Both the position numbers and the translations under genes were made by a program. This document shows positions 1-64,000 of a DNA stretch of 64,000 nt, one piece after another (positions within the stretch are counted from its first letter, which is position 1; the number at the start of each line of letters is the position of its first letter). Under the pieces are notes generated by a model. That model was not told where the DNA came from and ran no database searches. It saw only the letters and a list, made by a program, of their open reading frames with translations. The stretch is from Hyperoplus lanceolatus (taxonomy: Eukaryota; Chordata; Actinopteri; Uranoscopiformes; Ammodytidae), in assembly GCA_026929865.2 (NCBI GenBank), contig CM049416.1:10016001-10080000 (forward strand), written 5' to 3'.

Positions 1-1720
1 TTTTGAATGTCTTGAGTTGCCTTCATTATCTCGCAGAACATTTGGAAACATCTCAAATGTTTATGCAGATGTGTGCAAGATGAGTGAAATCACTGGATTT
101 TGTTCATTTGTTTCTGATGAACAGGAAAAAATGACAGAAGCCTTTAGAGCCCACCAAGGGCATTAGTTTACAAAAGACCTTTTTCAATTTCTCAACACAA
201 GATATCGACAAAACAAGAACACAACTCCCTAAGGCTGTACTTAGGCTTTGAGCTAAATTCTAACATGCTTTTTTGTAGCAGGTGTAATACCATTTTAGCA
301 TATGGGAATGTTATTGGACACAAACATTTTAACCTGATGGTGGCACTAAATAAAAACATCTTGCTTTTTGAACTATAGTTCAAAAGAAATATTCAAAGGT
401 ATTGGGATACATTAGCCTATGTGAAAACCATGAGTGCCTGTATAGTTATAGTTGTTCACATTGTTCAGTCTGTATCGCAATGGTAAACAAAACGACCCAC
501 CAAACGTTGACGTCCATTCAACCATGCTGATGGTGTGGCTTTTCCTTCTTTATTGCCCCCTTAATACCTGTACCCAAAGTGTTTTAAAAAGTGACATGCC
601 TTTTACAAGAGCTGAATGAAATAATAGATTAACATGATGCTGTCATCTCCTTAACCACTGTCTACTGCATTTAACTTGATCAAAACTTTGTTGTCATGAG
701 TGGCAGTATTGCTTGACTTCCAGAATTATTTCATATTTTCTCAAATGTATCTGTGTTGACAGACCAGATGCTGCTTTTTTCAACACTTAAAATCTATTGA
801 CTTGCTTTGAATGTTAATTGTGTTTTGTATCGTCAGACGGTACGACCATCTGTGAATAAAAAGGACTATTGGTTAATTGTATTCATGTTTTTTTTTACTG
901 AAAAAGCTAGATGCTCTTCTACCACTGCAAATAATTCAGCTGCCTAGGTTTCCAAAATAACTAAAATCAGGAGGTCCTGTTTTCACTGTAACTCAACTCT
1001 TCAGATCATACCGTTTACCACTTCAAGTTTGTGAGGATATTTTGCTCAAGGAATGACTTATTGCAGCCATATACTGGGGATTTTTGGATCTTCGAATACC
1101 TCATCTTAAAGTTGACAAATTGCTGAGGTGGGATACTTCTTACCATCAGTAATCAACTCTCTTCCACATCGATGGGTCTTCCACCACATGCTGTGCAGTG
1201 CGTGGCCAGTGAAAACACAGGGAGACGACCATCCTATAATCTAAAATTCGCCACTCTACATGCAACTCTCAGAGGCTAGTCCTGTGGCTGTGTTGTAACA
1301 GCTGCAACAATTGTCCCACAACTTGCCTGTGCTCAACAATATTATCTTCAAAACTTTTGCTTTAGGCGACTGGATTTCAGCTGTGAGTGCAGCTGCAGCT
1401 CAAAGACTGTACAGAACTTCTACCTCAGAAGATTATTGGATGTAATATTTGAGGGTAGATTGGTCTCAGTATAGGTACAAAGTGGCATCATTTAACTAGA
1501 TATTGAAGATTACAAGACTGTAAGAATAATAGGTCAAAGCAACCTAAACAGGCTTTGAAGTAAATTGCACAAAGAATTGATGAGCCAAAGAGCTTAAAAC
1601 GCTAGTGTGATGCAGGGGGATATTTTTTTGTATTAATAGCTTATGAATAATCTCTTAAAAATAAATATTATTTTACAATTAATATCAATTTAAAAAAAAT
1701 TAAACATGTGCACACTGTGT
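1..1720. other. Upstream intergenic DNA, possible 3' UTR of the preceding gene
   Basis: No exon or convincing open frame is visible. The first ~880 bases are AT-rich and end with a good polyadenylation signal, so they may be the 3' UTR of a plus-strand gene left of the window. In human the plus-strand neighbour upstream of ATXN10 is FBLN1, which makes fbln1 the natural candidate. This is inference from gene order, since no fibulin coding sequence is visible. Confidence 0.3.
855..860 (+). promoter_or_regulatory. Candidate poly(A) signal AATAAA
   Basis: A canonical AATAAA is followed about 25-30 bases later by a T-rich run (890-897), the usual layout of a vertebrate cleavage site. It would end a plus-strand transcript entering from the left edge, possibly fbln1 by synteny. 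Confidence 0.35.
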
Positions 1721-1779
1721 TTAACTCCCCCATTCCTATTTATTCTATGTATTAACACACATGTAGGCTACACCTACTC

Positions 1780-1850
1780 TGCACTTTTGCACTTCTGGTT
1801 AGATGCTTAACTGCATTTCCCTGTCTCAGTAATGACAATAAAATTCAACT
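1780..1850 (+). repeat. LINE 3'-tail-like remnant
   Basis: The stretch runs from a TGCACTTTTGCACTTCTGG-like segment to TGACAATAAAATTCAACTC. It resembles the common 3' tail of fish non-LTR retrotransposons, which ends in an AATGACAATAAAGTTGAAT-type sequence. No coding part is attached. The family assignment is from memory and tentative. Confidence 0.35.
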
Positions 1851-2023
1851 CATGCAATCTAAACCAATGGAGAAAGCAAGCAAGTATAGCTTTTTCTTTG
1901 AGCCCAGTTTTAAGCGATAAATTACTAGGCTACCCTTTTATATGTTGTATTTTAAATTGTGCTATATCAATAACATACATTCTGACTGAGAACTAATCAA
2001 ATCATCAGAGTTTTTTCTTTAGC

Positions 2024-3142
2024 ATGTCTCTTTCAGAATGTTTAGCAGTGACACATTACATGTTCCAAATACTTTATTTGACAGTATTTGACAGTACTAT
2101 TCAGAACCTACAAAGCTCTTTTAACACCCTGCAGGCCTGTATAGTAAACCTCAGACTGGTTCTAAATACAGACAAAACCAAATATATGTGTTTCTCCAGA
2201 GCAAGAACTACAACTCTTAATGATTTTAATATTTTTACAAAGAATGGATTTTTAATTGAAAGAGTCACAGAGTACAAATATCTCGGCATCTGGTTAGATG
2301 ATAAACTCACTTTTAATTTCCATATAAAAAATCTTGTTTGTCGACTACGACAAAAAATTGGCTATTTTTATAGGAACAAAACCACCTTCCCTTTATTTAG
2401 TAGGAAAAGGATTATTGAGGCAGTTTTTATGTCTGTCCTTGATTACGGTGATGTGGTTTACCGACATGCATCTCATTCATGTCTTAAACTCCTAGACTCT
2501 GTTTTTCACTCTGCTTTAAGGTTCATCACAGGAGATGCTTATGACACACACCATTGTCTTTTATATGAAAAGGTTGGGTGGTACTCCCTTAAAGAGAGAC
2601 GTGATGCACATTGGCATATTTTTATTTACAAAGCCTTGACCGGGAAGCTTCCTCGTTATTTAACAGAAATGTTGCAAATTTCAGATGGGCTTTATCAGAC
2701 CCGCTCCACTGACATGCTCATGCTTTATGTCCCACAAGCCCGGTCTGAGCTGGGAAAGACAGCTTTTAGCTTAAGTGCCCCCGACTCCTGGAACAACTTA
2801 CAGCAACAAATTAAACTAAATACCTTCATATCCTTTAGCCTAATCAATTTAAACAAACTATCTTGAATCTGCCAAACTCTACCTGTAACTGTTTTAATTA
2901 GGCTATATTGTACTTTCACCCTTTTCATTTTAATTGCTGCCACTCTTCACCACTATGTAAATGTTTCAATTGTTTTTTTCTCTCTTCACCTGTTGTTGTG
3001 TATTTGATGTATTTGCATTGAATATTGTGTATGTATTGTTGTTTTTCCTTGGAATTTATTTGAACTCGACACCATTGTAAATGAGGGTCACCCCTCAATT
3101 GGTCTCTCGAGGATAAATAAAAGTTAAATGAAAAAAATGAAA
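2024..3142 (+). mobile_element. 5'-truncated LINE (jockey-superfamily, L2/CR1/Rex1-like)
   Basis: An open frame at 2024-2866 (280 codons) encodes the C-terminal half of a non-LTR reverse transcriptase. Visible landmarks are LNTDKTKYMCFS (end of the palm), YKYLGIWLDDKLTF, VLDYGDVVY, ALRFITGD and the C-terminal ARSELGKTAFSLSAPDSWN block. The YADD catalytic motif and all upstream parts are missing, so the copy is 5'-truncated as most LINE insertions are. The noncoding 3' end has a short stem (GAGGGTCACCCCTC, about 3083-3096) followed by GGATAAATAAAAG, and it fades into an A-rich tail near 3142. The same protein family and the same kind of 3' hairpin occur in the LINE at 33.1-34.2 kb, but the two are clearly diverged. 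The exact clade is uncertain. Confidence 0.9.
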
Positions 3143-3189
3143 ATGAATTTGACAGTAGTCTGGCTTGACAGCTGTGTGAAAACAGCAGC

Positions 3190-3314
3190 ACATGCTCTAA
3201 CTCCGCCCTCGTCCTGGAGTGGACCAATCATGGACCTATAAAGAAAGGGATGGGACCAATAGGGTGACCGGATATTATCCCGGACGTCCCGCCCGCGCGC
3301 ATGAAACAGCAAAC
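3190..3314 (+). promoter_or_regulatory. atxn10: atxn10 proximal promoter and 5' UTR
   Basis: The 125 bases before the atxn10 start codon turn GC-rich after AT-rich flanking DNA. They contain two CCAAT boxes (3224-3228 and 3256-3260), a TATAAAG (3237-3243) and a CpG-dense stretch at 3283-3300. This is typical of a housekeeping vertebrate promoter. The transcription start is not determined. A LINE tail ends only ~50-80 bases upstream, so the native promoter is compact or is partly built against the insertion. Confidence 0.55.
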
Positions 3315-3445
3315 ATGGCAGCTTCCACTAACAGCAAATTGGACCTTTCATCGTCTATTGCCGGCATTTTAAATGAAAGTCCCTGCCCTGAACACTTGCA
3401 GGCCTTGAAAACATGTACAACTGCCTTACGGGACAAGGAACACAG
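3315..3445 (+). CDS. atxn10: atxn10 exon 1 (coding part)
   Basis: Starts at ATG 3315 and ends before GTGCGG at 3446. It has 131 coding nt and leaves 2 nt of a split Arg codon. It encodes the poorly conserved N-terminus. Confidence 0.93.
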
Positions 3446-6400
3446 GTGCGGACAAAGTCATTTACTGTTTTCTTTTTCCTTACATGGGAGCTGAGGTTGT
3501 TAGCTTGTGTGTGAACTGTTAGCTTACGTCAAGTAGCCTACCGGTAAAATATACAGCGTAACGTTAGGGGCCTGTTAGATATCCTTATTCAGACTTGGTC
3601 TTTTATGCGTTAATAAGTAGTAAAGTCGAAATTCAGTGACCATTACAACAAAGACGACTGTTTAAGCTCCTTGTGGACCGTTGTTGTCATGGCACTTTAA
3701 GAAAAGGTGTTTATAATAACTAATAAACGATGGTGTTACGCCATGTTCTGCCATTGCATGCACTAATGCGAAAGGGTAAACTTGCAGACATTGTAATGAT
3801 TTTTGAGGTACTATTTGAAAACGTAATTATCTTCTTTGTCAAGTACGTCAATGATGATTACATGATCGGAAGTTTTTGAAGAAATGTAATAGGTTCCCTC
3901 TATTCATTTCTAAAAATATCTTAGGGCAAACTCTTCTTAATTATTGTGTGGACATGTTTCTCCTTAGTTCATGTCAAATTCGATCAAATAAAGTAAATAA
4001 TGTGCTGATAAATCTATTTGGTTTATTCAAAGTGTCATTACTGAGTGTTAAGCATGCTATCCTGGTACAGCCCCTATTATTTCAGCTTTGGCCGTTGAAT
4101 GAATAAAATTCACACTGTTGAGCCTAAACGACCTAAAGTTTGAGCTGGTAAAACCGTTTGATGTATAGATCTCCAGAAATTGTTGCAAAGATGTATTTAT
4201 TAAGATGCATGCAATTCTCTGCGGGCAGTTCAGAACTCTGCATAACACAATTTATTAACATGAAAAGCTGCCATTTATTATGTTTTTACGTTAAGTTACA
4301 CCTGCGTTTGACAAAACATAATGTCTGCTGTTAAGAAAAAAGGTTCACTCCCCAAGACTGCACTGAAGTAACCTTTTTTTTTTTTTGCTGTTGTCCCAGA
4401 GATGCTGTGGAGCAGGAGGTGTTCTCCAGTCTTCTAAAGGTCTTGTCCCAGCTGAGTGATGAGCTACAGGCCGCCAGCAGCGAGGACCAGGACCTGCAGT
4501 CTGTCGCTCTGCAGCTGCAGTTGACCGCCGAATGCTTCAGGGCCCAGAGGAACGCCTGTGTCCAGAGCACTCGCAACCAGAGTCTGCTCCGGTAACGCCA
4601 GATTCAATATGCAGGGTTGATGAAATAGCTTTGGAAAAGATTAGGAAGATATGAGGATGGTCCTCAGCTCCAAAAGATCTAGGAATTAGGGGTTATTGGA
4701 TGGTAAAATATGATGAAATATAGGAACATCACAAACTGTGCACCTCGTTGACAAGAATGAACAAGAATTCAACAAAAAAAATGTTGGTGTTATAATACTG
4801 CTGTATTACGTTCTATTATAAAGTAAGTGTTGTTGTTTTTGTGTCCACTTCCTCTAGGGAGCTTGGTTTCATTGATGTATCCATTAAGCTCCTCAGCTTT
4901 CTTCAGACCACAAATTTGGAGAGTAACGATTGCATATCAGAACGTAAGTTAAGAAATGAGGTAATTGATCCTTGCTATATGGATAGATTTTCAGGCCATC
5001 TTTTTGATACTGTTCTTTTTTGTTTTCTCTTAAATATCCAGCTCTTCGTTGTGGGATCCAGTTCCTTGGCAACTTGGCAGTTGGAAACCAAATGTGTAAA
5101 GACGACATTTGGCAGCTGAGCTTCCCAGAACTTCTGTTGTAAGTTTTGTGTGTCAAAGACAAATTTGAACGATAAAGATCACTGTTGATTTAAAATAATA
5201 TTAACACACACTATGTTTATAGATTGTGTGTTTTACATTTTCAGCAGATCTTAATTAGGCCCCTAAATTTGAATCAGTGTTTTTCGTTTGAGCATTTGTC
5301 CTCCATATTAAATCAACCCAAACGTATGTGAACAGGCAGCTGCTCAATGCTGAAGATGAGAAGACAGTCAGCTATACCTCTATGGTACTTCATACATGTC
5401 TGGATGAAGCCAAGGTGGAAGAAATGGCTGAAAAGAACATCCAGCTGGCTCTCAAGGTCATGGAGCTGTGTAGGACCCAACCGGACCTGGACTGGACGTA
5501 AGAACGCGTGTCTGTTTGTGTGTGTGTGAAGCAATTGGATGTTCATATTTATTAAGAGTTTACAGTGTGTATGATTTTAATGGTTTACCAACTATTTCTA
5601 CTATTTGTTGGTAACGTCTTTATTTGGTATTCATCTATTTACAGGGTTCTCATTGCTACACAGCATTTCCTCAAGTCTTCGGCTCTGGTGGAGAGCATGT
5701 ACTGTGGGATGTCTCACCATGAAAGGTACTTCACTTTTAATTTGGTCACAGACACTCTGGGTCTGCTTGCAAAGAAAGTGATCTAATAAACACAGCCTCA
5801 TCAAACATTTTAATAAAATAATTGTCTGACAATGCAGCTTAGCAAGTTAATGGACACCAAAAAGCTATTATGACGAGTGCTACATCATATCCATAGATAA
5901 AATCTCAGTTTTAAGAGTACAAAAGATGTGTCATATAGATTTGTGTGTGTGTGTGTTTTTTTCAGAGTGACTCTTTTAGAGTTGCTCTTTGCCCAGATTA
6001 GAGAGGAGTCCTCAGACGAGTGTGGCGTCCCTCCCAGTGTGGCTCGCTTCCTGGCTAATACCTTCCAAAAAGGTTGTGGAGTTGTGCTGACACTCGCCAC
6101 TGGCTCAGCTTCCAACGATGAGGTACTGAAGTTGCTTCCTCAGGCCTCAAAAGTCACAGAATTGTGTTTAACAGGCCTGTGGAACTGCTGTTGGCATTGT
6201 TTTTTTTTTGTTTAACGTTTCAATGTGTGTAACATTTGGACATTTTTTCTTTTTTTTTTTTTTTTTCTAACTTCCACCCCAACATTACCTCACACAACAT
6301 GCTTTCTCCATCTGACCGGCACCTGTTGACTGCAATCCCTCACAGGTCCTGCAGGAGGCACTGACAGTGATCAGTCTGCTGGATGTGCTGTGTGAGATGA

Positions 6401-9400
6401 CCTCAGACCTCAGGCAGTTCATGTTTCTACAGAACCATCCAGACCTCTTAGTGACCACTGTTGGTAAATAAAAACACAACCACACAATCTCTATGACTCG
6501 GTCCACAATTAGAATATCTGAGTCCAATTTTGCCTTCTTATTGTAAAGATGTTGTCTGTAAACAAATGAAACTGCTTGAAATGCTGCTGATCCCCATTAT
6601 ACCACCCACGGAAAAAAAAGAGTGAGTTCATACAAATGAAGTAGTATGAGATTAATTACAAAGTGTAACCCACATTTGAATATCTCTTACTTAAAACTTT
6701 ATATAAATTAAATTTGGAAATTTCAGTAATTCTCTACATTGGCTTGAACTTGACCTTGTGGAAAATTCAATGCATTTGTCGCTTTTTCCTACATCTTATA
6801 CTGTGTGTGCTTTCCCACTTTTCACCCCTCATATTTTTCTCTGCAGAGCTCCTGAAGCAGGTCCATGCCATAGGGAAGGCCAGTAAGAATATCTTCAGTG
6901 CTGCTCAAAACTTCTCCTCCCTCAATGGAGATGATGACTCTTCCTCCCATTCCCCTGTCATCAGCTTCAAGGCCCACCTCATCAGGCTGATAGGAAACCT
7001 GTGCCACAGCAATATCAACAACCAGAACAAGGTTTGAAAGAAATGGAAGGAGGAAATAAACAGTAAAATGTGCTTTCAAACAAACCAACATGAAGTCATA
7101 TGCTCTGACGGGTAACGCATTCATTAGACATTACACATCAGTACTACATGGACCCATGTGGAGGAATCCAACTCCAGCCACTGGATTATCTTGCATTAAA
7201 GTGTATGCTGCTTATACAGATCACTTATGAGATAATTTCCTTTACAGTTCACAATCAGCAGATGGATTTAATAACAGTTTAGATTTTGAATCGATGCTAA
7301 AACCAAATATCTACAATATCAAAGGGTAGGTAGGTTTGCTTTCACACCAGAAATGAACCTCATCAAAGTTTGCTTGGAAATAGATCCACTCGCTCAATGT
7401 CAGGCAGTCATCAGTCCACAACCAAGTTAGATTGACAGCTTTCACACAAACTCAAACAAACCAAACCAAATGAGCAAAATCACCAGAGTTTATATAAACC
7501 AAGCAAAAAACCGCTGAAATGATAGCTGAATTAATATGCTTAATTTTATACACACTGAAATAAGGACCATGAAGCCCAAATTAGTTACAAATGTGTTCAA
7601 GGTAGGTTTCCTGTGCAGGTTAGGAACTAGGGAAAAGTCATTGTTATTTGAGTCGTCAGTTGTTTTTTGGTCTACAAAGAAATTACCACTAAATCATCTT
7701 TGCACATGTTGAATTGTGTTGATAAATAGATTTAGATTTTTTTTATTCATCTCCGAAGGAAATCATTGAAGTACAATTCCCAGCGATGCAACATTTGCTT
7801 TTATAAAATGACTAGTGGTGTAATTTTTAACTGAAATATGACCCTGAAGAAATTCAGGTCTGGAAAAAGTTAAGAAAAGAAAAAATGCATAGAATAAAAA
7901 CAATGAGATTGTTATTGGTTTATATTCATATTCTTTAGATTTTTTTCCTCTTTTCCCCTTTTTATTATCCACTCTGATCCCTCCTCTCAAGTCTCAATAG
8001 AATCTGGGGCTACTTAAGATTCACTGAGCAACCTTAATCAGTCTAACACAATGGGGTCATAGGTCAAGATAAGGTCGAGGAGGGCCCCCTTGTCTGGCTT
8101 TGACGGACCTATGTCTACACTAAATTAGCATGTTTAGAGTAAATGTTCTTGTAATGAACTGTTGAAACAACCACATGATCTCCTGAGGTCTGAGCACTGC
8201 AAATGGATACAATGTCTAATGAAGCATGAGGCTGTGTGCTTAGGATTTCTTTCAGCACAACAACTTGTTTTATGTTTGCAGTGAAAAATGAAACCTTTCC
8301 TCAGTCACTTTAGTGATTTTATCAGTTTCCCTTCATTGCCATCTGTCAGCATCTCACTGGTAACAGAAAGCCCTGATAGATAATAACGTGGATGGGGAGG
8401 AGTTGGCCTCTATCTGCGGCACATTAAAGACTCAATCCTACTTAATAGAAATAGATTTGTGGAATGTTTGTGGGATGGCCACCCTCATTTGGCCTCTCTA
8501 TAATATTTATGGATGCTGATCTGTGGTCTGTCAGTGGTCAGAAATCACCCTGTATCTGTTTTCAGTAAGATCTCTTCCAGTAAACCAAATGTCATTCAGT
8601 TCACCTTTGGGAGAGATTGTAATTTCAGATGTGCATGCAAAGCCCCCGCTGAAGTCAAGAGTCCAGTCGCTTGTTATTCATCTCTTTATGGGTTTGGACA
8701 TAATGTAAGCAACTTCAGACAATCATTTGAAAGTGGAAAATGCAGACATGGGTGCTTGTACTAGTCAGTGACTTTGTTTCTTTGATAGTTTAAATGACAT
8801 TTACATGTTCTGAAACTCAGCACTTGGTCCTATTCAGGAGCTCCTGCCAGTGTGTTTGGAGGGTAACCACAATGGCAAGAAGAGGACGATAATTAAGCCT
8901 ATAGAATGACAGACATGATACGATGCAGATCACCCTGTAGTGACATTCTTAAACTAAGCCACAACCACTGTGCTACTTTAACATTGACGTGAGGCCGTGC
9001 TAAAGACTTCAGTTGTATACATTTATTGCCTATAAACTGAAATTATTCTTACTTTTGATTATTTTTTAAAAAGTGACTCCTCCTGGCTAGATTGCACTGC
9101 TTGCCCGACTCCTAAAATTCACTCTATAATGTGTGTGTTTTTTTTGTTGTTGCTGAGAATGGACAGTCTATATTAGTGTTACATTGAATTTTGTTCTACA
9201 TCAGAGAAAGCATGGACATCAGAATTATGTTGGTTCTATTAATACTACTCTCACATCTGGAAAATAGAAGAGGCTGGCAAGTTAATTTCCAGGATTTAAT
9301 CGTCTCATGGATTGTTTTTATCAAGAGCATCAATGCAGAATGCAATCATACATTGTGTAATAGGTTAAAAAAGCAAATACTGGTACAATATACTGATGCT

Positions 9401-10758
9401 CTAATCAAACACTGAAATTAGCTTTGTTGAGATTAGAAATGTGTCAACCGAAGTATTGTTCCAGAACAAAAATATCTTCCTAAACTTTTCTCATCAGGTG
9501 AGAGAACTGGAAGGCATCCCCCTCATCTTGGACAACTGCAACATCGACAGCAACAACCCATGTATCCTTTGTAACAGAAGTTGATGGTATGGAAATACAA
9601 ACACATCTGTATTTATGTACATGTGGTTCAAGTTTATCTAAATCATTCTTCACATTGATGCCCAGAAGTCTTTTCAGTCATTGTGTGTATATTATCCTGG
9701 CACTTTTAGAATTGAACTTGGCATGTTTGTGCAGGAAGGCTGATGGGTTTGCAAACAAAAATAAGTGTTGCATCGAGCATTGATTGCAGCAGTGTGCGCA
9801 GGCTGTCCAACCAAGCCTGTTAAAATGTCTACATAGTGTTCACCACTTCTCATAACATTGTTGCATGAGCAGGTCGACGTGTCAACCGAGTTGTTCTATT
9901 CATTAATCTTGACAGCTTGTAAATGCTACTTTTTGTTTTGAGGAGCGTTCAAGTCAATGTATCATGAGGGTTAAGTCAGGTCTATGGTAACTTCTATGAC
10001 CACTGTGGTGCTCTTCAGCATTTGTTTTTGTTTATAAAAAGATTGTCAAAGATTTTTTTTAATGGATTGATGTAGGAAACTTTAGAGGAGTATGTTTAGA
10101 ATGCCTTGTGTCACATCAAATAACTTTCTGCAAAACGACTCGTTTTTATTGTTTTTTGGTCTCCCTGCATACTCAACCGCCTAAGGTGAATACAGAGCAT
10201 TCATGAGTTTGACAACCTGATTTAGACATTGTCAACGCTTGGCCTGTGTTGCATGGACCGTTGATACCAGTCTACCTTTTAGTTACAGTTTTCTTTTCTC
10301 GCCTACACATTTTTCAAGGCAATTTGGTAGTATTTATTTTTAGTCATCTCAACTGATATTTTGTCAAAATCATGCTTTTTCTGAACTACTGCTATTAGTA
10401 ATGATCCATTTTAGTATAATTTTATAAATAACAAAACCTTTATTTCCCAGTGATATCTTTTATTGGAAATTATTACTGAAAAACAGGCCTCAAAAACCCA
10501 TAAACGACCACAATAGGTTTCATTCTTTAGAAGTGAAATTCTGACATTGCTGTCCTTAACTGGATGCATCTAGTTATCAGCCAGTGGGCCATCTTCGCCA
10601 TCAGGAACATCTTGGAACACAACACACAGAACCAGGAGCTGGTCGGCGAGCTGGAACGTCGTGGCACTGCTGACTACTCTGCGCTAAAGGAGTTGGGTTT
10701 CCTGGTGGAAGAGCGGGATGGCAGCTTACTGCTCAAACCTGTGAGGAAAGACTCTTGA
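3315..10758 (+). CDS. atxn10: Ataxin-10, 11 coding exons, 485 aa
   Basis: Ataxin-10 is a cytoplasmic armadillo-like helical-repeat protein. In mammals it is linked to neurite outgrowth, O-GlcNAc transferase binding and cytokinesis; intron expansion in human ATXN10 causes SCA10. Eleven exons were placed by GT-AG sites and reading frame. They total 1458 nt including the stop, giving 485 residues against 475 in human. Recognisable blocks are LRCGIQFLGNLAVGNQ (exon 4), SLLDVLCEMTSD (exon 8), SHLIRLIGNLCY-like FKAHLIRLIGNLCHSN (exon 9), and the C-terminal ataxin-10 domain with GIPLILDNCNIDSNNPF and QWAIFAIRNILEHNTQNQ (exons 10-11). The start at 3315 (MAAS) matches the human MAA start and is the first in-frame ATG. 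Intron 9 (2.5 kb) is the longest. The gene converges on wnt7b. No stop or frameshift interrupts it. Confidence 0.97.
4400..4591 (+). CDS. atxn10: atxn10 exon 2
   Basis: A long T-tract and TTGTCCCAG precede it and GTAACG follows. The 192 nt encode the LQLTAECFRAQRNACVQ block, which aligns with human LQLITECFRCLRNACIE. Confidence 0.96.
4858..4943 (+). CDS. atxn10: atxn10 exon 3
   Basis: Lies between CCTCTAG and GTAAGT. The 86 nt encode ELGFIDVSIKLLSFLQ, corresponding to human DTIGVAVDLILLF. Confidence 0.93.
5042..5138 (+). CDS. atxn10: atxn10 exon 4
   Basis: Lies between ATATCCAG and GTAAGT. The 97 nt encode LRCGIQFLGNLAVGNQ and FPELL, among the best-conserved parts of the family. Confidence 0.96.
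5336..5497 (+). CDS. atxn10: atxn10 exon 5
   Basis: Lies between GTGAACAG and GTAAGA. The 162 nt encode KTVSYTSMVLHTCLDEAK, matching human KKIVAYSSMILFTSLNHER in position. Confidence 0.94.
5645..5725 (+). CDS. atxn10: atxn10 exon 6
   Basis: Lies between TTTACAG and GTACTT. The 81 nt encode VLIATQHFLKSSALVESM, matching human FLIITDLFLKSPELVQAM. Confidence 0.94.
5966..6122 (+). CDS. atxn10: atxn10 exon 7
   Basis: A TG/T-rich tract ending TTTTTTCAG precedes it and GTACTG follows. The 157 nt encode VTLLELLFAQI and FLANTFQKGCGVVLTLA, and end in phase 0. Confidence 0.94.
6346..6463 (+). CDS. atxn10: atxn10 exon 8
   Basis: Lies between CCTCACAG and GTAAAT. The 118 nt encode ALTVISLLDVLCEMTSDLR, matching human ALATIRLLDVLCEMTVN. 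Confidence 0.95.
6847..7031 (+). CDS. atxn10: atxn10 exon 9
   Basis: Lies between CTCTGCAG and GTTTGA. The 185 nt encode ELLKQVHAIGKASKNIFS and FKAHLIRLIGNLCHSN, followed by NINNQNK. The donor GTTTGA is weaker than those of the other exons. Confidence 0.95.
7032..9497 (+). other. atxn10: atxn10 intron 9
   Basis: This 2.5-kb intron holds no exon that I can recognise. A stretch at about 7737-7775 (TTTATTCATCTCCGAAGG) resembles the TTTATTGATCCCCGAAGG tail of fish retroelements in decayed form. There is no tandem ATTCT array of the type that expands in human SCA10. Confidence 0.7.
9498..9561 (+). CDS. atxn10: atxn10 exon 10
   Basis: Lies between CTCATCAG and GTATCC. This 64-nt exon encodes VRELEGIPLILDNCNIDSNNP, the start of the C-terminal ataxin-10 domain. 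It is too short to stand out as an open frame. Confidence 0.95.
10574..10758 (+). CDS. atxn10: atxn10 exon 11 (terminal coding exon)
   Basis: The acceptor GCATCTAG precedes it. The split Phe codon rejoins as F-ISQWAIFAIRN, matching human FLTEWVIYAIRN. It ends with LLLKPVRKDS and TGA at 10756-10758; 3' UTR follows in the same exon. Confidence 0.95.
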
Positions 10759-13700
10759 AAACCTGAGGGGAGCAGCCAGGAGAGAAGAGGTCCTCAGCCC
10801 TAAAGCAGGTTCTCATGTGAAGTATTTGATTAGAAAGGAATTAGAAAGTACATGTGCACACGTATACGCCCTGTGTACACATGTACTCTTGTTATGCTGC
10901 AAGCCTTATTAATGATGCATAATAACCATAAGTGTTGTGTCTGTCCAGAATAACTGACAAACACACTGCCGATAGATAAAGCATACAAGCGCTTTTACGT
11001 GAGATATTTCTATCAGAGAAGTATATATAACCTGCTTTTCTACCTCAATAATGCTTGCACTCATGCCCAGAGGGCATTCCTGATACACAAAAGGCTCATG
11101 GGGTCCCCATGGTATTTAAGCAGGGGGTCTGGTTTTATCTTGACTTGGGTCTGGGAAATGAATCTTGGAGAGAGGCGAGCTCATGCTGGTACCTTTTGGC
11201 AAGGCTGGTGCTTTGTGGTTTAATCCAAAGACAAAGAGTCACCACAGTGTCTGGGCTTTTCACTTTTCACAGACACTGATGTTACCAGCAGGGGTTGGGG
11301 TTTAATCCCAGGTCCATAGTGACTTCTGCAGTAACCTCAAAAAACAATGACAAAAACATGATGTAATGAGCCAACTCAACACCTTACCTACTTAAATGAT
11401 GGTGTCTTTGCCAGTTAATAAACTGCTCAGTTTACAGTATGAGCTTATCAATTCATCTCTGCTTGCTTTTGCAATGCTTCTCAAATTACGCTTATTACAC
11501 TAATGAGTCTTAACATAAGCTAGTGTATTTTGTCATATTCATCTTATTCTTAAACTTTCTGTCTTATTGCTCAGCACTAAAGATAAATAAGGCACCTAGC
11601 TGGACCATAGATTGTTGACCAATTTAAACTCATAACAATGACTAATGATAAGAGCAAGCTACATTTGAGTTTTATTTGACTGCATAGACTTTATATTAGA
11701 TTTAGGGAATACTGTACTTCCTAGATAGCGGTAGCTGTGTGTTTGCGTGTGTGCGCTTCTTCTGATTCGAGATAGTGATTCTCCATTTATACAGACAGAT
11801 GAGAGCGTACTGAAACTGTACTTCCGAAAAGTCGGTGAGTGAATTAACGAATGAGTGAGTGAATTGGACCAGAAGCATTAGTTTGCAGAATGACATCCCT
11901 CCCTGCTCCTCCTGTTGCTGGATAAGCTGAACGGTCCTGACACCTCAACAATGCAGCGCTTTATGGACCTGCCCACACCCTGCTCCACCCTGTTTGCTCT
12001 GCCTCCGATTTTTAATGACAAAATGTATTGAAACAATCGGCTGGACTCTCCCCTCAATCCGCCGGCATAGTGAAGGGAGCTTATATGGTTCCGGTCCCCA
12101 GGATTTCAGACGGCTAACAAAACAGCTGTTACTTGCGCTCGACTGGCTGGCTGCAATGCTTTTCAGCCCCACAGGAAAGAGGCTGTGTGAGTCAGCCGGG
12201 CTGAATGAGGTGGCATGGCCGCAGCCGTCATTTCACCTCCTAACACATTAGAACCACATCAGCCAAGCCAGAAGTACTTGTTTCCCATATCAGCGTTTAA
12301 TACCACAGACATCGACTATATTGTATTTGTGCCTTCTGGTTTGATAATCGCCTTCAGCAAAAAACTATTTTTCAGGTTGTAAAGTATATGCTGTATGTTT
12401 GGGTCAAATACAATGTTTATATAATGCTTAATAAAGTATTATGTGTGACAACAGCTTTTTGTAATGATTTAAATAAGGCCAATAAAAGCCACAAGACACA
12501 AGACTCAAGAGGCGTTAAAAAAGGCTGCTCAAATTTTATTTGTAAAAAAGAAAAAGTACAACTGTCTGTAAGTGATGCAGACTTCGATTTTGTCACAGAA
12601 CAAATAAAGCAACTTTAAATAAGCAGTATTTAATGTTACAACTCTGCTTGTAGGGAGCAGTAAGTTGGTCTCAGTTTCTGAATGGGCTAATGAAGACAAC
12701 TGGAAACACAGAAATGTCTTTGAACCAAAGCTGCACAAGCAGTTGGTTGATGAAGCTTCCAACATATCATCTAGTTGCAATACTATGTATTTACTCAACC
12801 GTAGTTTCCCCAAAATTGCTTGACTTTCCAACACTATGAATCGCTGAGCTTTTTTTGGCTATGCTGAATTGTGGAGGATTGTTTCGAGATGGACAATCTG
12901 GGCTACTTTTGGCGTAACACGTTGAGTATTTACTGTGTTGGAACTTTGATCAAAGACAATTCCAAATAATTTATAACTTTCAAATCTGCAAACAATGACA
13001 TTTACACTTGTAAATAGTGACTTTCTTTTCCATCTATAAATGACATAAAGTGCCATGTTCCTCATATAAAAATATACTCTTCAAATTGTTTTGTAAGTTG
13101 TATAAAGCCTAAATAAACATTTCTGAATACATTAAGGGTGCTGTCCAAAAATAGCGTTGAGGTCTTTGATCCTCTCATACCCCCTTCAGTGTGGTTAGGG
13201 CACATGCCATCCACCCAGGCAGGCCTTAACCGCGCTGGAAGGCCTTGTGTAAGCAGAGGCCATCATGTGGAATTCCACGTCTCTGCCGTTCATGGGAATG
13301 TTGGATGTATCTGAACCTGATTGTACCTCTATGGATTTCCAATGAGGCTTACATGCTTTTCTCCGAAGTCAAGAGCCCCTCTGAAAACAAAACAGTGAAC
13401 ACGGTCGGGATAGTGCCGTTCAGGTTGGATGCTTAAAATAGTATGGGAATGTTTTCTGCCTCTTTGGCTCTTGTCGTAACAAAGGGACTGGGTTCGTGGG
13501 TGGAGAAGAGATTGGGAATGTCCATGAGAGAGATGTCAGCGCAACACTCAACAGCACAAACTTTCTGATGCCCCATGAAAAAACAGCAAGAAATGTGACT
13601 TTGTGAGTGCAAAAGAAAAAGAACTAATCTAGAGTGATAAACGACACTGACAACTGGCAATGGATAAAAAGGAAAAGATGTCCGTAAATTACGCCATCAA

Positions 13701-13819
13701 AATCAGTTACTCCCACTTTGAAATGTTTCAATAGCACCCAAAGATCATTAAAGAGATGAAAAATGTATAAGCAGCAATTGTGTTTGATATCCCTCCTATA
13801 AGACATACGGTTTGAAAGA
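10759..13819. other. atxn10 3' UTR and space between the converging genes
   Basis: The atxn10 3' UTR begins here, but its end is unclear. AATAAA occurs at 11417-11422 and 12430-12435, either of which could serve. A GC-richer stretch at about 11940-12245 stands out from the AT-rich surroundings. No open frame here looks real. Confidence 0.5.
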
Positions 13820-13843
13820 TATTTTTACATAAATAATTATCAT

Positions 13844-13849
13844 TTTATT
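13844..13849 (-). promoter_or_regulatory. wnt7b: Candidate wnt7b poly(A) signal
   Basis: TTTATT on the plus strand reads AATAAA on the minus strand, 480 bases past the wnt7b stop. It would give a 3' UTR of roughly half a kilobase. Further signals lie downstream, so a longer UTR is possible. Confidence 0.35.
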
Positions 13850-14330
13850 TTCAGTGTTCAAACATAATACAGTGTGAGCGTACAGTTAGAAGTTTTCCAC
13901 CATCTTTGACTCTTCATCAGGAGCTTGTCTACGTTTATGGCAGTCTGAAGTGCTTTAGCTCTTCCCATTAAGTCTTCTCAAAATCAACAATAGTCCTTGT
14001 GGATTTTTCCTCTCATGCGTGACATCTGTTAGTCACGTCTTTACAAAATGTCGTCTTCCAAATGCAAAGAGAACAGCAAAACGTTTTCACCTGCAGCGTG
14101 TTTGCTTCAATTCAGTTATTTACCAGCGCACGAGAAATCTTTTTTCAGTCAGTCTTCAAACCTCATGTCTGTTTTTCCTCTCTTGAAAGAATTCCAAAGT
14201 AGGATTTAAAAATGTGCAAATTGTTGAATAAATACTTCCTTCACCTCTAATTCCACTTTGTCATTCCCCTCTTACCTTCAACCATTGTCTGTTTCCACGA
14301 ACTTCTCCCCAAGCTCCACTTCCTCCTTCC

Positions 14331-14810
14331 TTACTTGCAGGTGAAAACTTCAGATTTCTCACTGCAGGTGTTGCACTTGACAAAGCAGCACCAGTGGAAC
14401 TTGCAGTTGCACTGCCAGATGCGCGTGTAGTGATGTGTGTCGTAACCTCGGCCGCAGCACATCAGATTACAACTGTCCGTGTGGTTCGATGTGCCGTTGC
14501 ACAGTCTGCCCCGTGTTCCTGTGCTCCCTGTGGCTGTGTCCTCCTCGCAGTAGTTTGGTGAGCGCTCCAGGTACACCAGGTCCGTGTCTGTGGGCTTCTG
14601 GTAGCCGCGGGCCTCTTTGAGTCGCAGGAAGGAGGGTTGGCGGAGCCGCGAGGCCCTGACCGACTCCACTTGGACCGCGTCGCTGTAGCGTTCCTTCAGA
14701 AAGTAACCGATCTCTCTGAACTTTGGCAGGGTGATCCAGCAGGTCTTAGTGGTGCAGGAACCAGAAACGCCGTGACACTTGCACTCCAACTTCATCCTCT
14801 CCTCCAGGAT
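14331..14810 (-). CDS. wnt7b: wnt7b exon 4 (terminal coding exon)
   Basis: The acceptor TTGTGATCAG precedes it. It begins [17 protein letters not shown] and runs to VFTCK and TAA (14333-14331). It carries the acylated serine and the C-terminal cysteine-rich domain. Confidence 0.98.
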
Positions 14811-17800
14811 CTGATCACAAAAAGAGTAGAAGTTAGGTCTATATGAATTAAAAGATAAAGTTCATCATATTCTGTGTGATTTAAAAGTACTCAGTTAAAG
14901 TATATCCAATGCATAAATGGTCATTTTAAATTCACTTCCAGTGTTTGAATATGAAACAGTTAATAACAATCACATAGAATTCAAATCCGTCTCTTTTGGT
15001 AAGCGGGTCTTTCTGCTGACACTTCATCTTTCCGCACACCAACCACTATGCCAACTTTATGTCAAAAACCTAGGGGAAATAACTCATACCCCAAGACTGT
15101 AGTCTCTTATTAACTTTACCTTTCTTTCAGACCACATAATGGCGTGACAGCCCGAGAAAACTGACCAGAGCTGTTGTGCAACCATACACGTTTAGAATTA
15201 CATTGTGGTTTGAGCCCCGATTTGTTTTTTTAAGGCCATACAAATATTCCCTGAAGGCAAATTGACAGGTGACTGATGTTGCCCTTGTGAAAGAGCAAGT
15301 ATGACTTTAGAGCGACTCGGCCCTCAATTATAACTTCTTGTTAGTTGTTTGCCCATAGCACATGTCAAATGAGTGACTTCCCCTTCACAGCTATCACATT
15401 CTGGGAAGAGTTTGCGCTTCACTTTGGTTGCTTCAGTGTGTGCGGTGGTGAATAAGTGTGGTCTTTGCTGCTGCCACTGAGAAAAAGAAAGGAGGAGAGA
15501 GTCTTGCAATGATATCCTCTATCCACACTTAATGCCGACTAATTAAATGAATGGACTGTGGGGCTATGGCTCAACTCCATCTTGGCAGCTATATCGGCCA
15601 AGTTTTGCATTCCTGTCACACTCACACTCACAATTGCATGAAAACCCACTAGTGCACAGGAGCTTTTGTGCAATCATTTCTGCACTTGTACAATTTAATG
15701 CTGATGCATTTATAGTAACTGATGCAACTGCACAACAAATAACTATCAGCTGGAAAGTCAGCCATTTTCATCTCCCTACATAATAAATAATGTATCTTTA
15801 CTGGAGGATAGATGGATACTTAATTGATCCTGAAAGAAATTCTGATATCCAGTAGCAGCATACATACATTTTCACAACCCCCCCCCCACCCCCACCCAGC
15901 GTCATTAATGATATTAAATAACTGTAGAAATCTTTTTTTTTAAACTTGCAGAAAGAGTACTAAAATGTTTAATTGACACATTGAAATACTAAATTAAGCC
16001 TGGCAAAGGAGAAATAATTACTTTAGCATGTTTTTCATCCGTAAACCCCAAAACTAAATTTGATGGATTAGTTAAATACATTTGTCCTAAGTGGGACAAA
16101 TTTAATTTGTTCTTGTTACCTTTCGCCCTGCCTCATTGTTGTGCAGATTCATCAGCCGACGGGCATTTTTCTTGATCTCACGGGCATCTACAAAGCGCCG
16201 CGAGAACTCCACGCCGTACTTTACATCAGCCGAGCAGCCCCCCCACTTCCAGCCTTCCTCTTGGTCGTGGTAGCCCTGCTTTTCGCGGTCACAGCCACAC
16301 TGGCTGAGGTTGCCTTGGCTGCAGGCGGTAGTCACTGCGTGGGCCACTCCCGCTGCGGTGATGGCATATGTGAACGCCGCCTCCCTGCTGCCTAAAGAGA
16401 AAATAACAGAATTGGAGTTAATATAAGTCATAGACAAAGGTAGTCAAAAGTAGCACGTTTCAAGCAATACCACACTTGAGGAACCAAAAATTATGATGGT
16501 GTAACAGTGCAACAATCTAATCGGAGGTATAGAGAGACGACCATCAAGGACACGCTGCACACATCCAAGCAGTCCTAAGAAGAGGTTAAATTAGTGAAAA
16601 CACCTTTGTAGGATTCAGAGGGTCTGTAAACTGTCTGGGGGCACCAAGTAGCCAAATGGTTTAGGCCCATATAGAGTAAGTATGTATTGTCAAGTATCTG
16701 CACTACAACTAGGAGATCTATTCAGCTTTACTTAGTATTGTATTAGGCAGATTGAAGTCCTAGAGATCAGCCTCAGTATAAAGAGCATTAGTCTCATAAT
16801 AACTCAGATTTTCCTGTCTTGTTTAATATCTCTTATCTGCGTCTGTAGACACTGAGTTAGAACAATAATCAGTACAGTGAAGAAAACACAAGTGACATCT
16901 ACTGGCTGACTAGAGGAAGAGGCTTTTTTTTCTGGAATCGGCATCCATAGAGCTGCTGTGTCTTTATGTTTTTCATCAATGTAATTTCTCACGCGGCTTA
17001 AGTGTCATATTGCGTCTTTCTCGGGCGGTTTACATTCGTGCTGCAAATGATACCGCTATGTTGCATGTTGAAATAATCTGTGGCCAAGCTTGACTGAGGT
17101 GTGCCCCTTTTCCTAGCTTTTTGTATGTCACTATTTAAGCTTCAGAATAAACACATTTGTGTTTATGGCACGGAGGGGGGAAATGAATTCATTGGCACTA
17201 CAATTGGTAATAGGATATGCTGTCCTATAATCAGGATAATGCTGGGCCTCGGTTCTGCTCAGCAGCCCAGAGTATTAATGCATGGCGTCTCTGGTAGAGG
17301 CGATTCTAATGGCTCCCTTCCAACCTGACAAACTCACTCGCAGAAACCGTCGGGTCTGCGGTTCCCCCGGTCCATAACTCATAACAAACTCTGAAGTCCT
17401 CTCTCATCAGGCTAAATCCGCTACCCATTCAGATGCATTGTATTGTGAGCCTTTCTCAAGGCATCAGGCGCATGCAATAGCCAAGCAGCCATCTCCTCGC
17501 ACCGTGATTTGTTTTGATTGTAAGGCAGTGCATGCAGGGTTCCATTGTTGCCATCCAGCTGCTGGAGCTGACTCCAATTAGTGGTTAGCATGAGTCTCCC
17601 TGGTCTTTCTCAACGCTCAAATGAAGTGGTGGATGGTTCATTAGAGGCTCAAGGGGAAGGGGGGGTGGAGGGGTGATGCCCATGGTACACATTTCCCTTT
17701 TTAAAAATGGACATAAAGAAATTAAAGGAAATCTGACAAGCTCTTGTGTTTTCACATTAATCAACAGTCAAATGAGTTGTTATACAGATCTAATAAAATC

Positions 17801-20503
17801 TAGTCTCCCAGAAAGTTCTTGTTTTGTAGAACTGTCTACATGGACAGGCTATAAGCATCAACAGTGGGCTCAAAGTGTCTCTGCGAACTCTTTTACACAC
17901 CACAAGAGAAAAGAGACATTTCCTCTGACAAAAGAAATAAAGGGATCCAGACGTCTGCTTGCCTGTCTCCCGTGTAGGAGAAAGTGATTGCTCCCAGAGC
18001 GGCTAGATTAAACATGGATCCAAACCCACAGCAAGACCGCAACAAAACAGTTCGGACTGAAACACAATTTATATAAGAGGTTCACATTAGAAGAAAAAAG
18101 GCTTCTGTGAGAAATCAAACCGAGAGGAATGTTGACTAAAGCCAGGGAGACGGGTTTGCTTGTGTGTTTACAGATAGGTTTGATTCAGAAAATGGCACAC
18201 CCAGATAGGCGTTAGAACCTGCTTCATGGAAGTGGTCACTTTGTTTATGGCTGCTTTGCTGTGATGATGTGGAACAGGGATGCGACACACATGAACTACA
18301 GATTTGTATCTCCTCTGGGCACACTAACAAGGCCTTTGAGTTGCATTTTTTTGCGTTGGCGACTACATGAAGCCGAGAATTTGTCGTGGTTGTTGCATGT
18401 GGTATTCCATAAATGCTTTCATTGAAGTTTTGCCACCCATCTCGAAATCTGTTTCATGCAACTCAGTGGAGCTATGCTTCCGACAACAGTTACAGGAGGT
18501 TACGAGGACAATACAAGAAGAATGAGAAGACACATCCACGCACATAGCACGGTTCTTACAACTTCAGTGATTTGGAAATCAGACCACACGGCTCACTTTG
18601 GTCTGGTTGGGGCATTTAACATACCCAATGACATAATGAATAAACACCAAAAGGAGGGATATGTTGCCTGATCTCACATTACACTTTTTGGTTGTGTCTC
18701 TAGGCTGAGATTTACACTTGTTGCGGCTACATTTAGTTTGGTTGGACTGACTGTTGTGAAACTGTATTCATTTTGATTTATTCAGTGCAGGGATTTACTT
18801 TATCGTTTAACACAGGTAAACCAGTCCACAGATTGAGTCCAGCTGAGGACCTTTGTTGCGTGCCATTAACCATCTCTCCACCTATGTCATTTATCTTCTG
18901 TCAAAATCTCTAATAAAGAAACAGTTATAGCCCAGAAAACCCCTACTGTAGACCCCTGTCCTCTTTGCAGCATGTATCCCCTTAATCAGCCTACGTTGCA
19001 GATTTCCTTCTGTCTGTATTGCGATTCATTTATTTTAAACTAAAGAAGCTGAATTTCAAACAGACTGACCTACTCTCAGCTCTTGTCCAAAGACAGTCCT
19101 CTCTCCCAGGGCCGAGCAGTTCCACCGGCCGTAGCGGAACTGGTACTGGCACTCATTGATGCCCAACTGGGCGCCTTCGCCGATGACGATGATGGCGTCA
19201 GGGCGACTCTGACAGAGGGCTCTCTGACGAGGGGCCAGTCCCGGTATCTTGTTGCAGATGATGTTAGCACCTAGAGCTACCACTGAGGACAGCGCCCTGG
19301 GCAGACAGAAAAAAGGATTCAGTAGAAGGATTTTTAAAGAGGGACCGTTTTTACGAGAAAAAAGTGGCAACTGATAAGAAAATGGAGAAACAAAAATGTC
19401 CCTAAAGCATGCTCAGAATATCGTTGGATTGAATCCCTGGTTTAACATTACCTGTCTGTGATTTAGGGACAAAAGTGATGACACACTTGTGTCTAATAAG
19501 CAATATCAGTTGCCCGTTTATACATTATAAAGTTAAAACCAGACTTGAACGATAACAATAGATCAATAGAGAAAAGAGTCCAAATTCAGTTCTGTGTGTG
19601 TGTAACGGATAACGTGAGCCTCAACAGCTATATTTAAAGTTTTGGGGACTTGCCCTTGTTGTGAATGAGAGGTATACGATGCAGCAATCATTCTTTGAGA
19701 GGGCCTGGGTCTTTTTAATGCCACAACAGGCACTTATAGGCAGAGAATGAACTAGTCCAAAATGACTTTTCCATGTGCTGTTTTCCAATTATGGCCTCTT
19801 GTCTGACAAGGTACGCCCCTGACAAAGTTGTTCTGGTGTAATGTCTAAACCCACATGAGCAGGTTATCTCATCATCTGCTCACACATGAGAACATGCAAA
19901 ACAAAACCAAAATATATATATATATCATGCAGCTTTAATATTGGCGTCACTGACTCCTTTGACTAGTCCATTTATGACACACAACTGCTTATACTATGGG
20001 GATACAGTCCGCAGCTCTTGTTTTTCCGTGGCATTCTGTGATTAGGCCTACAATGTGGACTCAAATTAAAACGATTCAAGCATTTCCTACCTATGTCGTC
20101 GATATTCCAGGTTAGTTAATCCATTTCCGAAACTATCTCTACGCCACACCAGAACAAAATAAAGCCACTTTAAGACTAAATATATGACCATTTAATTAAT
20201 TTAACATAACATTTTAAGAAATAAATACGTTGAGCCCATGTCCTCTTCCCGATGAGCACCTGCAACAAAAGGCTAATGCTTTCAAGGTGCGATCTAACTT
20301 GGCTAACATACTTTTCCCCGGTGCGTATTTGGCCAAATTGCGCGTACGGCACACCTACTTGTTCACAAACATATCTTACTTGTGGTTTTAATTAGGCAAG
20401 TGCATTGATGGTTAACGTACAGGTAGCTACCGCTGGTGAGGATGAGGAAGATCTGCGGGTAGTAGACGGATAGCAGCGCACTGCGAGACGAGATGATGAG
20501 CAT
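14331..20503 (-). CDS. wnt7b: Secreted signalling protein Wnt-7b, 4 coding exons, 353 aa
   Basis: Wnt-7b is a lipid-modified secreted ligand that signals through Frizzled/LRP5/6, and with GPR124/RECK in brain vasculature. Four exons (83, 227, 272 and 480 nt) join in frame to 353 residues; human WNT7B has 349. An N-terminal signal peptide ([19 protein letters not shown] region) precedes [20 protein letters not shown]. The acylation site [14 protein letters not shown] is intact, with the palmitoleoylated serine at about residue 210. The C-terminus has the cysteine-rich [16 protein letters not shown]. Possible N-glycosylation sites are NCS in exon 2 and NGT/NHT in exon 4. The sequence is closer to WNT7B than to WNT7A ([18 protein letters not shown]). 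Fish may carry two wnt7b paralogues; which one this is cannot be told here. No disabling change is seen. Confidence 0.97.
15800..15845 (+). repeat. Retroelement tail-like remnant in wnt7b intron 3
   Basis: GATAGATGGATACTTAATTG followed by ATCCTGAAAGAAATTCTG resembles the widespread fish ATACTTTATTGATCCCGAAG-type repeat tail in decayed form. It lies in the 1.3-kb intron 3 (14811-16119). A short C-run follows at about 15880-15898. Confidence 0.4.
16120..16391 (-). CDS. wnt7b: wnt7b exon 3
   Basis: The acceptor TCTCTTTAG precedes it and GTAACA follows. The 272 nt encode [38 protein letters not shown] and [14 protein letters not shown]. Confidence 0.97.
16392..19069 (-). other. wnt7b: wnt7b intron 2
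   Basis: This 2.7-kb intron shows no repeat or open frame that I can name. A G-run lies near 17658-17668. Developmental enhancers often lie in wnt introns, but none can be identified from sequence alone. Confidence 0.7.
19070..19296 (-). CDS. wnt7b: wnt7b exon 2
   Basis: The acceptor TCTGCCCAG precedes it and GTCAGT follows. The 227 nt encode [20 protein letters not shown] through FGQELRV, nearly identical to mammalian WNT7B. Confidence 0.97.
20421..20503 (-). CDS. wnt7b: wnt7b exon 1 (coding part)
   Basis: Starts at the ATG on 20503-20501 and ends before a good GTACGT donor. It encodes the signal peptide, beginning [16 protein letters not shown], and leaves two bases of a Leu codon completed by exon 2. 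This N-terminus differs from the mammalian MHRNFRKW form but keeps the length and hydrophobic core. Confidence 0.9.
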
Positions 20504-20720
20504 GGTTGCGCATTGAACCCAACTGGTTCTGCTCTCTTGCGGTTTGAAAAGATAATAAGATTTGTTTTTAAAGTTTGTTGTTGAAGTGGGAGCAAATATC
20601 CTTTTATGTAAAGTCCGAGAGGTAAACGCCGGCTTCTTGCCGTCTGTCTTCAGCTAGTGGAGCCGTGGCGCGCTGCGGCAGCTCCAACACGTTTCGCTGT
20701 CCATGTGTTTTTGGAGATGA
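20504..20720 (-). promoter_or_regulatory. wnt7b: wnt7b 5' UTR and proximal promoter
   Basis: Upstream of the ATG on the minus strand is a TATA-like CTTTACATAAAAG (20613-20601). It would place the transcription start near 20575 and give a ~75-nt leader. A CpG-rich stretch lies at 20625-20700. Neither has been mapped, so the start site is inference. Confidence 0.4.
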
Positions 20721-20990
20721 GAGGCTGCATCCCTCGGCCGAAGTGCGCTCTGCCACCTGGACTGATAGAGGACTGGGTGGGCAAAAGAGAGAGAGAGAGA
20801 GTGCGATAGAGGGAGGGAGCTGATGGGGTTCCGGGTGAAGGCTTTAGATATAGATCTAGGCTACGTGCCGCTCACGTCTCCAAAACAGTGAGACTGTTGT
20901 GGCATTGGAAGGGTGGGAGACTGTGTCCTCCCGGTTACCCCCCACCCACACGTCCGTTGCACCCCGCGTCCCTAGCGCATCCGAACCCCC

Positions 20991-20992
<2 letters not shown>

Positions 20993-21049
<57 letters not shown>
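20993..21049. repeat. (CT)n microsatellite
   Basis: About 28 uninterrupted CT units, read as (GA)n on the wnt7b coding strand, lie 490-546 bases upstream of the wnt7b start codon. A shorter GA run lies at 20787-20802. Confidence 0.95.
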
Positions 21050-21052
<3 letters not shown>

Positions 21053-23650
21053 TTTACATGTTGGGGTTTTGCTGCTAAGGGGGAGGTCGCTACTTCAGTC
21101 TTGCTGTTGTCAGTTGAAGAATTCATTAGTCAATTAACAGAAAAGTATGAAGTTCCCATTTCAAATATTGATAAATCAATTCAGACATTTTTCTAGAAAA
21201 AAATCCCCCCAAAAAGTATTAATTTGATGAGGGCTGTGGGAGATTATAAAGGGTATGTGTAACTCTTTCTGAAACGTTATAGACACAAAGATACTCAGTG
21301 AATTAAGATAGTAATCACCAAACAAGTCAATAGCCTAATTGTAATAATCATCAGTTGTAGCTTAACTATAGAAGACCAATATGAAGGGAAAGGACATGTA
21401 TCTCTGATATGTATCTCTGATATGTATCACCTGATGAGAGTTTCTCCTATTGTTTTTTCTGCAGGGCAAATTTTCGCTGAAATAATGTTTACAGTCAATC
21501 AGATGCAATGATCTCCAAGCTCATATCATCACCAACAATACGCCCTCATGTGGTGGCATGTAGTAAATGTTTCCCCCCAAAACATCTGGCTAAACACTGA
21601 TCTTATATTGCACACTTATCTGGGAACGCTTCCAGATCCTTCAGAATATGTAATTTTTGGGAGTTATTTGCATGATGGTAAGCATCTGAAAATATATTGT
21701 CATTTAAATTTGATAAACTTAACAGAAATTTGGTTTAGATTAGGCGGGCTATGCTCTGGATCTTATGACATTAACTATTTAGTAAGTGTTTTGAACTAAT
21801 TACAGCAGTATTATGCCCAAACATAAAAACAATGACTGTTGCCATGGAGACTGTTTGATACAGCTAAGCTCACAGTGAAACGGTCTAAAAAAGCTGTTTT
21901 TATAAATACGTTTTATAATATTTATGAACATTTCTTTTCAATATGATTTTTGTAAAGCTTATTTAGACACCCAGTTGTCATATCATATATTGATTTTTAT
22001 TATTTAAGACCAGGTTTCATTAGGCTTTAAGACGGTTTCACCCATGAAAAAGTAAGAAAAGTTGCCTTTGTTGACTAATCACTGTCAGACTCACATTTTT
22101 CTACATGGTTTATATCCTTGTTAAACCTGCATAGTCTTTGAAGTGCCCAGGTGGAATCAGGTGGAAAAGCCAACAAGGATGACACTAAAAGGAATTTATG
22201 CTCACTTTGGCCCTTTTTAAAGATACTCCTCGCAAACAGTGCCCTGTTTGCTGTGGAACTTTAAAGAGAGCGGGGGAAAACACGGAAAGCACAATAGGAG
22301 GGAACCATCCCTGTTTAATTCCACGGGACCTTCAAAGAACAAGGAGTTTTATAGGTCTGCTGCAGAGAGTGGACAGAAGACAAAGCAAATATTTTCTCTG
22401 CTTGTTGCTGCAGTGTCCAGGCTGAAAAATGTAGACATTCTGAGCTTTGCTTGAGCTGCACAAACAACCACAGGGAGATAATATTAATATAATTTGTTCC
22501 AAGCTGAGGTATCAATCATCCGGAACAAAAGTGAGACATTGCCTCAGAAAACGATTTAGGGTAGTTTTGTGGAAATGAACCTTTTAATTTAAATTCCCTC
22601 GAGCTGCCAACAAAGCAATTTGAGAGATAGCAGTGCTTTGGAGTGTGAAAGAATAAAAATACCTATCATTCTTTGGCTGTTGTAAGATTGGCCTGATCCT
22701 CATGCCCTCTCAGCTCATGTTTAGCAATAGCTGTAGTCGTATATATACTCAGTATTTTAAGGGACAATGCTGCAAAAATTTTGTTCATGTACATCTATTT
22801 TAAATAGATTGTGTGTTTGTGTTCATTGTGTCATTTTATTCTCTTTCTCACTCCCTCACCCTCTGTCTTTCTGTCCAAATAATCCTCCTGAACCACAACT
22901 CCCAAAGCCAAGATAGCACTTAAGCAACGTGCACTCACTGTCCTGGCACTTAGAGTGAAATCTGTTTCTTTTCATATTTTTTTGCGCCTAAGAAAATGTG
23001 AACCTAGATACTTGAGGTTCTTCTTACTGCTGGACAGGACATACGATCAGTTATATCAGTGGCTGTGAAACCAACACAACTTTTCCTATCTGCCGGGACA
23101 GCTGTAGTTTTGACAAAAAAGGTTTTGATAGCATCATCCACAAAATGATGATGAGTTACTGGGTTGGAGACAGGCAGGACTCCAGAAACTAGAGCAGTGA
23201 CGTAGAGAGGCCTCGATCTGGAAGCAGGCCTAAAGAGTCTAGATTAATAATTGTGTTTCATGGCTTTGTGTGCTTTTTGACCTATCTTGTCCTTGAGCCC
23301 TGAATCCCTAGCTTTCTCCCAGAGTGGTTGTCGAGGAAACGGTTGTGTTGATCATAAAATAACGCATCTGATCTTTCATTACGGGGACATTTTTCTGTAA
23401 AGGGCAGAGCTAATAGGTGGTAGCAACATCATAATCCCATCCGTACACAGAGCAGAAGCTACTACAGCAGGCCCATTCACAGCGCATGTATACAACAGCA
23501 TAGAAACTCAGATGATCACTGCATAAAACACAGATAACACTTCTAAAGACATACCTTCAGAAGATGTGGAGCAAGTGCTAGTTCGGTGGGAGCATTGAAG
23601 TCACTCTTGTGTAAGCTGTATCAGCTGCATCATTTATTCTTCACCATCAT
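21050..23650. other. Region without recognised features, upstream of wnt7b
   Basis: AT-rich DNA with no defensible exon. A small direct duplication of an ATATGTATCTCTG-type unit occurs near 21400-21425. Nothing else stands out. Confidence 0.6.
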
Positions 23651-23654
23651 TCAA

Positions 23655-23900
23655 AGCAAATCAAACTTTATTTCTTAAGCACATATTCTGAACAAGGAAT
23701 GTGACACAATGCACTTTTAAAAAACACACTAAAACACATTAAAAAAAAGCAGCGCATACAAAACACATTTAAAGGCGATATTGAAAAAAGGATGATTATG
23801 ATTTTGCTTAAAACTTTCCTTAGTTTCAGCCATTCTGAGGCTCTCTGGCAGGGTGTTTCACAGTCTGGGGGCATAATAACGGAAGGCTCTCCATGCTCCC
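23655..23900 (-). repeat. Decayed retroelement tail interrupted by the Mutator-like MITE
   Basis: The stretch AATCAAACTTTATTTCTTAA followed by an A-rich segment resembles the reverse complement of a common fish retroelement 3' end. It is cut by the MITE at 23901 and resumes at 24508. The family is uncertain. Confidence 0.35.
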
Positions 23901-24498
23901 TAGCCTGGCTCCGCCCGCCTACCTACTTCCGCCCAAATTTCATTTTCCCTTCAGTAGTCAGTCTGGTGGTGGGGCGTATTAGTGAGATTTTTCCGAACAG
24001 ATTTCTGAGTATCCAATCAGCGAACAGAAGAAGTGGCTGAGAACGATGAGGGTCGAAGTCGCGCTCCAGTTTCAGTTGAATGCTGCGTTCCCTTACGCTC
24101 GGAACTCGGACACTTCCGACTTGTTAGTTCCGAGTTCCGACCTGTCTGTGTTCCAGTGCATCTGCTCGGGAAAGTATGGACGCCTACAACCTTTCACATC
24201 CAAATAACTAAACGTTAGGCTCTAGCAAGTTACCGTTGCCAGGTACCGGTAGATCCATAGACTACAATATGTAGTGAAGTCGGAAATTTCCGAGTTCCCT
24301 GAACGCACCGTCAACAGCCGGCTCACGACCAAACGTTATGCGATTGGTTGGATAATCCAGAGTGGCACTGCGCAGATCCAATAGTTTTAAACTTCAACAG
24401 ACACCCGCCTCCAAGTGAGTGAACGTTTGCCAATTACAGCACTTCCAGACCTTCTGTACAAATGAAATGAAGTATGATGGTCTGGTAGCGCCAGGCTA
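23901..24498 (+). mobile_element. Mutator-like MITE, copy 1 (598 bp)
   Basis: The element starts TAGCCTGGCTCC and ends GGCGCCAGGCTA-like (AGCGCCAGGCTA), giving short terminal inverted repeats TAGCCTGGC/GCCAGGCTA. It is flanked by a perfect 9-bp duplication, CATGCTCCC (23892-23900 and 24499-24507). A 9-bp duplication points to the Mutator (MULE) superfamily. Inside is an imperfect inverted repeat around the CGGAACTCGG and TTCCGAGTTCC segments. There is no transposase, so it is non-autonomous. It differs from copy 3 at only 7 positions by eye. Confidence 0.88.
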
Positions 24499-24555
24499 CA
24501 TGCTCCCTGCTTGTTGTCAAAATAACTTTTTGTCAGAATCTGAATATTTCCTTAA

Positions 24556-25065
24556 AGCTCCCATATTATACACTTTTCGGTACTATTATACACCATATGG
24601 TCTTAGTGGTCCCTAATAAGTTTTTCTTTAATTGTTTGCTGAAAAAAACTTTCAGATAATTTATTGTACTATGCTGATGTTCAGCTAATCTCACAATGGC
24701 CTATTTTTAAAAAAGAGCTGCAGCTCCCCTCGTAAATATACAATCTTTGAGCTGCCCCCGCCCCCTGTCCGGAAGCGAAGCCAGATACGCCTCGCCCTCT
24801 GTCTGTCAGGGCCGTGGACCAATAAGAAATAGGGGTGTGGGCTGCACAGTGGAAGCTTCTGGCTTTCCAGTTTGTGAGGTCAGAAAAGGGGAAAATTCTG
24901 ACTGTAGTATATTGGGTGGGAGGGGTGGGGGTTTCAGAAAGGGGGAGAGTGAGAACAGGAGAGATTGTTATTTTTTAAAATATTTTGGCAGTCTCTAGGC
25001 ACACCGTGGACCCATGGATATGTTCGAACACATTTAAAAAGTGCATTTAGCATAATATGTGACCT
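24556..25065. mobile_element. TTAA-flanked MITE (Kolobok- or piggyBac-like)
   Basis: Ends AGCTCCCATATTATACAC and the reverse complement AGGTCACATATTATGCTA form an imperfect inverted repeat directly bordered by TTAA on both sides (24552-24555 and 25066-25069). The AGGTCCCATATTATGC-type end is reminiscent of Kolobok MITEs in fish; TTAA is also the piggyBac target. At 510 bp with no coding frame it is non-autonomous. Confidence 0.7.
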
Positions 25066-25105
25066 TTAAAATCTGCTACCGGTCTGTGTGCTGAAACAGA
25101 ATCCA

Positions 25106-25223
25106 GTGTTTATACAAAGCCTATGCTCTGTAAACGGGCATGTTGTTAGCTATAGTGGGCCCTCTTTGTTTACATACACTTTGTGTACATACCAGCTTAC
25201 AGAGCCTAGGCTGTGTCTTAACA
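25106..25223. repeat. Imperfect hairpin, ~27-bp stem
   Basis: The left arm (about 25106-25133) and right arm (about 25197-25223) share TTACAGAGCNTAGGCT and extend with a few mismatches, separated by a ~63-base spacer. It could be the remains of an inverted-repeat element or a foldable transcript. No known RNA is recognised. Confidence 0.5.
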
Positions 25224-26100
25224 GCACAAAAAAATTGGCGCAAACACAGTAAGGACAGTTACGGTTCTTGAGGAGATATTCACTGATTTTGACAAAGTGA
25301 TTTTGACAACAAGCATTCTCCAGAATCACTGACCCTACCTTTTAAAGTTGATTATTTAAATGAAGTGTCTCTGAATAAACTGCAGTAGTCCCCACACAGA
25401 TTTAGTCTGTATAACAGTTTAATTTCCTCTTTGAAGGTGTTTAAACTTTTGCCGGGATGTCATTTCTACACAGAATTGTAATAGATGTGAACAGTATATT
25501 TGAATGAAATTCAGCATATCACAAAGTCTAAACTATTGATAAAGTGTATATTGTGGACGAGAAGAAAGTCAGTTAAGTTTTTAGATAGCTATCAAAAAGG
25601 ATAGCTCAGAAAAATACGAATGATTAATGAGTAAAAGAACACACAATGCACTATGTTGTCGCTCTGACTGTTACCAAGACCATCAAAGAAAGTCACGCAG
25701 AGACACAGAGGCCGCTGTTTGCGGTCACTACACATGTGACATGCAAAATTACAGCACGTTTAAGATAGGCAATGGCCAGCGACAGCAAACAAACAGAATG
25801 TGATGAATGTAAAAAAAGAGTTTTAACCTTACAACAGACATTGTCAACATAAAAAACTACCTTATAATATTGTTTGTGTAGGTACTATGTATGCAACTTT
25901 ATCATAATTTTTCTAAGCTCTTAAGTGCTCTGTTGTTAAAAACTCATAAAGGAATCACATCTCATGAGCCCATGTTAATTCACAGCAGAAAGTAGACCCT
26001 GACAAATTCGCAGTTCACCCCATTTTAAGTTATGTTTGTTAGAATTATACTGCTCTTTTAGGGAATTACTTTGCCTTTTTTTCATGAAACTACATACGGT
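25224..26100. other. Region without recognised features
   Basis: AT-rich intergenic DNA in which I see no gene or structured repeat. Confidence 0.6.
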
Positions 26101-26116
26101 ATATGGACCCACTTTT

Positions 26117-26276
26117 TTTTAGATTATTTTTTGGCATTTTTCAAGCTTTATTAGATAGTACAGAGTTGAAATGGGGAGACAGAGAGAGAGGGGGGATGAC
26201 ATGCAGTAAAGGTCCACGGATTGGATTTGAACCCCAATATGGTATGCGCTCTATCCACTACGCCACCGGAGCGCCC
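26117..26276 (-). mobile_element. tRNA-derived SINE
   Basis: Read on the minus strand, it begins GGGCGCTCCGGTGGCGTAGT, with an A box (GGCGTAGTGGATAGAGC) and a B box (GGTTCAAATCC) at tRNA spacing. A body with GCATGTCATCCCCCC and CT-rich sequence follows, then an A-rich tail. A 16-bp target duplication, ATATGGACCCACTTTT, flanks it (26101-26116 and 26277-26292). The head is tRNA-like but the body shows this is not a functional tRNA gene. Confidence 0.88.
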
Positions 26277-26292
26277 ATATGGACCCACTTTT

Positions 26293-29200
26293 AACCCCTT
26301 GAAAGATATGCATAGTAAGTGATGGACTTGGGGCAGAATAGAGACAGACTTACTCGTTGTTGTTGTTGTCTTTTCTCTAGGATCTGTGACAATAAGAAAA
26401 GGAAAATACAAAATAACAGCAGCTTTGTTCTTTAATTATGGGGGAAGACGTGCATCAAAGGCCTCAGCCCTGTATATCTGTCGGTCTGTGATCCACCATG
26501 ACACCCTGATGGGTTTAATTTGTTCAGGTCAGACAAGTGCATACGGGTGATTTTTGGCACAGCAATGTGCATCTCAAGTGTTTTATCAAGCTTTACCGCA
26601 TTGTCAGAGGCATTGTTTAGACTGTAATATGGCAGGACGAACATATGGTGCTTATATGTGTAATGGGGGGAGACGCATGCTGGAATGCACAGAGAATCTG
26701 AGTGTGGTTTGGGAAAATGAACATCGTCCCGTGCACTGGGGAGGGATTACGGAGCGTTACCTATAAAAAAACAAATAACCCCGGGGATAAGAAGGCGAGA
26801 GAGTATTCATGACAGCTAAAGAAACAACTTTGTAATCAAATCTAATTTATACTGTTTCAGAGCATCCGACTGAAACCCGACAAAGAGGACAGGGCAAAAT
26901 CGTTTCCACATTGCACAACAACATTTCCACTTTTGAGAAATTACTTTCTTCGAAGCATTTTGAGCCTTTTTGAGAGCACATAAAGGGTGGACCATATTTT
27001 ACAAAGCACATAAACGTCTCGAGAAATTGTTCCCTTTATGTAAAAAAGGATTTATGTTTTTTTGGGCCGAAATAGAGATTCGGATTTGTAAACATGATGC
27101 AGATGTTGCGACTAAATGGATGTACGACATCACCAGAAAATGTTTTTTGAATCCAACACCATGAGCCACTAACAAAGCCACAAAAGAAAAAAAATAAACC
27201 ATAAGTTCATGATTCCTGAAGGAAGTAGGGTAAATGTTACCTATTATTGAGTTATTTATTTGTAAATATTCATGGTTATCTGAAGGGAATTATAAATGCA
27301 CAGCTTGGCCTAGATGTGTATTTGCAATCCAAACCCATAAATATATATATAGTAAACGAAATGATACACTGCAGTGATTAACAAAAAATAAAAACCTGCA
27401 GACCTTTTTTAAATTTAGTATGTTTTTTTCCCCACTTCATACTTGATTTCTAGCCTTCCTCAACTCACTCTAATTCTCTGTTTTGTGCTTCACAGCTTCT
27501 GTCTTTGCCTAGTTGTAGCTGTAGAGGGAGACAGAGCACCATAAAAGGTCTCAGGTCAGATCACACTCCTCTGGTTTGGATCAAGCGAGTCCCATTTTAC
27601 ACCAACATTTTGTCTTTCATGGCACGAGACATGCAGCTATTGTATGTTTCATTACGACAGATACTGCCCTTACATAGTCAATACGCTACAAAGGTTTCAT
27701 CATCACGTTGTATTGTTATCATTAAGTATTAAATGAATAATGAATTCCCAATTCAACATTTGGATTCCCTCCCCTATCCTTTACATTTTCATTCATTTCA
27801 AAAGCCTTACAAAATTCAGTGTTGATCCTGAGGTTTAACTTTACTGTGTCTCAGCATTTTCGGAGGCATTTTCGGAAGTGTGTGAAGTGAATAATTTTGG
27901 GATCCTCAAGGGGGCTCTTTACTCCTATCTTTTAAAGTACAGGAGGCAAAGCTGTACATCAGCATGTAGTTCCCACCACCACCCCTCTCAGTAGTTCCAC
28001 CATTTTGGTTCCTACCATCGAACATTTTTCAAAATGTAACCGTCACCGCTTGTTCATGTAAACACGGTCCACATTTTTCCCTCTCTATCAACTATGCTTC
28101 TAGTAAACCCAACAATCAAACTATACTTGTGTTCATTGCTGCTTTTCATGAATGTGTAATCCCAGGTTGCTTTTTTAAACACACAAGGGCTTTAGAGTAC
28201 CAGGAATTAAAATGATATTTCGACACTTCATTCCAACGTCAACATAAGCGGCTAGGAATTAGTCTGTGCTTTCTGAGTTAAAGCACAATGTTACATGTAC
28301 AAAATAAGTCAAAGTAAAGGGCAAAGTGTACACTAACTCAATCACTCACTTATTCACTGAGCTTTCAATTCTCTTTCATGAACACGTAGAAACACGACGG
28401 ATATTAGTATTTGGAGAGATTCGAAAAGCCATCACATCTGCTTAACTATCCACAGCCACTCCGAGAACATTTTTTATTGACACAATGTGCTTTCTGTGCA
28501 CTGAATCCTGTTTAACTACAGCGCCACATATTTCATTTTCAAATGTGCTGTTTCCTAAACAATTATTACTATTAGTGAGAATGACTTGAGTGATGATCCA
28601 GAGACATGCATGTAAAAGTACATTTAAATTGTATGCAATTTAGGGTTTTAGTAATGGAGCCTGTGGTGGTCATCAGGCCCGTGATCCCTGCTTCAAATCC
28701 CATCTGCTGCGTTGTGCGCTTGTGTCCGAGTCCAAGCTGCTTGGGGTCAGATCAGGACCCCGAAACAAAAGTGAAGCCGTGCCGCATCCACATGCTCAAT
28801 GTCAACTGGCAGCCAATTATTTGATCTTTTTCTTAGTCATGATTCTGTAAACATACTTTTATTATTTTATTGCGCATTTCAGGAGGAAAAGAATAACAAT
28901 ACAAATGTGTTGGATACAGATTAGGAACTGCTTTTCTGGCATTTTCAAACCCAACTCATTTTTCCTTATGAAAAAATGTGGTTTATGACAGAATTAATTG
29001 TATTTGTTCTTTTACATCGCCAATGATCGTTATTATTCCGCTGCAGCTGGTCCAATCTAGAACAACTTGATTTTGATCGTTTAGTAATTCATATGTGAAG
29101 AATTATTGCACTCGGGGCTTAGGGAATCAAACATGTGTTACACTTCTGTAAGTTTCTATTCCTTTGAGAATGCCTTGCCCTTAATGGGTTGGGCCTTATA

Positions 29201-32200
29201 CTGTCGAAACACACACTAAATACGCTCCCACTCTCTTTCTCTTCCACTCTGAGACACACATACACACGCAAGCACATACACACAGGCTCACACACACATG
29301 CAAGCACACACATTGATTTAACCACAACCTCTTAACCGGTTTTAACAGGCTCTAATAGCTCAAATCAGGCAAAGTCGAGGGGGGAAGGAAAAAAAAATTT
29401 TGCGAGAGTCACAACATGTTAGTGCTGACCTTGCTGATTGAGTTTGTGCACAATCACACGGGTCAAGGCTGGGGTCAGGCCCACGGATCATTTAGTGTAA
29501 TGGCTGTTTCCTGCCCGCTCAAATGTACGTGCCACATTTTAGGAAACGTCGAGATGCAAACATATTATTACAGGACAGAATGCAGCGGGGGGAGAAAGGG
29601 GTGGAGGTATTGCAGGGGAAAAGAAAGAAAGAAAAGCCCCTATAAAAAAGAGGGAAGAAAGAGTAAGGCGTACAGAGGGACAGGGAGAGAAAAGATCAGT
29701 AGCTAGTAACTGAAAAAGATTTGAGAGGGTGAAAAAGGCAAAGGGAGAGGGAGCCCTGCTAATTTTGTGGCCTGTCTGTGTCACCAGCACCCTGTTAGGA
29801 CGACAGATGTGCAGATGATGTCATGTAGAAAGGGGATAGGGGCTGGGGAGGGTGGAGCAACAGGAGCGCGGGAGGACAGTGGACGGGCGGAGCCTCGATC
29901 TGAGAGAGAGGAGAAGAAGGGAGGGAGAGAGAGAGCAGGACCGTGGCAGTCCTTCATTGCACTAGCAGTCACGCAATTATTCACTTTTCATAAAAATGTG
30001 ACTCGGCGTAATTTAGAAAAGTGCAAGCTCTTTCCAAAAAGAGACACTTGTGAGCCCTCGTTGTCATTTGAAAGTGTTTGTGTGAATGTGAACCACACCG
30101 AATGAGAGAGAAAAAACAAAGCAATCGCCGTACCGTCGTCATTTTTTGCTCTGCAGAGGCAACAAATGTGCTGAAGCGGTGGTTTTTTAAGTCGCAGGAC
30201 CTCTCACAATGCTCAGCCTCTCCAAAACCACACAGGCCATCGGAGCTATAATTTACTTAGTGCAGTCATTGCTGAAGTTTACCCTCCCATCCCCTGACCG
30301 GCCACTGCATAAGAACCCAATTGTTCTCGTGGTTCGGCTGTGACAATGGCTGCTTGTGGTCAGTCCGGAGAAAAAGAAAGTGAGAAAGAGAAAGGGATAT
30401 AAAGCAGAGCTATACGATCCAGTCATTTGTACCGCTCACTGCTAAAGATATAGTCAGGGTCAAGCTCAGAGTGGAGGGGGGTCAGTGTGACCGCTTAGCT
30501 GTGCCGGGATCGCCTCAAGGACACCATTTTCCCAACGGTCTGCCCTTGTGTCCTGTGCTTAAACCCATCCAGCCCTCTTGCAGAGAGAGCCGTGCGACTA
30601 GCTTTAGCTTGCTTGCATTTCGGCAACAAGCTTCTTCCCCAGCCTCTTCTATCCCCCCCCCCCCCCCCCCCCACCTGCGCCCTTTTTCAGGCCAATTGTT
30701 CTGGCATGGGCAGAGGGAGAAATTGAATGAATTAGGCAGTCGGATGTTGCCTAATGGTAGTACTGCACAAATGCAGCCATTCCTGGCATTGTTGTGTGTT
30801 TGAGTGAGACTGAGAGGGGGATTGTGCTCTTCGGCCCCGGCGCAGGGAAAAGCAGCTAATAAGTGAGACAACCTGTGGGAATCGGCCCAAAACCAAAAGA
30901 GGAGTGAGGCAGTTTTTTCCCCCTCCTCTGTATTCCCTGTTAGCTTTACTTTTTGGTCCTGCTTATTGATGTGTAATGGAGGACAAGAGGCCAGTCATTG
31001 ATTCATTGATCAAATCATGGCTGGACACCTGGTAGCATTGAACTTAACACACCGCAAAAACAAGGTAAACATCACTTGAAAAAATGCCACACCTCCTTGT
31101 CTACAGTGACCACTGGCAAGGAAATAAAAGATCATGTCATCACTTCACGAGATACAGCGTTAACTTCACACTCATTGTGAACCCAGTGCTGCTTTTCCAG
31201 CAAATAAGACACTGATTACTGCGCAGGCCTAGAGTTACAGATTACTGCAGCCCACTGTTGTTCCTCTCTCTCTCTCTCTCTCATGGAGAAGTGGTTTTGA
31301 CCTGAGCTTGAGGACACCCTAGGCCCTCTGGGTAATCATTGACGTGTTACCTGTGGCAACCTGAGCCACAACATAGAGTGGAACCGCTGACTGCTGATAA
31401 TAAAGTGATAACGCAGGTGCACCGAGGTAGTTGTGCGTGCATGTGTGCTCACACTTCGAATTGATTTCTTAAAGATGAAACAAGAAAGAATTACGGACAT
31501 GTGCTCTTCTCAGTAACCAGTAAAAGCCATGCAACATTATTCATTCTCATCATTTCCCAAAACAGGATGTGCTTTAGAAACAGGTTAAAAAAAGGTCACA
31601 ATCGTCTCTCCTGGTCCTAGCAGTGCGATTGATCTGGTCTTGAGTCTTTTTGTGGCACTGCACGAGTCTTTCGGGGCGTGGCACTGCACTGCAGCATGCT
31701 GGAAAGAGGGAACAGGCCGGGGATGCCATCCAAGGAGAAGACGAGAGCAGCAAAAGAAGGGTTGGTGGGGGAGAAACAGCAGCAGTTTGGCCCTGAAATA
31801 AATATAATATAAGCCTCCTCCTACTTCCCCCCCCCACACACACTCCCGTCACCTCTCCTCCTCTTCCTCCTACTGAAACTTGCTCCTCACTCTCCACTCT
31901 GGAGAATGGCCTGCGTCTGAGAGCAGTGGCCTGAAATAAAACTCGAAGGGGCCTTTGGGCATCAGAGAATGCGAGCTTTGTCTCAGCTGCCATCCACACT
32001 GTCTGGAGAGGGCTCAAAGAGAGCGTCTGATTGCAAATTAGCAGTGCCAAATGGAGACCCGTGGCAACCTCCACAAGACTCAGCCCTACCCTCTCCTAGT
32101 CACTTCATGTTGCGGCAATGAAGCGACAGATTGAAAATATGGTATATAAAAAAAAATCTTGCCCAAGAAGGTTAATGGAGGAGTCAATATTTTTCCACTG

Positions 32201-32578
32201 TCAGTACTTTTTTCTTAATTGAGGCGTGAGAGTATTTTAATGTGTTGAAATCGTACAAAATTAAAGATTGATGAGCATTGAGTGCTGAAGTCCATTTAGG
32301 TGCAAGGTTTTGGATGATAAGTGCATAATCAAATATCTACATTAGATCCATTTGTTGGACTAACATGGCTCTTTATTATACTTCTGGTGACATTTCACTT
32401 TATTGTGATTTTCCAGTGGATTTTTGTTAAAGTTGCTGCTCTGGAATTACTCTCTAGGGATTTTTAGTTGGTCAAGAAGAGGATTCCTTCCAAAGGCAAG
32501 TAACAACAAACAAGCAATGCATAGTTATCTGTCGCCCCATTATACTTGCATTATGGCTTCAGCATATATAAGTTACAC
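26293..32578. other. Gene-poor region with simple repeats and GC-richer islands
   Basis: No exon with homology is visible. There are degenerate CA repeats (29210-29312), GA-rich tracts (29585-29745 and 29890-29940), a 20-base C run (30653-30672) and a CT run (31265-31282). GC-richer segments at 26780-26960 and 29750-30860 could be regulatory for wnt7b, but this is not shown by sequence. Confidence 0.5.
30653..30672. repeat. Poly(C) tract
   Basis: Twenty consecutive C residues, a likely length-variable and sequencing-error-prone site. Confidence 0.9.
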
Positions 32579-32582
32579 ATAA

Positions 32583-33085
32583 TACCCAGGGGGCAAAGTG
32601 ATTTTATGGACATGGAGCGTTGTAAAAGGTTGTTCACCAAAAATGACATCTAGGACCTTCCACGATCACAACCTGGGTGGACAACCTTGTCAACAAGCTG
32701 CTGGTAAGCTACAGTGGGCCAACATAGCAAATCAGAACCACTGACGTGAATGGGGGTGAATGGGGATGGGCTAATGGGGAATTATTTAAACTTATAGATA
32801 TCATTATGAAACTTTGCCAGTTGATTACTGACATTAAAACAAAACTTTTTGTATTACAGTATTTTCAAAAATGTTTAAAGAAATATGAAAAATCATCAAT
32901 ATCTTACTAATGATGCGAAAATGTGTATATCTGCAAAGCCCCAAAATCTAGATGTTGGAAGAAAACCAAGTCAATTTGTTTTTAAATTTTGAACACAAAT
33001 TAAGTGTCCAACTGCCTGAAGCCTTTCCTAATCACAGTTCAAATTTGATCAATAACCCATAGAAAATACATGTTTTACACAGTTA
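32583..33085 (+). repeat. Foldback element, left arm
   Basis: Pairs with 34326-34826 in inverted orientation. The inner end (GATCAATAACCCATAGAAAA) is an exact match over ~21 bases to the reverse complement of the right arm. Confidence 0.85.
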
Positions 33086-33091
33086 CATTTC

Positions 33092-34250
33092 ACTACAAAT
33101 GGTGTGCCGCAAGGTTCTGTCTTAGGACCAACTCTCTTTACCTTCTATATAAATAAGGTGGGCCAAAATATTAATGCATCCGTACATCTTTATGCTGACG
33201 ACACCGTTGTCTATTGTTGTGCATCTTCTGTTGGCCAGGTGTTCACTGACTTGCTGTCTGCTTTTGACACCATTCAGGCGCAATTATTTCAACTAAGGCT
33301 AGTTCTAAATGCAGGTAAAACCAAGATGATGTTCTTTTCTAATAAAAGGAATGTACCTGCTGTTCTACCCTGTATTATGTCTGCTCAGGGTATTCCATTT
33401 GAGTCTGTGGCCACTTACAAATATCTAGGCATTACAGTGGATGATAGCCTTTCTTTTAAATGTCATGTTGACCAATTACTGAAGAAATTGAGGTTAAAGC
33501 TGGGGTTTTTCTTCAGAAATAGAGCCTGTTACTCTTTTAAAGCCAGAAAACGTATTGTTGCGGCCACTTTCTTGCCACTCCTGGATTATGGGGATGTTGT
33601 ATATATGAATGCCTCTGCTCACTCCCTGCAACTGCTGGATGCCGCATATCACGGGGCCTTGAGATTCATAACTGATTGTAAACCCCTCACACATCACTGT
33701 ACATTGTACTCTCTCACAAACTGGTCTTCACTTTCCATGCGCAGAACCACTCACTGGTATCTTTTTATCTATAAATCCATTATCGGACTGCTCCCCTCTT
33801 ATTTGTCAATGTATCTGGCACGGAAACAGTCCGATCACAGCCTCCGGTCCCTGGACTTCATCTCATTTGCCATCCCGTCAGTCCGTACTGAACTGGGCAA
33901 GAAGGCATTTTCCTACGCTGCGCCTGCAACCTGGAACAAGCTCCAGCAGAGACTGAAGCTGTCCAGTCTTATTTCTTTAGGGGATTTTAGACTGCTAGTA
34001 GGAAGGCTGTTGAGACAGTCCGTGGGGGTCTGCACTTGTACATAACTTAACTTGTACTTAACTTGTTCTTTGCCCTTTGTACTGCGTTATTTTACCGTTT
34101 GTGTTCTGTGTTGTGTCTCCTGTATGTTTAGTTAGTCTGTAACTTTGTGTTGCTGCTGATGCCTACCTGAACAGGTCTCTCTTGTAAATGAGACCCTGGG
34201 TCTCAATGAGATTTTACCTGTATAAATAAAGTTAATAAATTAATAAATGT
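33092..34250 (+). mobile_element. 5'-truncated LINE with RT catalytic core, inside the foldback loop
   Basis: An uninterrupted frame from about 33098 to 34045 encodes the C-terminal reverse transcriptase of a jockey-superfamily non-LTR retrotransposon. It shows NGVPQGSVLGP, the catalytic YADDT about 20 residues later, LVLNAGKTKMMF, YKYLGITVDD, LLDYGDVVYM and SVRTELGKKAF. Endonuclease and N-terminal parts are missing. The 3' end folds (GAGACCCTGGGTCTC, about 34191-34205) and finishes in ATAAATAAAG and TAA-rich repeats near 34247. It is related to the LINE at 2.0-3.1 kb but better preserved. Its 5' junction sits right at the inner edge of the left foldback arm. Confidence 0.92.
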
Positions 34251-34325
34251 GCCATGGACCAAAAGTGTCCTTTTGGAGTCTACAGCTGGTATTATAGGAA
34301 ACGGCTAGACATTCCCTTGGAAAAA

Positions 34326-34826
34326 ACAGTGTAAAAAATAAATTTTCTATGGGTTATTGATCAAATTTGAACTGTGATTAGGAAAGGCTTCAGGCAGTTG
34401 GACACTTGTTTTGTTTTAAAAATAAATTGACTTTGTTTTTGTCCAACATCTAGATTTTGGGGTTTTGCAGATATGCAAATGTACACATCATTAGTAAGAT
34501 ATTGATGATTTTTCATATTTATTCAAACCTTTTGGAAAATACTGTAATACAAAAAGTTATTGTTTTAATGTCAGTAATCAACTTGTAAAGTTTCATAATG
34601 ATATATATAAGTTTAAAAAATTCCCTATTAGCCCACCCCCATTCGCTTAAACAGTGGTTCTGATTTGCTCTATGTCGGCCCACTGTAGCTTTCCAGCAGC
34701 TTGTTGACAAAGTTGTCCACCCAGGTTGTGATCGTGGAAGGTCCTGGATATAATTTCTGGTGAACAACCTTTTACAATGCTCCATGTCTGTTTTTCAAAA
34801 AAAAAAGGGGTTTTGCCCCCTAGGTA
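34326..34826 (-). repeat. Foldback element, right arm
   Basis: Inverted copy of 32583-33085 with scattered substitutions and small indels. Its outer end is GCCCCCTAGGTAT, next to an AT-rich flank. Confidence 0.85.
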
Positions 34827-37800
34827 TAATATAATATCATTTACACAAAAACAATCTTCATTGCAAAATAAATTGAATTGTAATAGTTGAGGGCATTTTC
34901 TTAAATTCAATTCTTCTTAAAAGTATATAAAAAGGAACAAACATATAAATCAGATGGATACATTTTAAGGCTGGCAAAAAAAATGCAAGTGTTACATCAT
35001 CTGAATGTTCCATAATACGTAATACATCATATACTAATATAACAACAACGTGGAGCATTATAAGTTCCAATAACAGGATTGTTTGTGTGTATTTGTGTTT
35101 GGAACAAATACAGACATCTGCATTTCTTTGTTTACTGATAACATGTTATGTTAGAGAGAAAAAATCTAATTGGTTTAACAATGTTGCAGATTTTTCAGAT
35201 ATACATATATATATATAAGTTTTGTCAAATAGAACTATATATTCAACTAAATAGTAATACTGATAAATAATAATGTAACTTTTATTTTGAAGCATTTGTT
35301 TTAAATGTGCTGAGGGAGAAGTGAAGCAAATTAGTTGACAATAATCAAAGTGTACATACCGATTTCATTTTTTTCAAAGTCTTTCTCATCACAGACCACC
35401 CAATGTTACACCATTATTAACATTCAGCTTTATTTGACCTTGCAACACTGGTATCAAAAACATGTGTGTGTGTTTGTCTTGAGTCACATCAGGCGAATCT
35501 CAGTCAATGTGAATTTGTGTCACCTTCTAATCCCTGTAAGCTATAGGCTACATGGTCAGCCAATATGCAGAGAACAGACACTCACACACTCTTAATCCTA
35601 TCTTTCTGTTCTGTTGAATATAACCATGCTGTACAAATAGCACGGTCACTGAGTTCAACTGTAATGTCACCTGTCGATACAGATTCACTCAATAAATTTG
35701 CCTGTGTTAAGCAGGTTCAAAGCGCAAGTGGTGCTTTGACTCATGGTCACAGAAAAAATAAATAAATAAGACAACACAGACAGTGACTGGACCATGAACA
35801 ATGGCATAAACAACCCTGGGTTCAATAGATTGATTATCAGCAAAGGATCTATTTTGATTTAAGTATTTCTGTTTCTTCCACACATTATAATAACAAATCA
35901 AATCGTGTTTTGATTTGATGTTTTTGATTAGAAAACCTCTTTGCGAACCAATTTAATTTGCAGGGACAATAAAGTGTATTTTAATGTAGTGAACTAAAAT
36001 TCACCAGAAGGGGATATGAATTATTTTATTTTTTTAATCAGTTGACTTTGGGTTTTTATTTTATAATTTATGTTACTTTAGTGAAGGAGTGTGTTCTTAA
36101 ACACTCCAGGGAGTTCATGTTAATAATATATTTTTTAAATATGCCTTCAAAGAGTATTATGTATTGTATGAGTCTATATCTGACAACTGATGCTTTTTAT
36201 TTAAGGTGCACTTTAATTTGTGTCTGAAATAAAAAAAATAAAAAAATCGAATTGTAACTCACAAGGGTCTATCGTCATAAATGGAGTGTAACATTTAATT
36301 TCCTCCATATATGTTGTCAGATATGCTTTGATGTCTTTATTGCACTGAAAAACTGATTTTAAAAAGTGGATAATAATCATATTTGTGTGACAGTGATATG
36401 TTTTTGAAAGTAAAGGCATTTTAAGGGAGAGAATAAATATAGCCTAATGTTTAGAGTAGATGGGGGAACATCTGCTCTTATCTGTTCCACTGATATTCTC
36501 ACTGCGTTACTTGCAATATTGTTTCCTTCCCTGTTCCCAAAGAAATAAAATATTGCCAAGATAAAGTCCACATTGTTACATCAAATAGGCTATGTTGTAG
36601 GCCTATTGCCATTCACTCACGTTAGGACTCATGGGCACAAGAACTAGCACAAGACATTAAATCTAGCCCTAAATGGTCCCCTTTTGCTGGGCTTTGAAGC
36701 TGGGGATACTTTTTTGATAACTTTTTTTTTTAAATTATTATTGTTTTTTTTTTTTTTATATAACAGACGGCTCCCTTCCCAGCTCCGCCTCGCTTTATCT
36801 CCACAGCTGATTAATCAATGAAGTGTCTGTTAGGAAAATTCAGGGGAAATCCGGACAGGTCCGGGCTTGTCTTCCAAGTCACCTTTGGTGTGTGCATTAC
36901 CAGAATAACTAGACCTTTATTAACTTCCAGAGGGGACATGAGACAGAGTCAAGCTCATTAACGCGGGACAAACAGGTGTGAGAAATGCTGCTTTAAACCA
37001 CATATGAGTGTGTTTTATTAGCTAGCATAAAAGGAATGAAGTAGCTGCAGAGCTTGACCTGTTGTTGGTAAGCTACAGCACTGAAAAATTAACATAGCCA
37101 TGTTTAAATGTGTTTTGAAGTTAGCTTTTAGCATTGTTAGTGGGTGATACAGCCACATTTTAGCCTTTTAATAATAATAATGTTTTGTTCCTCATATGCC
37201 TGCTGCTTGTTTGACATAGGCCTATTAATATGAATAAGACTTTGTAGTTAAACCATGTTGCAAGCTCGCTAGTTGGGGGGTGAAACGCAGGCCTATATGG
37301 GTGAAACGAACAAGGGAAATAATGGAAAATTATTTAAAAAATAATGGCAAATGGAGTTAAAGTTACTGTACGAAGCTAAAATTGTGACTTCAAATTGACT
37401 TTGGGTTAGTCTGTTGAAATTTTTATCTTTCAAAATGGCACCGTGTTATTCCTTTAATATTCCCAAGTGATACTGAACCTCAGTTCATAATTTCGCAGCG
37501 GTAGCTTAATTAGAAGCGGTAGCCTAATTTGAATTAGTAATAATGGAAAAATGTAGGCCTATTTTTTTAAAAGGCTGACATCACGTAAGTTCTAAAAAGC
37601 AAAGCCTGGTGCTTTTTAGACCCGCAGAGGGGGCAGCAGCAGTGGGGTTGTGGTGGGGTAGGTGGGAGTAGGCACAGCCCTTAATAATAATCTCAACGCA
37701 GCCTCTTCTTTTTTTTGTTTGTTGTTGCTGATATTTCAAATGTGGTGTGCCTTTTCTTTTCTTTTTCCCCTCGTGTTTTATGAGATATTGAACAAGCAGC

Positions 37801-37850
37801 GCTGTAGCGCACCGTCCCAGCCTGGTTGTATAACGGGGATTCACCTCAGC
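34827..37850. other. AT-rich intergenic DNA
   Basis: I see no gene. T-rich runs lie at 36722-36762. From about 36770 GC content rises toward the promoter-like segment at 37.9 kb. Confidence 0.55.
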
Positions 37851-37859
37851 TGAACTTGA

Positions 37860-38206
37860 CGCATCTGGTTCATCGGCGGCGGAGGGACGAACGGCTCATA
37901 GTCTGCAGCCCGTGTGTACCCGCTGAACCGAGCTGGACGGCCGTGGAGAGAGACGCAGGAGGGTGGGGGAAACACAACTCTTTCACGGCCCCGGTAGGCT
38001 CTCACGGACCACAACTTTTTCTGCTTCTCAGCCTCCAAATATGGTCGCTTTGTACTTTTTAATTTATTTTTATTGTATGTTCTTTGTGGCTCTAGAGACA
38101 TAATAGAAAGCAGAGCACGAGCCACCGTGTGGAAAATGTAAAGCCCGCGGACTTCGGAGTTGGACACCCCGCCCGGAGGAAGAGACCATCCAAATTGAAC
38201 GAGTCG
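37860..38206 (+). promoter_or_regulatory. CpG-rich promoter-like segment with candidate noncoding first exon
   Basis: CpG density is far above the surroundings, for example around 37873-37890 and 37930-37945. The segment ends in a plausible splice donor, TCG|GTGCGT, at 38206/38207. No conserved protein is encoded. By human gene order, a plus-strand promoter right of WNT7B could belong to the let-7a-3/let-7b host transcript or to ppara. This is inference. Confidence 0.4.
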
Positions 38207-38660
38207 GTGCGTAGTCTTAAATTCACCCTTCTCCCTTTGTAAGGTTTTTTATTTAAGGGGTTCGTATTTGCGTAAAGTGCGTAAACGAACGACATGTAGG
38301 CTATTTTATGCGGTCTTCAGTATCATTTTAGGCGTAATTTCTAAGCGTACAAGCACGTAGCGATACTAGCAATATATCCCGCTGACTGGGTCAATGGATA
38401 TTGACACTATTATGACTGAACCGATTAGGGGGCAAGTTTCCCGGGTGCGAAAAGCAAGCGCTTTCGGAATCGAAGCTTAACCGCTCAACGTTGGATTCGT
38501 CTACATTTGAGAACAAGTCCAAAAACATCTTCCAGCCTTAACGTAAATATGCCAGACAGTAAAGTCTCGCTCGCAGTACAAGGAAAGAGATCGCCTTTTC
38601 GTTCCCTAGTTTCCCCGTCGCATATAGGCATAATCTTTCCCTTTGTTGTCCCTGATGCAG

Positions 38661-38719
38661 AACGACACAGGCAGCCGCGCACATCACTTCACTCCAGCGG
38701 AGACATCACCACTCTCCAA
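38661..38719 (+). ncRNA. Candidate noncoding second exon
   Basis: A 59-base CpG-containing stretch is bordered by a T/C-rich acceptor (CCCTGATGCAG) and a good donor (GTGAGC). It would follow the candidate first exon at 38206 after a ~450-base intron. It contains no start codon leading to a long frame. It is supported only by splice-like signals. Confidence 0.25.
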
Positions 38720-39708
38720 GTGAGCAATTTATAGGATTTCAGTAAAATGTGCATTTAATTAGAAAGCGGCATCTCCCTAAGCTGTTCGACCTAAGATAAT
38801 CAGTGTATGTCAAACATGAGAACATATGGTATGATTGTGCGGTTTCCCCTGATGTGTCACTGTGGTTACCCTCAGAGACGTTTTTGATGAAATTAATTCA
38901 TTGTAATCTGAGAAGAGCTAACTCAGCAGTAGCTGGATCTGTTTTAAATGGTTAAAGGTCATGGGTTTCCAGTCTCTTGCTTAGGTTTACAGTGAGCTTC
39001 TTTAAAATAATACTGTGTATGCGTGTGTGTATGCCATACATTTGTAAAGGGCCCTTGGGTTTTATGGAAGGCACTATTTAAGTAATTATGACTATTATAT
39101 ATATATATATATATATATTTATATTTAACTTAAATGCCTATGAGAAATGAAAGTGAGGATGTGTGTTCATGTTTATTTTGCATTATAAAAGAGTATTGAA
39201 CAGTCATAACAGGAGCTGCTCATTCATCAGCTATAGGACAAATAGGTTTTTGGCATCAGAAAACATGATAAATATGTAGTTTTCAAGTTCATATAGAGTT
39301 TATTGTATGTCCTAAATGTGGTTTATGTCTGTGGCTATAGATTATGCATTCATAAAACTGCACATTCTGATTTAAAAATAAATAAATAGAAATTGATGCA
39401 AAAATGCTGTCAGCAGTGCATTTAACATGGAAGACCAATTATGCTTTGCAATACAATCACATTATTTTTTACACTGCGAGTTAAATTTTAAGTTTCCAGC
39501 TTTACATTTCAACATGTAGGCCTATCAATGCTATTTGTGAGGTTCAGACATTGACCGTTTTAGTTTAGTTCTCTCTGGCCATGCCATAGATAACTTGTAC
39601 AAGCACCATATGTTCAGCACATGTCAAAGTTACTTTATGTTAAGGGGTTTATCCTCGTCATCTCTGGCGTTGTGCACACCTGGCTTTGTATTTTGCTTTG
39701 TATTTTGC

Positions 39709-39752
<44 letters not shown>

Positions 39753-41520
39753 GTGTGGGCTCTCATATCTTCATATGACTGGTCGGGTAAAATTTTGCTC
39801 ATACTGGAGCGTCAGTAGAAAATTGCTTACGTAGCATTGTTTTCCAAGAAAAGTTCTGCGTTGGCTTTCTTTTCTCTCTCTTTCAGAAAGGAACAGAAGT
39901 GTCAGAATTATGAAATATGAACATGATCATAGTGACCTTTTGGCCGCAGTCCCCTGGTCATTAACACACTCTTTTATGATATATATAAATAACCAAATAT
40001 TGCATATTTATAAAGCGCAGTCACTGTTATAAACATGAAAATGCCATTGTGCCTTAGAGAAAATGCAGTAGAAACACAGGTGGCCCTCAGACAATGGACT
40101 GGGGCTCATCTCTCTACTGTGAGTCAGTGGGACAGGAGAAAGCACATGGCTGCAGAGTGAAAATTGGCATGATTATCATCTGATTTACTCTGCAACCCTT
40201 TAGCTCAGAGCCCTGTTGTATGCCATACGACAAGTGGCTGATATGGAGAGGATAAAAGGCTTGGATTCACCCAAATGTTCCATCATTTGCTTTTAGAAAA
40301 GCTTCATCCTCCCTCCCACTCCCCCTCGGGCTCTCTCATATCTCACGCAATTGATTGAAACCCTAAACGGCGAGATCAAGCCGAGTGCAATCCAGTCTTT
40401 CTCTGAACAGTTGATTGAATGTGGTGATGATGTGGTGTGTTGTTTCTTTAAGGGCATTTCAGGTCGGAAGGCAGGCCAGGGGGGGATTTTCAGTGTGCAA
40501 AACTGATACTGCAATGTGTGTGTGTGTGTGTGTGTCGTGCTGTCCCGTCCTGTGTTGTAAAGGCGCACAGAGACTTCTGTCCTTCCATAATCAGATCAAA
40601 TGATCAGCATTCTGAGAATGTGTGATCACTGATCATATTGCTTTACTTTCTGCCTTAGGGGACCTAAAAAGCAAATTTTTTGCAGCGCTTTTTTTGATGA
40701 ACATTATTTAGTTTGTATTGTGTGTGTCTGAGCCACCTTGTCATGTTCTGATCTGCACAGATGGACGTTGTGTAAACAGTAGGACTAGTGGTTGTCTATC
40801 TCTGCTGATTTAATTTTTTTTGTGTTGGTATTAAAAATATGGCAAGCCATGAGCTTGACAGTAAACCAAAGTGTGTATATCGAGGGTGTTTTCGAATGCA
40901 ACAAGAGTTTGTGTTTGTGACTGTTTGCTGCTCCAGTATGCCTTTTGCCGTCCCCACCAAACACTTCATGTTTTAAATCTTTGCGCATCTCAGTGCAGGA
41001 CATTTAAGTGCTTGACCTAATTTCTCTGGCAGCAAAGAATCCACTAGTGAAGGCCTTCCTCTGTGTGTATTAGTGTATGTGTGTGCATGTGTGGATGTGC
41101 GCACGCGTGTGTTGCTCTGGGTGTTTCCTCCTTGCCTCTCTAACAGGAAGCTGATGTGGAGTTCAACTGAGGACAAGGAAAAGGCCTTTTATTTCCACTG
41201 TGAATCATTTGAGAGAGAGAAAAAAAAGGGAGAAAAAAAGTCCAGGCCGCTGCATTGATTCAACCCTCTGCAATCTTGCTTGCTTCTCTCCCTCTCTCTT
41301 ATTCTCTTCCTTTCCCTGTCTTCATACTCTATATTGTCTATTTCAGCTTTTTTTACTCACTGTTTTTTATTATTTTGAGTTCTACTGATGTCAGATAGAC
41401 ATCATTGTTCGGGGTTAGGGTTAGAATATTACGAAGAGTTCACAAGTTCTGTTAGAAGATGGGGAAGAGGCGACGAAAAGAGATATGAAAAGAAAATTAG
41501 GCAGGACTGTGTGGGGAGCA
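38720..41520. other. Intergenic or intronic DNA with microsatellites
   Basis: Simple repeats: (AT)n at 39096-39118, (TG)19 at 39711-39748 and (TG)n at 40515-40535. Nothing else is recognised. Confidence 0.6.
39711..39748. repeat. (TG)19 microsatellite
   Basis: An uninterrupted TG dinucleotide run of 38 bases, preceded by three TATTTTGCTT-type units. Confidence 0.95.
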
Positions 41521-41769
41521 GGGGCGTTTCTTGGTTTCCAAAACATCCGGGGCTTAGCCCAAGAGGGAATAGGGTAGTGTGCGTGCGGTAAATTTTTGGT
41601 ATACTTTATTGCGCATGCACATTTTTTCACCTAAATAAACAAAATAGGCAGGTAATTATAGCTTTAAATAGCTACCTGACTGCTGCTTATCCCCAAACAT
41701 TTAAGGTTCCATTCAAGTTATTTCATAGTAAAATGAATAAGAGTGAGACAGACCTTACATTACCCATAT

Positions 41770-42470
41770 CAGGGGTGTCAAACAAATTTTCACAAAGGGC
41801 CACTCTACGATAAGATAATCACACTAAGGGACGACATGGAATTTACTGACATGCCTTCTTTTCAATCCAAAAAGTAAAAACAACATACCTATGAATATAT
41901 ATTGTATACGACCTGTGTACAGGGTCAAAGGCTAGGTTTCATTTCAACATTTAGGGGGACAAATTATAGTTGGGAGGTATGGGGGAGCTTCCCCCGAAAT
42001 TTTTGGGCGTCATACACTTAATTTCCTGCATTCTGGTGGATTTTTATTCATCTATCTGTGCCTTTTCTGCATCAATTTATAGTGGAAATATATTTTTTTT
42101 CTTTCTTCCCAAAGAAACAATTATAATGGAATATAATGCAGTAAGGCTCTCAGGCATCCTGGATTTTTCAAAACTTTCTGCACATTCAAAACATATCACA
42201 TGTGTTGGGTATTTCGTTTTTAGGAATCAACACCAGTGTTAACTATTTATGACACTTTACATTGGTAATGAAATGACAGCCACCATTGGAAATGAAAAGG
42301 GTGGGCAGCTAGCTAACGTAAGCTAGTTAGCTAAATTGTAACTTAAGGCAAAAGTTGGAAACAAATCATGTTAGCTTTCATCCTTAGACACTTGACAGAA
42401 TCAATCATCAATATTAGCATGCTATTTAGCCTCATAGATTAGCCTATTTACAGCCCACAGAAAACGGACA
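41770..42470 (+). mobile_element. Partial copy of the CAGGGGTGTC hAT-like element
   Basis: Starts CAGGGGTGTCAAAC and matches the complete copy at 45617-46604 over most of its length, including CTGCATTCTGGTGGATTTTT and the AATCATCAATATTAGCATGC stretch. The right terminus is missing. It lies within other repeat-like sequence (from 41521, with GATCCGGGGC motifs at about 41545 and 42521) that I cannot assign. Confidence 0.65.
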
Positions 42471-42599
42471 TATTTTCTTAAAATTTTTTTTTACAAAAAA
42501 GATTCAGGGCTAATCAAATTAGATCCGGGGCTTTAGCCCCGAATAAAACAGCCTAGTGCAAGTTCTTTCGGTGTAGTTTTAAAATACCCACATCAAGAA

Positions 42600-44590
42600 T
42601 ACATATGAATTATTACGAACATAGGATGAAAAAAACCCATTAACAACCTACACAAACTCTACCACTGGCTTTATTGGGGTGCTGTGAAGGATCTCAATCT
42701 TGCTCTGGGCTTCCTTGAACAAGAGATCTTGCAATCTCTGTGGGACTCGCCTGGTTAAATAATGACTGTATAAAGAGTTACCATAGAACAAGCGTGGTAG
42801 AAAGCTGGTTGTATATCATCTTAATGACTTCCCAAGCTGAAATCTTGGTCGTAAACATGACGTGCAGTTATTTGATTTGAAGGTCACTGAGTTTGGATTT
42901 GTTCTCAGACTCATTATTTGTTTGACGAAACTTAACCACGAATCAAAAGTAATTTTTTTTTCAAGCTTTAATGTTCTATATATTCTAGAGTAGTAATAGC
43001 ACTATATTACAGTAAAATTAGATTTTGAGCATTCAAAAAGACCAGATATTCTAACTGAAACCATCTACTGAGTGTCTTTCTTTTTTTTGTAAAATCTTTC
43101 ATTGTTTGATTTGTACTGTGTTGCTGTGCAAGATGGAACTATAGTATTTTAGGACTCGTGCCTAAAGGCAAAAGGGTCAGAGCTACAACACAATGTAGGC
43201 TACAATATTGCAAATTGGCACATTTTGGTTTTTTTCTTTATTTAATACAACACATACTGTTTGGTATCTATAGTGCATACATTTACCCCATTTGGTGCAT
43301 ACGTCTTTCTTTGTAAGGCATCTCTTTGAAAATAACCTAGTTGTATAAAGGTGTGAAGAATACAATGGAAATTGAAACTTGAGCTAGAATATCAGCATTT
43401 CTCAAAAAACAATGCACTCAAAATCTCATGCAGTAACCTTCCTTAGCCCTTGTGAAACTTAGTGATTACATGAAATAAAATAAGATGATTAACGCACAAA
43501 CTGACAGACTGTGTCTAAAGTTTCAGTACCGCCGGGTATATTTTTAACAGACCATAATAAGCAGAACCGGATTTGAGCAACCAGGCGCAGTTTGTTCAGC
43601 AACAATGTCAGTGCTCTGACTTTCCCAGTGAAGAAGAAAGATGCATGACTTAAGTTCTGGAAGGTCGTAATTATGTAGAAGAGGTTAGGGAGATTTGATA
43701 AATGAATTTCATGTGAGGAGATATTCTGGGTAGAAGTGAAATGGTTGTTTGATGAGCCATTATTTTTTCTTATGAAGTTTATCCTAACAACATGTCATAT
43801 TGTATGACTTTTTAGTCAGAACTTTATGTTGTTGTGTCAATGCTATTTGAAAATGTGGTATTGAAAAAATTGCCCTGCAAATGGCTCAAAGACAACTTTG
43901 GTTCCTTAGGTTTGAATATTCTGGAATTCAAAGTTAAAACAAAGATCCTTGACATGCTGTTTAGAGAGAAATTAATGTGCATTGACTCTGTAAATCACAG
44001 ATTTTAATGGCATTTTTGGTAAAAAAAAAAAAGAAAGAAAGAAAGAAAGACAAAGAAGTAACTAATATCTGTCCCTGACTAAAGTGAAATCTTGGTTACA
44101 TGTAGTTTCCTGTTTGTTTCTACTCGCATTGACTATAACAGATGGAAAGAGTTTACTTGTGCAGCATCATTTCAGTAGTGTACCATCAGGGTCCAAGTTC
44201 CCTTAAACTGCGAGAAACTTGATGTTCCTTTTAATCTTAATCTTTTGGATAGTTCTTGCATCAATTCAAACCATTTGCCCATAACTCAGAATGACATATT
44301 TATTATAATTAGATACATTAGGAGCTTCACTGCAATGTGAAATAAAGTTTTGTGGTTTAATCAGTGCCTTGCAGCAGGATATGCTGTTGACTGGTGGCAT
44401 GGGACAACACATTCTTATAATTTTGTGGTGGCTCAGCCAGCCTAGACTTGTGTTGTTTTCCTGTTATGTTCGCAGGTGAAATTTCACTCTTGATCATCCC
44501 TGAACTTTAGCCCTTCTATCATGTCTAGATTAAAAGGTGTTAAAGATATTTAAATGTTTAAATCCTGCATGCAAAATCTTAAATTTGTAA
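42600..44590. other. Region without recognised genes
   Basis: AT-rich DNA. An A12 run followed by (GAAA)n lies at 44021-44050. Nothing else is recognised. Confidence 0.6.
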
Positions 44591-44594
44591 ATAG

Positions 44595-45577
44595 TAGAGC
44601 TGTCAGTTCAACGCGTTATTAACGGCGTTAACGCAAACCCATTTTAACGGTGTTAATTATTGTATCGCAAGATTAACGTTCTTTTTTGCCTAACAAACTT
44701 TTTAGTTTTTTTTTCAAATGCTGTTGCAACAACTTGTAACGTTACAAAAACGAACACCACAAAATGACCTGTAGCTCACAGTTAAGTTACTGTTAATTCA
44801 AACTGAACATTTCCTACAGTGTAACTTCACATTAAAATCATTTAACTTGCATAACTGTCAAACGTCAAGTCAATTTTGACTTTTATTTTGAAGCAGAAAC
44901 CGGAACCTAGCGCTTCCAAGCCCCACTGCTTTTCCGTCACTGGTAGCATCTTCCGTGTGTGACTCTGGGACTACGCAGTGAAAGAACAGAAAATAAAGCC
45001 TATCATTTGCAATAGGCCTACTTGTAACACTGCACTCACACCAAAAGCTTAATGAACATTAGTGGCAGCCGCCAGTCATTCATTTTCACTTTCTCTACGA
45101 AGGGCGGCTGAAGCCTCAGCTGCAGCAGCGCCATAGCAACCACCTGAGTGGACACAGGCGCGTGTGTGAGTCCACAAAGTCTGAAATCAGCCGTGGATGA
45201 ATGCCTCCCAAAACACTTAGGCAGCAACTAGTTTAATTTACCCTTAATACCTAATACTAATTTGTTTTATTAGCCTATGTTGTTTTATAGTTTGGTTTTC
45301 AAATAAAAAAATAAGTTCGAATCATGTTTGTGTATGCTGTTCTAGAGGTGGTGGGGATCTACATTGTGGGCTATCTGCACTGAATTGGAAATTATGATAT
45401 TTTAGAAAAATACACAGAATTACAAGAGTGTAGAGAATGTGTGTGATAAGAGCATTAAAATGAGAAAAAATAATGGGACAAATAGAAATCAAGGGACATT
45501 TAGAATAGATAAAAAATTCTATGATGACATTATTGCGATTAATCACGATTAAATATTTTAATAGTTTCACAGCACTA
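44595..45577. mobile_element. hAT-like MITE, TAGRGCTGTCA family, older copy
   Basis: Starts TAGAGCTGTCAGTTCAACGC and ends with a diverged inverted repeat (CACAGCACTA). GTAAATAG/GTAAATAT flanks it, an 8-bp duplication with one mismatch. It shares its end and the TTAACGCGTTAA-type subterminal motifs with the better-kept copy at 49155-51217. No coding frame. Confidence 0.75.
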
Positions 45578-45616
45578 GTAAATATTTGAATATAGTAGAG
45601 TTTTAATGTTGTAGCT

Positions 45617-46604
45617 CAGGGGTGTCAAACTCATTTTCACAAAGGGCCACTCTACGATGTGATAATCACACTAAGGGCCAGACAGACATACCTTATTTTT
45701 AATCGAAAAATAAAAAGAACATATTTTAGTAAGTATATAAAGTGCGTACAATGGCTAGTTTTCGCTTCAACATTTTCGGGGGACAAATTATAGGTGGGGG
45801 GTATGGGAGTGCTCTCCCCAAATTTTTTTAATGTCAAATACTTTATTTCCTGCATTCTGGTGGATTTTTATCCACCGATCTGTGCCTTTTCGGCATCAAT
45901 TTATGGTGGAAATGTCTTAATTTTTATGAAGGAAAAGACAACATTCAGGTTCCTGGTGAAACAATGATAAAGGACTATAATGCAGTAAGGCTCTCAGGCA
46001 TTCTGGATTGAGCCACAATATTTATTCTCCTGGATTTTTCAAAACTTTCTGCACATTCAAAACACATCACTTGTTTTTTTTTTTTAAGGAATCATGACGC
46101 AGCACCAGTGTTAGCTATTTCTGACACTTTACATTGGAAATGAAATGCCAAGCCACCATTGGGAACGAAAGGGGTGGGCTATCAGCAGCTAGCTAACGTT
46201 AGCTAGTTGGTTATATTGTAACTTAAAGCAAAAGTTAGAAACCAGATAATTTTGGCATTAATCCTTAGACACTTGACACAATCAATCATCAATATTAGCA
46301 TGCTATTTAGCCACATAGATTGGCCTATTTACTGCCCTCAGAAAACTGACAGCTCTTCTTAGATGCAAGTTCATCAATTCATGGCTTAAAATCCTGAGCT
46401 GTGGAACTTTCAGCAGACATTCCTAGCTGTAAGCCACGTAAGTTTCCTAACAGTTGGGAGCGTATGCAACGTGCGGATATGGCACAGGCTCCATGAAGAT
46501 TATTATTATTTTTTTTTTTTGTCAGAATTGATTCAAATCAGTCGAATTGATTCACGGGCCAGATCAAAACGTGTCGCCCGCGGGCCATGAGTTTGACACA
46601 TGTG
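45617..46604. mobile_element. hAT-like MITE, CAGGGGTGTC family (988 bp)
   Basis: Starts CAGGGGTGTCAAACTCAT and ends ATGAGTTTGACACATGTG, an imperfect 18-bp inverted repeat. A perfect 8-bp duplication TTGTAGCT flanks it (45609-45616 and 46605-46612). GGGCC motifs near both ends match a widespread vertebrate MITE type. Non-autonomous. Confidence 0.85.
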
Positions 46605-46809
46605 TTGTAGCTGATCTGGATGCCCCTAGACTTAATGACTAGGGCTGCACCAATGTATCTACTGGACATCGGTATTGGCCTATGTCCGCCCTATTAACAT
46701 TGGCCCATTTGCGAATAAGGTGAAACCTGCCGATGGTAGTATGAATTTGCATTAATCCTTCACTGTTGTCTTAATTGTTCTGACTCATTCAGGATCTGGG
46801 ATGCCTTAA

Positions 46810-47761
46810 CCCATTGATGACTATGGCAATCTAGGATGCATGTCCTTAATGCCTCAAGGTTTTCTGAAAAAATACTACGAATTGTCAACGTCTACCAAAA
46901 CCTTAATATCTAAGCCTGTGTAGCACATAGAGACATGAAATAAAATACATTTAAAAGGTAAGGTTCACAGGTTTTATTTAAACATGCGCTTACAAACAAA
47001 CACATTTTTCTAAAAATCGTCAAAATTAGATGGGGGAGAAAATAAATAAATAAATGATATAAAATATTTAGAAATAATGTGCTAAATGAGGTTATAATCC
47101 TGCTCCCTTTAAGCATGGAAAGTAGTGACTGAGTGTGCATTGGAGAAATAAAGGTAGACAGATAGAGGAAGGAAGAGATAGCTTTACTTTATAATTTAGT
47201 TCAGTTATCACTGGTACCATAAATTCGACTTCCCAGTACAACTGGAACGCAGAATGACTCCCGCTGTCGGGAGCCGATCAGCTGGTCCAAACAGCTGTAT
47301 ACCACGGAGATGAAAACGAAACTGAAACTTAACTATCGCCTGGCTGGGCTTAATTTGAGTTGGAGCAGCAAAATATAGCCTAAATTCCTAAATATTGTTA
47401 ATAAATAAATGGAATGTGATTTGTGATTTTCGTCAGTAGCCTTATGTAGACCTAGATTCTGCGCTCCGAACGCCACTAACTGTTCTGTAATGCACTATCG
47501 CGACACAGTCGGCTTATTTTTTAATTTTAATTTTTTATTATATATTTTTTTAATCAACGTGATTTTCGGCAAACCACACAACATTTGGGTGGTCACATGG
47601 TCTTAAAAAATCAACAAAACCCACCTCATGTGTATTTGAACCAATGACAGTGCATTCTATGCTGCGCGCGCCATGAAAATTAGATATAACAACAATGCTG
47701 CGCTACGCAGCAGCCGGCAGGAGATACAATGTTGCGTCGCGCAGCAGCCGGCATCAATGGG
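46810..47761 (+). mobile_element. piggyBac-like element, copy 1 (952 bp, uninterrupted)
   Basis: The ends CCCATTGATGAC and GGCATCAATGGG form an inverted repeat directly flanked by TTAA (46806-46809 and 47762-47765), the piggyBac target. No transposase frame is present. It corresponds base for base to copy 2 at 54838-56402, apart from the MITE insertion in copy 2, with roughly 6% differences over the first 140 bases by eye. Confidence 0.82.
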
Positions 47762-47774
47762 TTAATACAAGTTA

Positions 47775-48394
47775 AGGCCAGGACACACCAGCCCGATAAT
47801 CGCCGTCGTCAAAAAAAAAGACGAATCTGTTTGGTGTGTGCCGTGACGTCGGCCGACGTAGAGGTCGTCGGGCTTGTTTTGAGCCTGTCGGCCGCCGATT
47901 GAACATGTTCAATCGGCAGCCGACCGTCTTTCATTTGGAGCAATTTGATTGGTGGAGGGCTAGCGAATCAGTGAAGCCCGGAAGTGAGGCGGGTAGCACA
48001 AACAGCTAACAACAGCTAGCCATCGTTTTAATGTGTTTGTTCGTTTCGTTTTGAGAGTACTCACATGCATCAACCCTTGTTGACTGCTCGACACCATGCT
48101 CGACACTCTCTGCTAAAAATTGTGCTCTTATGGTCCATAAATATAAATACGTATTTCTATCTATGTTTATGCTCTAGAGAGATGTCCAATCATTTCCGGC
48201 TTTCGTATTTTTTCGGGCCACAATACAGATTAGCGCCGCCTGCTGTTGTGGAGACATTACGTCCCGCGAGCGTACGGAAAATAAACAGTCGTCTCGGTGT
48301 GTTCTTTAGCAGCGACGGGAAGCTGGAGCTTCCTGAAACGGCCGACTCCATTTTTTTTGACGACGGCGATTATCGGGCTGGTGTGTCCTGGCCT
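47775..48394. mobile_element. PIF/Harbinger-like MITE (620 bp)
   Basis: Long terminal inverted repeats start AGGCCAGGACACACCAGCCC and continue through GATAATCGCCGTCGTC at both ends, with only a base or two of difference. TTA flanks both sides (47772-47774 and 48395-48397), matching the 3-bp TWA target of PIF/Harbinger. A perfect 24-bp palindrome sits at 47894-47917. No transposase. Confidence 0.85.
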
Positions 48395-48551
48395 TTAGAG
48401 TGATGTAGACGGTTGAATATTTTTTAATTAAAAGATTTATCTGTTTACCTGGCGCAAAAGAAAAAAACTAGCATCAGTAACGACTTTGGCGGAAATTAAA
48501 TTCTACATATTGGTATCGGCTGACAAATTTGCAATCGGTGGGTGCACCCTG

Positions 48552-49154
48552 GTTGCATACCATTAAGGCTAAGTCCTTGTTGCATTGTGACTCTGGCCCA
48601 GGCGTTTACTGCAAGTATTTGCATCATTAGTTGTACTGAAAAACTAAATATACGTCTATTTATTTTTCTACCTAACACTGATAGCAAATAATGTAGAAAT
48701 GTCAAATGAATATATAGTAGAAAAAAATCGTCTTGTAATTGTCTTAAACTGCTCCAACCAAAGGCATGGTTGATAAAATATCTGAACTGAGTTTACTTGA
48801 GGTAAAAACAGGCAACAATAAAAACCAGGCATGTAGGGGATATGTCAAACTGTTCCAAAAGGGAATCAGGCAAAAGGCAGGGTCCAAAAAGCAGGCAGAA
48901 CTAGAAACCCAAGGCAGGTAGAGACAATCTTGGATCCTGAAGGCAGAAGCAAACTGGACGATCTGGTGGGGAATGATTGGAAGTGAGTTGTCCAACGGTT
49001 TTGCTCTGTGCGCCCACGTCCGTCAACACCCACCGGCTCCGTTTTCAAAGCAGGCACGCTGAACAGTTGGAGTCGCGAGACAGAGGAGTTCCCGCGGTAA
49101 TAAAAGTGACGGGCGATCGCTCTTGATAATATGATTCTCCTATATGGTATTTAC
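48552..49154. other. Unassigned repeat-like sequence
   Basis: Around 48840-48980, sequence such as GGCAGGTAGAGACAATC and GATCTGGTGGGGAATGATTG loosely resembles 57340-57450. It may be part of an old interspersed element, possibly retroviral-like, into which the following hAT elements inserted. Too weak to define. Confidence 0.25.
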
Positions 49155-51217
49155 TAGGGCTGTCAAGCGATTAAAAAAATTGATCTAATTAATTACAGGT
49201 AGGGCTGGGCGATATGGCCAAAAATCAATATCTCGATATTTTTTTACTTTATCTCGATACACGATATATATCTCGATATATTTCAAATCTCCTCTAGAGC
49301 ACATCCTAAATGCTCAATTTAATTTATTTTTTGCATAACAACACACCAGTAATATGATTTAAATAGTCCTGCAAAATGTGTCTGCACTAACGATGCATTA
49401 GGCTACATGAAACAATATCTTGTTTATATTCTTTAGTGCTTTTTATTGGAACAATTTGAAACTTGCACATGGCAAAGAGTTTGCACATTGTATTGATTAT
49501 TCCACATCCTTCCACTCCCATACAATGGATCCAGCATTATTTTATTTGGAAACAGTTTTTTCCATCTTCTGTTAATCTGTAAACTGAGAACACTAATTAT
49601 GACTCATTACAACCACTTACTAATTGTTCATCACCACTAACCCCCTGAAGATAGCAGCCACACTTTAAATGCAGAACAGGTTTTGCTCCATAATAGTAGT
49701 ACAAAAGGCTCTAAAATGTATAATGGTTACTGTCGCTTTAAGAGCAGTTAAGTTTCGTTTTCTGCCTGTTAGTCCGAGAGAGAGATTCATGCGAGCGCAA
49801 ACAGGTGGCTCATTGTCCCTCTGTTACCTGCCTTATTATTTAATTCTCCTGTATTGAGTTCATGAAAATAAAACTGGAAGACAATCAGAGGATTGTAACA
49901 CAGATTGTCAAGCGCCCGCCTCCCACGTTCTTTCGCCTGTGTATCCACCAGCCTTCCTCTCATAAGGACCAGGGCAGGCAGTGCTGTGTACAGCGGCCGC
50001 TAATGCTGGCATGTGCGCCCGCCTCCCCCGGTCGTTTGCCTGTGTAGCCTTCTTCTCATAAGCATGGTCCTACAAAAACGGTCCATGCAATGAACGACGG
50101 CCACCATCGCCGTCATGCGTGCCCCCCTCCACCCGCTCGTTCGGCTGTCATAAGAGCACAAGAGCCCTCGTCTTTTTTTCTCCCTATCTCGTTGTTTTCA
50201 CATGGCGATAAAAGCATGGCACACAGGGCGCAGGCGCACTGCAGACTACGTCACAGGTGCGCGCTCAGGATACTCTGGTTGGGAGGGGTGAGTGAGTGAG
50301 TTGCCAATTCATGTGGGTCTGTGAGGCAGAGAGCCACAGGAAAGAGCGAGAGAAGCGAACACCAGCGAGTTTGCCGCTGGCGGCGGCGGCAGCAAAAAAA
50401 ACACATTACGTGCCAATTTGTATTCGATGGTCGCGATAGGGTCATTTTATACATCCCGAAGAGCACATCTCGCGATACATCGAATATATTCGATATATCG
50501 CCCAGCCCTAATTACAGGCTCTGTGATTAATTAATCTAAATTAATCGCATACTTATATGACACTTTTATACCTGTTTATAAACAGCTGTATAGCCTGCTA
50601 CAGTTTGTTTCTCTCTCTCTCGCGCGCACGCGCTTGCTCGCTCTCTGTCTCTCGTAACTTCTGTCTCCTCCCCTCAGCCAGCTTTATACATGAACTAGCG
50701 CAGAATTTTCTCAAAAAAACAAGCAGACTAAATGACGACTTTCCATCTCCCACAACAGACAGCGCTGCACTGCCACCATTTCGTAGCCTACTCATAGGCA
50801 AACATATTGAGACACACACACGGGGCGGGTGGTTTATGCGAGAAAGCTAGCAAACAAAATTTGAGGAAGATTAAGAGATAGGCCTACTGTTTTGAACCTA
50901 GCCTACATTGTTGCACCCACAAATCAATAATGCACAGACACTGCGGAGAATTAAGTAAGATGTCTTCCTACCTTCATGCTTATTTGCCGAAGCATCCCAT
51001 AAACCGTCCATAGAGCCCTCGAGTCAGCCCCTTTCCCCTGCTTCTCTCCTTATTCTCCCTTTTACCCGCGCGCCAGCTATAGGTGCAGCTCCGCACCACT
51101 TTTGCACCGGGTCAAAGGGCATTATAGAAGTGCGATTAATCTGCGTTAATTTTTTTAATCGCGTTAATTTTTCTGTGATTAATTAATCGAAATTAACGCG
51201 TTAATTTGACAGCCCTA
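49155..51217. mobile_element. hAT-like element, TAGGGCTGTCAA family, with nested hAT-like MITE
   Basis: The ends TAGGGCTGTCAAGCGATTAA and the inverted TTAATTTGACAGCCCTA are flanked by a perfect 8-bp duplication GTATTTAC (49147-49154 and 51218-51225). Subterminal ATTAATTAATC and AATTAACGCG motifs repeat. A second element occupies 49200-50510, leaving ~750 native bases and no transposase frame. Confidence 0.88.
49200..50510. mobile_element. hAT-like MITE, TAGGGCTGGGCGATA family, copy 1 (1311 bp)
   Basis: The ends TAGGGCTGGGCGATATGG and the inverted CGATATATCGCCCAGCCCTA are flanked by a perfect 8-bp duplication ATTACAGG (49192-49199 and 50511-50518). AT-rich subterminal TATCTCGATA repeats lie inside the left end. 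It sits only 45 bases inside the left end of its host element. Confidence 0.9.
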
Positions 51218-51801
51218 GTATTTACACAACAACGAACGCACGGAAGGTTATTGTTCCCATCCGAACAAGTAAAAGAACAGTGGACATGCTTGTATGTGTT
51301 TCTGTTTTGAGATTGTTTCCTGCAGTGAACACCGAGTGTCTTATTTTCAGAGGTGGGTCGTAAAGCGCTACATTTACTCCATTACAAATACTTGAGTAAC
51401 TTTTTGAATAAATTGTAATTTTAGGAGTAGTTTTATTGCAACATACTTTTACTTTTACTTGAGTAAATATTTGAAGAAAGAACAGTACTTTTACGCCGTT
51501 CCATTGGGCTACGTGACAGTCGTTACCTTATTTTTTTATATATTTTATTTATTACATGCGAGAGCTATTTCTCTCATGATTTCTCTCCCCGGGGACGTCT
51601 TCAGCCAACATCTCTATCACATGACTATTTCAACCAATAAAAAACACATTACAAAAGCTTGCCAATAAAATGCAGCCACTTCAGTCACATGACAAGTGTT
51701 GTCATGTTGTCATAGGGCTCAACCATGGACTCAACAATGTCCGCGGACTTTTTTAAAGGCTGCGGTTCCGCACCGATGTTGTGTCCGTGGCCGTGCCATG
51801 T

Positions 51802-52417
51802 TAGCCTGGTCTAACCAGACCATCGTACTTCATTTCATTTGTACAGAAGGTCTGGAACTGCTGTAATTGGCAAACGTTCACTCACTTGGAGGCGGGTGTC
51901 TGTCGAAGTTTAAAACTATTGGATCTGCCCAGTGCCACTCTGGATTAGCCAACCAATCGCATCACGTTTGGTCATCACGTGTGTCATGAGCCGGCTTTTG
52001 ACGGTGCGTTCCAGTTGGACATGGAACTCGGAAATTTCCGACTTCACTACATATTGTAGTCTATGAATCTACCGGTACCTGGCAACAGTAACTTGTTAGA
52101 GCCTAACGTTTAGTTATTTGGACGAGAAAGGTTTTAGGCGTCCTTACTTTCGCGAGCAGATGCACTGGAACACAGACAGGTCGGAACTCGGAACTACCAA
52201 GTCGGAAATCTCCTTCTTCCGAGTATAAAGGAACGCAGCATTCAACTGAAACTGGAGCTCGACTTCGACGTCATCGTTCTCAGCCACTCGCTCTGTTCGC
52301 TGATTGGACGATTGTAGATTCTCTGGAGAATCTGGGAAATGCGCTGTACACCCAGACTGACTACTGAAGGGAAAAAGAAATTTGGCCGGAAGTAGGCGGG
52401 CGGGCGGAGCCAGGCTA
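51802..52417 (-). mobile_element. Mutator-like MITE, copy 2 (616 bp, inverted)
   Basis: The same family as 23901-24498 in opposite orientation, TAGCCTGG to CCAGGCTA. It is flanked by GTGCCATGT and GTGCTATGT, a 9-bp duplication with one mismatch. It is clearly more diverged than copies 1 and 3, so it is probably an older insertion. Confidence 0.87.
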
Positions 52418-52936
52418 GTGCTATGTAGGTTAAACGCATATTTTACCGACTATCTGGGTGAGTCGAGAAAATGGAAGAAACCTCTGATTCCGAGGAGCAA
52501 TAGCCACACCCCTGGCCTCAAATACAAACTCACACACTCGCAAGCTCTCAATCTCTCAATCACACTAATTCACAAAATAACAATCACACAATCACAGTGA
52601 CACAGACTCCCACACACTCGCAATTACAGAGAAACTGTTCTTCTTTGACACATGTCCTGTTCTCCCTGTAGCCTACTCACTTCGCATGCCCCAGTCTGGC
52701 TGTGTGAGAGTCTGAGAGTGGTCTCTTTGTTCAGCCACTCTGTAGTTTCATATGTTAAGTGAGTGTGCCAGCAGGTTTTGATGTGTAACGAAGTTTAATT
52801 TTGTGTGTTTTATATTTTTGGGGCTAAACCCAACCTAGATAATTTTCTCAGGGCCAGTGACATATTGTAGGAATTTGTTTTAAAATGTGTATGTGCAAAA
52901 CAATTGCAACAGTGTTATAAGTGTATTGGTTTTAAT

Positions 52937-54449
52937 CAGTAGCGTACCGTGGGGTTTCAGTCAGGGCCTTCAGTAGCGAACTACAATCCCCCCCCCCCCC
53001 AAACACTGAGAAACGCACACGTCAGGTGCCGATACAGTCAACACAGCCACATACAAAATATAGGCTAAAAGTCGGCTATATATAGGCTAGTCTACACACT
53101 AATGCATAACATGAAGCGCTTGACTGTTGATCTTCAATAACCACAGAGCAGCGCACTGCACACACCACTGTTGTTTATCCCACACCAGATAGACTACTTC
53201 ACCATCACCATCAGCTATTTCATGTCACTCGACAACTGTTTGCAAACACATAACACGTTACAAAACAAGCATCCAGTTATTGTAATAGGGTTCACCGGAT
53301 GCTTGCGCAACTTCAACGGATTCAATTTAGTATAGCGACAATATTACCAGTGCGCCACATTCGCTTCAATAACAAAAATGAAACATGCAAGGAGGGTCTT
53401 TTATGCCGAATATTTTACAACAGTCAATCCAACCAGCATATTAAGAAGAAGTGTAGTTGAGAGTTGGTTCCCATATTATGCTTAGAAAGCGGCATCAACA
53501 ATGAAAAACCGCATCACCTACTGCCCAAGTCCCAGCAATATAGGCTAGAACGACCATAACAAACAAACAAAATGGTTTTAAAACCCCACAAAAAACGTTA
53601 TCTCTTCACAGATAGACACAGCCAAAAGTAACACTCACCCATCACTTGTAGAGGAAACCCATCCTCGGATCCTATAAGCCATTAAGGCTGTTAAAATCCG
53701 TGATGTGCCATGTTCCTTCACTGGTTTAAAAAGCAGACACGGCCAGCCACATACCGGTAACTTGTTCCGCTCGGTGCTAACTGTTAGCCAGTCATAGCGT
53801 CGTAGTTACAGTCAGTGAAGTGCTGCAAAAAAACGTTGTCAGCCCATCCAGCTTATATGTAGCATTCCTTTGGAAACTATATTTCATTTCATTTCATTTA
53901 ACTATGTTAAACAATCACCTTTAAATAGCCACGCTAGATCGGCAACGGGATGAGTAGGTTGTGTGAAAGCGATGGCCATAGTAGTTCACTCACACCACAA
54001 TGCTAATTGTCCCGCCGAAGTTTCAAACTTCGCTGATGACATCACGGGGGACTAGCGGCTGAGATATCGCTGGGCCCTGGGGGCGGGCTGTCACTACACA
54101 TCAGAATCTGATTGGCTGATGAGACCTGTCAGTCAAAGTTATCATCCAATAGGAGACGGCAGCTTCAATGAAAGGCTAGCAATATTTCTAGTGCAGGTCC
54201 TGCTGCTCCACATAGCTGTGATGCGTTTAGATGAGGATATGCCTGGGAAATCCAGCTCAGCCTCACAAAAAATAACTATGTTCCAAAAAAAATGTAATTA
54301 TTATTGTAACATACTTTTTTTTTTTATTAAATTCATACACATTTAAACACAAATTATTATAATTTTAAACAACAACAAAAAAAATATATTATTTGGATTT
54401 TGACAGGGCCAGCAGAGAAGGCCCTGCTGGCCCTGACGGCCCACCACTG
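52937..54449. mobile_element. Nested hAT-like element, CAGTRGCGTACC family (1513 bp)
   Basis: The left end CAGTAGCGTACCGTGGGG and the right end CCCACCACTG (reverse complement CAGTGGTGGGCCGTCAGGGC) form an imperfect inverted repeat, with CAGGGCC motifs inside both. A perfect 8-bp duplication GTTTTAAT flanks it (52929-52936 and 54450-54457). A C12-13 run lies near 52988-53000. No intact transposase. Confidence 0.87.
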
Positions 54450-54837
54450 GTTTTAATTAATATAGTTTTGGACAAGCCTAATTTATTATCATTTTATTTG
54501 AAGGGTGATGTATTTAATTTGGCAGATAATTAATTTATTATTTTTTGAGTTCAAGGGTTATTCATTTGATTTTTAAATACCTTATTTATGGTTTTATTTA
54601 AAATTATGTTATTTAACATATCTTTATTTGAACATTGCTGTTTTATATTATGTTCGTGTCTATTCTGTACCGTTTGTGTTGCTCTGTATATTTCAAAAAT
54701 AAATCCGGAGTAATTCAGTAGGCCTACTTGTACTCTTGAGTACTTGAGTAGTCTTTTCACTGCATACTTTTTTACTCTTACTTGAGTAATAATTTTTATG
54801 AGTACTTTTACTTCTACTTGAGTAATTATAATCTTAA

Positions 54838-56402
54838 CCCATTGATGACTATGGCAATCTAGGATGCATGTCCTTAATGCCTGAGGGTTTTCTGAAAAAA
54901 TAGTATGAATTGTAAAGTCTACCAAAACCTTAATATCTAAGCCTGTGTAGCACATAGAAACATGAAATAAAATACATTTAAAGTTTAAGGTTCACATGTT
55001 TTATTTAAACATGCTCCCTTAGCGCTTACAAACCAACACATTTTTCTAAAAATCGTCAAAATTAGATGGGGGAGAAAAAAATTAATAAATAATATAAAAT
55101 ATTTAAAAATAATGTGCTAAACGAGGTTATAATCCTGCTTCCTTTTAGCATGGATAGTAGTGACTGAGTGTGCAGTGGAGGGATAAAGATAGACAGATAT
55201 AGGAAGGAGAAGATAGCTTTATTTTATTATTTAGTTCAGTTATCACTGGCACCATAAATCCGACTTCCCAGTACAACTGGAACGCAGACTGACTCCTGCT
55301 GTCGGCAGCCGATCAGCTGGTCCAAACGGCTGTATACCACGGAGATGAAAACGAAACTGAAACTTAATTATCACCTGGCTGGGCTGAATTTGAGTTGGAG
55401 CAGCAAAATATTAGCCTGGCTCCGCCCGCCTACCTACTTCCGCCCAAATTTCATTTTCCCTTCAGTAGTCAGTCTGGTGGTGGGGCGTATTAGTGAGATT
55501 TTTCCGAACAGATTTCTGAGTATCCAATCAGCGAACAGAAGAAGTGGCTGAGAACGATGTGGGTCGAAGTCGCGTTCCAGTTTCAATTGAATGCTGCGTT
55601 CCCTTACGCTCGGAACTCGGAAACTTCCGACTTGTTAGTTCCGAGTTCCGACCTGTCTGTGTTCCAGTGCATCTGCTCGGGAAAGTATGGACGCCTACAA
55701 CCTTTCACATCCAAAAAACTAAACGTTAGGCTCTAGCAAGTTACCGTTGCCAGGTACCGGTAGATCCATAGACTACAATATGTAGTGAAGTCGGAAATTT
55801 CCGAGTTCCCTGAACGCACCGTCAACAGCCGGCTCACGACCAAACGTTATGCGATTGGTTGGATAATCCAGAGTGGCACTGCGCAGATCCAATAGTTTTA
55901 AACTTCAACAGACACCCGCCTCCAAGTGACTGAACGTTTGCCAATTACAGCACTTCCAGACCTTCTGTACAAATGAAATGAAGTACGATGGTCTGGTAGC
56001 GCCAGGCTAGCAAAATATAGCCTAAATTCATAAATATTGTTAATAAATAGATGCAATGTGTTGTGTGATTTTCGTCAGTAGCCTATAGTAGACCTTGATT
56101 CTGCGCTCCGAACGCCACTAACTGTTCTGTAATACACTATCGCCGACACAGCTGGCGTATTTTTTTTTATTATTATTTATTTATTAATTTTTTGATTGGC
56201 ATGATTTTTGGCAAACCACAAATTTTTTGGTTGGTCACGTGGTCTTAAAAATCAACAAAACCCACCTCATGTGTATTTGAACCAATGACGGTGCATTCTA
56301 TGTTGCGCACGCCATGAAAATTAGATAAAGTTACAATGCTGCACAACGCAGCATCAGGCAGGAGATACAATGTGGCATCGCGCAGCAGCTGTCATCAATG
56401 GG
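54838..56402 (+). mobile_element. piggyBac-like element, copy 2, interrupted by a Mutator-like MITE
   Basis: The same family and orientation as 46810-47761. CCCATTGATGAC and GTCATCAATGGG ends are flanked by TTAA (54834-54837 and 56403-56406). After removing the 598-bp MITE and one 9-bp duplication, its length is 958 bp, agreeing with 952 bp for copy 1. Confidence 0.88.
55412..56009 (+). mobile_element. Mutator-like MITE, copy 3 (598 bp)
   Basis: The same length as copy 1 and 7 substitutions from it by eye (about 99% identical). A perfect 9-bp duplication GCAAAATAT (55403-55411 and 56010-56018) flanks it. The undisturbed piggyBac-like copy 1 has a single GCAAAATAT at the matching place (about 47373-47381), so the insertion and its duplication are confirmed inside this window. 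Confidence 0.94.
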
Positions 56403-56469
56403 TTAAAGTAACTTACTTTTACTTGAGTACATTTTTTGGCTACTCTGCCCACCTCTGCTTATTTTGAAA

Positions 56470-56940
56470 ATGAACTGGAGGTTTTACTGTTTTGTCGGCG
56501 TCTGTGTTCCTGTCTATCTCGATGTGTTCTGTGCTAAATTGATCCGGCATCCAGCAAAAATAGAAGCAGTGCGTATTTCACCGGACAGCTGGAGCAGAGA
56601 GACGGTGGACGTGGTGGAAACTCACCCACTGACTAAAGTAAAAAATGACAGCTCCGCTGCCGTGCTGGAGCGGAGAAGGACCGGAGAGGCAGCCGGTGGA
56701 ATTCGGCCTTATGGACTCCATCCTGAAAAGTAGGTCCCATGTTGCCAGCCAGACCTCTGTCCTGGTACGCACTGAGCAGCTGGAGTATGGACTGGGATTT
56801 CATCCAGGTGCACTGACAGCAACTTACAGAGGTTCTGAAAGAAGATGATCTGCAATGCTGTCTCCATTTCCTGGTTCATACACTCCGTCTGCCCATTGGA
56901 CTGGGGGTGAGTTCTTCTCAGATAACATTCTACAACTGAC
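56470..56940 (-). mobile_element. Fossil Ty3/gypsy-like pol remnant (integrase region)
   Basis: On the minus strand the translated sequence around 56850-56925 includes HPQSNGQTECMNQEMETAL, a signature of the integrase of Ty3/gypsy LTR retrotransposons. Weaker integrase C-terminal similarity extends toward 56600. It is a short, broken, old fragment. LTRs were not identified with confidence. The Tol2-like hAT lies directly beside it and may have inserted into it. Confidence 0.6.
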
Positions 56941-57485
56941 AAAAATGACTATTTAACCATTAGAGGAAGACAGACTGATGACAGAGTCCAGGAAGATATG
57001 CAGATGAGCAGGACAACCACTTGGACCTTGATGTTGAGTGTGTGACAAACTGACAAACTCATATGCAGTCACACGGTGTGACAGTGGCAACTTCTGTTGC
57101 TATAGCTGGAGGACAGTTAATTCTAATTTATATCATATAGAGAAGGAGAATTCCCCGTACTTTTTTTTACTTTCTTCTACTTCTACTCATTGGCTTAGAT
57201 TTTACAGACCCTATGCATCCTCTCTGGTGGTCAAAAACCTTTAGCTTGGTGGTGAACAAATTCAGATGAGCATGTTGACAACTGTCTCTTCTACTTGGCA
57301 GTACCCCGATCCCTGGCTCTGCATCGAGATAAAGGTTGGGGAGCAAAGTCCAAAAGGCAAAACATAATAGGCAAAACCAAGGCAGACAGAGAAAAATGGC
57401 TAGAATGCTAAAGAGTAGCGCAATCGAGGATCTGGTTGGACATTATGGAAATGGGCCTGATGGAGAAGTGGGAACAGGTGTGCAG

Positions 57486-58201
57486 TAGAGCTGATCAATT
57501 AATCTATTTCAAAATCAAGTTGCAATTTGAAATAATGTATGAGAAAATTGCAAAGGCTGTGGTTTAGGATGTACATTATGTAGTCTGATCCAGGGTTTAA
57601 ACTGACAGGTAAATGGTTTACAAATTCATGCCATCCCCTAGTTTCACCATGCTCAACAATTAGAAGTGGCCCAAGGCAACTGAAGATATGCCCCACCAGT
57701 AATAAATACATAGAACGTACGGCAAACATTACAATACCGTATGTGGTGCATAAAAAGTAGCTTGAAGCAAAGTTGGACAAACAGGAGTATTTTGTCTTTG
57801 CGACACCAGATCTGCAACAAAATAAGGTATTGTGGAAGGCCTGTCGTGGAACAGTCTTCACATCAAGAGGCAAAAGCACTAGCTTATATCAGCACATGAA
57901 AAGCAGCACAGGCAGTCCTATGACAAGTATATGGCTGCAAGTCAAGTGATGTGTTGGCCAGTCTAATAAAAACAGCACTATTCCAGTGTCATTTTAAACT
58001 GTCGCTCTGTATGAAAGAGGCACACAAAGACACCATGCGGAAAGTAAAGCAACAAAACACTACATAGTTAGACATTTCTGTTAACACCATGACATAGTGA
58101 ATTTTTAACTGAAGCTTGAGATACACAATTAAATTGCAAATCAAATTACAATCACAAAATCTGTCAGAAAAATTGTGATTTCCCCAAATGTTTCAGCCCT
58201 A
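57486..58201 (+). mobile_element. hAT-like element with BED-finger relic (716 bp)
   Basis: The ends TAGAGCTGATCAATTAATC and the inverted AAATGTTTCAGCCCTA are flanked by a perfect 8-bp duplication GTGTGCAG (57478-57485 and 58202-58209). Around 57838-57910 a plus-strand frame reads KACRGTVFTSRGKSTSLYQH followed by MKSS. This matches the second half of a BED-type zinc finger as found at the start of hAT transposases. The rest of a transposase is absent, so it is a deletion derivative. Confidence 0.85.
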
Positions 58202-58499
58202 GTGTGCAGGTAACCCCATGATGTTAGGAGGTGATGGAAAATGGCCAAAACACAGCGGTTACTGCGGGAAAGATGGGAGTAACAGGATGTAAAATTACAG
58301 GAGATTTAATACTGCATGAATGAAACCCCGAATTTGATAGGACTAGTTTAGTGGAAGTCCAGTAGGCGTGCCTCAGATGGATCAGTGTCCAGATGTGCTA
58401 GTGAGAGCCATCCTCAGGCTCCTACTAATCTCTCAGTTGGAGAAGAGCAATAGGACAATAAGCCCTCCATGACTTCCAAGGGCCTTATGTAGGGCTGGG

Positions 58500-59460
58500 C
58501 GATATGGACCAAATCTTATATCACGATATAGGTAATTTTATATCACGATATGGATATATATCACAATATAGTATTTTTCCTTAAAATTCAATGCATTACA
58601 ATAACCGTACTGAACTTTAATCACATTAGATTATTTTCATCTTTTGCTTGGAACTTAAATTTCCATACAAAATACCACACCAGCCTGGCTTTAGTCAGTC
58701 AGCGCAAAATAAAAATGACAGCATCAACCAAAGAGCCTACATTTTCCTATTGATAGTAGCCTACATCAAAATAATGAAAGACTTGAATTTTCCTGCAGTA
58801 TATGCTCATCTTCATTTAAAAAAGCTGTCAAAATTAAGTAATGAGCAAATGTCTGGTACTACTTTAACTCCAGCGTCAACACAAATAATATTTTCAAGTT
58901 TGACATGTTTTAAAGTTACATAAAACCAGCCTTGCTGGCTGTCTCCAACAATAACAGCACGGGGGTGAAGCCCCGAGTAGGCTAAAGATGTCATTATTAG
59001 CCAGCTAGCTCACGAGAGCTAACCCATGTAGTTTGCGGCTTATAACAAGCCAACTCTGCGTCACGGCAACAGCACGCTGAAGCAGCAAGCAAGTTTCCTT
59101 TGCCTGATGACATTTTTGACTGTTAAAACCAGCTGCTCTGCCACCGTGACACGGAGTTGGTTTAACTGTAAAGTGACGGCGCACCGGAGCTAGACAGCTA
59201 GAGCAACAGATGAGGCTTCTTCTGTTGCGGGTTGAGAAGCTGTATTGCAGCCCAGACCTCTGCTGCAGAGCCCCCGTGTGGCGCGGCGGTGTAACTGCAG
59301 TGTAACTGTAGGGACTCGGAGGGACAGCTGCCTCCCGCTCCATCTATGCTCCCGCCACATGAACTTTTTTTCTCTGCGATATAAACGGTATGGCAAAATC
59401 TCTCCCGGTAGACACTTTCATATCGTCCACGATATGATATCGTCATATCGCCCAGCCCTA
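58500..59460. mobile_element. hAT-like MITE, TAGGGCTGGGCGATA family, copy 2 (961 bp)
   Basis: The ends TAGGGCTGGGCGATATGG and the inverted CATATCGCCCAGCCCTA are flanked by a perfect 8-bp duplication GCCTTATG (58492-58499 and 59461-59468). It shares termini and ATATCACGATA-type subterminal motifs with 49200-50510, but the interiors differ. Confidence 0.9.
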
Positions 59461-59468
59461 GCCTTATG

Positions 59469-62400
59469 TATTGTATACTGTCTTTTACAGAACTGCAACA
59501 TTGTGTCACTTCAGACACACTGAACTGAGTCACTGTCCTGAACATGCAATGTCATATTTAATTTACAAGTGATTTGTGTATGATTTTTAAATATGTTTTA
59601 TTCTAAGGCCTCCGACCATACCTTGATTACATCAATCTCTAGCATCAGTGAGTACATTAACATGAACATGTTTTCGTAACCCAGTTAACCCAGAAGTGGC
59701 TTGACTCATACAAATCAGTTTGAATTGGTCCTTCTCTTTATTATGGAAAAGCCTCAGTCAGCTGTCTAGCTGTCCTCCATTTCTGTGGTATGTAAACACC
59801 TTACAGTTTAGTCTTTTTACATGATACCTACAGTATTATTAAATTACTAATCATTCATTACTGTTTTTATATATTATGTAATTGATTATTCTGAGAGAGA
59901 AGCTGTTCTTTTTATATCTGTATTTTTCTGTTATTCTGTCACTCTATTGAAGATTATATCTATGTATTTCTCTGCCAATTTCTCCCATTTTCCTTTCTCT
60001 TTCTTGCTTGGTCCCTCTTCATTTTCTGTTCTATACCCCTGGGAAGAATTACAAATATAGGACAGGATATTAGCTTCCGCGACAGACTTAGTAGCACGCT
60101 TGACCAGTGAAATGTCACAACCATAGTCTGTATATAATTGGAAGAGGAAAAGTTCAGGTCCACTGGCGTCCAATTAAAAAGTATTGCATAAAGGTAATTA
60201 TGGGGTAAAGTTCATGGCAGTGTAACAGTGTTTGTGGTTTAGTTAGGGTAGATACAGAGATGTAAGGTAACTTGTATGCATGTCTGTGTTCATGAAGGAG
60301 CAGTAATAAGAATGAATGGTGTCTCTACACCAGACAACCAGAATGAACTGTGTAATGACTAAAATAGTCTCTGTCTCCCTCGCTCAGACAGGGGGCTGTC
60401 CAGCCTCCACAGAGTGTTCAGCCACTGCTGCATTGTGGCCCGGGGCCTCATTTGAATGGGCCTATAGTATTTTGTGTGAACAAGTCAGCGCCATTTGCAT
60501 TTGTTCCAGTCACAAAGGTTTAACAGGTCAATAGGGACTCCCTGGCAGAAAACTAACACGCTAGGGTACCTTTTTTTTCTCCCTCACTCACGTCTACTTC
60601 ATCACTGTGGTGGTCAGGCACCTCAAGCATGTGGTGTGTATACATGTGTGTGAGTGTGTTTTAGGACATGATTGGTGAAAGCAAGGTGCAGGCTCGGAAA
60701 ATAGAAGATTCAGGCTCTACTGACAAATGTTTAATTCACATAGCAGCAGATTGTTTGAGTGACGGAGAGGGTTTGTTTTGTGTGTGTGTGTGTGTGCTTG
60801 TGTGTGTGCAAAGAGAGCAGAGACTTCCTTCTATATATGCCAATGTCTTCAGGCCTGCAGATTTTCATATCCTAATCCTAGGTATTTACCCTGTTAACAC
60901 AATTTGTAACATTGAGTGGAACAATACGTGAAAATATGTAGGAGCTAATTGCACTTCACCAGGTTGGATATGGTAGGATAAATATCCATTTAGCCAATTA
61001 TGAAGATAATGAGATAAAAATAACTCTTTGCTTCATTTTTCTGTTCTCTAGGAACTTAAGACAATTTAGAAAGTCCTCTTTCGTATTCAGAAGCAAACAA
61101 AACACTAAAAAACTATTGTTTGCTTAAATGGCCGCAAGCTAGCAGTACTGATATTCTTAAAAGTGAGTGATAACTTTGCTATTATGCAATTTTTTAACGC
61201 AGTGACTTCCAACATAGAAACATCTTAACGTTCTATTTCTAATGTAATGAGCCATATACAAACTTACAAATGGTCATGTTAAAATTATTTCATTTGTGAG
61301 GAAAAGCATTTAGCTAAAGTATAATACCAAGAATCTGTCCTAACATTGTAAAACAGTTGTTTTTGTGCCAGCAGGCCTATTTGAGGAGAATATGTAGGGA
61401 GAACACCATATCGTCTCATTAAAGATTTATTGTGATTTTTGGAAGGAGAGCAGAATTCACTTTTTATGGCTCTATTTTCCTCTCTCGTTCACATGGCTGG
61501 CTTGGGGTTTTCACTATCCAAAACCAACAGCACAGTTAACAAGTAATTTTGTGCCAACTAAATGCTTATATACAGTATGTAATGTAATGTCATTTTCTGA
61601 AAACATTAACTTATTGCAAACCCTATGTACTTGAAATAATAGAATAATTTTGGTCCACCACCACACTTCCACCCACTTCATGTGGGTTGTTAGTGCAGTC
61701 ACGGCAGCAGGGTGTCCTAGTGCATAGAGAGATTGTCCTGGATTTAAAATGTCAAACGCAGCGTCCTCGTTATAGGCAGGTACGCTTCTGAAGGGTCCTC
61801 AGGCAGGACAGCACACCCCCTCCACCCACCCCCACCTACTCACTCACTCTGGGTAAGAGCTTCCAACTAAGTACGTCATGAGTGAATACACTGTAAAATG
61901 GTAGTGTCAGACTTAACACACTCATTGTTGACAGCTGCTTCTTGCATGTCAGTTTGTATGATTGAGAGGAGAACACAAAATCAACCCCAGGCCCTTTTTG
62001 ACTTTTTATATTAACAGTACAATGTTTATCAAAATGTAATAACCTTCAAAAAAACAGTGACACACAACTGGTAGTTACCACCTTGAAATTTGCAAACCCA
62101 CCAGAGTCTTGCTTGTGAAGCTCTGTAGCCCATGTTAAAGCTTGTTCCAGACATTAGCTAGTTTAATCACTGTATACACTAACATGTGCACTATAACGAA
62201 CCTGCCTTAGAGTCTTGGCGCACGTAGCATAAATAAAGCAGAATATACAGACACACACAGACACAGTGTATATAGTAGGATACAAAACTGTGCAAATCAT
62301 GCAGAACTGTACTCATGATTAAAACATGCACTGGTTGTATTTAGATCAGCACATTACAAGTAGTATTAAAGAGTGCTTTACAGAGGTATTTGACAGACAG

Positions 62401-64000
62401 CAGAGAAAAGAAAATCAAATATTTTGTGGCAGACCTGAGTGGGAGGTATGCTTACAATTGTTGCTTGAGACTGTCTGTCTACAGTACTGTGCTCTATTTT
62501 GTTGGCATTGTTTGTGTTGAAATGTGTTACCCTCTATTTGGACCTCTATTCCATTATATTTGAAAACGTACTGCAGTTGGGTCCTAAGCTAAGAGAAGCA
62601 AAGTGAGAGAGACCCAATCGTCAGGTGCAACAAGCTGCTAGCTAGGCCTGTAGCCAGGCCCAGAGAGCCAGACCTGGCAGCTCTGAGGCTGCGACGTGTG
62701 AAATGCTGCACACAAAGGAGCTTGCTCCATCTGTATGCACCCTACATAGGCAGGCTTTTGTTGCAGCCGACAGGCACATGACTGCTAGCATCTTAACCCC
62801 TGAGAGCCAGCCTTTCCCCTCTCACTCGACTTCGGCAGATACCACAGTGAGTTAATATTTATAGGAAAAAACAACACTTGATTTAAAATAAGAGCTATCG
62901 GTCCATTTGGGATTCACATGTGTGGTATTCCTGTGGACATTTTGCTCTGTTAAAACTCAGAGAGAAGTATAATGTAAATACCGGACTATACTTTTACTAT
63001 AACTTTTGTTGACTCATACTATAATTCTGTGACTTATTAATTCTGAGACAGTTAATATTCAGGCAAAGCCTTGTTAAAGCAAGTAGAGATACTATAATTT
63101 TTTTAAATCATTTGATCGGGTCTTCATTTTTAACAAGCATTTCGGGTTAATAACAAAGTCAACCATTAATTGGAAATTACCAAAGAACAAAACAAAAAAA
63201 GTGTTCAGTGTTTTTCCCGTTAATATATGTAAAAAATATGTAGAGGCAGGTTTAGATACAACATTTTAGTTTTTACATCTTAGCCTTAATGGCATTTTCT
63301 GTTTACTACCAGGCCAACTTTGCTTATTTGTCTGTATATTTTGAATAAAGTTGTAGGGACAGTTCAGAAATGAGACAGCTGACTCCCGCTGGGAGACCCC
63401 TCTGTAAAATCCAATTAATGATAAATCAGTAGCATCAAGACTCAACGGTGACTCGAAGGAGATGCTCTAACCTATTAGCACTCATTATTTTTAAATTTTA
63501 GTATTCTAGGTGGATGTCCTTGAGTAGATCATTACGTCACACACACACACTCTTTCTCTCTTTCTTGGTCTGGGAACGTTTTCCTCATTAAACCAGAGTA
63601 GAACAGCAATAAAAAAATTAAACAAATTATCCTCTAAAATCAGAACCTTTTCTTTTAGATATCCTGCTCATATAAATAGGTACAGTTGGTTTTTAATATA
63701 GATGGCCTTGTGGGCCTTCTGTAACCCAGACAACGCCGGACGTCTGTGAGCTTGTGTGACGCTGGGGTTATGTGTGTGCAGGCCTGTGCTCTATAAGAAA
63801 TCAAACAAATGCTCTCTTTGGAACATCCTGAACCCTTTGGACACAGGCGACTGAAACAAGCATGCTGTCACTTGCTCATCCAAGTGTCTTGATTTATGGA
63901 AACATGAAGAGAACAGAGGGAGAATCACAGGGAGGTTGTGTGCTGAATTTAAAAGTAATAGGCTTCACGTCACCCATGTACCTCCCAGCCACCGCCTTCC
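59469..64000. other. Right-hand intergenic region
   Basis: No exon that I can support. A TG run lies at about 60779-60797. A segment at 60385-60540 with balanced composition and an ATTTGCAT octamer-like motif could be conserved regulatory DNA. A GC-richer stretch lies at 62600-62850. No let-7 precursor or ppara exon was found. Confidence 0.5.

Follow-up and report, generated by a model that had tools for sequence, protein, structure and literature searches.

Five nested insertions of non-autonomous DNA transposons within 5 kb of the Hyperoplus lanceolatus genome

Are the repeats crowded between positions 51340 and 56465 separate transposons that have entered one another, and can the order of their arrival be read from the nesting? 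The window analysed here is the whole 64-kb stretch of H. lanceolatus DNA, to which all positions refer. Five DNA elements lie within this region of about 5 kb, with all of their boundaries present. An outer hAT contains MITE1, a second hAT (hAT2) and a piggyBac-like element, and the piggyBac-like element contains MITE2 (Table 1). These are separate layers, bordered by target site duplications (TSDs), and the sites that they entered are found empty in other copies. The stack is best read as non-autonomous DNA transposons that arrived in five independent cut-and-paste events, with a probability of about 0.97. The first-pass annotation had claimed five separate nested insertions, and the expected duplications and the empty sites bear this out. 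It is ordinary transposon nesting and one further instance of a known phenomenon.

Table 1. Elements of the stack and related copies in the window, with their target duplications.
Feature	Position	Strand	Target duplication	Remarks
Outer non-autonomous Tol2-like hAT	51348..56457	+	CTTATTTT, exact (51340-51347 and 56458-56465)	8-bp TSD, TIR, subterminal repeats, own-genome family
MITE1	51802..52417	+	GTGCCATGT (51793-51801) and GTGCTATGT (52418-52426), 8/9 bases matching	616 bp, in outer hAT; 9-bp TSD, other copies, empty site
hAT2, non-autonomous hAT	52937..54449	+	GTTTTAAT, exact (52929-52936 and 54450-54457)	1513 bp, in outer hAT; 8-bp TSD, other copies, empty site
piggyBac-like element	54838..56402	+	TTAA (54834-54837 and 56403-56406)	In outer hAT; TTAA, TIR, empty site
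MITE2	55412..56009	-	GCAAAATAT, exact (55403-55411 and 56010-56018)	598 bp, in piggyBac-like element; 9-bp TSD, other copies
Second piggyBac-like copy	46806..47765	+	TTAA on both sides	MITE2 site empty, single GCAAAATAT
Third MITE copy with its TSD	23892..24507	-	CATGCTCCC, exact	98.8% identical to MITE2

The outer hAT is 1395 bp long when the inserts, each with a single copy of its duplication, are left out. Its terminal inverted repeat (TIR), CAGAGGTGGG, matches at 10 of 10 positions and is short and CAG-ended, as in the hAT superfamily. Six copies of the subterminal repeat ACTTGAGTA are present, two on the left side and four on the right, with none in the rest of the window on either strand. 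From 335 candidates in the genome, 39 other places were scored and 29 loci were loaded. Both ends were found in 24 of these 29, the other five being without an end, and 22 of the 24 have the 8-bp TSD of hAT elements (18 perfect and 4 with one mismatch). The remaining two, L020 and L032, have no matching 8-bp duplication. The copy in the stack differs from the family consensus at 17/1387 positions (~1.2%), and all later insertions therefore fall within that span.

The ends of Tol2 from medaka and Tgf2 from goldfish are given by the primers and probe printed in two papers (PMC4818426, PMC4890040). The outer hAT resembles these elements in its terminal CAGAGGTG, its 8-bp TSD and its subterminal repeats, but it is only ~1.4 kb long, is without a long open frame, and directly matches the printed ends at the first 8 bases only. 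"Tol2-like" is used here for a likeness in the ends, subterminal repeats and duplication only.

The ends of hAT2 are CAGTAGCGTACC and CAGTGGTGGGCC, and such CAG/CTG ends with an 8-bp TSD are those of a hAT. Nineteen other loci were loaded, 13 of them full-length at 1431-1500 bp, and the 8-bp TSD is perfect in 12 of the 13 and has one mismatch in the other. With its 8-bp TSD, CAG...CTG ends and dispersed family, hAT2 is like other non-autonomous hATs with CAGT ends.

Without MITE2 and one copy of its TSD, the piggyBac-like element is 958 bp long. Its TIR, CCCATTGATGAC, matches at 12/12 positions and starts with CCC, as is found in the piggyBac superfamily; CCCAT is one of four piggyBac 5' motifs named in PMC10813416. 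TTAA borders each of the two copies in the window, and the second has one mismatch between its two TIR ends. The likeness to the superfamily lies in the TTAA target and the CCCAT start of the TIR, whereas the element differs in being 958 bp and without a long open frame, the family as examined here being these two copies in one window.

MITE1 and MITE2 are of one family, with the ends TAGCCTGG...CCAGGCTA and a 9-bp TSD, and of different subfamilies. They are inverted relative to each other, ~3 kb apart, and ~86% identical by BLAST or 89% over ungapped columns. In a first look at the genome the two MITE queries returned 2,960 and 2,899 candidates, the best-scored copies being 97-99% identical. 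Seven other full-length copies of MITE1 are 96.8-99.0% identical, and their 9-bp TSDs are perfect in four cases and have one mismatch in three. For MITE2 there are 19 other copies, one of which is the window's own at 23901-24498, with 17 perfect TSDs and two with one mismatch. MITE copies elsewhere in the genome thus carry TSDs of their own. In the stack, the right TSD copy of MITE1 most likely mutated after insertion, because the empty sites in other copies of the outer hAT read GTGCCATGT.

The likeness of these MITEs to Mutator elements (MULEs) is their 9-bp TSD, which is inside the MULE range of 8-11 bp given in a MULE survey (PMC6446971). The same survey states that the TIRs of MULEs commonly extend over hundreds of bp, describes MULEs without TIRs as well, and judges the vertebrate MuDR entries to be mis-identified. 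The MITEs differ in having a terminal match of only 8-9 bp, where a long TIR is typical although not universal for MULEs, and in having no transposase. The earlier description of them as Mutator-like is unproven, with only the 9-bp duplication in its favour and, on the other side, ends of 8-9 bp, no frame of at least 150 aa in the stack and the doubts raised in that survey. The superfamily of the MITEs, and with it the count of three superfamilies in the stack, is therefore inferred.

Other copies of the outer hAT preserve the sites as they were before insertion. The MITE1 site is empty in 29/29 loaded loci, 28 of which have a single exact GTGCCATGT. The hAT2 site is empty, and exact, in all 28 of the 29 that span it, and the piggyBac site is empty in all 27 that span it, each with a single, exact TTAA. 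A composite transposon family, in which certain inner pieces normally belong to the outer element and travel with it as a unit, is extremely improbable in light of these copies. Two similar, inverted MITEs inside one element do give the stack a superficially composite look, but MITE1, hAT2 and the piggyBac-like element are absent from all of the spanning outer copies (29, 28 and 27), and the MITE and hAT2 are found elsewhere with duplications of their own. No outer-hAT or piggyBac pieces lie within the 1.5-kb flanks of the 19 other hAT2 loci. Likewise, no two layers recur jointly at one site among the own-genome loci loaded, which is a partial test of whether any two form one contiguous element.

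There is also next to no likelihood that recombination between the opposite MITEs inverted the 3-kb segment between them and rearranged the present order. The inverted arrangement of two copies ~86% alike and ~3 kb apart is what would allow it. However, the duplications on the two sides of each MITE match one another, which argues against such an event because a single inversion would swap the half-sites, and mid1 and mid2 have the same order and orientation as in other outer copies. Of the 29 other outer copies, 5 (L010, L020, L025, L033 and L035) contain a clear insert longer than 100 bp, and 10/29 are interrupted if the five end-missing copies are counted as such. At these rates (5/29 or 10/29), between 0.25 and 1.77 copies with at least three direct inserts are expected among 335, these being candidates rather than confirmed copies. 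The triple insertion in the outer hAT is therefore not remarkable.

Chance matches were estimated by order-1 Markov resampling of the 64-kb window in 2-kb blocks. Scanning for an 8-bp TSD with a 12-bp TIR (up to 2 mismatches) gave 13 matches against a mean of 0.77 in 30 resamplings. Of these, the inverted MITE pair accounts for three as internal palindromes, an unrelated inverted repeat at 33-34 kb for three and elements for four (the outer hAT and three more), while the remaining three resemble chance matches. With a 9-bp TSD there were 2 matches against 0.13 (30 resamplings). Scanning for TTAA yielded 4, against 0.08 in 100 resamplings; two of these are the piggyBac-like copies, and the other two are located in the inverted MITE pair and in the repeat at 33-34 kb. 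hAT2, whose TIR is too diverged, escaped the strict 8-bp scan, and the mutated TSD of MITE1 kept that element out of the exact 9-bp scan. An 8-bp scan for CAG...CTG ends, its thresholds chosen with knowledge of the hAT2 ends, found exactly the two hATs against 0.06 (100 resamplings). A search of six stretches from the outer hAT, hAT2 and the piggyBac-like element for further inserts (2-6 bp duplications, 14-bp TIRs) found none.

The use of nesting to work out insertion order is well established and is set out for REANNOTATE in PMC2672092, and the same principle of relative ageing applies to the stack. The outer hAT is the earliest element, and the piggyBac-like element was in place before MITE2. 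MITE1, hAT2 and the piggyBac-like element are siblings that the nesting leaves unordered. The first-pass annotation held that the insertion order is directly readable; this is so for the outer hAT before its three inserts and for the piggyBac-like element before MITE2, but not for the order of the siblings.

It had further named MITE2, at 55412, as the last event. This does not follow, because either MITE1 or hAT2 may have arrived after it, and the chance that the stack is real with MITE2 as its last insertion is about even. Of the 12 orders that nesting allows, counted by hand, MITE2 is last in 6 if all are equally likely. MITE2 is at 5/598 from the consensus of its own subfamily, MITE1 at 11/616 and the outer hAT at 17/1387, but these differences are non-significant (Fisher p 0.21 for MITE2 against MITE1 and 0.64 for the outer hAT against MITE2). 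Private changes are 3/598 in MITE2, 5/616 in MITE1 and 15/1486 in hAT2, in comparisons that differ in copy number, and there is no nesting bound between MITE2 and either MITE1 or hAT2.

Dating from the window only, where MITE1 and MITE2 are 11% apart, had suggested that MITE1 is much older. This was rejected, as MITE1 has genome copies at 97-99% identity, and the 11% is therefore subfamily divergence. The 9% difference between the two piggyBac-like copies was also rejected as an insertion age, since the host hAT is only 1.2% from its consensus.

There are no open frames of at least 150 aa in the stack. Transposases are a feature of autonomous hAT and piggyBac members, and a non-autonomous hAT copy is expected to be without one. 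Eight of the 32 listed stack peptides, of 56-111 aa, were compared with Pfam and none has a match at E up to 1. By layer, they were 3 of the 10 listed for the outer hAT, 4 from hAT2 and 1 of the 7 listed for the piggyBac-like element of the stack. Rfam (at the gathering score) and ARAGORN gave no match over the 64-kb window.

As five independent insertions, the stack would have begun with a young member of a Tol2-like hAT family, which inserted with an 8-bp duplication. MITE1 (9-bp duplication), hAT2 (8-bp) and the piggyBac-like element (TTAA) would then have entered it separately, in an order hidden from nesting. MITE2, from the family of MITE1 but of the other subfamily and in the opposite orientation, would have entered the piggyBac-like element. 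Because the stack has no long open frame, the transposases that moved each layer were presumably encoded at other places in the genome. No autonomous partner came to light for any of the layers.

For every inner layer, the same genome supplies the site as it was before insertion, which makes the stack a clean worked example; it also illustrates what nesting can and cannot tell about insertion order. Divergence between two MITE copies in one window can mean subfamily age, not insertion age. The question raised is which transposase moves a MITE family with a 9-bp TSD in a vertebrate. The MULE survey cited above reports no genuine vertebrate Mutator lineage (PMC6446971). It is conceivable, if rather unlikely, that this abundant and recently active family is moved by a transposase so far unrecognised in vertebrates, which may belong to a vertebrate Mutator lineage or to another 9-bp superfamily.

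The five elements and their duplications lie at the positions given in the first-pass annotation, the sole departure being one base at which the two MITE1 duplications differ, and its anatomy is correct. Such combinations of target site duplication (TSD) and terminal inverted repeat (TIR) are far rarer in resampled-sequence controls than in the window.

Elements of the stack and other features of the window
Feature	Position	TSD	Remarks
Outer hAT	51348-56457	CTTATTTT	
MITE1	51802-52417	GTGCCATGT/GTGCTATGT	inside outer hAT
hAT2	52937-54449	GTTTTAAT	inside outer hAT
piggyBac-like element	54838-56402	TTAA	inside outer hAT
MITE2	55412-56009	GCAAAATAT	inside piggyBac-like element
Second piggyBac-like copy	46806-47765		
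Third MITE copy	23901-24498	perfect	separate site
Second nest, outer element	49147-51225	GTATTTAC (8 bp)	TIR TAGGGCTGTCAA; 114 bp upstream of stack
Second nest, interrupting element	49192-50518	ATTACAGG	TIR TAGGGCTGGGCGATAT
Further element	58482-59468	GCCTTATG	TIR as in second nest
Inverted repeat	32609-34788		arms about 475 bp, 88.5% alike
Open frame between its arms	33056-34045		reverse transcriptase domain (PF00078, E=4e-16)
Direct repeat	41769-42480, 45616-46361		about 76% identical
wnt gene exon	14331-14861, minus strand		PF00110, E=3.7e-61

The genome (806.7 Mb, 527 contigs; the window is C22:10016001-10080000) was searched for the outer hAT with its 510 bp middle part, giving 335 first-look candidates, of which 40, window included, were scored. 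Of the 39 other scored loci, 29 were examined with 1.5 kb flanks; having been picked by similarity to the uninterrupted middle part, they under-represent copies broken within it. All 29 lack an insert at the MITE1 site; 28 of them carry one exact copy of the target there, and the other, L038, has a small local duplication. Likewise, the hAT2 site is unoccupied in every one of the 28 copies spanning it (all but L019), as is the piggyBac site in each of its 27 spanning copies (all but L018 and L019). Blast of the parts of the outer element (left, mid1, mid2 and right) found them consecutive in these copies, some of which have private inserts or missing ends. The 8 bp duplication, with no more than one mismatch, is present in 22 of 24 copies having both ends and missing from L020 and L032.

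For hAT2, 40 of 254 candidates were scored and 19 other loci examined. No outer-hAT or piggyBac pieces were found within 1.5 kb of hAT2 at these 19, one of which (L066) has a MITE copy nearby. Of the copies, 6 are partial and 13 full length, and the full-length ones have perfect 8 bp duplications in 12 cases and one mismatch in the other. At the loci examined, where spanning outer copies have the inner sites empty, the layers do not always occur together. Within the window itself, the second piggyBac-like copy is uninterrupted across the MITE2 site, with one GCAAAATAT, and differs from the first at 84 of 948 aligned positions. The two MITE queries gave 2960 and 2899 candidates, with 40 scored each in sets that may overlap, the first query also containing outer-hAT sequence; the 9 bp duplications match perfectly in 4 of 7 MITE1-type copies and 17 of 19 MITE2-type copies, and differ at one base in each of the remainder. 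An internally deleted copy of this family (L035:2175-2548) lies at a different site within another outer-hAT copy and is bordered by TATCACGTG at either end.

Elsewhere in the window, a retroelement fragment within a fold-back element is one possibility for the inverted repeat. The wnt exon, like the kinds of transposon present, would be in keeping with a ray-finned fish.

The first eight bases of the outer element, its duplication and its subterminal repeats are like those of Tol2 and Tgf2 (PMC4818426, PMC4890040), the comparison being of the ends only. TTAA and the CCCAT start fit the piggyBac label (passage in PMC10813416). The superfamily assignment was overstated for the MITEs, which had been called Mutator-like with the 9 bp duplication as sole basis. 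According to sections of PMC6446971, MULE inverted repeats are commonly hundreds of bases long, some MULEs have none, and vertebrate MuDR entries are considered mis-identified. A passage reviewing ray-finned fish elements (PMC7599744) names Mutator among DNA transposons in general, and its sentence listing actinopterygian superfamilies does not include it. The family would best be called an unclassified 9-bp-TSD MITE.

Nesting proves that the outer hAT is older than the MITE1, hAT2 and piggyBac insertions, and that the piggyBac-like insertion is older than MITE2. It gives no order among MITE1, hAT2 and piggyBac, nor between MITE2 and either MITE1 or hAT2. The order, said to be directly readable, thus stands for these two steps but not for the sibling inserts, and was overstated. 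MITE2, previously taken as the last event, is last in 6 of the 12 orders compatible with nesting (hand count), and none of the four divergence contrasts tested, which compare the outer copy and the two MITEs, is significant. The outer copy differs from its family consensus at 17/1387 positions (16 others: median 1.8%, range 1.0–3.3%), MITE1 at 11/616 (5 private changes), MITE2 at 5/598 (3 private) and hAT2 at 50/1486 (15 private), figures that are rough because the reference copies are the closest ones. The larger divergence of hAT2 probably reflects a subfamily in common with L061, another hAT2 locus. Being inside the outer copy, the four later insertions therefore date within its span of about 1.2% change.

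Each layer is built as expected for a non-autonomous element inserted by cut-and-paste transposition. The layers show TIRs and fixed-length target duplications, and relatives have an intact pre-insertion site for the four inner ones. The stack contains no open frame of at least 150 aa, and the 8 peptides tried from it gave no Pfam domain, which suggests that the layers were moved in trans by enzymes encoded elsewhere.

Nested insertions are standard, as is the reading of their order (passage in PMC2672092). At about 0.17–0.35 inserts per outer copy, about 0.25 to 1.77 copies with at least three direct inserts are expected among the 335, which are candidates and not confirmed copies. The stack is ordinary.
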